Source of the DNA: Thermoflexibacter ruber
GTDB lineage: Bacteria > Bacteroidota > Bacteroidia > Cytophagales > Thermoflexibacteraceae
Assembly: GCF_900113045.1 (NCBI RefSeq)
Contig: NZ_FONY01000019.1
Coordinates: 32,722-96,721 of the forward strand
Direction of reading: 5' to 3'
Length of the DNA: 64,000 nt
Position 1 is the first letter of the stretch. Every line of letters starts with the position of its first letter. The notes below the pieces were generated by a model. That model ran no database searches, was not told where the DNA came from, and worked only from the letters and a program-made list of their open reading frames with translations. A program made the translations under genes and the position numbers. Positions 1 to 64,000 of this stretch are shown one piece after another.

Positions 1-2
1 TA

Positions 3-812
3 GGCTTGTTAGATGCGTACTATTTGCGCAAAGAGGAGGAGGTAATAGAGTTTACTAACCGCTTGTCAGCCAGCGAAGTAAGTGAGGAAATAGCAGAAGT
101 AGAGGCTGTTTCCATAGATTTGTTAGATGCTTATTATTTGCGCAAAGAGGAGGAGGCGAGAGAGATTGAGTATGTAAAGCAATTAGCTGTTTTTGAAAAC
201 CTAACAGAAGCAGACTTTTTAGCAAATAACGATGGAAGAGAAGAACATGAAAGTAGTACCTTGTTAGATGATTATACTTTGAGAAAAGAGGAAGAAGGAC
301 AAGCATACCAAGAGATGAATGGTCATCTTGATTTTTCTCCCCAGTTTGATGAGGAGCTATCTGATGAGGTAGAGAAAGACAATTTATTGACGGATACTTC
401 TATTTATTTTTCAGATGAAGATGTTTTAGATGTGCTGAGTCAAAAGGAAATTACAGCGGAATTTGATACAACGAACTTTTTTGATGAACATCAACAAGAG
501 CATACACCAACAGTGATTAAACCTACTTATAAAAAATCTTCGCAAGAATACCAGCGAAGTATTATCGACCAATTTATTAAAGAAAGCCCTACTATTCAGA
601 TAAATAGAGAGAGGCTCAACGAGCCAAGCATAGACCTTGCAGAGGAGAGTACAAAGGAGAATGAACGAGCTGCTTCTGAGTTTTTAGCAAAAATTTATAT
701 CAAACAAGGAAATAAACAAAAGGCTATTGAGATTTATCAGCGATTAAGTTTGAAAAATCCAGAAAAAAGTAGTTACTTTGCACTCCAAATTGAAAATCTG
801 AAAAACTCATAA
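3..812 (+). CDS. TPR-containing protein with repeated LLDAYYLRKEEE motif (5' end outside window)
   Basis: The reading frame is open to the left edge of the window, so the true start lies upstream; the TTG at position 6 sits inside the first repeat. The visible part is very acidic. It carries three copies of a short motif, LLD(A/D)Y(Y/T)LRKEEE, encoded at about 6-41, 120-155 and 261-296. The last 50 residues (AAEFLAKIY-like helix, then GNKQKAIEIYQRL and a NPEKSSYFA turn) look like a C-terminal tetratricopeptide repeat. It lies 48 bases before secG in the same direction, so the two are probably cotranscribed. TPR proteins next to secG are familiar in Bacteroidota, but I cannot assign a function. 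The repeats may be linear binding motifs (inference). Confidence 0.75.
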   Translation, partial: GLLDAYYLRKEEEVIEFTNRLSASEVSEEIAEVEAVSIDLLDAYYLRKEEEAREIEYVKQLAVFENLTEADFLANNDGREEHESSTLLDDYTLRKEEEGQAYQEMNGHLDFSPQFDEELSDEVEKDNLLTDTSIYFSDEDVLDVLSQKEITAEFDTTNFFDEHQQEHTPTVIKPTYKKSSQEYQRSIIDQFIKESPTIQINRERLNEPSIDLAEESTKENERAASEFLAKIYIKQGNKQKAIEIYQRLSLKNPEKSSYFALQIENLKNS

Positions 813-860
813 CCGTTTGGAGTAGGTTTTAACTTGATAGACTTTAAAATATAAATTACA

Positions 861-1217
861 ATGACAGGATTAATTATCGGTGTAATCATCGTAGTAGCGG
901 TGTTACTAATTTTAGTGGTTTTGGCACAGAATCCTAAAAGCAGTGGAAGTGCAGGTGGATTGGCTTTCTCTGGAGCAAATCAGCTAATGGGTGCAAAGCG
1001 CAGTGCAGATGTTTTTGAAAAATTAACTTGGGGATTTGCTATTACTATCATGGTGCTTGCTTTGACTGCTAATATCGTGATAGAAAAACCAGAAGCAGGC
1101 GAAGGTTTCTCAAGCCCTAACGTAGAGGCAGCAAAGGAAAAATCTACTCTTCCCTCAACCACTACAGACACTACCTCTACTTCTACACCTACCATTACTA
1201 TAGACAGTGCAAAATAG
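861..1217 (+). CDS. secG: Preprotein translocase subunit SecG
   Basis: SecG is the small non-essential subunit of the SecYEG inner-membrane translocon. The 118-residue product has two membrane helices, at about residues 2-22 (LIIGVIIVVAVLLILVVLAQ) and 55-73. Between them is the conserved glycine-rich cytoplasmic loop with SSGSAGGLAF and GANQLMG. The C-terminus, from about residue 80, is an extra tail rich in Ser, Thr and Pro, common in Bacteroidota SecG and probably disordered. The gene follows the TPR gene closely and ends at a hairpin terminator. Family assignment is confident. Confidence 0.93.
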   Translation: MTGLIIGVIIVVAVLLILVVLAQNPKSSGSAGGLAFSGANQLMGAKRSADVFEKLTWGFAITIMVLALTANIVIEKPEAGEGFSSPNVEAAKEKSTLPSTTTDTTSTSTPTITIDSAK

Positions 1218-1245
1218 GTAATGATGCCTAAAATAGTTCTTTATG

Positions 1246-1295
1246 CAGCCTTATGAGGTTTATCCAAAACCTGTAAGGCTGTATATATTTTGTTT
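1246..1295 (+). terminator. Rho-independent terminator after secG
   Basis: Arms CAGCCTTA...AGGTTT (1246-1261) and AAACCT...TAAGGCTG (1267-1281) form an imperfect hairpin followed by a T-rich run (TTTTGTTTTTATT). It lies 28 bases past the secG stop and also faces the end of the convergent LRR gene. Confidence 0.7.
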
Positions 1296-1973
1296 TTATT
1301 CTACAACTATATCAGGAAGTAGCTTTTTAAGGTTTTGAATTTCTTTTTGTGCTTCAGGGGACTGCATTTTCAAGATGAGTTTTTTCAGATTGCGGCTATA
1401 TCCTAAATCACTGAGAACCTTTTTCAGATGAATTTGATTATTTCCCGCAAGGTTTATCTCTTCTAATCTTGCTAAATTGCTAAATACTTCGGGCAGTTCG
1501 CCAAGTTGATTATTGGATAGGTCTAACTTTCTCAAAAAACTGAGGTCGTCTAAAGAAGGAGGAACAGTAAGAAGTTGATTATTGGATAGATTCAACTCTT
1601 GGAGTTGTGCTAAGTTTTGGATTTGTTCGGGAATTTGGCTAATTTGATTGTTGCTCAGGTCTAACACTTGCAAGTTCTTGCATTGGAAAACTTCTGCGGG
1701 GATTGCGTCTAATCTTTGATTACTAAGATTAATTTTAAATACTTTTTGAGGATTTTTGCTTATTTCACTAAGCGAGGTATAAGTTTCATATTCATTAAGT
1801 TCCGTTTCTGTCAATAAATTCGCTTGCTTTTCTGTACCTGTTTTTTCTGTTTTGCCTCTCAGCAAGTCTAAAATCTGTTCGTTGATGGCTGTAACGATTT
1901 CTGCATTTACAAAGTATAATGCAATATACGCCAATACAATGAAAACAAGGAGATTACGAAGTCTTTTTATCAT
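1296..1973 (-). CDS. Leucine-rich repeat protein with N-terminal membrane anchor
   Basis: The product has 225 residues. Residues 8-24 form a hydrophobic helix (LLVFIVLAYIALYFV), so it is probably membrane-anchored with the rest on the periplasmic side. Residues 78-205 contain about five leucine-rich repeats with a 23-residue period, pattern L..LdLSNNqL..(I/L)P, the bacterial 'IP/LP' LRR class used for protein binding. There is no enzymatic domain. It is the last gene of a minus-strand series after the ABC permease, 39 bases downstream. The ligand cannot be deduced. Family call is confident; role is unknown. Confidence 0.85.
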   Translation of the reverse strand: MIKRLRNLLVFIVLAYIALYFVNAEIVTAINEQILDLLRGKTEKTGTEKQANLLTETELNEYETYTSLSEISKNPQKVFKINLSNQRLDAIPAEVFQCKNLQVLDLSNNQISQIPEQIQNLAQLQELNLSNNQLLTVPPSLDDLSFLRKLDLSNNQLGELPEVFSNLARLEEINLAGNNQIHLKKVLSDLGYSRNLKKLILKMQSPEAQKEIQNLKKLLPDIVVE

Positions 1974-2012
1974 AGTATAGTGAGTAAATAGTTAGTTGCT
2001 TCAGTTGAGGTT

Positions 2013-2984
2013 TTATCTCAAGCGATGTTTTAGTTTATCTATTAAAACTGCCCCAACGATAATCAAACCAATAATGATTTCTTGCACATAGTTGGGTACG
2101 CCCAGCATATTACACCCATTTCTCAATACTGCCATCATCAACGCCCCTATCAAAGAACCTACGGCACTGCCCTCACCCCCGCTCAGAGAACCTCCACCTA
2201 TGACTACTGCGGCAATAATATCCAATTCCATACCATTGGCGGCGGTAGGGTCGCCTACGGTCAGATTGCTGAACTGCATGATAGCCGCAATGCCTGTGAA
2301 AACCCCACTGAGCATGTAGATAAGGATTTTATATTTGCTGATATTGATTCCGCAAAGACGGGCAGTTTGCTCATTAGAACCTATAGCAAAAATATAGCGT
2401 CCTAAGATAGTGTACTTTAAAATAATGGAAAGAATAACTACCAAAATCAGCATAATCCAGACCGAAGCACCCAAAACCAGCCATTCACTTTCAGGTTCTA
2501 CCAACATGAGTGAGGTCATGGAGTTAGCAGGTGAGGCTACGGTCTGCTCGTTGGCTAACCACTTGGCTACTCCTCTGGCTATCTGCATCATACCTAAGGT
2601 AACGATAAAAGGTACGATGCGAAATTGGGAAATGACCAAACCTGTGATTACTCCACAAGCCATGCAAGCAAAAATGCTCAACATCGCCGCCAATAGAGAA
2701 ACTTGTCCACTTGCTTGCCCGTCTAAACCACTCATATTTAACACTTTGGCAATAACTACCGTGCCAAGAGCAATCTGAGAACCTACGCTCAGGTCAATAC
2801 CCCCTGAGATAATCACCATAGTTGCTCCCATTGCCGCAATGCCTACGATGACTGTTTGGGTAAAAATGGTTTTGATATTAAAAAATGAATAAAAAGCTGG
2901 AGGGCAGAGAATAACAAATAAGAGAAAGACAAAAAGTAAACCGAAATAGGGGCTAAATCTGAAAAGGATTTGTTTAAAATTCAT
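2013..2984 (-). CDS. ABC transporter permease, ribose/sugar type (RbsC-like)
   Basis: This 323-residue integral membrane protein is of the BPD_transp_2 family, which forms the channel of ribose, xylose and autoinducer-2 importers. Visible hallmarks are the early GGIDLSVGSQIAL segment, the cytoplasmic loop FAIGSNEQTARLCGI (about residues 197-211), and the GGGSLSGGEGSAVGSLIGAL segment near the C-terminus, with eight to ten hydrophobic helices. Such permeases normally sit beside an RbsA-type ATPase and an RbsB-type binding protein. Neither is adjacent here: the neighbours are a response regulator upstream and an LRR protein downstream. The partners must be encoded elsewhere or are missing. The substrate is unknown. 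Confidence 0.88.
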   Translation of the reverse strand: MNFKQILFRFSPYFGLLFVFLLFVILCPPAFYSFFNIKTIFTQTVIVGIAAMGATMVIISGGIDLSVGSQIALGTVVIAKVLNMSGLDGQASGQVSLLAAMLSIFACMACGVITGLVISQFRIVPFIVTLGMMQIARGVAKWLANEQTVASPANSMTSLMLVEPESEWLVLGASVWIMLILVVILSIILKYTILGRYIFAIGSNEQTARLCGINISKYKILIYMLSGVFTGIAAIMQFSNLTVGDPTAANGMELDIIAAVVIGGGSLSGGEGSAVGSLIGALMMAVLRNGCNMLGVPNYVQEIIIGLIIVGAVLIDKLKHRLR

Positions 2985-3101
2985 ATTACTACATAGATTA
3001 TGTCTTAATTCACTACTTTACTCTTTGACTTTATGTGCTTGTATTAATGAAAGAGGTTAAATAATTCTCTCAGGCTTTTTATTGGAGAAAGGTGGACTTC
3101 A

Positions 3102-3476
3102 CTAAGTCCCAACGTATTTACTTACTACACTTAGTATCCGTTCTTTGTCAATAGGCTTATTGACTACGTCAGCAAAGCCATCTTCTTTGAATTTTTGGAT
3201 AGCTTCTTCTGTAACGTAAGCAGTAACAGCTACCACAGGAAGATATCTAAAGTGTTCGTTTGCTCGGATTTTTTGCAATACTTCCACTCCTGTCATCTGC
3301 TCTCCTCCCAAATTAATATCCATAAGTACCAAAGCATAATCATTTTTTTCTACCATTTCAATCGCCTTTTGCCCATTCGTAGCGGTGTCTAAGTCGCAGT
3401 AGCTTTCAATGAATTTTTTTAGTACAATAACATTGATGGGATTATCCTCTACCACAAGTATTTTTTTGTTTGCCAT
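3102..3476 (-). CDS. Single-domain response regulator (CheY-like)
   Basis: The 124-residue protein is only a receiver domain. The acidic pair E10-D11, phospho-acceptor D53 (LVLMDINLGG), T85 (VVAVTAY) and K107 (VVNKPID) are all present, so it should be phosphorylatable. There is no output domain, so it would act by protein contact or as a phosphorelay intermediate. No histidine kinase is adjacent; its partner could be one of the hybrid kinases elsewhere in this window (inference only). The sequence resembles receivers cut from hybrid kinases (DNPINVIVLKKFIE). Confidence 0.93.
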   Translation of the reverse strand: MANKKILVVEDNPINVIVLKKFIESYCDLDTATNGQKAIEMVEKNDYALVLMDINLGGEQMTGVEVLQKIRANEHFRYLPVVAVTAYVTEEAIQKFKEDGFADVVNKPIDKERILSVVSKYVGT

Positions 3477-3519
3477 GATTTAGTAAAGCTAATAAGATAA
3501 TCAATATTACAAAGCAAAA

Positions 3520-3548
3520 CAAAATTAGCGAAAAGTTGCTAAATACAA
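3520..3548 (-). promoter_or_regulatory. Candidate Bacteroidota promoter for the response regulator
   Basis: Read on the minus strand: TTG (3548-3546), 18 nt, then TAATTTTG (3527-3520), matching the -7 consensus TAnnTTTG. It lies about 45 bases before the start codon. The spacer is slightly shorter than usual. Confidence 0.45.
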
Positions 3549-3559
3549 TTTTGAAAGTG

Positions 3560-4864
3560 TTAAATTTCCTTAGAAATATGATAAATTGTATCAACTAATC
3601 TATCCAAGTCTTTCAATTGGGTATAGACATGAGGCGTAACTCTTACTCCGTTGATATTTTCCCAGTTGATGCCAGTGGTATGGATTCGGGCTTTTTTGAA
3701 CAAAGCAGAGGATAAGTCCGCCACGGTCATGCCTTTGAGAGCAAAGGTAGCAATCGCCCCAGAAAAGTCAAGGTGCAAAGAAGTCTGCACGCTAAAACCC
3801 TTGATATTCATAGCTTTTTCTACCCAGTAGTTTTTTAAATAGTGTAGTCGCTTTTGCTTTCTTAGTGAGCCAATAGCGTTGTGAAAATTAACTGCATAGC
3901 CTGTTGCCATCTCCGTAGGGAAGGAGCGAGTACCTAACACCTCAAACTTGCGAATGTCGCTACTTTGTGGGTTATCAGAAGCAAACATCGTCCAAATTTC
4001 ACTGATTCTCTCTTTTTTAATATACATCATACCTGTTCCAAAAGGGGCAGAAAGCCACTTGTGCAGGCTTGTACCAAAAAAATCTCCTTCTAAGTCAGGA
4101 ATCTTGAAGTCAAAATGAGCGAAAGAATGTGCCCCATCTATGAGAATATAAATATTTTTATTTTTCCTGCGTATCATTTGACTGATTTGCTTGGCAGGGA
4201 GAAGCTGCCCGCACCAATTAATCAGGTGCGTAATCATGACCACTTTGGTCTTATCCGTCATCTGCTCCTCATACTTCCTTACCAAATACTCAATATCTTC
4301 GGAAGGTAAGTCTAAGTTAATCCATTTTAGTACAATTCCATCTCTTTTTTCTCTTTGCCTCCAAGCATGAATCATGTTCGGATAATCTTGCTTAGTAAGC
4401 ACAACCTCATCGCCTTTTTTCAGGTTCAGACCAAAAATAACGGTTTCTAAGGCTTCTGTAGCATTGCGATTAATGGCTATTTCCTCTGGAGAAGTGCCTG
4501 CTAAATCTGCTAACTTCAGCCTCAAACCTTCCCTTCCCTCGTCTAAAGTTCGCCACATGTAATAGCTGGGGGCTTCGTTACTTAGGCGGTTGTATCTGTC
4601 CAAAGCATCTTGTACGATGACTGGTTGTGGACTTACCCCGCCGTTATTAAAATTAATTACATTAGGAGAAATAGTATAGGATTGTTGTACCCATACCCAA
4701 TAGTCCTCATTTTTAGTAACATCTTCGTCAAAAGGGATTTGTGGGATATGATATAGCTTTTTGTCTAATTCCTTAGCTACGGTTTCTATGGAAGGACTGA
4801 TTGATAATACTCCCGCTACTCCTCCCAATATTTTAACAAAATCTCGGCGTGAATTTCTATCCAT
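3560..4864 (-). CDS. Tat-exported class V aminotransferase family PLP enzyme (isopenicillin-N epimerase-like)
   Basis: The 434-residue protein is a fold-type I PLP enzyme of the class V/cysteine desulfurase family, isopenicillin N epimerase-like branch. The cofactor lysine is K269 in GTSLHKWLSAPFG, preceded by D243 in LIDGAHSFAH, which binds the pyridine nitrogen. N73-NGGVS matches the start of the substrate pocket. Residues 5-25 form a twin-arginine signal (SRRDFVKILGG followed by a hydrophobic stretch), so the enzyme is predicted to be exported folded with PLP. Substrate is unknown; amino acid epimerisation, desulfuration or transamination are all possible. It is divergent from the carboxylase gene at 5091. 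Confidence 0.87.
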   Translation of the reverse strand: MDRNSRRDFVKILGGVAGVLSISPSIETVAKELDKKLYHIPQIPFDEDVTKNEDYWVWVQQSYTISPNVINFNNGGVSPQPVIVQDALDRYNRLSNEAPSYYMWRTLDEGREGLRLKLADLAGTSPEEIAINRNATEALETVIFGLNLKKGDEVVLTKQDYPNMIHAWRQREKRDGIVLKWINLDLPSEDIEYLVRKYEEQMTDKTKVVMITHLINWCGQLLPAKQISQMIRRKNKNIYILIDGAHSFAHFDFKIPDLEGDFFGTSLHKWLSAPFGTGMMYIKKERISEIWTMFASDNPQSSDIRKFEVLGTRSFPTEMATGYAVNFHNAIGSLRKQKRLHYLKNYWVEKAMNIKGFSVQTSLHLDFSGAIATFALKGMTVADLSSALFKKARIHTTGINWENINGVRVTPHVYTQLKDLDRLVDTIYHISKEI

Positions 4865-5036
4865 TTGTGTAATTATTTAAAATATTCCCTACTTAGACTT
4901 AATTAGCATGATAAATCTATTATTTTTTTCTTTAAAACAAGAAAATGGAAACCACTTTTCTGCTCAAAAATTTAACTTGGGTGGGATAAGCAGGTTATTT
5001 TTTCTGTAATTAAAGATTTTGTACGAAAAGTTACTG

Positions 5037-5044
5037 TAATTTTG
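5037..5044 (+). promoter_or_regulatory. Possible -7 element upstream of the carboxylase gene
   Basis: TAATTTTG fits TAnnTTTG and lies 47 bases before the ATG at 5091. No TTG is present at the ideal upstream distance (the nearest leaves only 15 nt), so support is partial. The 226-base divergent interval 4865-5090 holds nothing else that I recognise. Confidence 0.3.
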
Positions 5045-5090
5045 AAAGGAGAATTGAAAACTAATCATCAAATTATTTTAACAATAAACA

Positions 5091-6725
5091 ATGAGCATAG
5101 ATTTAGAATTTAATAAGAATGAAGACCAAATCAAACAACTAATTTATCAGCTAAAAACTAAACATGAAAAAGTAAAGCTTGGCGGTGGAGAAAAACGCAT
5201 ACAAGCACAACACAAGCAAGGGAAACTCACTGCCAGACAACGTATTGATTTATTAATAGACAAAGATAAACCTTTTTTGGAGATAGGTGCTTTTGCGGCC
5301 GATGGAATGTATGAAGAAGTAGGGGGGTGCCCCTCGGCTGGTGTAGTAACAGGTATAGGATACATCTCTGGTCGTCAGGCGGTTATCGTGGCGAATGATG
5401 CTACTGTAAAAGCAGGAGCGTGGTTTCCAATGACTGCTAAAAAGAATTTGAGGGCGCAGGAAATCAGTATGGAAAATCGGCTGCCTATTGTTTACTTGGT
5501 GGACAGTGCAGGGGTATTTTTACCTATGCAAGATGAGGTTTTTCCTGATAAAGAGCATTTTGGACGCATTTTTAGAAATAATGCGATTATGTCTGCTAAG
5601 GGTATTGTGCAGATTGCGGCAATCATGGGGAGTTGTGTGGCGGGTGGGGCTTACTTACCCATTATGTCTGACGAGGCACTCATTGTGGAGGGTACAGGAA
5701 GTGTATTTTTAGCGGGTTCGTATTTGGTCAAATCTGCCATCGGGGAAAATATTGATAATGAAACGCTTGGTGGAGCAGCTACGCACTGCGAAATCTCTGG
5801 CGTTACAGACTACAAAATGCCTAATGATGAGGTTTGCTTGCAAACTATCCGCAATATTTTTGACAAAATGGGAGAAACAAGAAAAGCTGGTTTTCATAGA
5901 GCTACTCCCGCTCTCCCCAAATTGGACGAAAAAGAAATCTATGGTATTTTGCCTGCGGACAGAGTTAAACCTTACGATATGTTAGAAATTATTTTACGAT
6001 TGGTAGATAATTCTGATTTTCAGCAGTACAAAGAAAAATATGGGCAAACGCTGATTTGTGGTTTGGGACGCATAGACGGCTGGGCAGTAGGAATCGTTGC
6101 TAACCAAAGGAAAGTAGTCAAATCTAAAAAAGGCGAGATACAAATGGGGGGAGTAATTTACTCTGACTCCGCAGATAAAGCAACTCGCTTTATTATGAAT
6201 TGTAACCAAAAGCGTATTCCTTTAGTCTTTTTACAAGATGTTTCAGGCTTTATGGTAGGTAGCCGTGCCGAGCATGGAGGCATCATTAAAGACGGCGCAA
6301 AAATGGTCAATGCCATGTCCAACTCTGTGGTACCTAAGTTTACGATTATCATTGGTAACTCTTATGGAGCGGGTAATTATGCCATGTGTGGCAAAGCGTA
6401 TGACCCACGCTTGATTTACTCTTGGGTAACAGGACAAATGGCAGTAATGAGTGGAGCTTCTGCGGCAAAAACGCTTTTGCAAATCAAAGTTTCTTCTATG
6501 GAAGCCAAAGGACAAAAGCTCACAGAAGAGGAGCAGAATACCTTGCTTAATGAAATTACAGAAAAATACAATGAGCAGCTCTCTCCTTACTATGCAGCGG
6601 CTCGTCTATGGACAGACGGGGTAATAGACCCCTTAGAAACGCGCAAGGTAATTTCTATGGGCATAGAAGCAGCCAATCATGCTCCTATCAAGAAAAGATA
6701 CAACGTAGGGGTAATACAAACTTGA
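5091..6725 (+). CDS. Acyl-CoA carboxylase, carboxyltransferase (beta) subunit, MCC-like
   Basis: This is the 544-residue carboxyltransferase subunit of a biotin-dependent acyl-CoA carboxylase. It transfers carboxyl from carboxybiotin to an acyl-CoA. Two crotonase-like halves are visible: N-terminal with VANDATVKAGAWFPMT, LRAQEISMENRLP, MGSCVAGGAYLP and GGAATHC; C-terminal with LQDVSGFMVG and GNSYGAGNYAMCGKAYDPR. The LRAQEI and SCVAGGAY segments resemble methylcrotonoyl-CoA carboxylase beta (leucine degradation) more than propionyl-CoA carboxylase. No biotin carboxylase/carrier gene is adjacent. The length fits the family. Substrate specificity is an inference. Confidence 0.9.
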   Translation: MSIDLEFNKNEDQIKQLIYQLKTKHEKVKLGGGEKRIQAQHKQGKLTARQRIDLLIDKDKPFLEIGAFAADGMYEEVGGCPSAGVVTGIGYISGRQAVIVANDATVKAGAWFPMTAKKNLRAQEISMENRLPIVYLVDSAGVFLPMQDEVFPDKEHFGRIFRNNAIMSAKGIVQIAAIMGSCVAGGAYLPIMSDEALIVEGTGSVFLAGSYLVKSAIGENIDNETLGGAATHCEISGVTDYKMPNDEVCLQTIRNIFDKMGETRKAGFHRATPALPKLDEKEIYGILPADRVKPYDMLEIILRLVDNSDFQQYKEKYGQTLICGLGRIDGWAVGIVANQRKVVKSKKGEIQMGGVIYSDSADKATRFIMNCNQKRIPLVFLQDVSGFMVGSRAEHGGIIKDGAKMVNAMSNSVVPKFTIIIGNSYGAGNYAMCGKAYDPRLIYSWVTGQMAVMSGASAAKTLLQIKVSSMEAKGQKLTEEEQNTLLNEITEKYNEQLSPYYAAARLWTDGVIDPLETRKVISMGIEAANHAPIKKRYNVGVIQT

Positions 6726-6760
6726 AAATTTAATGCTATTCAAAACTAAACGAAGTTAAA

Positions 6761-6801
6761 AGCAAAAAAGCCCACCAGTTTGCTGGTAAGGGCTTTTTGC
6801 T
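6761..6801. terminator. Bidirectional terminator between convergent genes
   Basis: AGCAAAAAAGCCC-ACCAG-TTTG-CTGGT-AA-GGGCTTTTTGCT forms a long hairpin with an A-run on the left and a T-run on the right, so it can serve both the carboxylase gene (plus) and the GMC oxidoreductase gene (minus). Confidence 0.85.
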
Positions 6802-6822
6802 TGAGCATATATTAAAAAAGAA

Positions 6823-8535
6823 TTAAATATTGCCTTTCTTCATCTCTTTCACCGCATAGTCGCAAGCGCGAGCCGTAAATGCCATGTAGCTCAAAGAAGG
6901 GTTTTGGCAACCCGCAGAAGTCATAAACGAACCGTCAGTAACAAATACATTTTTTACTGCGTGCATTTGATTGAAACCGTTTAATACAGAAGTCTTGGGG
7001 TCTTTGCCCATGCGTGCAGTTCCCATTTCGTGGATACCCATGCCAGGGAAAGAACCGTTGTCGTAAGTATTTACGTTTTTCAATCCCGCGGCTTCGAGCA
7101 TTTCTGCGGCATCGTTCATCATGTCTTTACGCATCTTCATTTCATTTTCTTTGAACTCACAGTCAATAGTGAGCGTAGGCATTCCCCACTTGTCTAACTT
7201 TTCCTTGTTCAGGTAAGCCCTATTTTCTTGGTAAGGTAGGCACTCTCCAAAAGCGGTCATGCCCATAGTCCAGTTACCGGGAACGAGTAAGGATTCTTTG
7301 AAATCTTTACCTACGCCCATCTCAGCTACTCCTCTTTGCCAACCAGAGCGACTTGCGCTACCTTGGTAGCCAAAGCCACGAATATAATCTCTGTCATTTT
7401 TACCTATGTTGCGGAATCTTGGAATGTAGAACCCGTTTGCTCTTCTTCCAAAATAGTATTGGTCTTCAAATCCTTCGTAAGTTCCTGAAGCACCGCAACG
7501 GAAGTGGTGGTCCATAAGGTTTCGTCCTAATTGGTCGCTGTCGTTGCCCAAGCCATTAGGGAAGCGGTTAGAAATGGAATTGAGCAAAATCAACGTAGTA
7601 CCAAGTGTAGAGGCGTTCATAAAGATAATTTTTGCATAGAACTCCATGATGTTGTCTTTATTAGTAGCATCTATCACTCTTACCCCACTTGCCTTGCCTG
7701 TTTTTTCATCATATATTACTTCTTTGACGATAGATAGCGGTCTTACTGTCAAGTTTCCTGTTTTCATAGCAGCGGGCAGGGTAGCTGATTGGGTACTGAA
7801 ATAAGCTCCATAGCTACAACCTCTGCTACACAAGTTGCGGTATTGGCAGGCGGCACGCCCGTTGATGCCTTGTGTAAGATTTGCCACCCGACCAATAGTC
7901 ATAATTCGGTCTTTGAAATTTTCTTTAATTTTTGCTGCTACGTGCTTTTCTAAGCAGTTCATCTCCATAGGTGGCAAAAACTGCCCATCAGGAAGTTGGG
8001 GAAGCCCCTCTTTTTGCCCACTGATGCCTGCAAATTTTTCTACATAATCGTACCAAGGAGCGATGTCTTTGTAGCGTATAGGCCAATCGATAGCAATACC
8101 TTCTTTGGCATTTGCCTCGAAGTCCATTTCGCTTAGGCGATACGACTGCCTACCCCACATGATAGACTTACCCCCTACAATGTTTGGACGATACCAGTCA
8201 AAACGTTTTATTTCTGTGTAAGGGGAGTCTTCATCGTTGAACCAATATTTTTCGTTGTGTTCGCTATAAGGATAATCGCGGCTAAGAAATGGGTGGGACT
8301 GACGCTGTTTGTCAGTAATACGACCGCGATATTTAAACTCCCAAGGGTGCTTGAAAGCGGTTTCATATTCTCCATGTTTGAGTTCCCAGCCTTTGTCGAG
8401 CATGAGGACTTTCAAACCTTTTTCACAAAGTTCTTTTGCCGCCCAGCCACCACTGATGCCAGAACCTACTACGATAGCATCATAAGTATTTTGCTGTTTG
8501 GCTTTCAAATTCAAATTTACTTCTAAACCAGCCAT
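6823..8535 (-). CDS. GMC family FAD-dependent oxidoreductase
   Basis: The 570-residue flavoprotein is of the glucose-methanol-choline family and oxidises an alcohol or sugar hydroxyl. The FAD-binding dinucleotide motif is at residues 21-31 (IVVGSGISGG), followed by the LMLDKG strand. H502 (GIHEMGTARMG) and N545 (CQNPSLSYMA) correspond to the conserved His/Asn active-site pair of the family. It has no signal peptide of its own. The gene directly upstream encodes a gluconate 2-dehydrogenase subunit 3-type protein with a Tat signal, so the flavoprotein could be co-exported with it, as in three-subunit membrane dehydrogenases. No cytochrome c subunit is adjacent. Substrate unknown. Confidence 0.9.
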   Translation of the reverse strand: MAGLEVNLNLKAKQQNTYDAIVVGSGISGGWAAKELCEKGLKVLMLDKGWELKHGEYETAFKHPWEFKYRGRITDKQRQSHPFLSRDYPYSEHNEKYWFNDEDSPYTEIKRFDWYRPNIVGGKSIMWGRQSYRLSEMDFEANAKEGIAIDWPIRYKDIAPWYDYVEKFAGISGQKEGLPQLPDGQFLPPMEMNCLEKHVAAKIKENFKDRIMTIGRVANLTQGINGRAACQYRNLCSRGCSYGAYFSTQSATLPAAMKTGNLTVRPLSIVKEVIYDEKTGKASGVRVIDATNKDNIMEFYAKIIFMNASTLGTTLILLNSISNRFPNGLGNDSDQLGRNLMDHHFRCGASGTYEGFEDQYYFGRRANGFYIPRFRNIGKNDRDYIRGFGYQGSASRSGWQRGVAEMGVGKDFKESLLVPGNWTMGMTAFGECLPYQENRAYLNKEKLDKWGMPTLTIDCEFKENEMKMRKDMMNDAAEMLEAAGLKNVNTYDNGSFPGMGIHEMGTARMGKDPKTSVLNGFNQMHAVKNVFVTDGSFMTSAGCQNPSLSYMAFTARACDYAVKEMKKGNI

Positions 8536-8540
8536 ATTTA

Positions 8541-8627
8541 ATGATGAGTTATAAATTATGAGTTAAGAATGATGAGTTATAAATTACTAATTACCAATGA
8601 CGAATTAGTAATTATCAATTAGTAATT
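8541..8627. repeat. Intergenic direct and inverted AT-rich repeats
   Basis: An exact 18-base direct repeat, ATGATGAGTTATAAATTA, occurs at 8541-8558 and 8569-8586. It is followed by AATTACTAATT (8582-8592) and two copies of its inverse, AATTAGTAATT (8603-8613 and 8617-8627), which can pair with it. The block fills the gap between the two oxidoreductase subunit genes. Confidence 0.75.
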
Positions 8628-8632
8628 TGGCA

Positions 8633-9226
8633 TTAAGTAGCCCATGCTTTTTGTCCTTTTTCCAAAGGAATACATCCTTGATATTTACCAGGTATATGTA
8701 CGTAAGTGAGTGCCTTGGTAGCACCGGGTTCGGAGGTGAAGTAACCTGTCAGCGTCAGACCTTTCAAAGTACGGAAAATGTGAGCGGGTGCTTCTTTGTT
8801 TCCTTTGTTAGCTTCTGCATAGTCTTTGGCTTCCTGCTCCATTTTAGTCAAGAACTCTATGCGTTGCGCTTCCTCCAATTGTTCAAAACCTTTTTGATAG
8901 GTTTCATTCGCTTTTTTCTGAAACTCATTTAATCCATTAAAGAAGGCTGTACGGTCTTTTTCGTTAAAGCAGTCAGCCACAATGTCAGCAATGTAGTCTT
9001 GCACTTTTGCTTCTTTTGCCCCCGGCGTGTCAGTAGCGGGGATAATGGTTTCGGCTATCTCAGCTAAAAGGTTTTTTACTTCGGGAGTAAAACTCTCCAA
9101 AATTGCTTGTTTTTCCTCTGGAGAGTTGGAGCAGCCGCTTAGCATAGAAGTCAGCCAAGGAGCGGCGAGTGTTCCACCCATCATGGTAGATACCCGCATA
9201 ATTGCATCACGACGATTCATTTTCAA
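8633..9226 (-). CDS. Gluconate 2-dehydrogenase subunit 3 family protein
   Basis: The 197-residue protein belongs to the small-subunit family (gluconate_2-dh3) that pairs with exported GMC flavoproteins. Residues 4-32 combine a twin-arginine signal (NRRDAIMRVSTMMGG) with a lipobox-like end (MLSGC, Cys32), so it is probably a Tat-exported lipoprotein. The remainder is helical and rich in Glu/Lys, with the family's TLKGLTLTGYFTSEPG segment near the C-terminus. It is upstream of and in the same direction as the GMC gene, with a repeat-filled gap of about 100 bases. It likely serves as chaperone or anchor for the flavoprotein (family knowledge). Confidence 0.87.
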   Translation of the reverse strand: MKMNRRDAIMRVSTMMGGTLAAPWLTSMLSGCSNSPEEKQAILESFTPEVKNLLAEIAETIIPATDTPGAKEAKVQDYIADIVADCFNEKDRTAFFNGLNEFQKKANETYQKGFEQLEEAQRIEFLTKMEQEAKDYAEANKGNKEAPAHIFRTLKGLTLTGYFTSEPGATKALTYVHIPGKYQGCIPLEKGQKAWAT

Positions 9227-9449
9227 TTAGTTAATTTATGATTTGAAGTTAAAATGATAAATCAGTTTTTTAGATAGTCGACAGGTGTATATAGGTCTGA
9301 TTTTTTAATTGTTGATATTGAATGGCAGAGAACAAGCACATTATGTAAATGTATTTGTCTATATGTTGAACCATTCTCAAAGCTATAAAAAAATCATTGG
9401 AAAATCCAAATTTTTGCAAAATTGTATCAATAACTGCCAAACTAATGCT

Positions 9450-10361
9450 TTAAAGTTTAATCGCTACCCCGATATTGAGTACATGTTTGAATTGGACTGC
9501 TTGCCCTACTGTGCCATCTTTACGTGTTACATTTACATCGTGGTCGTAAATGAGTTGTGTGCCAAAAGTCGTATTAAGGTATTTATTGACTTTCATTACT
9601 AACAAAGTTTCCCAATTTACTACTACTACGCCTAAGCGAGCATAATCTCCAAAAAGGTTGAGTACATTTTGAAAAGTTACATTCTTCATCACTTCTTTTT
9701 TAAAAGTAGAAGAAAGCGTCCAACCTAACTGGCTGCGTGTTTTCTTACCTGCTTCTACTCCAAAAGCTCCTGCGCGAGAAAGAGCCTCATCATTAACTAT
9801 GGTCATACGCCAAGTCAGAGGTGCTAACTTTGCAGAGAAAATATCTTTAATGCTATACTCTATCCCCGTGTTAAGCAAAAAATACCCTGGCGCCATGAAA
9901 GTAGAAATGCGTGTAGAAATTTCTTTGCCCGGATTGAGCGGGTCTGGGGCAAAGAGAAAACCGTCAGCTACTTGGGTACGCAATCCTCCTCCTATGACCC
10001 AACTCCAACGACTGCTGCCTAAGTGATAGCCGTACTGCGAGTTGAGCAATAGGTTATCATCTGTCTTTTTGAAAATTGCCTCACTACCTCCTTGACGCAT
10101 CACTCCATAAGCAAAAAGCAAAGAGTTTTTCCATGAATGGGCATCTTTGGCATAGTCTGCACTTAGATTCACCACTGTTCCCAAAGAAATAGAACTTACG
10201 CCACCTGCCGCCCAGTTAGATAGTCCTACATTGGCAAAGTTAAAACTGATGCTGCCTGCTTTTTTCCAATAAGAAGTATCTTTTTTGGCTTCTGTATCTT
10301 GGGCATTAATACTGCTTATGTGAAATAAGGTGATAAATAAAATTGTTGTAAACTTTCTCAT
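9450..10361 (-). CDS. DUF3078 family outer-membrane protein
   Basis: The 303-residue protein has a signal peptide (FTTILFITLFHISSINAQ, cleavage after about residue 20). The mature part alternates short amphipathic strands, for example ISFNFANVGLSNWAAGGVSS and NSLLFAYGVMRQGG, and ends in a hydrophobic residue, as expected for an outer-membrane beta-barrel. The NWAAGG/SLGTVVNL start is characteristic of the Bacteroidota family DUF3078, which has no known function. It follows the giant protease gene on the same strand, 108 bases downstream. Confidence 0.85.
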   Translation of the reverse strand: MRKFTTILFITLFHISSINAQDTEAKKDTSYWKKAGSISFNFANVGLSNWAAGGVSSISLGTVVNLSADYAKDAHSWKNSLLFAYGVMRQGGSEAIFKKTDDNLLLNSQYGYHLGSSRWSWVIGGGLRTQVADGFLFAPDPLNPGKEISTRISTFMAPGYFLLNTGIEYSIKDIFSAKLAPLTWRMTIVNDEALSRAGAFGVEAGKKTRSQLGWTLSSTFKKEVMKNVTFQNVLNLFGDYARLGVVVVNWETLLVMKVNKYLNTTFGTQLIYDHDVNVTRKDGTVGQAVQFKHVLNIGVAIKL

Positions 10362-10407
10362 AATTTTTTTATTACAGGAATGACATGCTTAAAATATACA
10401 ATGATAC

Positions 10408-10434
10408 AATCCTTTGAGAGATTTTCAAAGGATT
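10408..10434. terminator. Hairpin downstream of the protease gene
   Basis: AATCCTTTGA (10408-10417) and TCAAAGGATT (10425-10434) form a perfect 10-bp stem with a 7-base loop. The T-rich flank is on the plus-strand side, so as a minus-strand terminator after the protease it is only moderately convincing. Confidence 0.45.
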
Positions 10435-10469
10435 ATATTTTAATTTTCTTAGTACTTGTGATTAATTTC

Positions 10470-13400
10470 TTACCTGACCAGGCTGACTTGTTTTCTCCAC
10501 TCGCCTTGATTGGTCTGTATATGAATCAGATACAGCCCAGAAGCAAGGTTAGGCAAGTTGATGCTTTCTTCGTAAAACCCCAAAGCGTTGATGTGCTTTT
10601 GATAAATCACTTGTCCTGCCATATTTATCATTTGGATAGACAAAACTCGGCTTTGGCTATTTCCTTGGAACTGGACTTTGAACTCTCCTGAGTTTGGATT
10701 AGGATAGATATTGAAAACTATCTCTTTTTCTAAATTTTCCGTTCCCAAAATAATAGAAGGACGCAAAGTTACGCTATTAGAAAATGGACTTGATGCTCCT
10801 GAGCGGCTAACGGCAACTACTCGGAAGATGTAAGTAACTGCATTGGTTAAACCTCTAACTACAAAACGAGTGTCGTCTGTAGTAGCAACCAGCCTTTGTG
10901 GGTTGTTGGCATCGAGCATATAAATTTCATAATAAGCTATCCTACTTGCGTCGCTTACAGTTTCCCAAGTAAGCAAAACAGATTGACTTCCTGCTTGTCC
11001 TCTTAAAACTGGAGCGAGTGGGGCAGGGTCATCAAGCGTAACAGCATTGGTAACGTTAGAATAAGCAGAACTTGCTTGCCCTCTGGTAGCGATTACTCTG
11101 TAAAAATACCTTGTGTTGCTTGCTAAATTTGCATCGGTGTAAGTGGTTTGATTTGCCCCAAGTGTTGCTATTTCTCTAAAATTTCCGTCAAGCGCATTTG
11201 CCCTTTCTACCTTGTATTCCATTTCTGTGGTGGCATTGTCCTGCCAAATGAGTTGAATAGAGGAAAAGCTCAAAGCATTGGCAATCAAGTTAGTAGGAGT
11301 AGCAGGGAAGGTAAGTGCGTTGGCTACATTGGAATAAACCGCAGGACTTGCCATGCTACTTACAGCATATACCCTGTAAAAATATTGGGTATCTGGATTT
11401 AAGCCGATGTCTGTATAGCTGACTGAATTAGGAGGAAGACTTACCAACATGCTAAAACCTGACATAGCCAAAAGAGAACGCTCTATAACATAGCCTAACT
11501 CATTGGTAGAGTTATCGTTCCATTGCAAACTAATTTCTCTTTGACTGATGGCATTAGCTACTAAATTGCTGACTGCATTGAGCAAAGTAGTAGCATTAGC
11601 TACATTGCTATTAGCAGAACTAAAAGCATTTTTTACTACTCTTACCCTATAAAAATAAGTTGTGTTTTCTAATAAGTTATTGTCTATCAAAGTATTAGTA
11701 TTAGCGGAAAGGGTAGCAATCGTTACAAAGCCGCTATTAGGATTCAATGACCTTTCTACAATCACACTACTTTCATTAGCACTGTTTTCTGTCCAGTCCA
11801 ATCGTATGGAAGAAGTGCTAAGAGCGGTGGCAGTCAAAGCTGTAGGGCTTAACAAAGTAGTAACCTGAGCCACATTGGAAAAAGAGGAAACGGACATTCC
11901 TTTGTAGGCTTGTACCCTGTACCAATACCTTGTGCCTGCAACTGCTGTGTTGTCTGCATAGGCAACTGTACTGCCTGCACCTGTAGCTAAGGGGGCTGTA
12001 TTAATAAGTGTAAAGCCCGAAGTCGCAGAAGTTTCAGAACGCTCTATATTGAAACCGTCTTCTCCTTCGGTAGTATCTATCCAAGCCAAATTTACCTGAT
12101 TTTCAGTAGCTAAGGTAGCTGTTAGGTTGATAGGCGCACCCAAAGTACCTACTACGGCTATGTCGTCTATTGCCCAAGCAAAACCATAGTTCCCGAGCCA
12201 GCGGAAGCGTACTCGTCCAGTATTTTTATTGGCTATAAAAGCAGAAATATCCACTGAAACAGCAAGAGGAGTCGAGTTATTACCGCTCAGCCCAATAGAA
12301 CCCTGCGTCCCAAACTGATAAGTAAGTACGGTATTCCAACTTGTGCCATCAAAGGCTTCTACCAAACCTTGTGCGGAAAAGTTAGAAATAAATAGGTGCT
12401 TAAACTGCAAAATAACCGTAGAGATTCCCGTAGCATCTATGGTAGGGGAAACCAACGCCACATTTTCTACTCCTCCTGCTGCGCTGTACTTATCAGAATC
12501 AAAAATAGCAAAACAACCACTTGCAGGACTCCCCAATTTACCGTAGCTCAAAGAAGTAATGGGGTTATCATCAACCCGCCAAAAATCAAAAGCAATATTT
12601 CCTGCTATTAGGTTGCTTGTCCAGCCCGCAGGGAGCGTTCCACAACTTGCATTGAAATTCTCAAACAGTAAGTTGGTAGTTGCACCCACAGAGGTAGTAG
12701 CACTGACTACACACTGCCCGTTGGAGTGAGTAGCAATGCCATTTTGCTGTATCGCACTGATTCTGTACCAATAAGTAGTATTAGCCGCAAGCCCTATGTC
12801 ATTAAAAGTGCTGACATTGGCACCGACCTGCCCTACTTGTACAAAAGTAGTGGGATTGGGGAAAATAGGAGCGACCGCAGAACGCTCAATGAGATAGCCC
12901 AACTCGTTACTTGAATTATCCGTCCAAGATAGGTTAATTTGAGAAGGGGAAGCAGGACTTGCCAATAAATTGGTAGGTGAACTTACTCCGTTGGCAATTT
13001 TTATATTATCTAAATAAACGTTATTTCCAAATCCATTGACATTGACAAAGCGAATAAGCACATTGTTGGTATTGGCTAACATGGGCAAGGTGATATTTTC
13101 TCTACGCCATTGTGTGCATGAAGAAGGCACAAAGGCATTGCCTTGACTTGCTGTGGTAGCCAAATTCCCACCGATGAGAGCAGTTCCCATTCCCAAGGCA
13201 CTTTTATCATAAATACTTGTCCAAGATGCTCCGCAATTAGTGGAGTATTCTATGCGTAGCTTGTCGTTCCCTCTTAAATTAGTAACAGAAACAAAGGGCG
13301 CATAAGCTACATCAAAAGTAAGCGCAGGGCTGGTAACTCCTGTAAAATTCAGCGAAGGCAGTTGTAAGTAGTCTTCTGCACCTATTTGGCTCTCTTCAAA

Positions 13401-15950
13401 ATTATTGAAAAATACAGCCGATTGGCTTTCTGCAAAGCCACCTACTAAGGTCATTGCTTGTAGGCGTTCCCAAGTTCTCCCTTGATTATTTTTATTGGTA
13501 ATTTGCCAGTTGGCAGGGAGTTGTACTTCAAAACCCTCGTCAATGCTACTGATAGGAGTAGAGGCAACAAAAATAAAATTAGGCTTTTGAATCACTACAT
13601 TTCCACTACTGCCTATTAGCGTCAAGGAAATAGTCTTTAAACCTGCACTTTGGTAAGTAACCGCAGGAGGTACAGCGGTATTTGCCGTAGCTGGTACTGC
13701 CCCCGCTCCAAAGTTCCATGAGTAGCCCGTAATATTTCCATTTTGATTGATAATGGAAAAATTGACAGGAGAATTTAAGCAAGGCGTAGTAGTATTTGCT
13801 ACAATATCCGCAGAGGGAGTATTAGAAGTATAAAATGCACGCCAACCTTTGTCCGTAACTTCATTGTCAGTAAGAAAACGAACTAACATTGTTCCTGTAT
13901 TGGAAACTACGTTTGCAGGAGGAGGATTATTTTTTGTAAAAGTTCCAATGATTGGAGAGTTGGTATCACTTCCGTTATAAACAATAATTCTGTCGTTACC
14001 CTCCGCTAAGAAAAAATCTAAAAAATTCAAAATAATCGTACTTGCGCCTGTGGGCTGAATGAGCCAACGGCAGTCTGCATTATTCGCATAACCCTGCAAT
14101 ACATTTCCATCATCAAAATAGCCCGATGGCAAAGACAATAAGTTTGTACCAGAGCAGGTATTTTGCTTGTTAGCAATTTTTACCGCAGTAAAAGCATTGA
14201 TTCTGCCGTAGCCCAACTCCGCTGACCAAGTATTGGTTTGAGGAGATTTAGCATCGGGATTGGAAATGCTGTACGTATAGCCTCCTACCTTTTCCGCACT
14301 TCCTTGCAAAATTTCTCTGACTTGGGTAGCCGTCAAGTTTGGATTGACTGCCAAAATCAGTGCGGCTACTCCTGCCGCTTGTGCAACTGCTACCGAACTG
14401 CCGTCTATGCTTACATAATCTACGGCGGTATAGCCTTTGAACCCTACAAAAGGTTCTCCTGAAACATCAGTCGTAATAATATTTGACCCTGGTGCCGCCA
14501 AGTCGGCTGATTTTCCAAAACTGCTAAAACTTGCTTTCAAATCATCTGAGGTAGTGGCACTTACAGAAATCACTTGGCTTAGATTGGCAGGGGACTCGGC
14601 AAAGTTTAGTCCGTTATTGCCCGAAGGGAAAAGCAAAATACAACCTTTTCCGCCTCGTCCTTGATTAAATGCTCTTTGTATGGCATCGTTTAAAATAGGA
14701 GCATTAAAAAGAGGGTCAGTCCAGTTCCATGCACTACAAATCACGTCCATCTGAGCCGTTTGCCAACCCCAATCATAAGCAAGGGCGTAGTCACTTACCA
14801 AAGTTGCTGTAGCTATCTGAACAGGAATGAGTTGGGAGTGATAGGCAAGACCTGCAATACCTGTACTATTATTGGCAACTGCGGCTATTACTCCTGCAGT
14901 AGCTGTGCCGTGTCCTGTACTTTTGCCTATATCCAAATCTCCTAAGTTCATCGAGTTGGCAGGGTCAAAACCCAAAGGAGAAATATTTGCCGCTAAGTCA
15001 GGGTGAGAACGCTGAGTACCATCGTCAAACAAACCTACCTTGATGCCTGCACCTGTGCTAATATCCCATGCAAAAGTAGCTTTGATGTCTGCTCCTACGG
15101 TAAAATTGTTGTAAGGGGTACGGAAAAAGTCGTAGTAAGGAGCCGCAGGAGGGGTGGCAAACGCTCCTGTATTTTTCAATGCCCATTGGAAAGAAAATAA
15201 GGGGTCATTGACGGTAGTTTCTTCTTTATCAAACTTTTTGAAGCCATATTCTTTTTTAAAACCATTTTCTTTTCGGTCAAGTCGAGAAATTTTTGCCTCA
15301 GCCAATTCGGGCTTTACATAAAAATTAGGAGTTACATACTCAAAAAGCCCTGTTTCAAAAAGCTCATTAGCTATCTGTATAGGATTTCCCGCAGAAAGTT
15401 TACTCACATTGAGCAAATACACTTTCTCATCATACTGATAATTTGTAACAAGGTTTATTCTTTTGGTTTGGGCTAAGGTTTGCAAATTGGCTAAGGATGT
15501 TCCTGATTTGAGTTTTACATAAATCTGATGCGAAATACCTAATGCTGCTTCTTGTTTTTTCAAGCCTTGCCTTAGGATAAATGGATTGGCTATTTGTACC
15601 AAAGGATGTTGATTTAACCTTCGCAAAATAGTTTGTAACTCTGGGGTTTGTAGCTGAGCAGTAAGATTTAATATGACAAAATTCTTATTTTTATCTTCTT
15701 CTTGAATAGTCTTTTGTGGGTCTAATAGTTTACGAATAGAATTGATAATCAAGTTTTTATCGTTGTCAGAAGCAAGAGAAGAAAACTGGACAAAAATATG
15801 CTTTTTTGAAATGTCATATTTTATTTTTTCTCCATTTTCATATACTTCATAAGTAGTAGGCACTTGAACAAATTCACCTTGAGCATAAGTATTAAAAGCA
15901 ATTAGTAAAAGCAAGATAAATTTAGTAAGATGGGTAAAAAAAGATTGCAT
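10470..15950 (-). CDS. Giant secreted S8 (subtilisin/kexin-like) protease with CUB, PKD, FN3 repeats and T9SS C-terminal domain
   Basis: The 1826-residue protein has a signal peptide (residues 6-23, ending TYAQ) and an N-terminal propeptide-like region to about 245. The peptidase S8 domain spans about 285-590, with catalytic D309 (VGLFDDG, kexin-like DDG), H347 (TGHGTATAG), oxyanion Asn near 446 (FPSGNNG) and S519 (DGSSVAVAQ). Then follow a CUB domain (601-712, C601 and C629), a PKD-like domain (718-798), two cleaved-adhesin/choice-of-anchor-J-like regions separated by an FN3 module, several more FN3 repeats (pattern S.(I/R)L.W.DNS.NE.GY.IERS) to about 1745, and a type IX secretion sorting domain (IYPNPNSGEF to the C-terminus). 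It should be secreted or surface-attached and degrade extracellular protein (inference). Confidence 0.93.
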   Translation of the reverse strand: MQSFFTHLTKFILLLLIAFNTYAQGEFVQVPTTYEVYENGEKIKYDISKKHIFVQFSSLASDNDKNLIINSIRKLLDPQKTIQEEDKNKNFVILNLTAQLQTPELQTILRRLNQHPLVQIANPFILRQGLKKQEAALGISHQIYVKLKSGTSLANLQTLAQTKRINLVTNYQYDEKVYLLNVSKLSAGNPIQIANELFETGLFEYVTPNFYVKPELAEAKISRLDRKENGFKKEYGFKKFDKEETTVNDPLFSFQWALKNTGAFATPPAAPYYDFFRTPYNNFTVGADIKATFAWDISTGAGIKVGLFDDGTQRSHPDLAANISPLGFDPANSMNLGDLDIGKSTGHGTATAGVIAAVANNSTGIAGLAYHSQLIPVQIATATLVSDYALAYDWGWQTAQMDVICSAWNWTDPLFNAPILNDAIQRAFNQGRGGKGCILLFPSGNNGLNFAESPANLSQVISVSATTSDDLKASFSSFGKSADLAAPGSNIITTDVSGEPFVGFKGYTAVDYVSIDGSSVAVAQAAGVAALILAVNPNLTATQVREILQGSAEKVGGYTYSISNPDAKSPQTNTWSAELGYGRINAFTAVKIANKQNTCSGTNLLSLPSGYFDDGNVLQGYANNADCRWLIQPTGASTIILNFLDFFLAEGNDRIIVYNGSDTNSPIIGTFTKNNPPPANVVSNTGTMLVRFLTDNEVTDKGWRAFYTSNTPSADIVANTTTPCLNSPVNFSIINQNGNITGYSWNFGAGAVPATANTAVPPAVTYQSAGLKTISLTLIGSSGNVVIQKPNFIFVASTPISSIDEGFEVQLPANWQITNKNNQGRTWERLQAMTLVGGFAESQSAVFFNNFEESQIGAEDYLQLPSLNFTGVTSPALTFDVAYAPFVSVTNLRGNDKLRIEYSTNCGASWTSIYDKSALGMGTALIGGNLATTASQGNAFVPSSCTQWRRENITLPMLANTNNVLIRFVNVNGFGNNVYLDNIKIANGVSSPTNLLASPASPSQINLSWTDNSSNELGYLIERSAVAPIFPNPTTFVQVGQVGANVSTFNDIGLAANTTYWYRISAIQQNGIATHSNGQCVVSATTSVGATTNLLFENFNASCGTLPAGWTSNLIAGNIAFDFWRVDDNPITSLSYGKLGSPASGCFAIFDSDKYSAAGGVENVALVSPTIDATGISTVILQFKHLFISNFSAQGLVEAFDGTSWNTVLTYQFGTQGSIGLSGNNSTPLAVSVDISAFIANKNTGRVRFRWLGNYGFAWAIDDIAVVGTLGAPINLTATLATENQVNLAWIDTTEGEDGFNIERSETSATSGFTLINTAPLATGAGSTVAYADNTAVAGTRYWYRVQAYKGMSVSSFSNVAQVTTLLSPTALTATALSTSSIRLDWTENSANESSVIVERSLNPNSGFVTIATLSANTNTLIDNNLLENTTYFYRVRVVKNAFSSANSNVANATTLLNAVSNLVANAISQREISLQWNDNSTNELGYVIERSLLAMSGFSMLVSLPPNSVSYTDIGLNPDTQYFYRVYAVSSMASPAVYSNVANALTFPATPTNLIANALSFSSIQLIWQDNATTEMEYKVERANALDGNFREIATLGANQTTYTDANLASNTRYFYRVIATRGQASSAYSNVTNAVTLDDPAPLAPVLRGQAGSQSVLLTWETVSDASRIAYYEIYMLDANNPQRLVATTDDTRFVVRGLTNAVTYIFRVVAVSRSGASSPFSNSVTLRPSIILGTENLEKEIVFNIYPNPNSGEFKVQFQGNSQSRVLSIQMINMAGQVIYQKHINALGFYEESINLPNLASGLYLIHIQTNQGEWRKQVSLVR

Positions 15951-16004
15951 AATGAGTTGTTTTAAATGTAAAAGTGAAACAATAGATTAATTGAATTTTT
16001 AATA

Positions 16005-16035
16005 AAAAAAACCCACAATTTGTTCTAATTGTGGG
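16005..16035 (-). terminator. Terminator after the small lipoprotein gene
   Basis: CCCACAATT (16012-16020) pairs perfectly with AATTGTGGG (16027-16035) around a 6-base loop. On the minus strand the stem is followed by a run of eight T (the A-run at 16004-16011). It lies 38 bases after the stop at 16073. Confidence 0.85.
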
Positions 16036-16072
16036 CAATATCTTTATATAAGTTCATCAAATAGGAAATATT

Positions 16073-16498
16073 TTAAACTTTAACCAATTCTATTCTGTAA
16101 GTAGTGGTTACTTTACCGGGAATGGAAACTTCCCACTCAAAAATTACTTTATTACTTCTAAGTGTACCACTTACCTCTCTAACTGTAACTGTTCCGTCAA
16201 AAATGACCGTATTTCGCGTTCCTTCTTTCCATGTCCCTGTAGGCTGAGTAGTAGGGGCGACAGCCGAACCTTTGGGGTTAGTTACTGAGTAGCTTCCGTT
16301 ACTTTTAAATACAATCAGAAAACCGTCATACATTCCCGCAGGAGCTTCTTCATCTCCAAATTTTGCATAAGAAACCTTCCATGTGCCTGAACCTTGGCTA
16401 AGAATGGAGGCTATGGTAATAGCTACTTGTTGGTTGGTGCAAGATACTGTATAAAAAGCAAATAATATAAATATAGTGCAAGTAAGTAACCTTTTCAT
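16073..16498 (-). CDS. Small lipocalin-like lipoprotein of unknown function
   Basis: The 141-residue product has a lipoprotein signal: MKRLLTCTIFILFAFYTVSC, lipobox TVSC with the acylated Cys at 20. The mature part looks like a small beta-sandwich with repeated strand pairs (GTWKVSYAKFGDEEAP, GSYSVTNPKG, GTWKEGTRNTVIFDG, SNKVIFEWEVS). This W-x-V/GTW pattern is typical of lipocalin-like lipoproteins in Bacteroidota. It is a monocistronic unit with its own terminator. The function cannot be inferred. Confidence 0.8.
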   Translation of the reverse strand: MKRLLTCTIFILFAFYTVSCTNQQVAITIASILSQGSGTWKVSYAKFGDEEAPAGMYDGFLIVFKSNGSYSVTNPKGSAVAPTTQPTGTWKEGTRNTVIFDGTVTVREVSGTLRSNKVIFEWEVSIPGKVTTTYRIELVKV

Positions 16499-16609
16499 TG
16501 ATGAGTAGTTTTAAGGTTTGATAACTTAATTAAGAATATTAATGCTGTAAATATAAAGAATATAAAAAAATATCAGCAAAATGAAAACGTTTTTTTTGCA
16601 CGAATTATT

Positions 16610-17687
16610 TTAGTTCTCCATAAGATAAGCCTTAATAAAGTCATCTATTTGCCCATCCATGACGTTTTGCACATCGGTACGCTCTACATTAGTACGTAAA
16701 TCTTTGACTAACTTATAAGGGTGCATGACATAGCTACGAATCTGAGAACCCCACTCTATTTTTCTTTTAGTGCTTTCTAATTTTGCCTTTTCCTCATTGC
16801 GTTTTTCTATTTCTATTTGGTAAAGGCGAGATTTGAGCATTTTTAAGGCTTTTTCTTTGTTCATGCCTTGTGAGCGTTCTTCTTGGCAAGCGATGATGAT
16901 GCCTGTGGGTGCATGTCTAAGGCGTACCGCAGTTTCTACCTTGTTTACATTTTGTCCACCCTTCCCACCAGCGCGATAGGTATCCCAAGTGATGTCCGCA
17001 GGGTTAATCTCTATCTGAATCGTGTCATCTATGATAGGATAAGCAAAAACAGATGCAAAGGAAGTATGGCGGCGCGCATTGGAGTCAAAAGGAGAAATAC
17101 GTACTAAGCGATGTACGCCAATTTCTGATTTTAAAAAACCATAGGCAAACTGACCGTCTATTTCAATAGTAGCAGATTTGATACCTGCTCCCTCCCCTGC
17201 TTGGTAGTCTATTTCGCTCACTTTGAAGTTGTGCTTTTCTGCCCACATGATATACATACGAAGGAGCATTTCTGCCCAATCTTGACTTTCTGTGCCTCCA
17301 GCACCAGAGTTAATCTCTAAGATAGCTCCTAACTGGTCTTCCTCTGCCCCTAACATTCGCTTAAACTCCAATTCCTCAATCGCTTTGATGAGTTTTTGAG
17401 CTTCTGATTGAAGTTCTTTTTCTTCTACTGCCTCTGATTCGTAAAACTCATGCAAGACCTCAAAGTCCTCCATGAGTTTTTGGAGTTCATCAAAGCTATC
17501 TGTCCAAATTTTTTTATTCTTGATGCTCTTTAAAATCTCCTCAGCTTTTGCAGGATTGTCCCAAAAATCAGGGGCTAAGGATTGGGTTTCTAAGGCTTTG
17601 ATTTCTTCTGCTTTGGTATCGTAGTCAAAGATACCTCCTCAGCGCATCTACTCGCGCTTTCAAATCTTTGAGTTGCTCTTTGGTCAT
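16610..17687 (-). CDS. prfB: Peptide chain release factor 2 with programmed +1 frameshift
   Basis: RF2 releases the nascent peptide at UGA and UAA codons. Translation begins at the ATG at 17687 and runs 20 codons to an in-frame TGA (17627-17625). That stop lies in the classical slippery context AGG-AGG-TAT-CTT-TGA-C, and a +1 shift skips T17627 and continues as Asp-Tyr-Asp. The joined product is 358 residues, close to E. coli RF2 (365). The anticodon-like tripeptide SPF (about 198-200) confirms RF2 rather than RF1, and GGQ (about 243-245) is the peptidyl-hydrolysis motif. Annotating only the uninterrupted part from 17473 would lose the N-terminus. RF2 thereby autoregulates its own synthesis (established for the family). 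Confidence 0.95.
17621..17640 (-). promoter_or_regulatory. prfB: RF2 programmed frameshift site
   Basis: On the minus strand the sequence reads GAGGAGGTATCTTTGACTAC. It contains the Shine-Dalgarno-like AGGAGG, a 3-base spacer, the CTT slip codon and the TGA stop followed by C, which is a poor termination context. All elements of the conserved autoregulatory site are intact. Confidence 0.95.
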
Positions 17688-17897
17688 AGTGGAATAAAAT
17701 ATATGTTTATATTTATTATAAATAAAGACACATTCTCATTAAGTAAGTAATTCAACAAAAATAATAGTTCTTCTGCTCCTATCTAAATTTTTCCCCTACG
17801 GGAAATACTTCTTGATAATCACGTACTTGACTCTCTTCCCCAATGAGGGGCGCAGTGCAACTGAAGGGTTGGAGCGATTATTTTTGCTCATATACTT

Positions 17898-17993
17898 ATG
17901 GAACACGAATTTTACAGATTAGACTGATTTTCACTGAGGAACTACCCAAAAATCTGTGTTTTATCAGTAAAATCAGTATTATCCGTGTTCTAT
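17898..17993. repeat. Intergenic imperfect inverted repeat
   Basis: The 316-base interval upstream of prfB contains a long imperfect palindrome. The left arm begins ATGGAACACG (17898-17907) and the right arm ends CGTGTTCTAT (17984-17993). Both arms also carry ACTGATTTT(C)ACTGA in opposite orientation. No ORF is credible here. It resembles dispersed intergenic repeats and could form a large stem-loop; there is no transposase nearby. Confidence 0.65.
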
Positions 17994-18006
17994 ATTATTC
18001 TTTATA

Positions 18007-19203
18007 TTACTTTTGCAAAACCTCTTGGAGAATAGTATCCATTTTTTGAATGATATTTTTCAAGTCCTCTTCCGTCCAAGTAATACGAATCCCTACAGAA
18101 ATCAACCTACTTATAATCAAATCAGACTGAGGAAGTTGTAAGTTGCGATAATCTTGGCGACTTCCTAAGATTTCTATGGGAAGTTTGGCTACTGTTTTCA
18201 TTTCTCTGAGGTGTTCCCAATTCCTAATGTAGTGATAGTTGTTGTCAAACCAATAGTTTACTCCTATCCCCGCTTTGGCAAACTCTCTTGCCGTAGTCCG
18301 TGCCAAATCTTCATTAGGCATAAAGAAAGAAAGGAAAGTGGCTGAGTCGCCCTCTGGGTCTGGGAGAAAACGGAATGTTATTTCAGGATATTTTTTCAAA
18401 GCCTCTTTCAATACTTTTTTATTAGCTTTTTTCCGCTCTAAAATATAGTTGATTTTGCGAAGTTGTGCCAGACCAACTGCAGCATGTAACTCACTGATTC
18501 TGTAATTGAACCCTAAAATAGGGTGCTTTTCCATACCTCTGTTATCACCTATGTGGTCGTGTCCATGGTCAGAGTACATATCTGCATTTTTATACAACTG
18601 CTCGTCATTGGTAACTATGGCGCCTCCTTCACCTGCCGTGATAATTTTGAAAAAATCAAAAGAATAAGCCCCCATTATGCCAAGTGTTCCCAGCATTTTA
18701 CCTTTGTAGGAAGCCCCCAAAGCCTGAGCAGAATCTTCTATAAGCATGATATTGTGTTCTTTGCAAAGTGCAATAATCTCGTCCATGCGAGCCATTGCCC
18801 CGCACATCTGTACCAATACCACTGCTTTGGTCTTAGGCGTTATAGCGGCTCTGATACCTTCTGGACTTAGGCAAAGCGTATCGTCTATTTCTGCAAATAC
18901 GGGCAAGGCACCATTCAAGAGCGCACCTTCTATGGTAGCAATGTAGGTAAAAGCAGGCACTATGACCTCATCGCCAGTCCCTATTCCACAAGCCGCCATC
19001 ATCGTAGCTACGGCAGTCGAGCCACTTGATACTACGTGAGCATGTTTTGCACCTACAAAATTAGCTAATTCGTGTTCGAACTCCCTTGCTTTCCAAATTC
19101 CTTTGCGTTGTTGGTCGTGGTTATAGCGAAACATAATGCCTGTTTCTAACACGTCCATAACCTCTTTGCGTTCTTCAGCACCAAATAATTCTGAACCTGG
19201 CAT
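18007..19203 (-). CDS. DegT/DnrJ/EryC1/StrS aminotransferase, KdnA-like (8-amino-Kdo synthesis candidate)
   Basis: This is a 398-residue PLP sugar aminotransferase. The cofactor lysine is K186 (SFDFFKIITAGEGGAI), the pyridine-nitrogen Asp is D157 (LIEDSAQALGA), and the phosphate loop is SSGSTAV (59-65). The N-terminus MPGSELFGAEE and the FRYN and CLSPEGI segments resemble, from memory, the Shewanella KdnA transaminase, which makes 8-amino-3,8-dideoxy-manno-octulosonate for LPS. That specific function is an inference. The KdnB oxidoreductase partner is not adjacent. Otherwise it would be a generic amino-sugar transaminase for surface polysaccharide. The start ATG gives the expected family N-terminus. 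Confidence 0.85.
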   Translation of the reverse strand: MPGSELFGAEERKEVMDVLETGIMFRYNHDQQRKGIWKAREFEHELANFVGAKHAHVVSSGSTAVATMMAACGIGTGDEVIVPAFTYIATIEGALLNGALPVFAEIDDTLCLSPEGIRAAITPKTKAVVLVQMCGAMARMDEIIALCKEHNIMLIEDSAQALGASYKGKMLGTLGIMGAYSFDFFKIITAGEGGAIVTNDEQLYKNADMYSDHGHDHIGDNRGMEKHPILGFNYRISELHAAVGLAQLRKINYILERKKANKKVLKEALKKYPEITFRFLPDPEGDSATFLSFFMPNEDLARTTAREFAKAGIGVNYWFDNNYHYIRNWEHLREMKTVAKLPIEILGSRQDYRNLQLPQSDLIISRLISVGIRITWTEEDLKNIIQKMDTILQEVLQK

Positions 19204-19413
19204 ATATTTTTATTAAGATTGAAATTTAAAAAATAGTTAAGCTATCATTTCAGATTTAATCAGCTAAATCCAAAATTTAGACTGCAAAAGTAAAAAATAC
19301 TAAGCTAATCCCCTCATTTGCCAATGAGATTTTCTCCAACCTCTTTATTTTCTTCCTTATCTTTTTGTTTTTCCTTTGAGAATCAACTAAATTTGTCAAG
19401 CCAAATTAATGAT

Positions 19414-19914
19414 ATGTTTAGAGCCAAATACATAGAATTAGGTTTATTGTTCTTGTTCATTTCTATTTTGCTATGGTCTTGCAAGTTGCAAGAGCAGGTC
19501 AAGAGATATGACAACCCAACTGCTCAGATTTTACAAGGGGTAGAAATTCCCGCTGGGAAAAAACTTTTTTTCACAAGCGGAATCGTAGCCCCGCTATTAG
19601 ATAGTACAAGCACAGACCCTTATAAGCGATATGGGGATACTTATACGCAGAGTATCAATACTATGAAACGCATTGAGGACATACTCATTAAAGCAGGATT
19701 AGGTTTGAAAGATGTGGTTTTTTTGCGGATTTATATAGCTCCAGACCCAAATAAAAACAAGGAATTTGATTTTGCGGCATGGTTCAGAGCCTATCAGGTA
19801 TTTTTTAATAATGCACAAAACCCTGTCAAAGTAGCACGCACTACGCTTGCCACAGCTGCTCTTGCACGTCCCGAGTTGCTCGTAGAAATAGAAGCGGTGG
19901 CGGTTTATCCTTAA
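19414..19914 (+). CDS. RidA/YjgF family protein with lipoprotein signal
   Basis: The Rid family includes enamine/imine deaminases. I choose the ATG at 19414 rather than the in-frame ATG at 19318, because it gives a proper lipoprotein signal (YIELGLLFLFISILLWSC) with Cys 24, and the 32 extra residues look non-coding. The 166-residue product then has the Rid fold pattern: GVEIPAGKKLFFTSGIVAP, TMKRIEDILIKAGLGLKDVVFLRIYIA, and the C-terminal ARTTLATAALARPELLVEIEAVAVYP. The catalytic Arg in the ART segment is present. Export as a lipoprotein is unusual for this family. Substrate unknown. Confidence 0.8.
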   Translation: MFRAKYIELGLLFLFISILLWSCKLQEQVKRYDNPTAQILQGVEIPAGKKLFFTSGIVAPLLDSTSTDPYKRYGDTYTQSINTMKRIEDILIKAGLGLKDVVFLRIYIAPDPNKNKEFDFAAWFRAYQVFFNNAQNPVKVARTTLATAALARPELLVEIEAVAVYP

Positions 19915-20129
19915 ATTTTTTTGTATTAAATTTAGTATAGTATAGCACTTTAAAAAGTTTCTGTTGTTAAAAAATCAAATTTCTTCACCAGCCACTTACT
20001 TTGTGCATTTTTGGTTAAATATTTGATTGCATGAAGCTAATTGAAACAAAAACCAGTATATTAAGTTTCATTTTTATCGGAATAAACTCATTCAAAGCAT
20101 TTGCATACAACTATTAGTTAATAATAAAG

Positions 20130-20831
20130 ATGAATCATTTTCTATCCATTGGGAAAAAATATTTTTTGATAATGTTGATGACAGTCTGTTTGTTTTCCTA
20201 TGCTTGGGGACAGACGGCGGAATGGACGAAAGACCCTTTGAAAAAACCTGATTTGTGGGCTAAGGTAGAAAAAGACCCTACTGACTCAGCAGCATGGGTA
20301 AGCTACTATGGCAAAGAGTGGACGGCAATGACAAGAGAAGAAATAGAAAAAGTAACTTCTTGGAAATTTCAAGTGATGTTGAGCATTTTGGCAAAACATG
20401 AGTCTTTTATTGGTTTTGCTGTCAATCCAAAGGAAATGGCGGAGGATTTTTATATAGATGATGCGGCGTTCAAAGAAATCATGAGCAACGTCAGTGGAGA
20501 AAAACCAAGCACCGCAAGCAGCCCTACAACTACCAAAAAAGTAAATAAAGCGATGATGCGTAAGGACTTAGCAAGTATTGAAGCTATCATCTTAGCCGAA
20601 GATGTGAAGTTTACAGAGCTAAAGAAAAATGTACGCGCTAATTTTACAGTCATAGAAGATTATTATAAAAATATTTTTAAGGAGTTCGGCATAGAGTATG
20701 TTTACTACAAAGTAAAATATCCTGATAACAGCTACCCAGAAGTAAAGTGGGTAGAAGACCAAGACAAAAAGCTTCAAAAACTCAAGCAAGACCAAATCGC
20801 AGAGTTAAGAAAAAAATACATGGCTAAATAA
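20130..20831 (+). CDS. Secreted protein of unknown function
   Basis: I do not recognise this 233-residue protein. It has a clear signal peptide (YFLIMLMTVCLFSYAWGQ, cleavage near residue 28). The mature region is highly charged and helical, with tryptophans early on (AEWTKDPLKKPDLWAKVEKDPTDSAAWVSYYGKEW), a Ser/Thr-rich linker (STASSPTTTKK) near the middle and a Lys-rich coiled-coil-like C-terminus. A hairpin terminator follows. It is probably periplasmic or surface-located. The interval 19915-20129 before it shows no clear promoter. Confidence 0.75.
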   Translation: MNHFLSIGKKYFLIMLMTVCLFSYAWGQTAEWTKDPLKKPDLWAKVEKDPTDSAAWVSYYGKEWTAMTREEIEKVTSWKFQVMLSILAKHESFIGFAVNPKEMAEDFYIDDAAFKEIMSNVSGEKPSTASSPTTTKKVNKAMMRKDLASIEAIILAEDVKFTELKKNVRANFTVIEDYYKNIFKEFGIEYVYYKVKYPDNSYPEVKWVEDQDKKLQKLKQDQIAELRKKYMAK

Positions 20832-20861
20832 AAAAGCTGAAAAATTTCATAATCTCATTAG

Positions 20862-20905
20862 AAAGAGGTGAATGCTTATTCTTTCCCAACTTTTGCCTCT
20901 TTTTA
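20862..20905 (+). terminator. Probable terminator after the secreted protein gene
   Basis: AAAGAGG (20862-20868) and CCTCTTT (20896-20902) can pair around a long loop and are followed by TTT. It lies 31 bases after the stop. The large loop makes it moderate evidence. Confidence 0.4.
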
Positions 20906-21053
20906 GTGTTATCTAAGCAGTACCCTTCTACTTCTTATGCTTTATATCACTTTGCTGTGAATAAGTTTTTTAAAATTAGACCAATTATCCTTGCCTACGA
21001 TAATAAAGATGAGTACGTTTATGATGTAGGTAAGCAATCTAAGATACCAAACT

Positions 21054-23039
21054 ATGGAGAAGGATAGTGATTTTCTGACTCAACATGATTTCCTTAAAGA
21101 TACATTTTTCTTACACTATTTTCAGAATACCAGCGATTTAGTCCTTGTCATAGAAGCTGAAAGTTTACAAATACTATCTTGCAATCCGCGTACCTTAGAA
21201 GTCTTAGGAGCAGAAAGAGAAGAAGAAATCGTAGGGACAAATCTTTTGCAATGGATAGTCAAGAAAAATAATGATAAGTACGAAATAGAAAAAAATCTGT
21301 TGGGTACGCATACAGAAGCAATTAGATTAGTTACTATTACGGGACATAAATTTAAAGCTAAACTCACTTTTAGGTATTGCCAACAAGTTGGGCAGAACTT
21401 TTATTTATGCATTATTTATGATAATAGCTACAATAAAAAGTTAAACTACCTTTTACAAGAAACTCAACAAATAGCGCGCATTGGCTCTTGGGAATATGAT
21501 TTAATTACCAACAAACTTTTCTGCACAGGAATTGCTCGCTTGCTCAATCACTCAGCCCATGATTTGATTTTTAGTAGAAATCAACTTTTTGCTTGCTTTT
21601 CTTCTGAAAACCGCCGCTTGCTTTGGCAAACTGTTCAAGAAACTATCCAACAGAAAGCACCTTTTGATATAGAACTAAAAACAATATTATCTTATCCCCA
21701 TGCACAATGGGTAAGAATCACAGGGCGACTGATTACTCGTCATAGCAAAACCATCAAACTTATTGGCACTGTGCAAGATATTACCGCACAAAAGTTTAAT
21801 GAAATACAGCTCACAGAATCGCATAAGCAAATACAAGAGGCTAAAAAAATGACAGATAAAATGGCTCAGACCAAATCACAGTTCTTGTCTAATATGAGCC
21901 ATGAAATACGCACACCCTTGAATGCTATTGTGTCAATAGCCCATTTGCTTCTCGAGGAGAAGCCTAAAAAAAGCCAAATTAAAAAAATTCAAACTTTGCA
22001 ATTTGCCGCCAATAATTTAGTCAGGTTGATGAATGATGTTTTGGATTTTGCTAAAATAGAGGCAGGAAAAGTAGTATTTGAAAAAATCCCCTTTGATATA
22101 AGAGCATTAGTGGACAACTTACTAAAATTTTTTATCTTTTCTAACAAAAAAACTAAACAACTTACTATCCAAGCTATGATAGAGCCTGCTGTTCCTACGA
22201 TGCTCATTGGAGATTCTGTCAGGCTGAATCAGATTTTGACTAACCTACTCAGCAATGCATGTAAGTTTACAGAACAAGGAAGTATAACTCTCTCTATCAA
22301 AGTATTAACTCATGCCCAAGAGGCGGTGAAGTTATTATTTACCGTAGATGATACAGGCATAGGAATCCCAGCTGATAAGTTAGATACTATTTTTGAAGTA
22401 TTCACACAAGCAAGTGCAGATACTACACGCAAATATGGTGGCACAGGTTTGGGCTTGGCGATTACAAAAAACTTAGTTGAGCAGCAAGGTGGTAAAATCA
22501 GAGTAGCCAGCGAGGTAGGCAAAGGGACATCATTTGCCTTTGACCTTAGCTTTGGGAAAGTCCAAAGTGAAGCTAAAAACATAGATAATCAGGGCAATGA
22601 AAGCAAATTATTAGAAAAAATCAAGTCAGAGGTGTGCTTGCTGTTGGTAGAGGACAATGAAGTAAATCAGTTTGTAGCGATGCGATTTTTTAAACAATGG
22701 GGAATCAAATATGACCTTGCTCGGGATAGCCAAGAGGCGATTGCCAAAATACAATCAAAAAAATATGATTTAGTCCTCATGGATATTCACCTTCCCGATG
22801 AGGATGGTTTTGAAATAACGAAGAAGATAAGGAGAATAGAAGAAGAATATTTCCAGCATATTCCAATTATTGCACTCACGGCTTCTGTCATGGATAGAGT
22901 AAACGAAAGAACCAAAGAAGCAGGCATGGATGACTTTTTGTTAAAACCTTTTAATCCCTCAGATTTGCATCAAAAAATCATTCAATATGCTATAAAATTT
23001 AAAAATTTATTAACTTTCGAGCCAGATAAGTTTAGCTAA
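21054..23039 (+). CDS. Hybrid sensor histidine kinase/response regulator (PAS-PAS-HisKA-HATPase-REC)
   Basis: The 661-residue protein appears soluble: no membrane helix is visible. Two PAS-type sensor domains occupy about residues 22-125 and 132-245 (IGSWEYDLITNKLF). HisKA has phospho-accepting H283 (MSHEIRTPLNAI). The HATPase domain shows the N box (NLLSNACKFT), G1 (DDTGIGIP) and G2 (GGTGLGL). A receiver domain at about 525-645 has acidic residues in VEDNEVNQF, phospho-acceptor D577, T609 and K631. The next gene, 5 bases downstream, is an Hpt-like protein, so this is a phosphorelay cassette. The signal is unknown; a soluble PAS sensor suggests cytoplasmic redox or small-molecule sensing (inference). 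Confidence 0.93.
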   Translation: MEKDSDFLTQHDFLKDTFFLHYFQNTSDLVLVIEAESLQILSCNPRTLEVLGAEREEEIVGTNLLQWIVKKNNDKYEIEKNLLGTHTEAIRLVTITGHKFKAKLTFRYCQQVGQNFYLCIIYDNSYNKKLNYLLQETQQIARIGSWEYDLITNKLFCTGIARLLNHSAHDLIFSRNQLFACFSSENRRLLWQTVQETIQQKAPFDIELKTILSYPHAQWVRITGRLITRHSKTIKLIGTVQDITAQKFNEIQLTESHKQIQEAKKMTDKMAQTKSQFLSNMSHEIRTPLNAIVSIAHLLLEEKPKKSQIKKIQTLQFAANNLVRLMNDVLDFAKIEAGKVVFEKIPFDIRALVDNLLKFFIFSNKKTKQLTIQAMIEPAVPTMLIGDSVRLNQILTNLLSNACKFTEQGSITLSIKVLTHAQEAVKLLFTVDDTGIGIPADKLDTIFEVFTQASADTTRKYGGTGLGLAITKNLVEQQGGKIRVASEVGKGTSFAFDLSFGKVQSEAKNIDNQGNESKLLEKIKSEVCLLLVEDNEVNQFVAMRFFKQWGIKYDLARDSQEAIAKIQSKKYDLVLMDIHLPDEDGFEITKKIRRIEEEYFQHIPIIALTASVMDRVNERTKEAGMDDFLLKPFNPSDLHQKIIQYAIKFKNLLTFEPDKFS

Positions 23040-23044
23040 AAAAT

Positions 23045-23383
23045 ATGCAAATAAATTTCGATAATTTTGACAAACTAACTATGGGCGATGCAGACTTTGC
23101 GCGTGATTTGCTCCAAATTTATATCAACGAATTGCAAAATTATATCAAAGAAGTAGAGGAATTTCTCACAGATAAAGATTTGCCAAAGTTTCGTCTAAGA
23201 AATCATGACCTTCGCACCATTGTCAAAACGCTCTCTTTGGACGGCGTTCAGGAACTCCAAGAAAAAATGAAGGCTTCTGTTTCAAGGAATGCCCCACAAG
23301 AGCAGTTAGAAGCCCAAGGAATACAGATGAAAAGTCTGCTTGCTCAAGCTATTGAGGCACTGAACGTTAAGTTAGCAAATTAA
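23045..23383 (+). CDS. Degenerate Hpt-like phosphotransfer protein
   Basis: The 112-residue all-helical protein resembles an Hpt domain (helices DADFARDLLQIYINELQNYIKEVEEFL, then DLPKFRLRNHDLRTIVKTL). H54 sits where the phospho-accepting His of the HxLKG motif belongs, but the motif reads HDLRT, so the conserved Lys-Gly is lost. It starts 5 bases after the hybrid kinase stop and must be cotranscribed with it. It should relay phosphate from the kinase receiver to a downstream regulator, or, if H54 is inactive, act as a docking protein. Confidence 0.75.
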   Translation: MQINFDNFDKLTMGDADFARDLLQIYINELQNYIKEVEEFLTDKDLPKFRLRNHDLRTIVKTLSLDGVQELQEKMKASVSRNAPQEQLEAQGIQMKSLLAQAIEALNVKLAN

Positions 23384-24378
23384 TTAGACTTTTTTACCAA
23401 TAGGCTAAGCAAAAGGCAAATAGAACCTACTACTATCCACAAGATAACCTGAGAGTTATGGGACATAAAAGCAAAAAACTTTGCTGCGTTTTCTCCTATG
23501 CCATAAGTTTCTAAGGTCTTGGAAATGAGATAATGATAAACCCCTATACCGCCTTGTACGGGAGCGACTATAGCTACTCCAGACATTGCCAAACCTGCTA
23601 AGGCGCAGTAAATATCTAAGCCAGAGGTTTCTGTGAGTGCAAAAAATAATACATAGAAGGTAACAAGATACAAGAACCAAATCGCAAAGGTATGTACGAA
23701 AAATAGTACTCTATCCTGCTTATCAAGTTTCAACACACTCATAAAGCCATCCCGCAAACCCAAAAGAATCCAAACAATTTTTTTGTAAATATCTAATGCT
23801 TGAATTTTTTTCTTGAAAAACGTCCAAATTCCTAAAGCAATTAGACTACCTATCAGCACTATGCCCAGTAAAATCCATTTAAGATTGCTTGCTTCCTGTG
23901 TTTGACCTTGGTTAAATATGTCATTTAACACACTTTCTAATTTGTCAAACTCTAAAAAGATAGTAAGTAAAGTAACAATAACCAAGCAAATAAAGTCTAT
24001 GGCTCTCTCTGCAATGACTGTCCCAAAAGATTGTTGGAAAGGAATAGAATTGGTACGTTGGAGAATAGTACAACGCGTAACCTCTCCCATGCGTGGAAGG
24101 ATAAAATTAGCAAGATACCCTACCATTACTGCCAAAAAAGGGCGATAAATACCTACTTGAAAGCCCAAAGGCTTAAACATCAAACTCCAACGCCATGCAC
24201 GCCCTACATGGCTAAGCAAAGACAGACTCATGGACAGGGCTATCCATTGCCATTTAGTGGCTAATAAGTCGCTAAACATCTTGCCTAAGTCTTGTCCTTG
24301 ATAGATATAAGCAAAAATGGCAATAGCAATGAGAAAGGAAATACTATACTTTAAAATAGATAAAAAGTTGATTTTCAT
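23380..24378 (-). CDS. LPG synthase TM-domain/UPF0104-type membrane protein (flippase-like)
   Basis: I take the ATG at 24378 as start. The frame extends to 24573, but those 65 extra residues would overlap the next gene and are not hydrophobic. The 332-residue product is polytopic: about eight helices, beginning FLSILKYSISFLIAIAIFAYIY. It carries the family's LSLLSHVGRAWRW, GYLANFILPRMGEVTRC and CALAGLAMSGVAIVAPVQGGIGVYHYL segments. It matches the lysylphosphatidylglycerol synthase transmembrane/AglD family, whose members flip or aid transfer of lipids or lipid-linked sugars. It ends 4 bases into the convergent Hpt gene and starts 52 bases after the mutase stop, so it is likely cotranscribed with it. 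Confidence 0.83.
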   Translation of the reverse strand: MKINFLSILKYSISFLIAIAIFAYIYQGQDLGKMFSDLLATKWQWIALSMSLSLLSHVGRAWRWSLMFKPLGFQVGIYRPFLAVMVGYLANFILPRMGEVTRCTILQRTNSIPFQQSFGTVIAERAIDFICLVIVTLLTIFLEFDKLESVLNDIFNQGQTQEASNLKWILLGIVLIGSLIALGIWTFFKKKIQALDIYKKIVWILLGLRDGFMSVLKLDKQDRVLFFVHTFAIWFLYLVTFYVLFFALTETSGLDIYCALAGLAMSGVAIVAPVQGGIGVYHYLISKTLETYGIGENAAKFFAFMSHNSQVILWIVVGSICLLLSLLVKKSN

Positions 24379-24430
24379 TATAATTTGTTGTTTTGTATTA
24401 CTATGTTTCTCACCACTACTATTCATCTTT

Positions 24431-25819
24431 CTACTTTTCTGTAATAACTTCCTTGATGTCCATAATGATTTTCCTTGCCAAAGCATCTGCGGTAACTTGG
24501 GATTCAGATTCGGCATAGATGCGAATAATAGGTTCGGTATTAGACTTTCGCAAGTGAACCCACTCTCTTTCAAACTCTATTTTTACTCCGTCTATGGAGT
24601 TAATGGGCTGTTTTTGGTAACGTTCTTTGATTTTTTCTAAAATCAAATCTACGTTGATGTCAGGAGTAAGTTCTATTTTGTTTTTAGAAATATGGTAACT
24701 GGGATAAGTTGCCCTTAACATTTTGGCAGATTTGCCTGACTTAGCCAAGTAAGTAAGGAATAAGGCAACGCCAACCAAGGCATCTCTGCCGTAATGAAGT
24801 TCGGGTAGGATTATCCCGCCGTTGCCTTCGCCTCCTATGACAGCACTGTTAGCTTTCATTGCGGTTACTACATTTACTTCGCCTACTGCGGCAGCGATGT
24901 AGTTTCCTCCTCTTTTTAGAGTAACATCTTGCAAGGCTCTGGTAGAGGATAGATTGGAAACTGTATTACCTGTTTTATTTTGGAGTACATAGTCCGCTAC
25001 CGAAACCAAAGTGTATTCTTCGCCAAAGGGCGTACCATCTTCACAAATAAATGCTAAGCGGTCTGCATCTGGGTCGACCACAATGCCTAAATCATAATCT
25101 CCGTCCTCGATTTCCGAACAAATCAGGTTCAAATGCTCAGGAAGAGGCTCTGGGTTGTGAGGGAACTGTCCATTGGGTTCGCAAAAGAGTTCGTGTATTT
25201 TTTTGACACCCAACGCTTTTAGCAATGCAGGAATGGCAATTCCTCCTACAGAATTTACAGCATCAACTACAATATAAAAATCTCTTTGCTCTATGGCAGC
25301 TTTGTCGACCAAAGGCAATTTTAATATAGCCTCAATGTGTTTTTGCAAATAAGTATCATCTTTCCTATATTTCCCCAACGCGCCTACTTTTGCAAACTCG
25401 AAATCCTCTTTTTCTGCTATTTCTAATATTTTTTCTCCGTCTTCTGCACTGAGAAACTCTCCTTGGGCATTGACAAATTTCAAGGCGTTCCACTGCACGG
25501 GATTATGACTTGCGCTAATGATGATACCCCCGCCTGCTTCTTCCATGACTACCGCCATCTCTACAGTAGGTGTACTTGCCAACCCCAAATCAACTACATC
25601 TATTCCCAGTCCTTGCAATGTACCAGCAACTAAATTGCTTACCATTTCTCCTGATTGGCGGGCATCTCTGCCTATGACTATCTTTTCAATTTTGCTGGTT
25701 TGTAAGACCCAACTCCCAAACGCAGAAGTAAATTTGACAATATCAATAGGAGTAAGGGCATCGCCTACTTTACCCCCAAGTGTACCTCTAATACCAGAGA
25801 TAGATTTAATTAATGACAT
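24431..25819 (-). CDS. glmM: Phosphoglucosamine mutase-type phosphohexomutase
   Basis: The 462-residue alpha-D-phosphohexomutase interconverts sugar 6- and 1-phosphates. The active-site serine loop is IISASHNPVQWNAL with S104. The metal-binding loop VVDPDADRLAF has D249, D251 and D253. The sugar-binding loop is GGEGNGGII, and the C-terminal phosphate-binding RKSNTEPIIRIYAES is present. The short length and GEGNGG loop favour GlmM (glucosamine-6-P to glucosamine-1-P, for peptidoglycan and LPS). Phosphoglucomutase/phosphomannomutase activity cannot be excluded. It is first gene of a probable two-gene operon with the flippase-like gene. Confidence 0.87.
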   Translation of the reverse strand: MSLIKSISGIRGTLGGKVGDALTPIDIVKFTSAFGSWVLQTSKIEKIVIGRDARQSGEMVSNLVAGTLQGLGIDVVDLGLASTPTVEMAVVMEEAGGGIIISASHNPVQWNALKFVNAQGEFLSAEDGEKILEIAEKEDFEFAKVGALGKYRKDDTYLQKHIEAILKLPLVDKAAIEQRDFYIVVDAVNSVGGIAIPALLKALGVKKIHELFCEPNGQFPHNPEPLPEHLNLICSEIEDGDYDLGIVVDPDADRLAFICEDGTPFGEEYTLVSVADYVLQNKTGNTVSNLSSTRALQDVTLKRGGNYIAAAVGEVNVVTAMKANSAVIGGEGNGGIILPELHYGRDALVGVALFLTYLAKSGKSAKMLRATYPSYHISKNKIELTPDINVDLILEKIKERYQKQPINSIDGVKIEFEREWVHLRKSNTEPIIRIYAESESQVTADALARKIIMDIKEVITEK

Positions 25820-25960
25820 GAAGAAAGTTGATTAGTAAAGAAAAAGTTTTTTAGGTTTTTATCAAATTAATTATTTGAACGATAAAAATTAATAAAATCT
25901 CAAGCATTTGAAAAACAGCGATTAGTAAAAGTACTTACCTCTGTGTTATCAAATGAATTA

Positions 25961-25991
25961 CAAAATTAGCAAAATAAGTTAGTATATGCAA
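25961..25991 (-). promoter_or_regulatory. Bacteroidota promoter for glmM-like gene
   Basis: On the minus strand, TTG (25991-25989), exactly 20 nt, then TAATTTTG (25968-25961) matches the TTG/TAnnTTTG consensus. It lies about 140 bases upstream of the start codon, giving a long 5' leader (25820-25955) in which I see no known riboswitch. Confidence 0.6.
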
Positions 25992-26021
25992 GAAATGCTC
26001 TGTCCTTAGATTTTTAAATTG

Positions 26022-28496
26022 CTATTTTTCTGTAGCCTTTTCAAATATAAGTGTACTTTGTTTTCTTGATAAGATTTCTTTTTCATTCATGAGCATTTTG
26101 CGGAACTTGCCTTCATTGTATAGGGGAGCTTGGTCGTCGTAGTGCTTGCTCAAAAAATAGCCCGACTGTCCTGTAGGGAGTACACTTTGGGCATTTTCTA
26201 TGTCTGCAAAGTCAATCAAAATACGTTTGGAAGGACCTGCGGTTACTTTTTGAATTTTCTCTTTGCGAAGTATAGACTTGACATTGTTGATGACTTCAAA
26301 ACCTCCATTAATACTAAAAGCACCTACATTGAAAAGGTAGTTCAATGGTTTCTGCCTACCCAGAGGATGCTCATGTTCTAAAAGGTGTACCTCGCCCCAC
26401 TGCCAATCACTAATATCTGTATCTAATTGGCTTTCAAGGGTTCTTATGGCATTATTAAATGCCTGTATCAAGATTTCTTTTCTGCTTTCTTTGCTTTCTT
26501 TGCTCTTAACGTTGTCCCACCAAACAGAATTAGGATTGTTGAAAATCTTAGGGAGAGTAAAAAGCAATAAGTGAGTTCTTTGCAAAGTATTAAAATCTCT
26601 TTCTCCTAATTCATCTAAGAAGATTCCTTCTGTGATGAAATACAGCCACTTTGCATAAATCGTTGGGGCAATTTCTTCTTTATCGTAGTTACCTTTCCAT
26701 TTTTTTAGTATTTGTATAGCTTCGTGCTGGAAAAGTGGTGTTTGAGCAGGCTCGTTGCTTTCTATGATATTGAAAAACAACTTGATTTGCTCATAGGCAG
26801 AAGCAGAAGTTACATCATTAATAGCTTCTTCTAAGGCTTTCATGTCCCATTTTTCGCTACGACTTTCCAGTAATTGTACGATTCGCCTCGCCCTGTCGTC
26901 AGTAAGGTAGTAACCTGGGTAAAGCACCCCATTGACCATTTCAGGCTGATTATTAGCAGAGTATAAGTAACCTTGGCTTGGATTGATATTTTGAGGGTTC
27001 TCGACAAAATGGTGATAGTCATTCGCCTCGTCTTTGCCACTCGCACCATCTAAAATTAGTGCAGAATTGACGTGAGTAGGTCGCTTGGGTAGCTTTGCCG
27101 CCGCCCACCAAGCAATATCGCCGTTTTGGTTAGCATACATTACGTTTAGTCCTGGCGCATCTATGAGGCTTACTGCCTTTTGGGCTTCGCTTAGGCTTTG
27201 TGAGTGCATGAGTTTATAAATAGCTTGCAGGGCATTAGTTGGGTTTTGAAGCATAGTCCACCAAACTGCTACAGGGGCGGGATTGAGTTCTTCAACTTCT
27301 TTGATGACATCGTTAATAATGGCCCCATGCTTAGAAGAACGCACTTGAAACTTTACATCATCTTCACTTTTTACTTTAATTACTTCATTGCGTACCTCTA
27401 AATCTATCCAATTGTCTTTGTACCAGACTTGGTCTGCTCGCTCAGGGTTAGTTTTTTCTCTATAAAAATCTATGTCATCGTTCTCGAACATGGTCAGCCC
27501 CCAGCCAGCAGTGCGATGATGTCCTATGATTCCAAAAGGGAAACCTGCCAGAAAATTGCCGTAAAAACTCATGTTGGGATATTCCAAATGTGCCTCGAAC
27601 CAAACTGCAGGTTGCGAATAGCCAATATGAGCATCATTGGAAAGCAAGGGCTTGCCTGATTTGGATTTTGCTCCACTGATTATCCATGAGTTACTCCCAT
27701 GCAAAAGAGGAATAGGCAGTAAGTCAGTTATCTGAGCAGTTAAAGCAGCTAACTCTCCAAGTTGAGGTTCATTTTTCAATGCTTTGCTTTTGAGTGTGTA
27801 TTGCTGAGAGTCTAATTTTACGCCTTTGCTTTGCATAACAGGAATTTTGAGAATAGTGCTGTCTGAGTGAACCAACAAATCATTATAATAATCTTCTCCT
27901 AATTTTTCATAGATTTTGGTAATAAGTGGGTCAGTGATAAATGCCTGAGCGAAGCCAAAAGCCATGTAAGCGGTAACTAAGTAACAATCTTTGGGGGTGA
28001 ATTTTTCTTTGGGAATACTTAATATGGTAAACTCTATGGGTGTTTTTCCACTTTCTACGAATTGATTGATGCCGTCTAAGTAAGCAAGAGTAGCTTTTTG
28101 GTAAGGGAGAGCATCGGTTTTTAAGTAAGTTTCTGCGGATTTTTCTGCAAACTGATTGATACCCAAAGTGCGAAAAAACTTGTCTGTTTGTATAAAGTCC
28201 TTGCCTAAGATTTCTGACAATCTTCCCGAAGCTACTCTGCGAATCATCTCCATTTGGAAAAGTCTTTCCTGAGCATGTAAGTAGCCCAAAGCTCGGTAAG
28301 CATCAGTTTCGGTTTGAGCATAGATATGAGGAATACCATACTCGTCAAAATGCACATTGACAGAATCTTGCAGATTTTTTAATGCAATTTTGCCTTCCAT
28401 TTGAGGCTTGAGCGTGAGCAAATACCCATACAAAACGGCACCTGCTAATAGGAGGACAAATAAAAGTGTTGCTATGACTTTGAGGGTAGTTTTCAT
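26022..28496 (-). CDS. Penicillin acylase family protein (Ntn hydrolase)
   Basis: The 824-residue precursor is an N-terminal-nucleophile amidohydrolase of the penicillin G acylase/AHL acylase family. It has an N-terminal hydrophobic signal or anchor (VIATLLFVLLLAGAVLYGYLL). The alpha-chain start is DEYGIPHIYA, and the autocatalytic site GSNSW makes S268 the nucleophile of the beta chain. SNDAHIGYSQPAVWFEAHL and the GFPFGIIGHHRTAGWGLT segment complete the pocket. It is periplasmic or envelope-located. Substrates could be acyl-homoserine lactones, penicillin-like amides or N-acyl lipids; the sequence alone does not decide. It is transcribed alone from a good promoter. Confidence 0.92.
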   Translation of the reverse strand: MKTTLKVIATLLFVLLLAGAVLYGYLLTLKPQMEGKIALKNLQDSVNVHFDEYGIPHIYAQTETDAYRALGYLHAQERLFQMEMIRRVASGRLSEILGKDFIQTDKFFRTLGINQFAEKSAETYLKTDALPYQKATLAYLDGINQFVESGKTPIEFTILSIPKEKFTPKDCYLVTAYMAFGFAQAFITDPLITKIYEKLGEDYYNDLLVHSDSTILKIPVMQSKGVKLDSQQYTLKSKALKNEPQLGELAALTAQITDLLPIPLLHGSNSWIISGAKSKSGKPLLSNDAHIGYSQPAVWFEAHLEYPNMSFYGNFLAGFPFGIIGHHRTAGWGLTMFENDDIDFYREKTNPERADQVWYKDNWIDLEVRNEVIKVKSEDDVKFQVRSSKHGAIINDVIKEVEELNPAPVAVWWTMLQNPTNALQAIYKLMHSQSLSEAQKAVSLIDAPGLNVMYANQNGDIAWWAAAKLPKRPTHVNSALILDGASGKDEANDYHHFVENPQNINPSQGYLYSANNQPEMVNGVLYPGYYLTDDRARRIVQLLESRSEKWDMKALEEAINDVTSASAYEQIKLFFNIIESNEPAQTPLFQHEAIQILKKWKGNYDKEEIAPTIYAKWLYFITEGIFLDELGERDFNTLQRTHLLLFTLPKIFNNPNSVWWDNVKSKESKESRKEILIQAFNNAIRTLESQLDTDISDWQWGEVHLLEHEHPLGRQKPLNYLFNVGAFSINGGFEVINNVKSILRKEKIQKVTAGPSKRILIDFADIENAQSVLPTGQSGYFLSKHYDDQAPLYNEGKFRKMLMNEKEILSRKQSTLIFEKATEK

Positions 28497-28522
28497 TTTC
28501 TAAACTTTCTTTTTACAGTTTT

Positions 28523-28554
28523 CAAAGCTAAGTGAAAATTTTGATTTTTTACAA
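28523..28554 (-). promoter_or_regulatory. Bacteroidota promoter for penicillin acylase gene
   Basis: On the minus strand, TTG (28554-28552), 21 nt, then TAGCTTTG (28530-28523), with the ATG 26 bases further on at 28496. Confidence 0.65.
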
Positions 28555-28682
28555 ACTACCTTGTTTTTTTGCTTATGATAGATTTTAAATATACCTATCT
28601 ATTACCCACTCTTAAACAAAAGTAGAAAAGCGCAGTTTACGGTATAGAAATTTGTTTGTTAGTTTAGTTTTCAAATTGAAGT

Positions 28683-28739
28683 AGAACTCTTGATTATTAG
28701 GAGTTCTATTTTTATATTTGATTATTTTTGCTAACTTTG
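28683..28739 (+). promoter_or_regulatory. Promoter with tandem -7 elements and an overlapping hairpin
   Basis: TTG (28690-28692), 20 nt, then TATATTTG (28713-28720) is a consensus promoter. Two further TAnnTTTG matches follow, TATTTTTG (28723-28730) and TAACTTTG (28732-28739). A 7-bp inverted repeat, AGAACTC (28683-28689) and GAGTTCT (28701-28707), overlaps the TTG. The start codon is at 28785. Confidence 0.6.
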
Positions 28740-28784
28740 TTTAAGCAAGTACATAATTTTTAATACACCTAATCTATTAAATTT

Positions 28785-29297
28785 ATGAATACTCAAAATA
28801 ATTTTCTATCCTTACTTTATGTTATGTTATGCTTTTTATGCTTTTATGTCTATGCCTGCAAGGAAAAAAGTACAAGTAGCTCTGCCGAAGTATCAACAAA
28901 CGACAGTGCGGCAACTGTAATAAATGCAGCCGAGAACGATGATTTTGAGGGTTTCATTGTGAGCGAACCTGCTTTGGTCATCATAGAGCCAACCCCCGAA
29001 GAGAAAGCAAAGGAAGAGGAAAATCTAAGTGAGGAGGAGCAGGAAGTAGTAGGAGATGATACAGGTTATTATCAGATGCTTATTATGGATTATTGCGAAG
29101 GTAAAGGATTGAAAACCATACATACTGAGAGCAAAAAAATAAAGTTTATTAAAAAAGATGGAAGTACTTTTGTCTATACAACTGATAATCCTTATCTGAC
29201 CTATCTGATATTTAACGGGAAGAAAAACCCAGTACACATAGAATCGCCTGCCGCATTTAGCAATGAGGAATACGATGCTTATCTCGACAGTAAATGA
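28785..29297 (+). CDS. Acidic lipoprotein of unknown function
   Basis: The 170-residue product has a lipoprotein signal (LLYVMLCFLCFYVYAC, Cys 26). A low-complexity Glu/Ser/Ala-rich stretch (about 30-90, including EEKAKEEENLSEEEQE) precedes a compact C-terminal region with TVHTESKKIKFIKKDGSTFVY-like strands. I recognise no family. The acidic linker probably holds the small domain away from the membrane. It is monocistronic with a strong promoter. The 209 bases that follow (29298-29506) contain no gene I can support. Confidence 0.75.
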   Translation: MNTQNNFLSLLYVMLCFLCFYVYACKEKSTSSSAEVSTNDSAATVINAAENDDFEGFIVSEPALVIIEPTPEEKAKEEENLSEEEQEVVGDDTGYYQMLIMDYCEGKGLKTIHTESKKIKFIKKDGSTFVYTTDNPYLTYLIFNGKKNPVHIESPAAFSNEEYDAYLDSK

Positions 29298-29506
29298 CTA
29301 AATTGCGATTGCTTTTTTCTGATATTCAAGATGTTACAAAAAAGTTTGAAAAAAAGCAAGGTAGCAGTTTGGCTCGTACTATGCACTATTTGAAAAGGGA
29401 AAAATTATCTATCCCAATATGACTAAGTTTATGCCTTATGCTGGAGTGAAGGAACTGCCTTGCTAACCAAAGTTATCTTTTGAATATCGATAAGGTAAGT
29501 TTAGAC

Positions 29507-30844
29507 TTATGTAGAAACTAAATCATGTTTCTTCATACCTATTGGTGGTGAGGAGTTTTTGACAATAATAGGCGGCATTAAGGAATTAGGATTGGCAAAA
29601 AGCAAGGCAGGAATAAGCAACAAAGTTGCCCAAGTAATAATATGAAAATATATCATTAAGGTTATAGTTTCACTGCCTAACACCCTTCTTCTGATGAATA
29701 TGAGGAATGTAGTACTGATTACGAATGTAATTATTAGCCCAATAAATTTGCTGTACTGCCGTAAGCGAGGGAAGTACTTATCATAATTGACAAGCAAAAA
29801 ATAGATGAGGTAAGTAACCGCAGGAAAAATAAAATAAAAAGAATACCTGCGCTGATGAGGGAATATCAGAGGGATAATGAGGCAGATGTAGCTAAGTTCG
29901 TAAAATAAGTGTAATCGTGAACTTGCTTTTTTGAAAGGGAGCGTTCTTAAAAAATATAAGGTTAATAAGATAAGCACTATTCTAAAAGCGTTGATAATCC
30001 AATACACCTGCTCGTATTCCAAAGAAAACAGGTTGCGTTTGATGGCAAAGAGAGGCTCTGTTTCTATCAAAAGTGTAGATAAAGCAGGCACTAATCCATA
30101 AGCTCCCAAGTCATCTTCTATGATGTGGGTAGGCTGGGTAGGATTGATAATAGCCCACCACTCTTTGAGCAGAAATAGATTATACTCCCAACCCAAGATA
30201 AGTGCAGGAACAAACAGATAGGTCAGCAAAGCCGAAAAAGTGTAAATACTTGCCTTAAACTCTGCTCTATACACCAAGTAAGGAATCATCACCAGAGGCA
30301 AAACTTTAATATTAATAGCAAAAGCAAGTAGTAAAGCCCCCGCTAATTTTCTGCCTTGAAAAATTTGATAGGAGGACTCCATCATTGCCCAAAGAAGAAA
30401 GATAGTCATTTGCACTCGCTCATAATTAAAAAAAATAAATCTGGATACCACAGCAAAAGAAAGAATAATCAACACAAGATGACCTTTTGGAGAGAGTTTA
30501 GTCTTATCTAAATAATACTCAAAAATATTCCATGTTCGCAAAAGCAAAAACGTATTAAGGAGTAGCCAAATAACACCTATGGTTTTAAAAGAAAAATAAG
30601 AGAAAGGAATAAGCAAAAGTGCGAACAATGGGCTATAAAAGTATTGTAAATTATAAATAAAAGGAGGTTGGTATATATTTTCTAACCTCTGCAATCTTAC
30701 CGCAGCATCTAAGAAAACATCAAAATCATTTTTATTATCAGCTTTAGCATAAATAAAACACAATGCTACGCAGACAGTAGCAAGAAAGAGGAAGGTATGT
30801 TTGGGAAGTAGCTTCGTAAAATCATTGTTTTTAGTGAGTGCCAT
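29507..30844 (-). CDS. Polytopic membrane glycosyltransferase, DUF2029/GT87 family
   Basis: This 445-residue protein has ten or more membrane helices. The first periplasmic loop carries an acidic residue (NDFDVFLDAAVRLQRLENIYQPPF) followed by the aromatic YFYSPLFALLLIPF motif. That arrangement is typical of GT-C fold polyprenyl-phosphate-mannose-dependent transferases (GT87, formerly DUF2029). Such enzymes add a sugar to a lipid or protein on the outer face of the inner membrane. It is a single-gene unit without polysaccharide-cluster neighbours. Acceptor and sugar are unknown. Confidence 0.8.
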   Translation of the reverse strand: MALTKNNDFTKLLPKHTFLFLATVCVALCFIYAKADNKNDFDVFLDAAVRLQRLENIYQPPFIYNLQYFYSPLFALLLIPFSYFSFKTIGVIWLLLNTFLLLRTWNIFEYYLDKTKLSPKGHLVLIILSFAVVSRFIFFNYERVQMTIFLLWAMMESSYQIFQGRKLAGALLLAFAINIKVLPLVMIPYLVYRAEFKASIYTFSALLTYLFVPALILGWEYNLFLLKEWWAIINPTQPTHIIEDDLGAYGLVPALSTLLIETEPLFAIKRNLFSLEYEQVYWIINAFRIVLILLTLYFLRTLPFKKASSRLHLFYELSYICLIIPLIFPHQRRYSFYFIFPAVTYLIYFLLVNYDKYFPRLRQYSKFIGLIITFVISTTFLIFIRRRVLGSETITLMIYFHIITWATLLLIPALLFANPNSLMPPIIVKNSSPPIGMKKHDLVST

Positions 30845-31006
30845 GGCTTAGGGGGTTAGTTTATACTCCTAACGATAGTTGGGCAAATTTTATGCTATCT
30901 AATGACATTTTTTTTATTTTATGGAACAAAATACTTATTTTTAAATTCTATATTGATAGTTTTAAGAGTTAATCTACTATTCTTGCGAAATATTGAGTTT
31001 ACTAAT

Positions 31007-31720
31007 ATGGATAAGCGAACTTTTTTAAAAACAAGCAGTATTCTTGCTGCGGCAACGCTGGTAGAGCCTTTGGTAGCTTGTAGTACTGCTAAATCAAAGA
31101 TTTCTAATAGCAAAGAATTTTCTCTTTTGCCACTGCCCTACCCGACAGAAGCTCTTGAGCCACACATCGATAAGATGACGATGGAGATTCATTACGGTAG
31201 GCATCATGCTACTTATGTGCAAAAACTAAATGAAGCGGTGCAGAATACTACTTTTTTCGGAAAAAAAATAGAGGAAATCCTGCCTGCAATCACAGAAAAA
31301 GATGCAGCCATTCGCAACAATGGAGGAGGGCATTATAACCACTCTTTGTTTTGGAGTATCCTGTCCCCCAAATCTACCGCTCCGTCAGGTAAATTGGCTG
31401 AGGCTATTAATGCTACTTTTGGTTCTTTGGATAGTTTTAAGACAAATTTTAGTGATGCTGCAAAAGCAGTGTTTGGGTCAGGCTGGACTTGGCTCTGTGT
31501 GGGGAAGGATAAAAAACTTTTTATTTCTAATACTCCCAACCAAGATAATCCTCTGATGAGCCAGATAGTCAAACAAGTAGGAACACCTATACTGGGCTTA
31601 GATGTCTGGGAACATGCTTACTACCTCAAATACCAAAACAAAAGAGCAGACTATATCAATGCTTTTTGGCAAATAGTGAATTGGGACGAAGTAGCCAAAA
31701 GATTTGCTTCTGTTAGTTAA
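31007..31720 (+). CDS. Superoxide dismutase (Fe/Mn family) with lipoprotein/export signal
   Basis: The start is placed at the ATG at 31007, although the frame is open to 30902, because MDKRTFLKTSSILAAATLVEPLVAC forms a credible export signal ending at Cys 25. Most bacterial Fe/Mn SODs lack one. In the 237-residue product the metal ligands are H62 (MEIHYGRHH), H112 (GGGHYNHSLFW), D199 and H203 (DVWEHAYYLKY). GGGH before the second ligand and NQD (178-180) resemble the Mn-type enzymes, but metal choice should be treated as open. It would detoxify superoxide outside the cytoplasm, for example beside exported oxidases. Confidence 0.92.
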   Translation: MDKRTFLKTSSILAAATLVEPLVACSTAKSKISNSKEFSLLPLPYPTEALEPHIDKMTMEIHYGRHHATYVQKLNEAVQNTTFFGKKIEEILPAITEKDAAIRNNGGGHYNHSLFWSILSPKSTAPSGKLAEAINATFGSLDSFKTNFSDAAKAVFGSGWTWLCVGKDKKLFISNTPNQDNPLMSQIVKQVGTPILGLDVWEHAYYLKYQNKRADYINAFWQIVNWDEVAKRFASVS

Positions 31721-31976
31721 TAGGTATTTTGCCACCGTAAGTGATTTTTTGGAACTAAATTTGTTAATATTGTAAATGAATAGCTGTAATTGCACTTTTT
31801 TATGAATAAAATTAGTGCAAGTTCTATTTTATTTTTATGCTACTAATTCCTTCTATCTAACTATTTGATTTTCAATCAATTAATAATTACCCCCTCTCTT
31901 TCAATCATTATACAATAAACAAAAAATTGTATTTTTCTCATAAATTTTATCACTTTTACTTATTGCATTTTTATTA

Positions 31977-32945
31977 ATGGAGAGTAGAACTATTTTGGTT
32001 ACAGGGGTAGCTGGGTTTATAGGGCAGCGTACAGCAAAAATATTACTTAGCAATCAATGTCAAGTAATTGGGTTAGATAGTATGAATAACAGTGAAAATC
32101 GCACTTTGCAAGAGTTTAGACTTAGTCAGCTTAAAGAACACGATAATTTTTCCTTTCATCGTATAGATATTCAAGACGCAAAAAAGTTAGAAGAATTATT
32201 TGCCCAACATCAGTTTGACGCAGTCATTCACTTGGCTGCCAAGGTAGGTGTAAGAGAAAGCATAATCCACCCACATACCTATTTTCATACTAATATACAG
32301 GGAACATTGAATATCTTAGAAATGATGCAAAAGTACAAAGTCAAAAAACTTGTTTTTGCCTCTACCTCTTCGGTGTACTCAGGTTTAGAAGTTCCCTTTC
32401 ATGAAAGTTCATCTGTAGAAACTCCTATTTCTCTCTATGCTACCACCAAAAGGGCTTCGGAAATGATGTGCTATACCTATCATTCTTTGTATGGTATAGA
32501 CGTTTCTATTTTGCGTTATTTTACTGTTTACGGACCTGCGGGCAGACCTGACATGAGTTATTTTCGCTTTATCCAATGGATAGATGAAGGAAAGCCAGTG
32601 ATTATCCATGGGGATGGGACGCAGTTTCGCGATTTTTCTTACATAGAAGACATTGCTAATGGTACGGTCAAAGCCTTGAAAAATGTCGGCTATGATATTT
32701 TTAACCTTGGAGGAGGCAATGGCACTTATACACTCAATTACATGATACAACTCATAGAGGAATATTTAGGGAAAAAAGCGGAAGTTGTGTATCAAGATTT
32801 TCTAAATTCGGACATGAGAGCTACTTGGGCAAACATTGATAAGGCAAAAAAAATATTAGCATGGCAACCCCAAGTAGATTTTAGGACAGGAATAAAAAAC
32901 TGTGTAGAATGGTATTTGGCTAATAAAGACTGGATAGGTAAATAA
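31977..32945 (+). CDS. NAD-dependent sugar-nucleotide epimerase (UDP-glucuronate 4-epimerase-like)
   Basis: This is a 322-residue extended short-chain dehydrogenase. The NAD-binding motif is GVAGFIG (10-16), and the catalytic Y154 and K158 lie in SLYATTKRASE, with the S/T of FASTSSVY (about 128-134). RYFTVYGPAGRPDMSYFRF is nearly diagnostic for the UDP-glucuronate 4-epimerase/GalE-like branch that makes UDP-galacturonate. It probably supplies sugar nucleotides for surface polysaccharide. It lies just upstream of pyrD but pyrD appears to have its own promoter. No glycosyltransferase cluster surrounds it. Confidence 0.88.
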   Translation: MESRTILVTGVAGFIGQRTAKILLSNQCQVIGLDSMNNSENRTLQEFRLSQLKEHDNFSFHRIDIQDAKKLEELFAQHQFDAVIHLAAKVGVRESIIHPHTYFHTNIQGTLNILEMMQKYKVKKLVFASTSSVYSGLEVPFHESSSVETPISLYATTKRASEMMCYTYHSLYGIDVSILRYFTVYGPAGRPDMSYFRFIQWIDEGKPVIIHGDGTQFRDFSYIEDIANGTVKALKNVGYDIFNLGGGNGTYTLNYMIQLIEEYLGKKAEVVYQDFLNSDMRATWANIDKAKKILAWQPQVDFRTGIKNCVEWYLANKDWIGK

Positions 32946-32946
32946 T

Positions 32947-32979
32947 TTGTATTTCTTAGCAAGTTATTTTTTACTTTTG
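32947..32979 (+). promoter_or_regulatory. Candidate promoter for pyrD
   Basis: TTG (32947-32949), 22 nt, TACTTTTG (32972-32979), then the ATG at 33014. It begins directly after the epimerase stop codon. Confidence 0.5.
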
Positions 32980-33013
32980 CAGGAGGAAAAAGCATTTATA
33001 AAACTAAGCATTC

Positions 33014-34054
33014 ATGTATCAGCATATCTTTCGCCCAATTTTATTTTTACTAAGTGCAGAAACCGCACACAGATTGACATTCCAGCTACTAAAAATCCTC
33101 TTTCAGATACCTTTTACTAAAAACATTGTGAAGTGGTTATATTATTTTGAAAGTCCCACCTTAGAAAGAAATCTTCTGGGTTTGAGATTTAAGAACCCCA
33201 TCGGCTTAGCGGCGGGTTTTGATAAAAATGCAGAACTCGTAGAAACTTTTGACAGTTTGGGCTTTGGCTTTGTAGAAATAGGTACGGTTACGCCAAAGGC
33301 TCAGGAAGGTAATCCTAAGCCACGTTTATTCAGGCTATTAGAAGATGAGGCGATTATCAATCGTATGGGCTTTAATAATGAAGGAGTAGAAAAAATAGTA
33401 GAAAGGCTGCGAAAAAGAACCTCCCAAGTGATTGTAGGGGGAAATATTGGCAAAAATAAAACTACCCCCAATGAACAAGCAATTCAAGATTATGAAATGG
33501 CTTTTGAAGCATTACATGATTTCGTAGATTATTTTGTCGTCAATGTAAGTTCGCCTAATACGCCTAATTTGAGAGAGTTACAAGACAAAGAGCCATTAAA
33601 GCATCTATTGAAAACACTCAAAGAAAAAAATCAACAAAAAGCGAAGCCTAAGCCTATTTTACTCAAAATAGCTCCTGACTTGAATGATAGCCAACTCCAC
33701 GACATCGTGGAAATAGTAAAAGAAACAGGAATAGAAGGAATTGTAGCCACAAATACCACAATTAGCAGAGAAAATTTGCACACACAACAAGCAAAAATAG
33801 AAGCTATCGGAGCAGGTGGACTTAGTGGTAAACCCCTGAAACAGCGAAGTACAGAAATTATCCGATTTCTAAGGTCAAAATTGGACAAATCTTTTGTCAT
33901 CATAGGAGTAGGGGGCATCTTTACCGCCAAAGATGCCATAGAAAAGTTAGAAGCAGGGGCAGACTTAGTCCAAATATATACAGGCTTTGTCTATGAAGGG
34001 GCAGGCATAGTCAAAGAAATAAAGCGTGGCATAAGTCAGTATTTTCGCAATTAG
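33014..34054 (+). CDS. pyrD: Dihydroorotate dehydrogenase, quinone-dependent (class 2)
   Basis: PyrD oxidises dihydroorotate to orotate in pyrimidine synthesis, passing electrons to quinone at the inner membrane. The 346-residue product has the class 2 N-terminal helical extension ([21 protein letters not shown]) that binds quinone. It then shows [12 protein letters not shown], the FMN-binding NRMGFNNEG and VGGNIGKNK, the catalytic serine region [12 protein letters not shown], and the C-terminal [12 protein letters not shown] and [10 protein letters not shown] phosphate-binding segments. Its last 4 bases overlap the convergent rpiB gene. Confidence 0.96.
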
Positions 34055-34497
34055 GCAACAGCACAAGCATCTATTTTGGCTACCCTTCTTTCATGTCTTC
34101 CTCCTTCAAAGGCGGTATCTAAGAAAGTTTCTACAAATTTTTTTGCCTCTTCCAAAGAGATAAAGCGCGCAGGCAAGCAAAGTACATTAGCGTTGTTGTG
34201 CTGACGAGCAAGGGCTACAATCTCCTCACTCCAGCAAAGTGCGGCGCGTACTCCTGCATGTTTGTTAGCAGTTATGGCGACCCCATTCCCACTTCCACAA
34301 ATCAAAATTCCTTTCTCATACTGCTTGTTGGCTATGCTTTCTGCCAAAGGGTGAGCAAAATCTGCATAATCCGTAGAGGCTTCGCTGTAAGTGCCAAAAT
34401 CTTTAACTATAAACTGCTTATCCTCTAAAAACTTGATTATCTCTGCCTTATATTGAAAACCTGCGTGGTCGCTACCAATAGCAATGTGTGTATCCAT
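34051..34497 (-). CDS. rpiB: Ribose-5-phosphate isomerase B
   Basis: RpiB interconverts ribose 5-phosphate and ribulose 5-phosphate. I choose the ATG at 34497, giving 148 residues beginning [14 protein letters not shown], the usual RpiB start; the frame extends 9 codons further. The catalytic C67 lies in [16 protein letters not shown]10-H11, H100 ([12 protein letters not shown]) and the GGRHERRV segment (H135) are the conserved phosphate-binding and acid/base positions. The length is typical. It is convergent with pyrD, overlapping 4 bases. Confidence 0.95.
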
Positions 34498-34573
34498 ATT
34501 TTCTAATTCGCATTTAGGTTGCAAATTTACGAGTATTTGTACTTTTCTTATCGCATTACGGCAAAAACTTTCA

Positions 34574-36721
34574 TTAAAACTTTATTCTCACTTGAAAATG
34601 CACATCTGTTTTCTGATTGCCCGTGATGCGTTCTAAACCTGAACTGATAGATTTTTGGTTGCGATAGGTCGTGTAGGCATAGCGAAACCAAAGGTCGATT
34701 TTTCTGCTCAGGCTGTATTGGAAAAGGTAGTAGTTGCGAAAACCTATGCCATTGTAAGCAGGAACGGAAAAGGCGTATAGTACATTTTTCTCAAAAGCAT
34801 ATTGGCGGTTTTCAAAGTCATCTGTATCAAAAATAGCAAAGCGAGTGCTAAACTTCCACCTCGCTTTGTCATAAGTAAGGTCTTGGATAATGGCATAACC
34901 GCTTGTTTGTGAGCCTCCTTCCTGCTGATAGGTACTCCACTGCACGCGAGAACGCAACACTAAAAAATCGGTAGCTTTAAAATCTGCATTGAGTTGGTAA
35001 TTCCTTTTGGTAGAAGGGCTTACAAAGTCTATGCGAGCAGTATTTCCTTCAAAGTTCCTGCCTTTGGTTTCCTCTCTGAACTGTGCATATAGCAAGATAG
35101 TCTTAGCAGGTTGGTAAGAAATCCGCGATAAAAACTCGTATCCATTAGAAGGGGCATCTACTAAGAATTTGAGCCAAGGAAAGCGAAAATAGTCGTAGTA
35201 AGCAGCAAAAGTCCAACGGCGATTAGGCTTGATTTTCAAGCCCATATATACTCCATTTTCATTTATGTTCCGTGTATTTTCACTAAAAGCATTGCCATAA
35301 AAGCTGTGAAAGTTTTTATCATAACGCCTATACAACATCGCCCATTCTACTTTGGAACTCAGCGTAGCAATAAAGCCACTTACCGCACCTATGCCGCCGC
35401 TTGCTGACCTTGCGATTTCCCCAAAAAAATTGAAATTTTGCCATAAATAATTGTAATGTAAGCCCAAATTGTGGTTACTTTTCCCGCTAAATTCAAAGCG
35501 ATTGTATATCCTGTCCAAAGGTAAAATCGCCGCACTAAAATTAGTTTGTAAAGCAGTCATCCCAATTTCAAAGTTTTGATTTTTACTGCGATAGGTGAGG
35601 TCAGAGCCGAAGGTAAACTCATTAATCTGATTCTTTGAAGCGATTTCTCTGGGAGTGCGATGCAAGCCCGTTCTGACGATAGCATTGGTAAAGGCATCTG
35701 CTTCGTTGAGCGTATCTACCCCTACGCTGGCTAAATTGGCATCTTGCTTAGTCGCTGATAAAAAAGTAGTTACTTCAAATTTTCCCACTTGGTAGGCTAC
35801 CGCTCCCCCTCTAAAAAAGCCACTTTCTAAGACGGAGGTATAAGGTCTAATACCTAAGTTGCTTCTGCGGACAGTAGCTACTGTTTCTGCGCCCTTGCCT
35901 ATGTAAAAACCCGCAGAAAGCAAGAGTCCTTGCCCTATTTGAATCTGGTAATCGCCCAAAGCTAAAGCTTTTAATTTCCCGCGATTGAACAAAGCAAAAT
36001 GATAAGAAATAAAATCAAAACCATATTGCTTTTTATTAGGATTCCAAACCAAAGGCTCTCCTGCATCTTTTTCCAAAGTAAAGCCCAAGCTGAAATCTTT
36101 GGAATGACTGATGCGAAAACGAGCATAAACTTGGTCAGGTGAGCCTGCGTAGCGAGTTCGAAAATTCCCATTAGAAAGCGTATCGGCAGGGGTAAGCGGC
36201 TTGTAGCCTTCTTTTTGCTCTAAGGTACGTGAGTGTCTATAAATCAAAAACTTATTAGGTTCTTCAAGAATTTTCTGGAGTAGAGAGCGATTATCTTGCT
36301 GAAAAGTAGTTTCCGAAATAGTTACAAAAGGCAATAGCTTGGCGATAGTCCCTAAGTCAAAATCTTCTATGGCTTGTAACTCATAGATAGAAAGCAATTC
36401 TCCATTTTTTGCTCTGTGCTTAAAAAAACTATTGAGCTGATTCTCTGAAAGAATATAAAGCGAAGCAAGCTCGGCACGAGTAGCAGTATTGAGATTGAGC
36501 GGATTGGCAAAATACAGATAAAGAGCCTCATAAGCGTCTTCGTAGTTAATATTCTCATCTTGAACGGCAAAAAGCGATTGAATGAAATTATCTAAATCTG
36601 CCTCAGCAGGTTTGACTTTGGGGTTAAGCGAGGGGCGAGTTTGGGCGAAGCCGTCGGGCAGGGCATAAGATAAAAACACTAAAAGAAGAAGGTAAACTAA
36701 AAAAATCTTCTGAACATTCAT
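34574..36721 (-). CDS. Helix-hairpin-helix protein with C-terminal barrel-like region
   Basis: The 715-residue protein has a signal peptide (FLVYLLLLVFLSYALPDGFAQ). Residues about 75-135 hold helix-hairpin-helix units (LNLNTATRAELASLYILSENQLNSFFKHR, then LLSIYELQAIEDFDLGTIAKL), as in ComEA-type DNA-binding proteins. The remaining 550 residues form alternating amphipathic strands ending in the aromatic-rich HFQVRIKF, which suggests an outer-membrane barrel. This architecture recurs in Bacteroidota and is annotated only as HhH domain protein. A role in DNA uptake is conceivable but unproven. Confidence 0.8.
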   Translation of the reverse strand: MNVQKIFLVYLLLLVFLSYALPDGFAQTRPSLNPKVKPAEADLDNFIQSLFAVQDENINYEDAYEALYLYFANPLNLNTATRAELASLYILSENQLNSFFKHRAKNGELLSIYELQAIEDFDLGTIAKLLPFVTISETTFQQDNRSLLQKILEEPNKFLIYRHSRTLEQKEGYKPLTPADTLSNGNFRTRYAGSPDQVYARFRISHSKDFSLGFTLEKDAGEPLVWNPNKKQYGFDFISYHFALFNRGKLKALALGDYQIQIGQGLLLSAGFYIGKGAETVATVRRSNLGIRPYTSVLESGFFRGGAVAYQVGKFEVTTFLSATKQDANLASVGVDTLNEADAFTNAIVRTGLHRTPREIASKNQINEFTFGSDLTYRSKNQNFEIGMTALQTNFSAAILPLDRIYNRFEFSGKSNHNLGLHYNYLWQNFNFFGEIARSASGGIGAVSGFIATLSSKVEWAMLYRRYDKNFHSFYGNAFSENTRNINENGVYMGLKIKPNRRWTFAAYYDYFRFPWLKFLVDAPSNGYEFLSRISYQPAKTILLYAQFREETKGRNFEGNTARIDFVSPSTKRNYQLNADFKATDFLVLRSRVQWSTYQQEGGSQTSGYAIIQDLTYDKARWKFSTRFAIFDTDDFENRQYAFEKNVLYAFSVPAYNGIGFRNYYLFQYSLSRKIDLWFRYAYTTYRNQKSISSGLERITGNQKTDVHFQVRIKF

Positions 36722-36759
36722 TGTTCTCCGAATCTACTGAAAAGAAATTAGTTAGCAGA

Positions 36760-36788
36760 CAAAATTAGTATAACTATTTTATAATCAA
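36760..36788 (-). promoter_or_regulatory. Candidate promoter for the HhH/barrel gene
   Basis: On the minus strand, TTG (36788-36786), 18 nt, TAATTTTG (36767-36760). It sits directly after the hairpin at 36793-36829. Confidence 0.45.
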
Positions 36789-36792
36789 AATA

Positions 36793-36829
36793 CTAAGCCC
36801 TAAAGATTTTCAAAGTCTTTAGGGCTTAG
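36793..36829 (-). terminator. Strong dyad downstream of the molybdenum hydroxylase gene
   Basis: CTAAGCCCTAAAGA (36793-36806) and TCTTTAGGGCTTAG (36816-36829) are perfect 14-bp arms with a 9-base loop. It lies 19 bases after the stop at 36848 and probably ends that transcript. There is only a short T-run, so it may be a dispersed palindromic repeat used as a terminator. Confidence 0.65.
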
Positions 36830-36847
36830 GTCCGACATAAAATCTGA

Positions 36848-39034
36848 TTACCCTTCCAACTTAAAAGGAATCTTTCTAATCCTTTTTCCTGTCAAGTTGA
36901 AAATTGCATTTGCCAAAGCTGGAGCCACAGGAGGAAGCCCCGGCTCGCCTACTCCATGAGGAACTTCGCTATTGGGAACGATATACACCTCGATAGGAGG
37001 GACTTCATTCATGCGCAATAGCTTGTAATTGTTAAAGTTGCCTTGCTCTACTTTCCCACCTTTGAAGGTAATTTCGTTGGCTACCGCTTCGCGTAAGCCC
37101 ATGACCGTTCCTCCTTCTACTTGTGCTTTTATGTTGTCAGGGTTTACTGCCGTTCCGCAGTCAATCGCTACTACTACTTTTTCTATTTTTATCGTATTGT
37201 CTTTTTGCTTAGAAACATATACAACATGCCCTGCCTGCCCTGCGAAAAACTGCCACCAAGCTACACCTTTGCCCCAATTAGGAGGTAGAGCTTTGCTCCA
37301 CTCTGCTTTTCCGCCCAAGAAAATGAGCATTTTTTTCATGCGTTCATCTTTTTCTATGAGGTCTATGCGAAACTGCAAGGGGTCTTTTCCTGCTTTCACT
37401 GCCATTTCATCTATAAAGCTTTCGTGAGCAAAAGCGGTAGTAGTAGAGTAAACTGCTCTCCACCAAATCAGCGGAATGTCAGTTTTGAAGTAAACCCCGC
37501 TTACTTTTTGGTTGGGAATGGAATAGGCACTTTTATCAAAACCTTCCAATGCTCCTTTGTCAAATTCTTCTCCTACTTTTCCACCGAAGTTTTCAAAACC
37601 TATAGAAGGAGCAACTACTTTATGGTGAATAGCGATAGCCTTACCATTTTTATCCAATGCACCTTGCAAAATACTGTAAGTAGCTGGGCGCAAGGGACTT
37701 TGGGAAATGTCATCTTCTCTTGTCCAGATGAGTTTTACTGGGGCTTTTACTTGTTTGGAAATATTGACTGCTTCGGTTACATAGTCTGCTGTGAGTCTCC
37801 TACCAAAGCCACCACCTACAAAAGAAAGGTTTACTTTGACTTTTTCAACATCTAAACCTAACATTTTGGCTACGGTTTCTCTTACGTCGCTTGGTACTTG
37901 GGTCGATACCCAAATCTCACATTCCCCCTCTTTTACGTGGGCTATGCAGTTCATAGGTTCTAAAGGAACGTGGGCGGCAAAGGAAGTTTCGTACTCAGCT
38001 TCTAACTTAGTAGGTGCATTGTTGAAAGTAGCATCAAAATCGCCAATTTTTTCATAAACCGTGCCTTCTGTTTTAGCTAATGCCTTGAACTGCTTTAAGT
38101 TATTTTCTGTGCTAATTTGGTCGTAACCTGCGGTATCCCACTCTATTTTGAGTTGCTTTCTGCCTTCGGTTGCGGCATAGTAGTTTTCTGCAACCACTGC
38201 CACGCCAAAGAATGAATTTTTAAACAAATTTCTTTCTACTTGCACTACTGCTTTTACGCCTTTTACGTTTTTTGCCCTGCGGTCATCTACGCTTTTCACT
38301 TTCCCACGATAGACAGGACAGTGTTCCACCGAAGCGTACAACATTCCCTCTACTTTGAAATCTATCCCAAAAATAGCAGAACCGTTGGTTTTCAAAGGAA
38401 TATCTGGGCGTAGTAAAGATTTGCCAATGAGTTTGAAATCTTTGGCATCTTTGAGCTTAGGTTCTTTGGGAACTTCCAACTTGCTTGCTTCCTCAGCTAA
38501 TTCTTTGAAAGATAAAAACTTAGATTTATCACTTTTCAAAAAAACTTTTCCATCTTCTGCATAGCAATTCTCGGGCGTAGTTTTCCAACGGTTTGCCGCC
38601 GCCTTTTCCAACATTTCTCTTACTCCCGCCCCAATTTTCCGCAAATCTGTGTAATAGCCTCTTACAGAGTAGCTTCCTCCTACACTTTGGTCGCCGTATT
38701 TAGTGGCTGTATTTGCCAACTTGATGTTAATTTGGTCTAAAGAAGAAAAATTCATTTCCTCTGCAATAATAGTAGGTAAAGACTGATAGACACCCTGTCC
38801 GATTTCTTGCTTGTGTGCCATGATAGTTATTTTGCCCTCTGCGTCAAGCAAAACAAGTGGGTGCGGGTTAAATTCAGTGGGTTTGAACTTCATTAGTTCC
38901 CCACCCAAAGTTTGAAAACCAATAGCTAAGAGTGCTGAGCCTGCCCCTGCGGTTTTCAAGAAAAAGCGACGAGAAATAGCATTAGGGCTTTTCTCTACAC
39001 TTTGCTTATTCTTATATTTATTTTTTGTTTCCAT
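36848..39034 (-). CDS. Xanthine dehydrogenase-family molybdopterin-binding subunit (IorB-like), Tat-exported
   Basis: The 728-residue large subunit of an aldehyde oxidase/isoquinoline 1-oxidoreductase-type molybdenum hydroxylase. R22-R23 in ISRRFFLKTAGAGSALLAIGF form a Tat signal. Molybdopterin-binding stretches include QEIGQGVYQSLPTIIAEEMN, GGSYSVRGYY, VPLEPMNCIAHV and GGGFGRRL. Near the C-terminus GVGEPGLPPVAPALANAIF carries the catalytic glutamate. The matching 2Fe-2S subunit is encoded at 40541-41053, with a glycoside hydrolase-like gene in between. The oxidised substrate is unknown; the enzyme would act in the periplasm. Confidence 0.93.
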   Translation of the reverse strand: METKNKYKNKQSVEKSPNAISRRFFLKTAGAGSALLAIGFQTLGGELMKFKPTEFNPHPLVLLDAEGKITIMAHKQEIGQGVYQSLPTIIAEEMNFSSLDQINIKLANTATKYGDQSVGGSYSVRGYYTDLRKIGAGVREMLEKAAANRWKTTPENCYAEDGKVFLKSDKSKFLSFKELAEEASKLEVPKEPKLKDAKDFKLIGKSLLRPDIPLKTNGSAIFGIDFKVEGMLYASVEHCPVYRGKVKSVDDRRAKNVKGVKAVVQVERNLFKNSFFGVAVVAENYYAATEGRKQLKIEWDTAGYDQISTENNLKQFKALAKTEGTVYEKIGDFDATFNNAPTKLEAEYETSFAAHVPLEPMNCIAHVKEGECEIWVSTQVPSDVRETVAKMLGLDVEKVKVNLSFVGGGFGRRLTADYVTEAVNISKQVKAPVKLIWTREDDISQSPLRPATYSILQGALDKNGKAIAIHHKVVAPSIGFENFGGKVGEEFDKGALEGFDKSAYSIPNQKVSGVYFKTDIPLIWWRAVYSTTTAFAHESFIDEMAVKAGKDPLQFRIDLIEKDERMKKMLIFLGGKAEWSKALPPNWGKGVAWWQFFAGQAGHVVYVSKQKDNTIKIEKVVVAIDCGTAVNPDNIKAQVEGGTVMGLREAVANEITFKGGKVEQGNFNNYKLLRMNEVPPIEVYIVPNSEVPHGVGEPGLPPVAPALANAIFNLTGKRIRKIPFKLEG

Positions 39035-39086
39035 TATAATCGTTTTTTAGTTTTTTTCTAAATCATATAGATTTTGTAAAAAATTC

Positions 39087-40520
39087 TTACGGCTTAGGAT
39101 ATTTTTTAGTTACACTGTCTAAAATCAGTACCCAATCATTCCCTTCACCTAAAGAAGGTGGGGTAAAAGTCTGCAAACCTGTATTAGTAAATTCTCCTAT
39201 TTTGCTTGATGTCCCTTCTCGCGGGTCGTACCACCAAGCCACCACATTTTTATCTGCAATTTTTTTCATTACTACAGTAATAGACTGACCTACTGACAGA
39301 TAAGCTAAGGCAAAAGAGTTATCAGAAGCTACCGCCGCCCTGATGTGTGTGCTGTCATTACCATTAAGACCATACACCAAAGACTGGTCTGGTACTATTT
39401 TAGAAACCGGTCTTGCTTCCATCAGTTTCCTTACGTGCTGCATATCATTGGCACCTGGACGGTCTAAGGCTTCTCGCCAATCCGTCAGGCAAGCAATAAT
39501 AGGCTTACTCCCTTTCTTAAACATTTGCCAAACCGCATTATTGCCATAAGTATAGCCACAAGCTCCTGACAAAAAGTCCCAATAAGCATGAACCCGAACA
39601 TCGTGAGCGGTGAAAAAGTCTTTTTTAAAATAGCTCATGTCTTTGACTATGCCGTTTTCTGCTAAGGCTGCTTGCCAGTCTGTGTCTTCCCAAAATCTTA
39701 TGGACAGGTCTTCGTAAGCAGGCTCACCATCCACAAAAGGTTTAGTAGGACGGAGCAGGTAGTCATTGGTAGCGTATTGATACACTTTATTGTAGCGAAA
39801 AGCATGACCACTTTGGTACATATTAAAATCCAGCCAATCCTCGTTATGCAAGCTATAAGACGAACTTGCTCCTCCTCTTGGGTGGAAGCTAATAAGGTGC
39901 TTGCCTTTGTCGCCTTTTCGCAAACCTGCCGCCATAGCACGCCAAATTTCTAAGACCTCGAAACTATCCACATTTCTATCACCGCCTAATATCCAAACTA
40001 TTGGTTTGTTTTCATATCTTTTGCCCAAAAACTCTCCAAAAACCGCCGCATTATTCCTATTAAAAACTACGGGACCCGCGCCAGGGTGCAAGGAATACAA
40101 CTTATCTCCCCAAGTGGGTAACATTCCTATTACTAAACCCAATTCTTCTGCCTTGTTGACGATGAAATCTACATGCTCGAAATACTTTTCATTGGGTTTT
40201 TCAGGAGAAAAGTCGTGCAAAGGAATCTCTCCATAAGGATTAGGCACGCGCAATCCGTCAAGTTCGGCTAATACTACTGCCTGAATGACGGTAAAACCTT
40301 GTTTGGCTCTGGTAGTGAGGTATTCGGTTGCTTCTTCTCGGTTTAGTTTGTGGAACAACTCCCAAGCCGTATCGCCTACCCATACAAAAGGCTTATCTTT
40401 ATCTGTTATGATAAATCGCTTATTATCAGATACTTTTAGTTTGATATTCTGAGTATAGGCATGGCTTGATAGCAAAAGCACCGCAAACCAAAGAAATAGA
40501 TAGCACTTTTTCATTTTCAT
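39087..40520 (-). CDS. Putative glycoside hydrolase, GH140/DUF4038 family
   Basis: The 477-residue protein has a signal peptide (CYLFLWFAVLLLSSHAYTQ). It begins with the DUF4038 hallmark (DNKRFIITDKDKPFVWVGDTAWELFHKLNREEATEYL), followed by a TIM-barrel-like region (VIQAVVLAELDGLRVPNPYGE, IGMLPTWGDKLYSL, WILGGDRN, DGEPAYE). The C-terminal putative collagen-binding domain is WWYDPREGTSSKIGEF to WVLILD. GH140 includes apiosidases acting on rhamnogalacturonan II (family knowledge). It lies 20 bases downstream of the 2Fe-2S subunit gene and 52 upstream of the large subunit, hence in one operon. Substrate is not deducible. Confidence 0.87.
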   Translation of the reverse strand: MKMKKCYLFLWFAVLLLSSHAYTQNIKLKVSDNKRFIITDKDKPFVWVGDTAWELFHKLNREEATEYLTTRAKQGFTVIQAVVLAELDGLRVPNPYGEIPLHDFSPEKPNEKYFEHVDFIVNKAEELGLVIGMLPTWGDKLYSLHPGAGPVVFNRNNAAVFGEFLGKRYENKPIVWILGGDRNVDSFEVLEIWRAMAAGLRKGDKGKHLISFHPRGGASSSYSLHNEDWLDFNMYQSGHAFRYNKVYQYATNDYLLRPTKPFVDGEPAYEDLSIRFWEDTDWQAALAENGIVKDMSYFKKDFFTAHDVRVHAYWDFLSGACGYTYGNNAVWQMFKKGSKPIIACLTDWREALDRPGANDMQHVRKLMEARPVSKIVPDQSLVYGLNGNDSTHIRAAVASDNSFALAYLSVGQSITVVMKKIADKNVVAWWYDPREGTSSKIGEFTNTGLQTFTPPSLGEGNDWVLILDSVTKKYPKP

Positions 40521-40540
40521 TTGTATTTTGTTTCATGCGT

Positions 40541-41053
40541 TTATTTATTTCCGCTATCTCCGCTTGCTTTGGATTTCTGATAAGCAGGATTATTTCGCAT
40601 CGCTTCTGCAGCTTTTTTGATAGCCTTGCGAACTCGCCCATAAGTACCACAGCGACAGAGATTTCCTGCCATAGCAGTATCGATGTCTTCGTCAGTAGGG
40701 TTCTGATTTTTTTCTAATAAGGCAATGGCAGACATGATTTGACCCGACTGGCAGTAACCACATTGAGGCACCTGCTCCTCAATCCATGCTTTCTGAACGG
40801 GGTGCGAATTGTCCATAGCAATTCCCTCAATGGTCGTAATTTTTTGTTTTTGCACAGCTACCACAGGAAAAGTACAAGACCTGATAGGCTTGCCATCTAA
40901 ATGCACCGTGCAAGCCCCACACTGCGACATTCCACAGCCAAACTTTGTGCCTGTTAGGTTAGCAAAGTCCCTGATGACCCAAAGGAGTGGCATTTGTGGC
41001 TCTACATCAACAGTATGCTCTTTTTCGTTGATAATGAGTTTAATTTCAGCCAT
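40541..41053 (-). CDS. (2Fe-2S)-binding subunit of molybdenum hydroxylase (IorA-like)
   Basis: The 170-residue small subunit has both iron-sulfur clusters. The plant-type cluster uses C40, C45, C48 and C60; the second cluster uses C98, C101, C133 and C135 (CGYC...CRC). These are the eight cysteines expected for the aldehyde oxidase/xanthine dehydrogenase small subunit. It has no signal peptide, so it must be carried across by the Tat signal of the large subunit. It is the first gene of a three-gene minus-strand operon. The C-terminal tail (KASGDSGNK) is short and polar. Confidence 0.95.
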
Positions 41054-41146
41054 AAAACTTAGTTTTTTATATTCTAAAAATTGCCAAAAAAGAAACTTGG
41101 ATTGATGAAATGCAAGTTTTGAAATTAGGGGTGTTTATAACTATTA

Positions 41147-41154
41147 CAAATCTA
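41147..41154 (-). promoter_or_regulatory. Possible -7 element of the molybdenum hydroxylase operon
   Basis: TAGATTTG on the minus strand matches TAnnTTTG and lies about 94 bases before the first start codon. No TTG is correctly spaced, so it is partial evidence. Confidence 0.3.
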
Positions 41155-41584
41155 CCATTTTTTTCTAATTTATAGTTTGATTTGTCAATTTTTAGTGGTT
41201 TAACTGTGCTAAGAGTATATTTTAGAATATAAAAAATTGATTTTCAATAAATTGAAAAATGATAACCTCCATAAGTGCGAAATCTTTGTAGAAAAGAAGG
41301 CAAAGTGCTTCTCAAGAACGCCAAATCTTAAGGCAAGATTTCGCCGCTACGAGGCTTTTCAAGAAGTATTTTTCTATCAAGATTCCAAGCCTGAGGCGTT
41401 CAAAACACCCTTTTTGTATTTTTCAACAAATGGCTTGCTATTTTCTAAACATACTCTAATCGGTAGAATTATTTATTGGCAAGGCACATTACTGACGGAT
41501 AAGAATTATACTCAAAATAAAATGATTTTTCAATCCCTTTCTCTTGCTAAGAAAGGGACTTTGGTTCTCTTACATTTTTTGTAG

Positions 41585-41770
41585 AGTTAGCCAATGAACC
41601 ATACTACATCTAACTTTAAGCCCGTAGGGCTGTCATCTTGGTAGAAAAGAATAAGCCCAACTAATATACAGCAAGGCTGTAGGCGTGAAATATGCCACTG
41701 CTACGCGGTTTTATATGGTATAATATTCATTATTTTCTACAAAAATAGCACAGCTACTGTGTTAGTCTTA
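41585..41770. repeat. Gene-free interval with degenerate palindromic repeats upstream of recA
   Basis: The gap 41105-42069 is about 965 bases with no gene I can support. Its centre carries small inverted units: AGCCC-GTA-GGGCT (41619-41631), a second CAGC-AAG-GCTG just after it, and the matching pair GTAGAAAA (41641) and TTTTCTAC (about 41735) on opposite sides. This looks like a decayed dispersed intergenic repeat. I see no transposase. Confidence 0.5.
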
Positions 41771-41984
41771 AAGTCCAATGCTTACATAAGTTTTACACAA
41801 GAAGTGTCAGAGAACCGAGACTTTGCAGTAAAGAAAATTTCAAAACCACTTTTGATTGAGTATAAATGTTTATCTATGATTTAATCTGCTTACTTAAAGT
41901 CATACACATCAAAGATTTGTTACTATTTTTATTTATTTATTGAAAAAATCAATTATAAATTTCATAATTTCAAAACAAAGTACT

Positions 41985-41992
41985 TATATTTG
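41985..41992 (+). promoter_or_regulatory. Probable -7 element of the recA promoter
   Basis: TATATTTG matches TAnnTTTG. At the expected -33 distance there is TTC rather than TTG. It leaves a leader of about 75 bases before the ATG at 42070. I see no clear LexA operator. Confidence 0.4.
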
Positions 41993-42069
41993 TGAGTTAT
42001 TTTTGAAGCAAATTTTTAACTTTGAAACTTTAAAACAGCATTAGACTTTATTAAACTTTAAAATAGACA

Positions 42070-43104
42070 ATGGAAATGGCAGCAGTAGATGATAAATCTG
42101 AAAAATTAAAAATGCTCGAGCTAACGCTTGCGAAGTTGGATAAAACCTACGGCAAGGGAACAGTAATGAAACTGAATGGCGATAAAGTAGAAGAAGTGCC
42201 TTGTATCTCTACAGGCTCGCTGGGTTTGGATATTGCGTTGGGCGTAGGTGGCTTGCCGCGTGGTCGTATCGTGGAGATTTACGGACCTGAAGCCTCAGGG
42301 AAAACGACTTTGACGCTGCACTGCATCGCTGAGGCTCAAAAGGCAGGCGGGTTGGCGGCTTTTATAGATGCAGAACACGCTTTTGACAAGGTATATGCGG
42401 AAAAATTAGGAGTAGATTTGGATAATCTTTTTGTTTCACAACCTGACAATGGCGAGCAGGCTTTGGAGATTGCCGAGCATTTGATTCGCTCTGGGGCTAT
42501 AGATATTTTGGTGATAGACTCTGTGGCGGCACTTGTTCCAAAAGCAGAGATAGAGGGCGAAATGGGCGATAGCAAAATGGGTTTGCAGGCACGTTTGATG
42601 TCGCAAGCTTTGCGAAAACTCACAGGAACTATTAGCAAAACTAACTGCTGCTGCATATTTATCAATCAGTTGCGTGATAAGATTGGGGTCATGTTTGGTA
42701 GCCCTGAAACTACCACAGGAGGAAATGCTTTGAAGTACTACTCCTCTGTACGCTTAGATATTCGCAGGATTAGTGCTATCAAAGAAGGTGCTGAAAATGT
42801 GATAGGTAGCAGAACAAGAGTAAAAGTACAAAAAAACAAAGTAGCCCCTCCTTTCAAGCAAGCTGAGTTTGATATTATTTATGGCGAGGGCATTTCCAAA
42901 GTAGGTGAGATTATTGACTTAGCCAGTGAGATGGAAATTATCAAAAAATCTGGTTCATGGTTCTCTTATAAAACTAACAAACTTGGACAAGGCAGAGATG
43001 CGGTAAAAACTATTCTCTTAGATAATCCTGAACTCATGGAAGAGTTAGAGGCTAAGGTAAGGGCAAAGGCAAGAGGAGAAGAAGTTGAAATTGATAATGG
43101 TTAA
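42070..43104 (+). CDS. recA: Recombinase RecA
   Basis: RecA forms the ATP-dependent filament for homologous recombination and the DNA-damage response. The 344-residue product has the Walker A motif GPEASGKTT (72-80), Walker B around LVIDSVAAL, the loop region [18 protein letters not shown], and [29 protein letters not shown] with the conserved L2 loop. The length and all core motifs are normal. A ccsA/ccmC-like gene follows within 20 bases and may be read through. Confidence 0.98.
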
Positions 43105-43123
43105 AGATTAATTGACCTTGAAA

Positions 43124-43825
43124 ATGAATACTATATTTAAAAATTGGTGGAAAATCTTAGCAGTAGTTTTGCTTTTTTATACTATTATTGGAGGTTTACT
43201 TTTTGAAGCCCCCCGCTTAGCTATACTAAACGAAACCATAAGAAATTTGCATTTTCACGTACCTATGTGGTTTGGAATGCAGATTCTACTTACCGTTTCT
43301 GTTGTTTTTTCTATTCGTTATTTGAGAAAGTCCTCTTTTAACAATGATACTTGGGCAGTAGAATCTGCAAACATGGCAATCGTATTTGGCATATTAGGCA
43401 TACTGACAGGAATGGAATGGGCAAAATTCACTTGGGGCAGTCCTTGGAGTGGCGACCCCAAGCAGAATGCTGCTGCTATTGCCTTGCTTATTTATTTTGC
43501 CTACTTGCTTCTGCGAAACTCCTTTGAGGATAGACAGCAAAAAGGACGAATCAGTGCTATTTATAACATTTTTGCTTTTGCTACATACATTCCTCTGATA
43601 TATATTTTGCCAAGATTGACCGATTCATTGCACCCTGGCAATGGCGGTAATCCCGGTTTTAATGCCTATGATTTAGATTCAAGATTGCGTTTAGTTTTCT
43701 ATCCTGCCGTCGTAGGTTGGACGCTCTTAGGGGTTTGGATTACTACTTTGAGAGTTAGATTAAGAAAGGTAGAGGAAAGCGTAGCAGAGCAAGAAAATGA
43801 GCCAAGTTTGTTAGAGAGTTTGTAA
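43124..43825 (+). CDS. Cytochrome c biogenesis protein, CcsA/CcmC family
   Basis: I start at the ATG at 43124; a TTG at 43112 is in frame. The 233-residue protein has about six membrane helices and the heme-handling signature: FHVPMWFGMQ with a conserved His, and a WW-type tryptophan motif GMEWAKFTWGSPWSGDPKQNAAAI. A further histidine follows in TDSLHPGNGG. This is the CcmC/CcsA heme-delivery family of cytochrome c maturation. CcmB- or CcmE-type partners are not adjacent. It sits behind recA in the same direction and ends at a hairpin. Confidence 0.87.
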   Translation: MNTIFKNWWKILAVVLLFYTIIGGLLFEAPRLAILNETIRNLHFHVPMWFGMQILLTVSVVFSIRYLRKSSFNNDTWAVESANMAIVFGILGILTGMEWAKFTWGSPWSGDPKQNAAAIALLIYFAYLLLRNSFEDRQQKGRISAIYNIFAFATYIPLIYILPRLTDSLHPGNGGNPGFNAYDLDSRLRLVFYPAVVGWTLLGVWITTLRVRLRKVEESVAEQENEPSLLESL

Positions 43826-43860
43826 TTCATCATTTTGCGATTCTAATCAAGTTATGGAGA

Positions 43861-43895
43861 ATTGGGTGGGTAAGTACTTTATCCCGCCCAATTTT
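43861..43895 (+). terminator. Terminator between convergent recA-ccsA and comM genes
   Basis: ATTGGGTGGG (43861-43870) pairs with CCCGCCCAAT (43883-43892) and is followed by TTTT. The inner AAGTACTT adds further pairing. It overlaps the stop codon of the convergent gene. Confidence 0.7.
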
Positions 43896-45417
43896 CCCTG
43901 TCCAAACTACGGAATTGGATAGCTTCGGCTAAGTGTTCTATTTTGATGTCCTCACTTCCTGCAAGGTCTGCAATGGTGCGAGCAACTTTCAAAATACGGT
44001 CATAAGCACGTGCCGAGAGTCCTAATTTTTCCATTGCAGTTTTCAGTAAGGTTTTTCCTGCTTGACTAATTTGGCATATATCTTTGACCATCTGAGAGGG
44101 CATCATCGCATTGGAATAAATACCTTTGTGATTTTTAAAACGCTCAGTCTGTATTTCCCTTGCTTTGATAACTCTTTTCCTAATCTGTTCACTACTTTCT
44201 GAGGGTCTATTGGAAGTCATTTGGTCAAAGGACACAGGCGTAACTTCTATGTGCAGGTCTATCCTGTCCAAAAGAGGTCCCGAAATCTTGTTGAGGTAAC
44301 GCTGAACTGCACCGGGCGGGCAGACACATTCCTTCTCAGGATGGTTGTAATAGCCACAAGGACAAGGATTCATGCTGGCTATAAGCATAAAATTAGCAGG
44401 AAACTCCACGGAAATTTTTGCTCTGGAAATAGTTACTTTCCTCTCTTCCAAAGGCTGTCGCATCACCTCCAGCACAGTTCGTTTAAACTCAGGTAGTTCA
44501 TCTAAAAACAGTACGCCGTTGTGAGCTAAGGAAATTTCGCCGGGTTGAGGATTACCGCCGCCTCCAACCAAGGCTACATCGCTAATCGTGTGATGAGGGG
44601 AGCGAAAAGGTCTTTGAGCAATTAGTCCCATAGCTTTTCCTAATTTACCCGCAACAGAGTGAATTTTGGTCGTTTCTAAGGCTTCGTGCAAGGTCAATGG
44701 CGGTAAAATTGAGGGTAATCGTTTAGCAAGCATAGTTTTTCCTGCGCCGGGAGGTCCTATCATAATGACATTATGCCCACCCGCTGCTGCTATTTCTAAG
44801 GCACGCTTGATATTTTCCTGCCCCTGCACGTTAGAAAAGTCAGCTTCATATTCATTTTGAGTAGTAAAAAAAATATCTCTGGTATTTGCTACCAAAGGAG
44901 TAATTTTTAAATTTCCCTCAAAAAAATCTATTGCCTCTTGGATATTGCTTACCCCTATGATGTCCAAATTATTGACGATTGCTCCCTCGCTTGCATTATC
45001 TTTGGGCAGTACAAAACCTTTGAATCCTCGCTTCCGTGCCTCAATCGCAATAGGCAATACACCCTTGATAGGTCTAAGCTCGCCGTCTAAGGACAACTCC
45101 CCCATTATCAGGTACTTTTCTAATTCTTCTGAAAAGATTTGTTCTGAGGCTTTTAAGATTCCCAAAGCAATAGGTAGGTCATAAGCAGAGCCTTCTTTGC
45201 GAACATCAGCAGGGGCAAGGTTCACCAAAGTTTTTTGTCTTGGCATTTTATAGCCGTAGTGCTTCAAAGAGGACTCAATACGCTGTTCACTTTCTTTTAC
45301 TGCACTATCAGCCAAACCTACCATGAAAACCTTTGTCCCTTGCATTACATTGACCTCGATAGTAATAATAGAAGCATCAACCCCATAAGTAGAAGCACCA
45401 TACGTTTTGGAAACCAT
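43879..45417 (-). CDS. comM: YifB/ComM family Mg chelatase-like AAA+ ATPase
   Basis: The 512-residue protein has the N-terminal Lon-protease-like ChlI domain (VEVNVMQGTKVFMVGLAD, VNLAPADVRKEGSAYDLPIALGIL). The AAA+ ATPase core has Walker A GPPGAGKT (221-228) and Walker B GVLFLDELPEF. A cysteine cluster (MNPCPCGYYNHPEKECVCPP) and the C-terminal helical domain (LGLSARAYDRILKVARTIADL) follow. ComM is a hexameric helicase that drives branch migration during natural transformation (established in Vibrio/Haemophilus); here it is inferred by homology. It is convergent with the recA unit, not cotranscribed. Confidence 0.93.
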   Translation of the reverse strand: MVSKTYGASTYGVDASIITIEVNVMQGTKVFMVGLADSAVKESEQRIESSLKHYGYKMPRQKTLVNLAPADVRKEGSAYDLPIALGILKASEQIFSEELEKYLIMGELSLDGELRPIKGVLPIAIEARKRGFKGFVLPKDNASEGAIVNNLDIIGVSNIQEAIDFFEGNLKITPLVANTRDIFFTTQNEYEADFSNVQGQENIKRALEIAAAGGHNVIMIGPPGAGKTMLAKRLPSILPPLTLHEALETTKIHSVAGKLGKAMGLIAQRPFRSPHHTISDVALVGGGGNPQPGEISLAHNGVLFLDELPEFKRTVLEVMRQPLEERKVTISRAKISVEFPANFMLIASMNPCPCGYYNHPEKECVCPPGAVQRYLNKISGPLLDRIDLHIEVTPVSFDQMTSNRPSESSEQIRKRVIKAREIQTERFKNHKGIYSNAMMPSQMVKDICQISQAGKTLLKTAMEKLGLSARAYDRILKVARTIADLAGSEDIKIEHLAEAIQFRSLDRENWAG

Positions 45418-45667
45418 ACAATTAGCTTGATTATTTAAAGCGTGAAAATTACAAATTTTATTTACAGCATCATTCTCCTATGAAGCATCATTTTGAGATT
45501 TTTTGCATAACTTGCGTTGCTTATTCTTTGATTTCATCAATAGTGCTTCAAAATCAAGGAACTAAGAAAAAAACCTCTCAAATCTAATAAACCTTTAAAT
45601 AGTTTTTAAACAAAATTAACTGTTTTGCCAAAAAAACAAAACTTTAGAATAAACTAACAATCTAATC

Positions 45668-46843
45668 ATGTCTTACGAAAATTTTGAAACTAACGCCATT
45701 CGCACCCAAGTAGAGCAGACCGAGTTCAGAGAACACTCTGTCCCTCTTTACCTCACGTCAAGTTTTACTTTTGAGTCTGCCGAGCAGGGCAGGGCTTTGT
45801 TTGCTGATGAAATTGCAGGAAACATTTATACGCGCTTTTCCAACCCCAACAATTCCGAATTGATAGAAAAACTATGCCTCTTAGAAGGTACAGAAGACGG
45901 AATAGCGACGGCTTCGGGCATGGCGGCAATGTTTGTGAGCATGGCGGCATTGCTTCAGTCAGGCGACCACATCATTGCCTCGCGTTCTGTTTTTGGCTCT
46001 ACGCATCAGATTCTGACCATGATACTGCCTAAATGGGGGATTTCTCATACTTATGTGGATATTACCGAGCCTGAAAAATGGGAAGCTGCTATCCAGCCCA
46101 ATACCAAAATGATTTTTTTGGAAACTCCTTCTAATCCCGCTTTGGACATTATAGATTTGGAATGGTTAGGCAAGCTAACAAAAAAACACAAGCTCATCTT
46201 GAATGTGGATAATTGCTTCGCCACTCCCTATTTGCAAACTCCCGCTAAGTATGGCGCAGACATTGTAACCCACTCTGCTACCAAATTCATAGACGGACAA
46301 GGAAGAACTATTGGCGGGGCTATTTTAGGAAACAAAGACCTCATCAAACAAATTCGCTTTTTTGCAAGGCATACGGGACCTGCTATGTCGCCTTTCAATG
46401 CGTGGGTGCTTTCTAAGAGCTTAGAAACTTTGGCAGTCCGCATGGAAAGGCATTGCCAAAATGCTTTAGAATTAGCTACTTACTTAGAAACTCTGCCACA
46501 GATTAGCAAAGTCAAATACCCTTTCTTGCCCTCACACCCTCAGCATGATTTGGCAAAAAGGCAAATGCGTCTGGGCGGAGGAGTAGTAACTTTTGAACTC
46601 AAAGGAGGTTTAGAGCAAGGCAAAAAGTTTTTAGATGCCTTGAAAATGTGTTCATTAACAGCAAACTTAGGAGATGTAAGAACAACGGCAACTCACCCCG
46701 CTTCTATGACACACTCCAAACTCAAAGAAGAAGAAAGGCAGGCAGTAGGCATTACAGCAGGTTTGGTCAGAATTTCCGTAGGTTTAGAAAATATCAAAGA
46801 CATCATCGCAGATATTACCCAAGCAATTCAACATTCTTCTTAA
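45668..46843 (+). CDS. metZ: O-succinylhomoserine sulfhydrylase
   Basis: This 391-residue PLP enzyme of the Cys/Met metabolism family makes homocysteine from O-succinylhomoserine and sulfide. The PLP lysine is K206 in THSATKFIDGQGRTIGGA, the segment typical of MetZ. The phosphate-binding ATASGMAAM (81-89), Y54-x-R56 (YTRFSNP) and D181 (NVDNCFATP) are in place, as is the C-terminal SVGLENIKDIIADI. An O-acetylhomoserine substrate is possible. It is a single-gene unit followed by a strong palindrome. The preceding 250 bases (45418-45667) show no clear plus-strand promoter. Confidence 0.93.
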   Translation: MSYENFETNAIRTQVEQTEFREHSVPLYLTSSFTFESAEQGRALFADEIAGNIYTRFSNPNNSELIEKLCLLEGTEDGIATASGMAAMFVSMAALLQSGDHIIASRSVFGSTHQILTMILPKWGISHTYVDITEPEKWEAAIQPNTKMIFLETPSNPALDIIDLEWLGKLTKKHKLILNVDNCFATPYLQTPAKYGADIVTHSATKFIDGQGRTIGGAILGNKDLIKQIRFFARHTGPAMSPFNAWVLSKSLETLAVRMERHCQNALELATYLETLPQISKVKYPFLPSHPQHDLAKRQMRLGGGVVTFELKGGLEQGKKFLDALKMCSLTANLGDVRTTATHPASMTHSKLKEEERQAVGITAGLVRISVGLENIKDIIADITQAIQHSS

Positions 46844-46959
46844 AGAAAATACAACCTTTTTGCTCAATTCATAGTTTATAAGATGAAGTTCTTTTATATA
46901 CCCAAACAAAATTAGTTTGTGAATTTATTTGAGTAAAAAAATATTATTATCAATCTTTT

Positions 46960-46992
46960 ACACCTCACAGGTTTCACAAACCTGTGAGGTGT
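46960..46992. repeat. Perfect palindromic element after metZ
   Basis: ACACCTCACAGGTTT (46960-46974) and AAACCTGTGAGGTGT (46978-46992) are perfect 15-bp arms with a 3-base loop. There is no T-run after it. The sequence type is familiar as a repeated intergenic palindrome in Bacteroidota genomes (from memory). It may also act as a transcription attenuator for metZ. Confidence 0.8.
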
Positions 46993-47098
46993 GCTTACAA
47001 ATGATTTTTGAAAGAAATAAAGTAAAAAAAATTAAGTATCAATACTAACATCTAATATCAATCATCTAACTGATAATTAATAACTTATTCAATACACA

Positions 47099-47725
47099 AT
47101 GGACATCAAAGACATCAAAACGCACTATATAGACTATGTGTTGCAAAACAGCAAAAGACCAGAATCTATTTACTTGTTTATGAAAAACATAGGCGGGGAA
47201 GAGAAGACTTTTTATGAACATTATACTACTTTTTATGATTTGGAAGCCGCCATTTGGTCAGATACTTTCAAAGACACCATAGAAAAAATCCAGCAAGAGC
47301 AAGTATATGAAGGCTATACAGTAAGAGAAAAAATCCTATCTTTTTATTTTACTTTGATAGAAAACCTCAAAGCAGTTCGCTCTTTTGCTACTTATAGCTT
47401 TAAAAATCAGAAAGATTTTCCTTTGGATGGAGGCGTATTGAAAGAAAGCAAGCAAACTTTCCATGACTTTGTTTCTCAGCTTATTACCGAAGGAGTTTAT
47501 ACAGGAGAAATTGCAGACCGCACTTTCTTGACTGAACGCTACGCAGGGGCTATTTGGTGGGAAACCGTTTTCATTATTCGCTTTTGGATATACGATAGTA
47601 GCAAAAACTTTGAACGCACCGATGCTGCCATCGAGAAATCAGTCAATTTAGCCTTTGACCTCTTAGGTAAAAATATTGCAGATGCTACTTTCGACTTTAT
47701 CAAATTCCTTTTTAGCAAGAATTAA
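47099..47725 (+). CDS. TetR/AcrR-type transcriptional regulator
   Basis: The 208-residue protein has a divergent TetR N-terminal helix-turn-helix at about residues 8-52: RPESIYLFMKNIGGEEKTFYEHYTTFYDLEAAIW, where TFYEHYTTFYDLE matches the TetR recognition helix and YxxF..K..L pattern. The C-terminal ligand-binding part is all helical. It precedes, by about 125 bases of repeat DNA, an ABC1-family kinase gene and then miaE in the same direction, and probably controls them. The ligand is unknown. The HTH is weaker than usual, so DNA binding is inferred. Confidence 0.82.
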   Translation: MDIKDIKTHYIDYVLQNSKRPESIYLFMKNIGGEEKTFYEHYTTFYDLEAAIWSDTFKDTIEKIQQEQVYEGYTVREKILSFYFTLIENLKAVRSFATYSFKNQKDFPLDGGVLKESKQTFHDFVSQLITEGVYTGEIADRTFLTERYAGAIWWETVFIIRFWIYDSSKNFERTDAAIEKSVNLAFDLLGKNIADATFDFIKFLFSKN

Positions 47726-47831
47726 AATAGTTGAATAGTTAAAATAGTTAAATAGTTGAGTTTTGTATTTCAAAACATAAGTAGCTGTTCAACTATTTAA
47801 CAACTAACAATTAACAACCAACTATTCAAAG
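47726..47831. repeat. Inverted AT-rich repeat between tetR and the ABC1 kinase gene
   Basis: GTTAAATAGTTGA (47747-47759) and TCAACTATTTAAC (47789-47801) are perfect 13-bp inverted arms. Flanking GAATAGTT and AACTATTC units extend the symmetry to about 47726-47831. It could be a hairpin or, given its position after a tetR gene, the operator region (inference). Confidence 0.7.
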
Positions 47832-47850
47832 AATCACTATATTAAAAATC

Positions 47851-49185
47851 ATGGCTGACGAAATCAAAGACCCTAATTTAAAAGTTCAATCTAGTATTCC
47901 TACTTCTAAAGTGGAGAGAGCTACTAAGTTTGTAAAAACAGGCGTAAAAGTAGGGGCAAACTACGTAAAGCATTATGCTCAAAAAGTAGTAAACCCCAAC
48001 CTAAGCAAGGAAGACTTAGACAAAGCAAATGCAGAAGATATTTATGGGGCATTGAGCGAACTAAAAGGTAGCGCGCTTAAAGTAGCCCAAATGATGAGCA
48101 TGGACAAGAACCTGCTCCCCCAAGCCTACACCGATAAATTTACTATGGCACAGTATTCTGCTCCGCCGCTTTCTTATCCCTTAGTAGTCAAAACTTTTCA
48201 AACGTATTTTGGCAAATCTCCCACAGAAATTTTTGATACTTTTACCAAAGAAGCCGTTAATGCTGCCTCTATTGGGCAGGTACATAAGGCAAGCAAAGGA
48301 GAAAAATATTTTGCCGTAAAAGTGCAATACCCGGGCGTAGCGGAAAGCATAAGTTCTGACCTAAAAATGGTCAAACCCTTTGCAAAACAGATACTTGGCT
48401 TGCAAGAAAAAGACTTGCAGATGTATATGGGAGAGGTAGAGCAGATGCTTATTGCAGAAACGGATTACGAGTTGGAGCTAAAAAGGGGAGTAGAAATTTC
48501 GCAAGCCTGCGCCCATCTCCCCAATATTGATTTCCCCCAATACTACCCAGAGTATTCCTCTAAGCGAATCTTGACAATGGATTGGCTTACAGGGCAGCAC
48601 CTCAACGAGTTTTTAGCGACCAATCCTTCTCAGGAAGTCCGCAACAAAATTGGGCAATCTTTGTGGGATTTCTACGATTACCAGATGCACGAATTGTTAT
48701 CAGTTCATGCAGACCCGCACCCCGGCAATTTTTTGATGCGGGCAGACGGAACTATGGGCATCATAGATTTTGGTTGCGTCAAAGTCATTCCTTTGGAGTA
48801 CTATCGCGTTCATTTCAAAGTAATTAACCCACAAATCATAGATGATGATAAGATGATGTTAGATGCTTTTTATGAGTTGGGCTTTATCTATGAAGATGAC
48901 ACCGAGCATGAAAAGGAACTTTTTACCAATATTTTTAAAGACATGATTCGCCTGACGGTCAGCCCTTTCCGCCAAGAAACTTTTGACTTTGGGAACAATG
49001 AGTACTTTAAAATGCTATATGATTTTGGAGAAAAGTTAGCCAAAACTCCTGAGCTTAAAAATTCTACCAAGCCAAGAGGCTCAAAAGAAGCACTTTATTT
49101 GAATCGCACTTATTTTGGTTTGTATTCTATGCTCAACCAACTCAAAGCCAATATTAGAACCCATACGAGTTGGAAGGCAAGGTAA
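47851..49185 (+). CDS. ABC1/AarF/UbiB family atypical kinase
   Basis: The 444-residue protein kinase-like protein is of the ABC1 family (UbiB, COQ8), which supports isoprenoid quinone synthesis by an ATP-dependent mechanism. The family-specific N-terminal KxGQ motif reads K77-V-A-Q80 (ALKVAQMMSMD), a Gly-to-Ala variant. The Ala-rich loop is AASIGQVHKA, the ATP-binding lysine is K157 (FAVKVQYPGV), and the catalytic loop HADPHPGNF has D288 and N293, with metal-binding D306 in IIDFG. There are no membrane helices. A diiron hydroxylase gene starts 10 bases after its stop, so the two are surely cotranscribed. Confidence 0.93.
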   Translation: MADEIKDPNLKVQSSIPTSKVERATKFVKTGVKVGANYVKHYAQKVVNPNLSKEDLDKANAEDIYGALSELKGSALKVAQMMSMDKNLLPQAYTDKFTMAQYSAPPLSYPLVVKTFQTYFGKSPTEIFDTFTKEAVNAASIGQVHKASKGEKYFAVKVQYPGVAESISSDLKMVKPFAKQILGLQEKDLQMYMGEVEQMLIAETDYELELKRGVEISQACAHLPNIDFPQYYPEYSSKRILTMDWLTGQHLNEFLATNPSQEVRNKIGQSLWDFYDYQMHELLSVHADPHPGNFLMRADGTMGIIDFGCVKVIPLEYYRVHFKVINPQIIDDDKMMLDAFYELGFIYEDDTEHEKELFTNIFKDMIRLTVSPFRQETFDFGNNEYFKMLYDFGEKLAKTPELKNSTKPRGSKEALYLNRTYFGLYSMLNQLKANIRTHTSWKAR

Positions 49186-49195
49186 ATTTTTTGTT

Positions 49196-49777
49196 ATGTT
49201 GCACTTGAAATTACCCACTGACCCACGCTGGGCAGATGTAGCAGAAAAAAATATTGCAGAAATTCTCATAGACCATGCTTACTGCGAGCAGAAAGCGGCT
49301 ACGACCTGTATTTCTTTGATTGTAGAGTTTCCTGAAAAAGAAGCCTTAGTAGAAACCCTTGCCCCCATTGTAGCAGAGGAATGGGAACATTTTGAGAAAG
49401 TATTGGCAGAGATGAAACGCAGAGGTATCAAGTTAGGCAAAGCACGCAAAGACGAGTACGTAAACCAACTCATGGCACACATCACCAAAGGTAATTCTGT
49501 GGAAGTAAGGCTATTAGACAAATTATTGGTATGTGCCTTGATAGAAGCACGCAGTTGTGAGCGTTTCAAAATGCTTTGGCAAAATCACTCCGACCCCGAT
49601 TTGAGGCAGTTTTACTATGAGTTTATGGTTTCTGAGGCAGGGCATTATACTACATTTATGGATTTGGCACGCCAATACCTTCCCAAAGAAAAAGTAGCTC
49701 AACGTTGGCAGGAGTTTTTGAGAATAGAAGCAGAAATTATTGCAAACCTTGATGTAAGAGGGGACAGAATACACTGA
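49196..49777 (+). CDS. miaE: MiaE-like tRNA-(ms2io6A) hydroxylase family diiron protein
   Basis: I start at the ATG at 49196, just after the ABC1 kinase stop; the frame extends to 49115 but would overlap that gene. The 193-residue four-helix ferritin-like protein has the diiron ligands in pattern E31 (YCEQKA), E61-E64-H65 (EEWEH), E117 (EARSCERF) and E147-xx-H150 (SEAGHY). MiaE hydroxylates the isopentenyl group of ms2i6A37 in tRNA with oxygen. Because it is paired with an ABC1 kinase, a role in quinone hydroxylation, by analogy with Coq7, is an alternative. Confidence 0.9.
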   Translation: MLHLKLPTDPRWADVAEKNIAEILIDHAYCEQKAATTCISLIVEFPEKEALVETLAPIVAEEWEHFEKVLAEMKRRGIKLGKARKDEYVNQLMAHITKGNSVEVRLLDKLLVCALIEARSCERFKMLWQNHSDPDLRQFYYEFMVSEAGHYTTFMDLARQYLPKEKVAQRWQEFLRIEAEIIANLDVRGDRIH

Positions 49778-49831
49778 TTTTTAGAAACTCGTATTATTTT
49801 TGCAAGTTGATTCTCTATAACTACTTTTTTA

Positions 49832-51778
49832 ATGAAACTCATCGACTTTAAGGTAAACTTTCTCCTGAACGAAGAGAAGTGTCAGGTAATTTTTTTTGAT
49901 AAAAATGGGTATTTGATAGACTCATGCGATACAATCATTGCACTTAGCGATTACAAAGAAAAACAAAGTACCGTTCCTATTCCTATCATAGACAATATCC
50001 ACGAAATTTTGAAAGATACCCCAGACGACGAGCAACTTATTTTCCCAAGGGTAGAAATTAATTTTCCCCATAATCCTACCCAAATTTTGGATTTAATCCT
50101 GACCAAAAAACGAAACGATGCCGATGCGTATTATATCTGCGTCATGCGAGATGAGGTTATGCGGTATGAGCAGTTGCAAGAAATAGTTACAGAGCAGCGT
50201 GCTACGGCAATGGAAAAAGAGCTATTGGAGATAAAACATGAAAAAACTGCTTTGGAAAATGAATTAATCTTGATGAAAAATCAAGAATTGGAAAGAGCCA
50301 AAGCCATGAAAAATGACTTTTTTGCTAAAGCCAGCCACGAACTTCGCACTCCTGTAAATGGAATTTTGGGCTTAGCTGAGATGTTAGAAGAAACCGCCAC
50401 CGAACAGCAACAAGGCTACCTAAAAGCCCTTGTGCAAGTAGCTACGCAACTAAAAACCATTGTTAATGACTTATTAGACCTTTCTAAGTTAGAAGAAAAG
50501 AAAATTACTTTTGAGCAGGTTCCCTTTAACTTAGGAGAGATATTCAATAATATCGCCTTAGCTTTCAAGTCCTTAGCTGATAAGAAAGAAATCAAATTGC
50601 TTTTTTCTATTGATGAGAAAATTCCAGACTATTTATTAGGAGATATTACTCGTATTTCCCAAATTATCTATAATCTGGTAAGTAACTCGCTCAAGTTCAC
50701 TGAAAAGGGAGAAGTACGAGTAGCCGCAAGTTTAGAAGAAATCACCGTACAAAACAAGTTTCGCATTAAGTTTGTAGTGCAGGATACAGGCGTAGGTATA
50801 GCCGCAGACAAATTGGCTTCTATTTTTGAGCCTTACACCCAAGAAAGTAACGAAACTTATCGCCTTTATGGAGGAACAGGGTTGGGTTTGACTATTGTCA
50901 AGCAGTTGATAGAGGCAATGGGCGGGCAAATTTTTGTCGAGAGCAAGGCAAATCAAGGCACAACTTTTTACTTTGAACTTGTTTTTGAGCAAAGCAAACC
51001 TATAAGCACCTTGCAGGACAAATCAATCATGTATCAGTATGCCAATCGTTCTGTACTGATTGCAGATGATAACGAAATCAACCTCATGGTCGTTACAAAG
51101 AAAATGCAAAATATTGGTTTTGATGTGGAAACGGCAAAAAATGGGCAGGAAGTTTTGCAAAAGTTAGAAAATAAGCATTATGACTTACTATGCTTAGATA
51201 TGAATATGCCTATACTTAACGGCAGTGAAACTATCAAAGCAATCAGGAATAAAACAGGTAGTCCCTTCCAAACCATCCCTATCTTTCTGATGACGGCTTA
51301 CTCATATACAGACATAGCTGAAAAGATAAAAGATATTCAAATTACTGACTTTTTGACTAAACCTTTTGAGATGTCCGATTTATTGCAAAAGTTGCAAAAA
51401 CATCTCCCTCCTAAGCAACCTTCTGATTATGAGCTAAGTCTGAACCTGAGTCAGATACAAGAATTTAGTCAAGGTGATACAGCGTTTGAAAAAGAACTGA
51501 TGCAACAAGTCATCAATGTATTAGATGAGCTTAAAAAAGATTATCAAAACATGATTAGCAAAGAGGGACAAATAAATAGCAAAGCTATCAATGACCTTGT
51601 TCACAAATACAACATGATTTTTGCGATGATTAATGAAGATACACTAAAAGAGGAAATTGATAGTACATTAAGCATTTATCAAAGTGCAGAAGACAAGGGA
51701 AAAGCATTACAAGGTTTGCAAAGAAGAATATTTCAACTTTGTGATGAGGTCAGAGAGCAAGCACGCCAGAAAATTTGA
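49832..51778 (+). CDS. Hybrid sensor histidine kinase with receiver and Hpt-like C-terminus
   Basis: The 648-residue cytoplasmic protein starts with a PAS-like sensor region (about 1-110), then a coiled coil (115-160). HisKA has H169 (KASHELRTPVNGILG). The HATPase domain has NLVSNSLKFT, QDTGVGIA and GGTGLGL. The receiver (about 407-525) has A-D-D (411-413), D456 (LCLDMNMP), a Ser/Thr near 488 and K510 (LTKPFE). The final 120 residues look like an Hpt domain: FSQGDTAFEKELMQQVINVLDELKKD, then VHKYNMIFAMI with H591 in the phosphotransfer position but a degenerate motif. It lies 54 bases after miaE; TATTTTTG at 49795-49802 may be part of its own promoter. Confidence 0.92.
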   Translation: MKLIDFKVNFLLNEEKCQVIFFDKNGYLIDSCDTIIALSDYKEKQSTVPIPIIDNIHEILKDTPDDEQLIFPRVEINFPHNPTQILDLILTKKRNDADAYYICVMRDEVMRYEQLQEIVTEQRATAMEKELLEIKHEKTALENELILMKNQELERAKAMKNDFFAKASHELRTPVNGILGLAEMLEETATEQQQGYLKALVQVATQLKTIVNDLLDLSKLEEKKITFEQVPFNLGEIFNNIALAFKSLADKKEIKLLFSIDEKIPDYLLGDITRISQIIYNLVSNSLKFTEKGEVRVAASLEEITVQNKFRIKFVVQDTGVGIAADKLASIFEPYTQESNETYRLYGGTGLGLTIVKQLIEAMGGQIFVESKANQGTTFYFELVFEQSKPISTLQDKSIMYQYANRSVLIADDNEINLMVVTKKMQNIGFDVETAKNGQEVLQKLENKHYDLLCLDMNMPILNGSETIKAIRNKTGSPFQTIPIFLMTAYSYTDIAEKIKDIQITDFLTKPFEMSDLLQKLQKHLPPKQPSDYELSLNLSQIQEFSQGDTAFEKELMQQVINVLDELKKDYQNMISKEGQINSKAINDLVHKYNMIFAMINEDTLKEEIDSTLSIYQSAEDKGKALQGLQRRIFQLCDEVREQARQKI

Positions 51779-51800
51779 AAAAGAATTCAAAAGGGAAACA

Positions 51801-52661
51801 ATGAAAATGAAGAATATAAAAGAAAAATTGTTGATTATTTGCTTGCTTTTTATTTCCTTTTATGCCCTCTTATATACTTTTAAGCCTTTTACCCACCAAA
51901 AAACTGTAAGATATTTGCAAGACTTTTCTAATTCCTCTTTTTCTTATCAAACATCTATGAACGGCGAGCCAAGCAATGAGGCGCAATATCTTTTTAAAAA
52001 AGAAATAGAACGCCAAGCCTACAAGTTCCCTGATGTATATTTTTTAGAGCAACCCGCCGCCAAACGCAAAAAAATAAAACAGATTGCCCTTACTTTTGAT
52101 GATAGTCCAGATGATTGGTATTGCCCACAAGTGTTGAGAATTTTAGATAAATATAAAGTAAAAGCCACTTTTTTTCTGATAGCTAACCGCTTAAAAGCCT
52201 ATCGGTATAACGCAGAAGCTATTAAAAACGCTGGTCACCTAATAGGAAATCACTCTTTTGCCCATCAAAAAATGACTGAAATGACAACGGAGCAGGCATT
52301 GGCAGACCTTGCTTTGGCAGAGCAAGAGTTTGTCAAGTATCTTGAAATCCAGCCCTTACTTTTTCGTCCTCCCTATGGAGTAATGACCGATGAGCAAATC
52401 ATAGAGTTGGGTATTAGAAACTACAAGATAATTAATTGGTCTATAGATACTTATGACTGGGATACAAGCAGAAATAGCCCCGAAGAAATTTTGGCAAGAG
52501 TAGAAAAATACGCTCATAATGGAGGCATTATTTTATTACATAGCTCAGGCAAGGACAGGGAAAATACCCTCAAAGCACTTCCTTTGCTAATAACCTTTCT
52601 GCAAAAGGAAGGCTATGAATTGGTTACTTTGGATAAATTACTGTTAGTCAAGGCTTTTTGA
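51801..52661 (+). CDS. Polysaccharide deacetylase family protein
   Basis: I place the start at the ATG at 51801, right after the kinase stop; the frame extends back to 51684 over the kinase gene. The 286-residue product has an N-terminal signal anchor (LLIICLLFISFYALLY). The NodB homology domain carries D100-D101 (LTFDDSPDD), the metal-binding H151 and H155 (GNHSFAH), RPPYG (189-193) and a late HSSG motif (ILLHSSG) with the catalytic His. It removes N-acetyl groups from chitin, peptidoglycan or another surface glycan. It is convergent with lptD, 9 bases apart. Confidence 0.92.
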   Translation: MKMKNIKEKLLIICLLFISFYALLYTFKPFTHQKTVRYLQDFSNSSFSYQTSMNGEPSNEAQYLFKKEIERQAYKFPDVYFLEQPAAKRKKIKQIALTFDDSPDDWYCPQVLRILDKYKVKATFFLIANRLKAYRYNAEAIKNAGHLIGNHSFAHQKMTEMTTEQALADLALAEQEFVKYLEIQPLLFRPPYGVMTDEQIIELGIRNYKIINWSIDTYDWDTSRNSPEEILARVEKYAHNGGIILLHSSGKDRENTLKALPLLITFLQKEGYELVTLDKLLLVKAF

Positions 52662-52670
52662 GGAAATATT

Positions 52671-55358
52671 TTATCTAAAATACCAACTGTTTCTCCTACT
52701 CAATTTCAAATCTCTAAGCAAGGCAGATTTTACGTTGATATCAACTGTATAACCTGCTCTGGGTCCGAAAGGAATCCAAGTAGCCGTCATTGCCCAGCAG
52801 TGTAGGTCACGAGAGATATTGAACTGCGTAAAACTCAATGCCTGAGCTACAAAGTCATAGCCTGAGTTAAAGCCTATTTTCCACTTTTTAGTAATGCTGA
52901 CATCTCCATTAAAATTCAAGGTCTGCACGATGTTAGACTTTGCAAATCCTTGCTTAGAATAGCTAAAATTATAGCTGATATTTAACGTCCAAGGCACATC
53001 AAACTCTACATAGAGATTGCGATTGGCATTGATAAAGGCTAACTCCTCTTCTGTATAGCGGCTGTCTTTGTATTCTTTTTTAGCAGAAGGTGGCTTAAAG
53101 TTAGTAGATATAGCCACATTGGCATTAGTCAAGTTGCCGATACCGTTGCCCGTCTGCCAAGCATATTTATCTACTCGTCTTTGTATAATATTTCCCGTAG
53201 TAGGGTTAATACTTTGCAATTCAAAGGTATAAGGGTCAAGCGTAGCCGAGAAATTAATATCTAATTTTTTAAACAATCTCGTTCTTGCATTCAAGGCGAT
53301 GGGGGCGAGTTTGAAAGAGTCTGCTATCATGTTATAGCTGGTAGTAAAGCCAAAGTTGTCTAAAAGCATGATTTTTTCTGCGGGCTTCTTGGCGGCAGTA
53401 TCCTCCTCAGATTTTCTCAATTTGGCTTCTAAAGTATTCGTTAGGTTGAAGCTAATAGTTCCTGCTTCCCCTCTGCGCGGTGTGCTGTAAATCCCATTGA
53501 AGCGAGAAATGGGGGCAACTATCTCTCTTGTTGCCTCGCCTACGCTGGTCAGTTGCCTTTTTTGAATAGGTACTTGCTGGTAAAAATCAAAAAAAGGTGA
53601 ACTGAAGTCTGGAGTATAAGATAAAGATAGCGAAGGATTTATCACATGTCTGATGGCTTCTATTTTTTTAGACTTAGGATAGTAAAAAGCATACAAGCGA
53701 GTTTGCATACTCAGACCTCCGTTGTAGTCATTGAAGCGGGAAAAACCTCTAAGCGTATCTATTTGTACGGAATCTGATTTGATAGGAGTATAGCTATATT
53801 TTTCTGGATACCAAACCTCTTTGTAGGTAGCATTTAAGTTCATAGTGATATACTTCAGTACGGTAACAGAGGTACTTAGAGGGATATTATGCTCCATACC
53901 CATTCGGGTATTTTGGAAAATACGCGACAAATTTTGGAAGTTAAAAGCTACCGTATCTGCTCTGGTAGCTACATTAGCAAGTTTCACTCCTTCCGCAGAG
54001 GAGAAGCCACTACCGCCTTGGAAAAGGTTGGTAATCGTAGCCCTACCCGTCATATTGTAGCTAAAAGAAAGCTCAGAGAGTAGGGTTTTCTTCCCTGTTT
54101 TACTTTTAAATGGTTGCAATCTTTGCATAGTCAGATTGATGTCAGGAGCGACATCTACTATTTTGGTAATGATATTTTGTGTGTGTCGCAGGCTTGCACT
54201 AAAAGTAAAAGGAAGGGTAGGGAAAGTATAGGTATAGTTTACAGAGGAGTTGAAAGAAGACTGAAGAAAGTTATTGGGTTGAAAGGAGTTATTCCGATTA
54301 AAGCTATTTGTCCCAGCATTGACATTGGCACTAAACCTTCCATTGCCCTTGCTTTGAGGCGTATGACTCCAAGTAATATTAAAATCATTGACGATATTTG
54401 CTTCTAAACTTCCGGGGATTTCATTTACTCTGCGATTATAACGGAAGGCAAAATTCCCATTGAAGGCATATTTTTTTAAATAGTTAGATTGCATAGTAGC
54501 CCCCCAGCCACCGCGAGAGTGAATCTCTCCCAAAATTTGCATATCTACATAATCACTAATAGCAAAATAAAAACCGCCTTGACTAAGGAAAAAACCTCTC
54601 TCCCGCGTTTCTCCATATTGGGGCATGACAAAACCCGAAGCACGCTTTTTAGGTTGGGGGAACATGCCGAATGGGAAGCCCAACGGCAAAGGAATATCCA
54701 TTAACTCCAAGTTAAACATACTCGCTACGACCAACTTCCCCGGAATTACCTTGATTTTCTTAGCCCGAATCCCAAAATGCGGGTGTGGAAGGTCGCAAGT
54801 AGTATAAATCCCTCTGCCCATGAAAAGGTTGTCATATTGGTCTTTCTTGACTCGCTCTCCTACTATAAATCCGTCCCCTTGTTTAGTTGTAATACTATTG
54901 ATAACACCTTTAAGTGTTTTGAAGTTGTAGGTCATTTCTTTTGCCTTGTAATCTACTCCCTTATCAGTAAAAACAGGTAAGCCTATATCTTCATTTTTTA
55001 CCGTATCTCTGCGACCTGTGGCTTTGACTATGCTTGTTTTCCAGTCTATTTCTATTTTGTAGGCTTTCAACGCAATTTCTCCATAAGTAACTTTGGCATC
55101 TCCATAGAGATAGACTTTTTGTTTGATAACGTTAAAGCGAATGGAATCTTTGGCAGAGTAAATAACCGTTGTTTTAATATCTCTGACTGGAATAGAGTCT
55201 TTTTTGATAAAGGTAGAATCTTTACTTGTATCATCCGCAGGTTCTGTTTGTGCGAATAAACCGTAGGTATGACAAAAACAACTAAAAATCAATAATATTT
55301 TTATTGAATATTTTAGTTTTTTACAAAGATTTGCTTTTTTTGTTAAAAAGTACATCAA
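52671..55358 (-). CDS. lptD: LPS-assembly outer-membrane protein LptD
   Basis: The 895-residue precursor has a signal peptide (YSIKILLIFSCFCHTYGLFAQ). The N-terminal OstA/LptA-like jellyroll (about 60-210) has the repeated short strand pattern DAKVTYGEIALKAYKIEIDW. The large C-terminal part is a predicted beta-barrel with Bacteroidota LptD features (GFPFGMFPQPKKRASGFVMPQYGETRERGFFLSQGGFYF) and a C-terminal aromatic (SWYFR). LptD with LptE inserts lipopolysaccharide in the outer leaflet. The first residues before the hydrophobic core suggest the start could be slightly later. Confidence 0.93.
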   Translation of the reverse strand: MMYFLTKKANLCKKLKYSIKILLIFSCFCHTYGLFAQTEPADDTSKDSTFIKKDSIPVRDIKTTVIYSAKDSIRFNVIKQKVYLYGDAKVTYGEIALKAYKIEIDWKTSIVKATGRRDTVKNEDIGLPVFTDKGVDYKAKEMTYNFKTLKGVINSITTKQGDGFIVGERVKKDQYDNLFMGRGIYTTCDLPHPHFGIRAKKIKVIPGKLVVASMFNLELMDIPLPLGFPFGMFPQPKKRASGFVMPQYGETRERGFFLSQGGFYFAISDYVDMQILGEIHSRGGWGATMQSNYLKKYAFNGNFAFRYNRRVNEIPGSLEANIVNDFNITWSHTPQSKGNGRFSANVNAGTNSFNRNNSFQPNNFLQSSFNSSVNYTYTFPTLPFTFSASLRHTQNIITKIVDVAPDINLTMQRLQPFKSKTGKKTLLSELSFSYNMTGRATITNLFQGGSGFSSAEGVKLANVATRADTVAFNFQNLSRIFQNTRMGMEHNIPLSTSVTVLKYITMNLNATYKEVWYPEKYSYTPIKSDSVQIDTLRGFSRFNDYNGGLSMQTRLYAFYYPKSKKIEAIRHVINPSLSLSYTPDFSSPFFDFYQQVPIQKRQLTSVGEATREIVAPISRFNGIYSTPRRGEAGTISFNLTNTLEAKLRKSEEDTAAKKPAEKIMLLDNFGFTTSYNMIADSFKLAPIALNARTRLFKKLDINFSATLDPYTFELQSINPTTGNIIQRRVDKYAWQTGNGIGNLTNANVAISTNFKPPSAKKEYKDSRYTEEELAFINANRNLYVEFDVPWTLNISYNFSYSKQGFAKSNIVQTLNFNGDVSITKKWKIGFNSGYDFVAQALSFTQFNISRDLHCWAMTATWIPFGPRAGYTVDINVKSALLRDLKLSRRNSWYFR

Positions 55359-55556
55359 AAATTACAATAGACATATTTTAAGGCTACAATATTAGCACTA
55401 TGCAATTTTGCATACAAACAAGCATGTAAGATTTAACATAAATTATAGCTGAGATACAATTTTATTTATTCTTAATTCGTTAAAAGTAGGTGTGGCTCTA
55501 CTTTAATAGCAATTGCTTTAATACTTTATAATTTAAAATTAACCCCTTTACTTCGC

Positions 55557-56342
55557 ATGAAAAAGCAATTATTTGCAACTTTGCTAATAAGTTGCCTTGT
55601 ATTAGCTTCTTATACGCCTTTGTGTATAAAACCCAACAAGTTAGGAAAGATAGTCATTGATGCAGGACACGGAGGAAAAGACCCTGGTTGTTTTGGCAAA
55701 AAACTACAGGAAAAAGATGTTTGTTTTGACGTAGCTATGGAAGTGGGTGCTTTGATAAAAACCTATTTGCCCGATATCCAAGTTGTTTACACCCGCACCA
55801 GCGAAAATCAGTTTGTAGAACTTAGAGAGCGGGCAAGGTTAGCCAATAGAGAAAACGGTGATTTGTTCATATCTGTCCATTGTAACTCGGCTTCCTCTGC
55901 AAACGTTTGTGGTACAGAAACTTACATCATGGGGTTAAGTAACATAGACGAAGATGATGAGGTCGCCCTAAGAGAAAACTCAGCAATTCTCAGTGAGATT
56001 AATTACTTAGAGAAATACGACGGCTTTGACCCTAACTCCCCTATGAGCCACATTATTTTAGCTAATTATCAAAATAATTTTCAAAACAATAGCCTCCGAT
56101 TAGCTTCGTACATAGAAAACGAGTTTGTAGAAACCGCCCAACGCAAAAGCAGAGGGGTAAAACAAAGTAGCTTTGTAGTACTTTGGAAAACAGCCATGCC
56201 CAGTGTTTTAGTGGAAGTAGGTTTCTTGACTAATCAAGATGAGGAGAACTACTTAGAAGGGAAGCACGGCAAGAAAAATATCGCTTATGGCATTTTTAAA
56301 GCTATAGAAAAATACAAAAATGCAGTAGAAAACAAGAAATAA
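55557..56342 (+). CDS. N-acetylmuramoyl-L-alanine amidase (Amidase_3)
   Basis: The 261-residue zinc amidase cleaves the amide between muramic acid and the peptide stem in peptidoglycan. It has a signal peptide (LFATLLISCLVLASYTPL). The Zn ligands and catalytic residues are H38 (IDAGHGGKDPG), E53 (LQEKDVC), H108 (ISVHCNSA) and the Glu of SVLVEVGFLTN. There is no obvious cell-wall-binding domain. It faces lptD from a shared 198-base divergent region and lies 99 bases upstream of the mlaD-like gene in the same direction. Confidence 0.94.
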   Translation: MKKQLFATLLISCLVLASYTPLCIKPNKLGKIVIDAGHGGKDPGCFGKKLQEKDVCFDVAMEVGALIKTYLPDIQVVYTRTSENQFVELRERARLANRENGDLFISVHCNSASSANVCGTETYIMGLSNIDEDDEVALRENSAILSEINYLEKYDGFDPNSPMSHIILANYQNNFQNNSLRLASYIENEFVETAQRKSRGVKQSSFVVLWKTAMPSVLVEVGFLTNQDEENYLEGKHGKKNIAYGIFKAIEKYKNAVENKK

Positions 56343-56355
56343 AAGCAATTGTTAT

Positions 56356-56363
56356 TAACTTTG
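56356..56363 (+). promoter_or_regulatory. Possible -7 element before the mlaD-like gene
   Basis: TAACTTTG matches TAnnTTTG and lies 78 bases before the GTG start. There is no correctly placed TTG. Confidence 0.25.
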
Positions 56364-56441
56364 TAAAACCCTATTAGCATTTATAAACCCTAATAGAGGC
56401 TTAGCAGATATAATAACACTAACTTAATCATCTAAAAATCA

Positions 56442-57371
56442 GTGTCAAAAGAACTTAAAGTGGGTTTGCTCACAGTCATTGGCGGAGTAATCCTTTATTT
56501 TGGAGTAAACTTTTTAAAAGGATACGATTTCCTTTCTTCTACAGCTACTTACTTTGTAGTATATGATAAAATAGATGGCTTAGTTCCTTCTAACCCTGTG
56601 CAAATCAACGGGATGAGCGTAGGGAAAGTTATTGCTACGGAAATCTTGCAGAACCAAAGCAGTAAGATTTTAGTAGAGTTTGATTTGGACAAAAAGATAA
56701 AGCTAAATACAAACTCTGTGGCTATTCTAAAAGATAACGGGCTTTTGGGAGGGAAGATGATAGAAATAGTAGTCAATCAAGGACAAGCAATCAAGCAAGA
56801 TGATACACTAAAAGCCAACATAGACCAAGGATTGATGGGCATGGTAGCTTCTAAAGCTAATCCCCTCATGAGTAGCTTAGATACTACCATCACCTCAGTA
56901 AATCAACTGCTTACAGAGTATAAGGGACTGAGCAGCAACATCAAAAATATTTTGAATAACTTAGAATCCACCACAGGCAATGTCAATCGCATTATGATAG
57001 ATAATCGCCAAAGAATCAGCAATATCACGTCTAATTTAGACAAACTTTCTACCTCTTTGGTCGAAACAGAAAAGAGTATTAAACCGCTGATGAGCAAGAT
57101 GAACACTATTGCAGATTCGGTCAATGCTATGAAACTTGCCAGCACCATGCAAGAGGCACGCAAATCTGTGGAAAATCTTAATGAAATGCTCAACTCCATG
57201 AAACAAGGTGAAACCCTCACTAAACTCATGGGCAACGATTCAGTTTACGTAAATCTGAACAAAACCATCGCCGATTTAGATAAGTTATTGGTAGATTTTC
57301 GCGAACATCCCAAGCGATACGTGCATTTTTCCGTCTTTGGCAGAAAGGACAAAAGTGAACCAAAGAAATAA
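56442..57371 (+). CDS. MlaD/MCE family lipid-transport protein
   Basis: The 309-residue product starts at a GTG (56442). A single N-terminal helix (VGLLTVIGGVILYFGVNFL) anchors it, followed by the MCE domain at about 35-115 (FVVYDKIDGLVPSNPVQINGMSVGKVIATEIL, DNGLLGGKMIEIVV). The rest is a long helical/coiled-coil tail. MCE proteins form hexameric rings that carry phospholipids between inner and outer membranes. The MlaE permease and MlaF ATPase are not in this window, so partners must lie elsewhere. It is likely cotranscribed with the amidase gene. Confidence 0.9.
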   Translation: MSKELKVGLLTVIGGVILYFGVNFLKGYDFLSSTATYFVVYDKIDGLVPSNPVQINGMSVGKVIATEILQNQSSKILVEFDLDKKIKLNTNSVAILKDNGLLGGKMIEIVVNQGQAIKQDDTLKANIDQGLMGMVASKANPLMSSLDTTITSVNQLLTEYKGLSSNIKNILNNLESTTGNVNRIMIDNRQRISNITSNLDKLSTSLVETEKSIKPLMSKMNTIADSVNAMKLASTMQEARKSVENLNEMLNSMKQGETLTKLMGNDSVYVNLNKTIADLDKLLVDFREHPKRYVHFSVFGRKDKSEPKK

Positions 57372-57397
57372 GTTGAAATAAATTTTTACATAACAAA

Positions 57398-57428
57398 TTG
57401 GATTATCAAAAAAATATTTCTACCTTTG
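57398..57428 (+). promoter_or_regulatory. Bacteroidota promoter for the tRNA-Trp/ribosomal operon
   Basis: TTG (57398-57400), exactly 20 nt, then TACCTTTG (57421-57428), a perfect match to the TTG/TAnnTTTG consensus. It lies 24 bases before the tRNA. Confidence 0.8.
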
Positions 57429-57452
57429 CGAACCAATTTTGAAGGTAGTCTT

Positions 57453-57525
57453 ACGGGTGTAGCTCAACTGGTAGAGTGGCGGTCTCCAAAACCGTAGGTT
57501 GCGGGTTCGATCCCTGCCACCCGTG
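57453..57525 (+). tRNA. trpT: tRNA-Trp (CCA)
   Basis: The 73-base cloverleaf has acceptor arms ACGGGTG and CACCCGT, D stem GCTC/GAGT, and anticodon stem GCGGT/ACCGT around the loop CTCCAAA with anticodon CCA at 57486-57488. The T arm is GCGGG/CCTGC with the loop TTCGATC, and the discriminator is G. The 3' CCA is not encoded. It is the first element of the secE-nusG-ribosomal operon, an arrangement common in Bacteroidota. Confidence 0.97.
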
Positions 57526-57544
57526 CAATTAAAAAGTTAAGATA

Positions 57545-57736
57545 ATGAACAAGATAATTCAGTTTGTCAAAGAGTGTAAAAATGAGATGGTAGAGCATGT
57601 AACTTGGACTAAGTACAAAGAGTTACAATCCCACACTATTTTAGTATTAGTTGCTTCCCTAATATTTGCAGTGATTATTGCTCTTATCGATTTCAGTTTT
57701 GATAAAGGATTGAAGGCGTTGTATGATTCCTTCTAA
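57545..57736 (+). CDS. secE: Preprotein translocase subunit SecE
   Basis: The 63-residue short-form SecE has a single C-terminal membrane helix (ILVLVASLIFAVIIALIDF). It is preceded by the conserved amphipathic cytoplasmic helix with VEHVTWTKYKELQSHTI (the W-x-K/P-x-x-x-E region). It clamps SecY in the translocon. It starts 19 bases after the tRNA-Trp and precedes nusG, the usual order. Confidence 0.96.
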   Translation: MNKIIQFVKECKNEMVEHVTWTKYKELQSHTILVLVASLIFAVIIALIDFSFDKGLKALYDSF

Positions 57737-57780
57737 TTTCCCTCTTTGCAGTTTAAATAAATAAAATTCATTGCTAAACC

Positions 57781-58353
57781 ATGAGTGACTTAAAATGGTA
57801 CGTGCTGAGAGTAGTAAGTGGGCAAGAAAAGAAAGTGAAATCTTACCTCGAGAAAGAAGTTTCTATCCAAAAACTTGAGGAATACGTCGCCCAAGTGCTT
57901 ACTCCTTCGGAAAAAGTATATCAAGTGCGTAAGATGAAAGACGGCAAAAGTAAGAAAGTTGCTGTAGAGAAGAATATCTTGCCTGGCTATGTCATGCTTA
58001 ATGCTAACTTACGACATGGGGAGGTACTTCATACCATTTTAAGCGTTCCCGGAGTATTAGGATTTTTAGATTACGATAAAAACGTCCCTAATACGCTTCC
58101 TAAACCGATGCGAGAATCTGATGTGAGCAGAATACTTGGCAAAGTAGAGGAGGCTGACGAACACGAAATCAAACACGATGTAACCTACCACGTGGGCGAG
58201 ATAGTCAAAGTAATGAATGGACCTTTTAACGGATTTTCAGGTGTAGTCGAGGAAGTTTTTGACGAGAAAAAGAAATTGAAAGTAATGGTCAAAATCTTTG
58301 GTAGAAATGCCCCTGTAGAACTGAATTATATCGAAGTAGCAAAAGAAGAATAG
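57781..58353 (+). CDS. nusG: Transcription termination/antitermination protein NusG
   Basis: The 190-residue protein has the NGN domain ([24 protein letters not shown] at the N-terminus, [18 protein letters not shown]). The C-terminal KOW domain follows ([40 protein letters not shown]). NusG couples RNA polymerase to Rho and ribosomes. The length and domain order are normal. It lies between secE and rplK. Confidence 0.97.
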
Positions 58354-58379
58354 TTTACGTAAGAAGATATAGAATAACA

Positions 58380-58823
58380 ATGGCAAAAGAAATTACAGGT
58401 TACGTAAAGTTACAAGTAAAAGGCGGTGCGGCAAATCCAGCACCCCCTATCGGACCTGCTCTTGGTAGCAAAGGTCTGAATATCATGGAGTTTTGCAAGC
58501 AATTTAATGCACGTACACAAGACAAAGCAGGTCAAGTATTACCAGTAGTGATTACTGTTTACTCTGACAAGTCTTTTGACTTTGTAATCAAAACTCCTCC
58601 TACACCCGTATTGATTTTGGAAACAGTAAAAGCTAAGTCTGGTTCTGCTTCTCCAAATCGTACTAAAGTAGGCTCTCTTACTTGGGAACAAGTAAAGAAA
58701 ATTGCAGAAACAAAAATGCCTGACTTGAATTGTTTTACAATAGAGTCAGCCATGAAAATGGTAGCAGGTACAGCTCGAAGCATGGGCGTAACTGTTACAG
58801 GAAAAGCACCTTGGGAAAACTAA
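58380..58823 (+). CDS. rplK: 50S ribosomal protein L11
   Basis: The 147-residue L11 binds 23S rRNA at the GTPase-associated centre. The N-terminal domain shows [21 protein letters not shown] and [14 protein letters not shown]; the C-terminal rRNA-binding domain ends in [17 protein letters not shown]. It is the third gene after tRNA-Trp, 26 bases after nusG. Confidence 0.98.
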
Positions 58824-58936
58824 ATGTAAAGAAAATTTGCTTTTGATAGTGAGTCAAATTTGGGATTGTTACTACCAGATAAGCGAAAGCTTCCATTCGC
58901 ACTGATTCATTAACAAAGTAATTTAAAGCGAGTAAC

Positions 58937-59635
58937 ATGGGAAAATTAACTAAAAAACAAAAAGAAGTACTTGGAAAGTACAACCCACAACAAGAATACT
59001 CGTTGGACGAAGCGGTATCTTTGGTCAGAGAACTAAACTACGCTAAGTTTGATGCTTCTGTGGATATAGATGTACGCTTGGGGGTTGACCCACGAAAATC
59101 TGACCAAATGGTGAGAGGCGTAGTCGCTTTGCCACACGGGACAGGCAAACAAGTGAGAGTATTGGTACTTTGCAGCCCTGATAAAGAGGCTGAAGCCAAA
59201 GAAGCTGGTGCTGATTATGTGGGTTTAGATGACTATATAGACAAAATTGCTGGTGGCTGGACGGATATTGATGTCATTATCACTATGCCAACAGTAATGG
59301 CGAAGGTAGGTAAACTGGGGCGCGTGTTAGGTCCGAGAGGTCTGATGCCAAATCCTAAATCGGGTACAGTTACTATGGAAGTAGGGAAAGCAGTGAAGGA
59401 AGTAAAGCAGGGTAAAATTGACTTCAAAGTAGATAAGACTGGTATTATTCATACTCGTATAGGGAAAGTTTCTTTCTCTCCTGAAATGATTAAGGACAAT
59501 GCACGCGAATTGATTAACGTAATAGCAAAGTTGAAACCTGCGGCAGCCAAAGGTACTTACATTAAAAGTATTTTTATGTCAAGCACCATGAGTCCAGGCA
59601 TCAAAATAGACAAAGCAAGCATACCGGGACTATAA
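58937..59635 (+). CDS. rplA: 50S ribosomal protein L1
   Basis: The 232-residue L1 forms the L1 stalk and can repress its own operon by binding mRNA (family knowledge). Conserved stretches are [62 protein letters not shown] and [15 protein letters not shown]. The 113-base gap after rplK (58824-58936) could hold the L1 autoregulatory site, but I identify no specific structure. Confidence 0.98.
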
Positions 59636-59647
59636 ACGAATTGAACT

Positions 59648-60190
59648 ATGACGAGAGAAGAAAAAATTCAGATAGCTCAAGAGTTGAGTGAAAAATTGGC
59701 AGCAGGACAAAACTTCTATATTACTGATGCCTCTGGTATGAATGTCGCTGAAACCAATGCTTTCCGTAGGATGTGCTTTGAGAAAAACGTAGAGTACGTA
59801 GTGGTTAAAAACTCTTTGATTAAGAAGGCTTTAGCTCCACTTGGTGATTTCTCAGCATTTGACAAAGAGGTATTGAAAGGGTTTTCAGGCATTATGATTT
59901 CCCCTGACTCAGCGAATACTCCTGCAAAGTTGTTAAAAGAGTTTAGAAGCAAAAATCCTCGCAAAGACAAAACGGTGAAGCCTTTGTTGAAGGGAGCTTC
60001 TATCAGCAAAGATATTTTCATTGGCGAAGACCAATTAGAAACCTTAGCTACCTTGAAATCTAAGGCAGACTTACTTGGTGAGTTGGTCGGACTATTGCAA
60101 TCTCCTGCGAAAAATGTTATTGGTGCATTGCAAAGTGGTGGAAATAAAATTGCTGGTGTACTTAAAACCCTTTCTGAAAGGGAAGGATAA
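59648..60190 (+). CDS. rplJ: 50S ribosomal protein L10
   Basis: The 180-residue L10 is the base of the L12 stalk. The N-terminal rRNA-binding domain begins MTREEKIQIAQELSEKLAA and contains the conserved SGMNVAETNAFRRMCFEKNVEYVVVKNSLIKKAL. The C-terminal helix that binds L7/L12 dimers is GNKIAGVLKTLSERE. It begins 12 bases after rplA and precedes rplL by 93 bases. Confidence 0.97.
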   Translation: MTREEKIQIAQELSEKLAAGQNFYITDASGMNVAETNAFRRMCFEKNVEYVVVKNSLIKKALAPLGDFSAFDKEVLKGFSGIMISPDSANTPAKLLKEFRSKNPRKDKTVKPLLKGASISKDIFIGEDQLETLATLKSKADLLGELVGLLQSPAKNVIGALQSGGNKIAGVLKTLSEREG

Positions 60191-60283
60191 TTTTAACACT
60201 TTGATTCCCTGCGATTAAGCAGATACTTATTTTTATTATTTTATTTTAAATTTATTGTTGGACAAGATTAAATTTCAATAAAA

Positions 60284-60667
60284 ATGGCAAACTTGACAGA
60301 ACTTGCAGAACAATTGGTGAATTTGACTGTAAAAGAAGTAAATGAATTAGCAAAAATTTTGAAAGATAACTACGGCATCGAGCCTGCGGCAGCGGCTCCT
60401 GTAATGGTAGCTGGTGGTGCGGCAGCGGGTGGTGCGGCGCCTGCGGCAGAGGAGAAAACTTCTTTTGATGTTATCTTGAAATCTGCTGGTGCTAACAAAT
60501 TAGCGGTAGTTAAATTAGTAAAAGATTTGACTGGCTTAGGCTTGAAAGAAGCTAAAGACTTAGTAGATGGCGCACCAAAACCTGTAAAAGAAGGTGTGGA
60601 CAAAGCAGCTGCTGATGATTTAGTGAAGAAATTACAAGAAGCAGGTGCAGAAGTAGAAGTGAAGTAA
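60284..60667 (+). CDS. rplL: 50S ribosomal protein L7/L12
   Basis: The 127-residue stalk protein has the N-terminal dimerisation domain ([20 protein letters not shown]), the Ala/Gly-rich flexible hinge ([20 protein letters not shown]) and the C-terminal factor-binding domain ([48 protein letters not shown]). It is the last gene of this operon: a strong terminator follows and no rpoB is present, unlike most bacteria. Confidence 0.98.
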
Positions 60668-60700
60668 TCTTTTACTTTTAGATACAATAAAGTTCAAAAT

Positions 60701-60736
60701 AAATAGGCTAACAACTGCGTTAGCCTATTTTATTTT
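60701..60736 (+). terminator. Strong rho-independent terminator after rplL
   Basis: AAATAGGCTAAC (60701-60712) pairs perfectly with GTTAGCCTATTT (60719-60730) around a 6-base loop, followed by a T-rich run. It closes the ribosomal operon 33 bases after the rplL stop. Confidence 0.92.
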
Positions 60737-60749
60737 TATATAGAATGTT

Positions 60750-60962
60750 TTATGTGGTCTTTTCTTGCTTCTTTTTATGAAAAAATAAAGTATAAATCAG
60801 CAGAACAAAAACCGAAACAAATGGTAATAAAGCACTGATAAGGAACCATTTTTTGAAAGATTGTTTGAGCGTAGTTTGTGCATAATATGCCGCAACGGGC
60901 GTAATTACCAAATACAAAAAAATAAGCATTGGGTAGATAGCCACTAAGCCATTGAGTACCAT
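60750..60962 (-). CDS. Small two-helix membrane protein, unknown function
   Basis: The 70-residue product has two predicted membrane helices (VAIYPMLIFLYLVITPVAAYY and WFLISALLPFVSVFVLLIYTLFF) joined by a basic loop, and a Lys-rich C-terminal tail (HKKKQEKTT). That gives a clear positive-inside pattern. It lies 123 bases downstream of the acyltransferase on the same strand. I do not recognise a family. Hydrophobicity and topology support it as a real gene despite its size. Confidence 0.6.
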   Translation of the reverse strand: MVLNGLVAIYPMLIFLYLVITPVAAYYAQTTLKQSFKKWFLISALLPFVSVFVLLIYTLFFHKKKQEKTT

Positions 60963-61085
60963 AATTTTAAAAGATTTGTAAAAAAAAATAAAAAATAGTA
61001 AGAGTATATTATTGTTAAAATAGGCTGGCTTACTAATTTGGCGTTTTAGTTTCTTAACATATACGTAATATTTGGCATATTTGTT

Positions 61086-62447
61086 CTAAAAATTCTCTGT
61101 TTTCTGTTTCGCTCCCAGGCTTTCTAAATATTCTTGTTTTGCTTTTTCTAATTCCTCAATAATTCCTTTGCGCAAATCTAAAAGTAATTGAAAATCAGGA
61201 TTTTTAACCAAATTGCTGATTCTCCACTTTCCTATCAAATCCAAAAGATAAAACCAATATCGGTAAGTGAAAAAACCTGAGAGTACAAGCGAAGTCAAGT
61301 AGGCAAATAAATAACCTCCATGTGGAATAAAATGATAAAATCCCCAAGCATAAACTGTATAAAAACCAAGAAAGGTGAAGATTCCAAAGGTGATATTCAT
61401 AGGGGCATGATATGTAATGTCTTTGGTGATGGCATGGGTAAAAATAGCAGGCAGTTCATAAGGTAAAAGATTGTGTATCAATCCATAGAGGTACAAAGGG
61501 AAGCCCAGTAAAGTAGTCAAAACTCCTTTTATCTTTGCCTTTTTGTCTAAGATAGGCTGTACTATCAAGCTATCACTCAGTTTGTACTTTTCTAATAAAC
61601 TAAAATACTGATGGATATTTGCCTGCAAGCTATCTACTCTTTCTGGTTGCTTTGCTTCAAAGTAATGCACTGCTTCTGCAAAATACTGGGCTACCACAAA
61701 AATTTGCTCCGTTTCAGCACTTGGCAAGTCCAATTCCTTTCTCAACGTACTCGTGTAGAGCCTTTCTATTTTTTCTACCAACTCATCTATTTCCTTATTT
61801 TCAGTAACAACTATCATGGCTTCTAAGCGTTCTTTTATTTCATCAGTAAGTTGTTGGACTGTTTTTATGCTGTCTTGGAGATAGCTTTCTTTGTAATCTT
61901 TTACTGCAATTGCCTCGTCAAAACTCACCATAAGGCGACTTCGAAATTTGCGAGGGTTGGTATAGTTAATCCCTACACAAACAATCTTGACATCAAGAGC
62001 AAAGTCATTTTTTGCCTCTGCTCCTAAGGCAATGCGTGCCGTACCTGTTTTGATTTTGCGGAGTTTGCGTTCGTTTTCGCTCGTACCCTCAGGAAAAATA
62101 ATGATTGCCCCTTTCTTTTCTAAAAGCTCATAACAGGCTCTAAATGAATCCTCATTTTTTATAGAAGCGACTTGGCTGTCTTGTTGGCGATAGATAGGAA
62201 GGGTATAGAGACGGCGAAGCAACCAAGCAATAACAGGGACTTTGAAAATACCTCCATTCGCCAAAAAATGAATTTTCCGTGGGACAAACAAAGCCCCAAC
62301 TAATGGGTCTAAAAAGGTGCTTGGGTGATTGGCGGCTAAGATAAGCGCACCTTTTTTAGGGATATGGTCTATATTTTTCAAATGTATAGACTTGAAAAAC
62401 ACACGAATGGCTATCAAGACGATAAGGCGAAGAAGATGATAAAGCAT
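61086..62447 (-). CDS. Lysophospholipid/glycerol-phosphate acyltransferase (PlsC-like)
   Basis: The 453-residue membrane protein has an N-terminal PlsC acyltransferase domain. The catalytic motif is N40-H41-PSTFL-D47, an H-x5-D spacing instead of the usual H-x4-D, as I recall from the NHPNSFLD-type enzymes of Bacteroidota. Downstream are the glycerol-phosphate binding motifs IHFLANGGIFK and FPEGTSENERKLRKIKTGTARIAL. A charged middle region (about 200-300) and four C-terminal hydrophobic helices (about 305-400) extend it well beyond standard PlsC. It acylates lysophosphatidate or a related lipid in the inner membrane. Confidence 0.88.
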   Translation of the reverse strand: MLYHLLRLIVLIAIRVFFKSIHLKNIDHIPKKGALILAANHPSTFLDPLVGALFVPRKIHFLANGGIFKVPVIAWLLRRLYTLPIYRQQDSQVASIKNEDSFRACYELLEKKGAIIIFPEGTSENERKLRKIKTGTARIALGAEAKNDFALDVKIVCVGINYTNPRKFRSRLMVSFDEAIAVKDYKESYLQDSIKTVQQLTDEIKERLEAMIVVTENKEIDELVEKIERLYTSTLRKELDLPSAETEQIFVVAQYFAEAVHYFEAKQPERVDSLQANIHQYFSLLEKYKLSDSLIVQPILDKKAKIKGVLTTLLGFPLYLYGLIHNLLPYELPAIFTHAITKDITYHAPMNITFGIFTFLGFYTVYAWGFYHFIPHGGYLFAYLTSLVLSGFFTYRYWFYLLDLIGKWRISNLVKNPDFQLLLDLRKGIIEELEKAKQEYLESLGAKQKTENF

Positions 62448-62490
62448 AAATTGGGCTTTTAATTTTTATCCCAATTTAGTAAACAATTTT

Positions 62491-62521
62491 TTGTCATAGT
62501 TAATCTCTTTCTTTATTTTTG
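62491..62521 (+). promoter_or_regulatory. Bacteroidota promoter for the restriction-modification gene
   Basis: TTG (62491-62493), exactly 20 nt, then TATTTTTG (62514-62521), with the ATG 38 bases further on at 62559. Confidence 0.7.
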
Positions 62522-62558
62522 ATTAGCAGATTACGTGAGGCTCAAATGCAAACTTAAG

Positions 62559-64000
62559 ATGATTTTAAAAGAACTAACGCCACGAAAGGCACTCAACAAA
62601 GCCTTTTTGAAATTAAAACCCAGCCGAACTGAAATTGACAATTTTAAAACTAATCTCATTACTTTACTCGAGAGAGTAAATGATACTGAGAGCGAGGAAT
62701 TTCATAAAAACTTGCTCATCGATTTTCTCAAGAAAACCTATTACGACCCTCACCATTTCCTCAATACCAAAGGGCGAAACGACTTGGTTATTCACAATGG
62801 CAGCACCGCTAAAAGCCCTGTCGGCGTAATCATTGAAGCTAAAAAACCAAGCAATAAAGTAGAAATGCTCACAAGAGATAATATCAACAAAAAAGCCTTT
62901 CAAGAGTTGATTTTGTATTACTTGCGAGAAAGAGTTACTCACAAAAATTTGGAAATCAAACACTTGGCAGCTACTAACATCTATGAATGGTTTATTTTTG
63001 ATGCGATGTTGTTAGACAGACTTTTTGCCCAAAACAAAAACCTTGTCAAGCTATTCAATGATTTTGAAGCAGGACGTTTGGCAGATACCAAAACCGATTT
63101 CTTCTACAAACAGGTTGCCGAACCGTTTATTGGCGAGATAAGCGCAGAGATTGAATTTACTTATTTTTCATTCCCAAGAGTTAATTCGGGGGCTATAGAT
63201 GACAACGACCTGATACCCTTGTTTAAAATACTGTCCCCAGAGCATCTTTTAAAACTTCCCTTCGCCAACGACAGTAACAGCCTTGACAAACGCTTTTACA
63301 GCGAGTTGTTGCATATTATCGGCTTGACAGAAATCAAAGAGGGGAACAAAAAGCTGATTGAGCGAAACAAAGCAGGCGAAAGACATACAGGAACAATTTT
63401 GGAAAATGCTGTCATTCAGTTAGATAGCTTGGACAAAATGAGCCGATTAGAAAAACCAAGCCAATTTGGGAAGACAGAGCAAGAAAGGCTTTTTAATGTG
63501 GCTCTTGAACTGAGCATCACTTGGGTAAACCGCATTTTGTTTTTGAAACTATTAGAAGCCCAACTCATCACCTACCACAAAGGCGATGCGTCATATTCGT
63601 TTCTTCACTCCGACAAAATTAAAAGTTATGATGACCTAAACAGTTTATTTTTTCAGGTTTTGGCTCGCCAACACGATGAGAGGAACGAAGAGGTAAAGAA
63701 AATTTTTGAGAAAGTGCCGTATCTCAACTCATCGCTTTTTGAGCCGACAGATACTGAACAACAAACCATTTTTATCAGCAATCTTAAAGATAATATAAAC
63801 ATTCCGATTTTTTCGCAAACCGTGTTAAAAGACCCGCAAGGCAAAAAGAGAACAGGCAAGCTAAATACGCTACAGTATTTTTTGGAGTTTTTAGATGCCT
63901 ATAATTTTGGAGCAGAAGGCAGTGAGGAAATTCAGGAAGATAATAAAACACTGATTAATGCTTCGGTTCTTGGTTTGATTTTCGAGAAAATCAATGGCTA
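62559..64000 (+). CDS. Type IIG-like restriction-modification enzyme, N-terminal part (cut by window edge)
   Basis: The frame opens at the ATG at 62559 and stays open to the window end (480 complete codons), so the C-terminus is missing. Residues 75-95 (NDLVI...VIIEAKKP) give a PD-(D/E)xK nuclease motif with D75, E93 and K95. The long helical region after it matches the domain (DUF7149, from memory) that precedes Eco57I-type methyltransferases in Bacteroidota. The last visible residues (ASVLGLIFEKINGY) are where such proteins lead into the N6-adenine methylase. Expect the SAM-binding motifs, an NPPY box and a specificity region outside the window. It has its own promoter and may open a defence locus. 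Confidence 0.83.
   Translation, partial: MILKELTPRKALNKAFLKLKPSRTEIDNFKTNLITLLERVNDTESEEFHKNLLIDFLKKTYYDPHHFLNTKGRNDLVIHNGSTAKSPVGVIIEAKKPSNKVEMLTRDNINKKAFQELILYYLRERVTHKNLEIKHLAATNIYEWFIFDAMLLDRLFAQNKNLVKLFNDFEAGRLADTKTDFFYKQVAEPFIGEISAEIEFTYFSFPRVNSGAIDDNDLIPLFKILSPEHLLKLPFANDSNSLDKRFYSELLHIIGLTEIKEGNKKLIERNKAGERHTGTILENAVIQLDSLDKMSRLEKPSQFGKTEQERLFNVALELSITWVNRILFLKLLEAQLITYHKGDASYSFLHSDKIKSYDDLNSLFFQVLARQHDERNEEVKKIFEKVPYLNSSLFEPTDTEQQTIFISNLKDNINIPIFSQTVLKDPQGKKRTGKLNTLQYFLEFLDAYNFGAEGSEEIQEDNKTLINASVLGLIFEKING

Follow-up and report, generated by a model that had tools for sequence, protein, structure and literature searches.

A lineage-specific array of putative docking peptides in the acidic linker of a TPR-like protein from Thermoflexibacter ruber

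Introduction

Disordered scaffolds that carry repeated short linear motifs are a described class close to the protein considered here, and the TPR fold, which its ends resemble, is often peptide-binding. The gene family itself has remained without a name in the libraries searched, and a literature search returned no paper recognisable as being about it. Published reference points come from P. gingivalis, in which PGN_0260 is the best match to LptE (PMC3684754, in the part available) and PGN_0261 is a sigma-54-dependent regulator (PMC4082711, likewise in part). Given these two assignments, PGN_0259, a name with no occurrence in the literature searched, may be the P. gingivalis member of the family.

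Here, we analyze a gene whose tail lies at the left edge of a 64,000-nucleotide stretch of Thermoflexibacter ruber DNA (the window) and compare it with its counterparts in two congeners, G001 and G002 (three genomes for the genus), and in the surrounding family, order and phylum. We use X as shorthand for the gene and the protein that have window positions 3-812 as their tail. An initial annotation, made from the window alone, had read this tail as part of a multivalent docking scaffold with a possible envelope or export role. Our comparison suggests a soluble adaptor, with lineage-specific arrays of putative docking peptides in its linker; judging from sequences, we give this reading a probability of about 0.5.

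Results

The features of the locus are listed below in window coordinates, except for the first, which lies upstream of the window.

L004:6221-7427, N-terminal part of X, 402 aa (P0002), before a run of 295 N
3-812, plus strand, C-terminal part of X, an open reading frame with open 5' end, 269 aa plus stop
6-41, plus strand, motif copy LLDAYYLRKEEE, the first visible after the N run
120-155, plus strand, motif copy LLDAYYLRKEEE
261-296, plus strand, motif copy LLDDYTLRKEEE
474-485, plus strand, NFFD, one instance of the linker motif [SND]FF[DE] seen throughout the family, read in translation
543-809, plus strand, conserved C-terminal TPR-like domain of X (IIDxFIKxxPxI ... SExLAxIYxxQGxxxKAIxIYxxLxxKxPEKSxYFxxQI)
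861-1217, plus strand, secG, downstream of X and its neighbour in most loci examined, not in the two congeners

The acidic region with three near-identical motifs described at the left edge is real: the first 160 residues of the window part of X contain 28.7% D/E and carry a net charge of -34, the motif copies are spaced by 38 and 47 residues, and the best motif score in this part of the linker was reached by 0 of 1000 shuffles (p 0.001). X begins with a TTG codon at L004:6221 and is interrupted by the run of 295 N, which ends one base before the window (window position 1 is L004 7723). Since a run of exactly 295 N would put the two halves in different frames, either the length of the run is inexact or the gene is broken; most likely, the repeats led to a gap in the assembly here, in which further motif copies may lie. 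The upstream copies that had been suspected were found when the preceding sequence was read, three of them before the N run; with the three after it, the visible total for this genome is six. In both congeners, X has the same architecture and its stop-to-stop ORF is uninterrupted (799 and 828 aa), with eight copies each of the consensus LLDxYYLRKEEE.

X belongs to a family found across the Bacteroidota. Its C-terminal part was matched at E 0.001 in 35 of 39 relatives (a count that includes the window genome) and in 13/13 family, 63/69 order and 244/247 phylum genomes, of which the weakest may be generic TPR matches, e.g., three of the 63 in the order (G029, G288 and G301; E 4e-4 to 9e-4). The C-terminal domain, recognisable by IDxFI ... 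SExLAxIY ... PEKSxYF, occurs in all 13 family genomes as it does in the window. An N-terminal module (YPYFQ ... DRxxL), searched with the N-terminus of P0002, is present in the same ORF at 84 of 93 non-redundant loci (of 101, eight were duplicates); N runs or contig ends truncate several of the other nine. Five genomes of another family, f2 (L307-L311), have either no detected X or matches of E 7e-4 to 9e-4 in frames of more than 600 aa; their secG has neither X nor lptE as a neighbour.

The neighborhood of X is old and widespread. Counting stop-to-stop ORFs on one strand at non-redundant loci with room for the neighbour, secG adjoins X in 85/89 (within 300 bases) and lptE in 79/88 (within 1400 bases, which allows for cut ORFs). 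By lineage, secG follows X in 68/68 loci outside the order, 8/9 in the rest of the order and 9/12 in the family, and lptE precedes it in 68/69, 6/8 and 5/11, respectively, the loci outside the order being mostly Bacteroidales chosen as best matches. Of 20 other genomes sampled widely, 7 had secG within 300 bases and 10 had lptE, some of the matches possibly not being X. The window genome follows the common arrangement, with X between lptE (PF04390, E 2.7e-13) and secG. In both congeners and in G003, X is not beside secG; the congeners have secG on another contig, with no lptE within 1.5 kb of it on either side (X of G001 is not beside lptE, and the G002 contig ends 240 bases upstream of X). 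The synteny with secG is therefore old for the X family but has not been kept in the repeat-bearing congeners. Since this neighborhood belongs to the gene family and is not required for the repeats, the export or envelope role that the annotation had drawn from it is unsupported for them.

Two further observations concern the surroundings of the gene. A TPR histidine kinase lies just upstream of the LptE-less X in G001 (L035:952-2985) and G008 (L042:2422-4584), the two kinases being 24% identical to each other. In the window, positions 1296-1973 encode, convergently to secG, a protein with leucine-rich repeats and a hydrophobic N-terminal stretch.

Scans of X against Pfam and NCBIfam gave only sub-cut-off TPR or stray weak matches and no family model of its own, and among 50 homologues one matched anything. 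The TPR announced at the left edge thus survives in a weaker form: a TPR-like match covers residues 223-262, but its best model, TPR_19 (E 7.7e-5), scores 23.4 bits against a curated cut-off of 25, and TPR_2 in a congener scores 23.2 bits against 27. Because these models stay below their cut-offs, we call X TPR-like, a term that also fits the N module (best Z 8.3, for an arrangement common in general). A PDB sequence search returned mainly TPR-type chains, the best being a designed TPR (E 1.8e-6); Foldseek gave no match at E 0.001 or better, and Rfam none. In an AlphaFold model of the full G002 protein, both ends are confident (76-92 in ten-residue blocks at the N end, 92-96 at the C end), 538 of 824 residues fall below 50, the blocks of the array range from 29 to 71 and the pTM is 0.22. 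A low-confidence helix covers seven of the eight motif copies, with one helix 76 residues long. A short homologue is similarly modelled at 90 or more in residues 1-80 and 211-250, its linker being unsure. Low model confidence and composition suggest that the linker is disordered, and inspection by eye, which revealed no signal peptide, suggests that X is cytoplasmic.

For most array units, the spacing in G000 and G001 is 38 aa, within a range of 32-47 and with 53 to a degenerate copy; in G002, the spacing is 47 and 33 aa, and the spacers are unlike between these classes. At the DNA level, G001 contains a 114-bp tandem unit (96% matches) and G002 units of 99 and 141 bp; a tandem-repeat scan of the window's X gene reported no array of the motif. 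The near-identity of copies 1 and 2 in the window was confirmed, with 2 of 36 bases differing. Recent duplication, which had been suggested by this pair, applies to the spacers of neighbouring units but not to the array as a whole, since the 22 motif copies of the genus have accumulated many synonymous differences (pS 0.77).

The DNA pattern D-x-[YF]-x-[LF]-[RS]-K-E-E has 6, 8 and 7 matches in the genus's three genomes, every one of them in X, and its reversed control has 0. Whole genomes were searched within the family, and X alone outside it. In the ten other family genomes, neither DNA pattern nor profile located the strict motif in X; three DNA matches occur there, none in X by coordinates, those of G006 and G010 in an ORF no shorter than 1009 aa and the third in G011. 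Among the 13 family genomes searched, the LRKEEE repeat in X is thus confined to the window's genus, and its core, far from being absent in all close homologues or varying freely, is kept in all three genomes. The profile gave p 0.017 for X of G008, with two look-alike copies 40 residues apart, WDDVHAIRKEEE and LDDIHEVRKDEE (L042:264-2207), which are possibly a decayed or diverged form of the motif. G012 gave p 0.029, and the other eight non-genus family linkers p at least 0.079. Outside the family, 4 of 75 linkers had p <0.05, about the chance expectation.

To compare the motif with its spacers, we used the 22 copies that a protein scan (KEGE also allowed, the degenerate G001 copy excluded) yields in the three species. 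Seven motif positions are invariant; for D3, L7, R8, K9, E10 and E12 this is partly by construction, as the text pattern already demands them, and only Y5 was left partly free. When a profile was run over these proteins, the 22 copies scored 32 or more, followed by the degenerate G001 copy LLDTYETQKEET (15.5) and a chance-like window (0.7). No other sequence separated these from the background, so the text pattern had missed little. Over all pairs of the 22 copies, pS is 0.774 and pN 0.080; with the two weaker windows included, the values are 0.795 and 0.125, so that motif pN/pS is 0.10 to 0.16 overall. In the flanking 20-residue stretches, pS and pN are about equal (0.62-0.69), a crude, ungapped figure that appears mostly to reflect unrelated flanks.

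A comparison of tandem units of one class in register (four classes, 13 units) is fairer. In the motif, 36.0 synonymous and 20.0 non-synonymous differences fall on 108.4 and 467.6 sites; in the spacers, 46.8 and 82.2 fall on 275.8 and 963.2 sites. The resulting pN/pS is about 0.13 for the motif and about 0.50 for the spacers, from pairwise copy comparisons that are not independent. Changes within one unit class are few: the four G001 units show no motif change, synonymous or non-synonymous, and the two G002 classes have more synonymous change in the motif than in its spacers. Purifying selection on the motif is stronger than on the spacers, as a multivalent scaffold would have it.

Elsewhere in the family, the linker of X repeats a different short motif. 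[SND]FF[DE] occurs in X linkers of all 13 family genomes (L004, L035-L046) with 41 copies, compared to 0.62 expected and a maximum of 5 in 500 shuffles. In G004, SFFE is part of a 78-bp tandem unit, and in G007 the variant SFFH is part of a 90-bp unit adjoined by FF[DE] copies. Outside the family, the motif is present in 2 of 43 order members (those with both X and FtsZ read), and none was seen in 71 loci outside the order (linkers of <20 residues skipped). These latter loci have FxxWL in 5 of 71 X linkers against 0.02 expected. SFxEWL-like words were also noted in X of other families, in 4 of 20 further genomes (L257, L258, L262 and L260). Different lineages thus seem to keep or amplify different aromatic motifs in this linker.

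Discussion

We interpret X as an adaptor in which two small TPR-like end modules, presumably peptide-binding, would flank a long acidic linker that is probably disordered and keeps them apart. The window's genus would have lengthened this linker into a series of short docking peptides, prone to form helices and recurring every 32-47 residues, which would let a single X molecule bind several copies of one partner. Among the linkers compared, this array is the clearest example of such a display. The multivalent docking scaffold originally predicted fits the conserved core and variable spacers seen in 3/3 genomes of the genus. Spacers have been exchanged around a core that persists, which points to selection acting on the peptide, and the low pN/pS of the core relative to the spacers supports a functional docking motif that would bind a protein. 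Weighing against this reading are the small number of changes within unit classes, the excess of synonymous change in the G002 motifs, the degenerate G001 copy, the absence of the strict motif from X in the ten other family genomes and the low confidence of the modelled helices.

The array might instead be a mere spacer that grows and shrinks by recombination, its motif copies being alike through youth and concerted evolution and having no binding role. True tandem units at the DNA level in both congeners, the likeness of spacers within one unit class, and unrelated tandem units in the same linker of other genera all speak for such turnover. Young copies, however, would rarely show either kind of change, and the motif copies show many synonymous and few amino-acid changes, also between species and between unit classes with unrelated spacers; we therefore consider a pure spacer unlikely. 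Alternatively, the repeats could be structural, with helices that pair mutually or with the TPR-like ends of X and drive self-assembly without a separate partner. The helix modelled over most G002 copies and the TPR-like nature of both ends are compatible with this, yet the array is modelled at low confidence, and the C module is phylum-wide whereas the motif was not found in X outside the genus, which makes self-assembly rather improbable in our estimate.

A third proposal is that the motif mimics the FtsZ tail (IPAYLRK) and gathers division proteins. YLRK is common to the motif and to FtsZ of the same genome (KEIPAYLRKKVELK), and FF[DE] occurs in both FtsZ and X in 9 of 10 family genomes with both read (FtsZ loci L136, L142 and others). 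These genomes form one clade, so the co-occurrence is not independent evidence, and with 313 genome-wide matches of the FF[DE] DNA pattern against 228 in the control, the motif is too common for much to be read from finding it in one protein, FtsZ for example. Outside the family, 43 genomes include two with the FF motif in X only, two with it in FtsZ only (one with a truncated X) and none with both. By motif profile, the FtsZ ORF ranks 20 of 122 same-genome ORFs read, its tail windows scoring -2.2 at best, and an alignment on LRK places the conserved Y of the repeat opposite an FtsZ alanine. Neither profile ranking nor co-occurrence of FF[DE] across the order supports the mimicry, which we regard as highly improbable.

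The docking-array reading invites a more tentative extension, which we think doubtful as it stands: the X linker could be a platform for evolving valency, on which each lineage of the family multiplies docking peptides of its own, with LRKEEE in the genus, SFFE in G004 and SFFH in G007 tuning how many copies of a partner are held. If so, X would be the hub of an undescribed Bacteroidota-specific envelope-biogenesis or division network. A phylum-wide gene that adjoins lptE and secG at most loci examined and lacks its own model in Pfam and NCBIfam is a good candidate for a core Bacteroidota process. The genus-specific arrays are ready-made peptide baits and a natural multivalency experiment, and the conserved motif core points to residues that should matter for the putative binding.

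Among known systems, the FtsZ C-terminal conserved peptide has YLRK in common with the repeat, but the register and the flanking conserved residues differ, and the resemblance is not above background. X of the window shares both end modules, the variable linker and the usual position in the operon with the two-domain, TPR-like lptE-secG family; it differs in the LRKEEE array, found only in the genus among the family genomes searched, and two of the three genus genomes depart from the family in having X away from secG. With disordered scaffolds built on repeated short linear motifs, X is alike in its conserved core, variable spacers, change of copy number and acidic low-complexity context.
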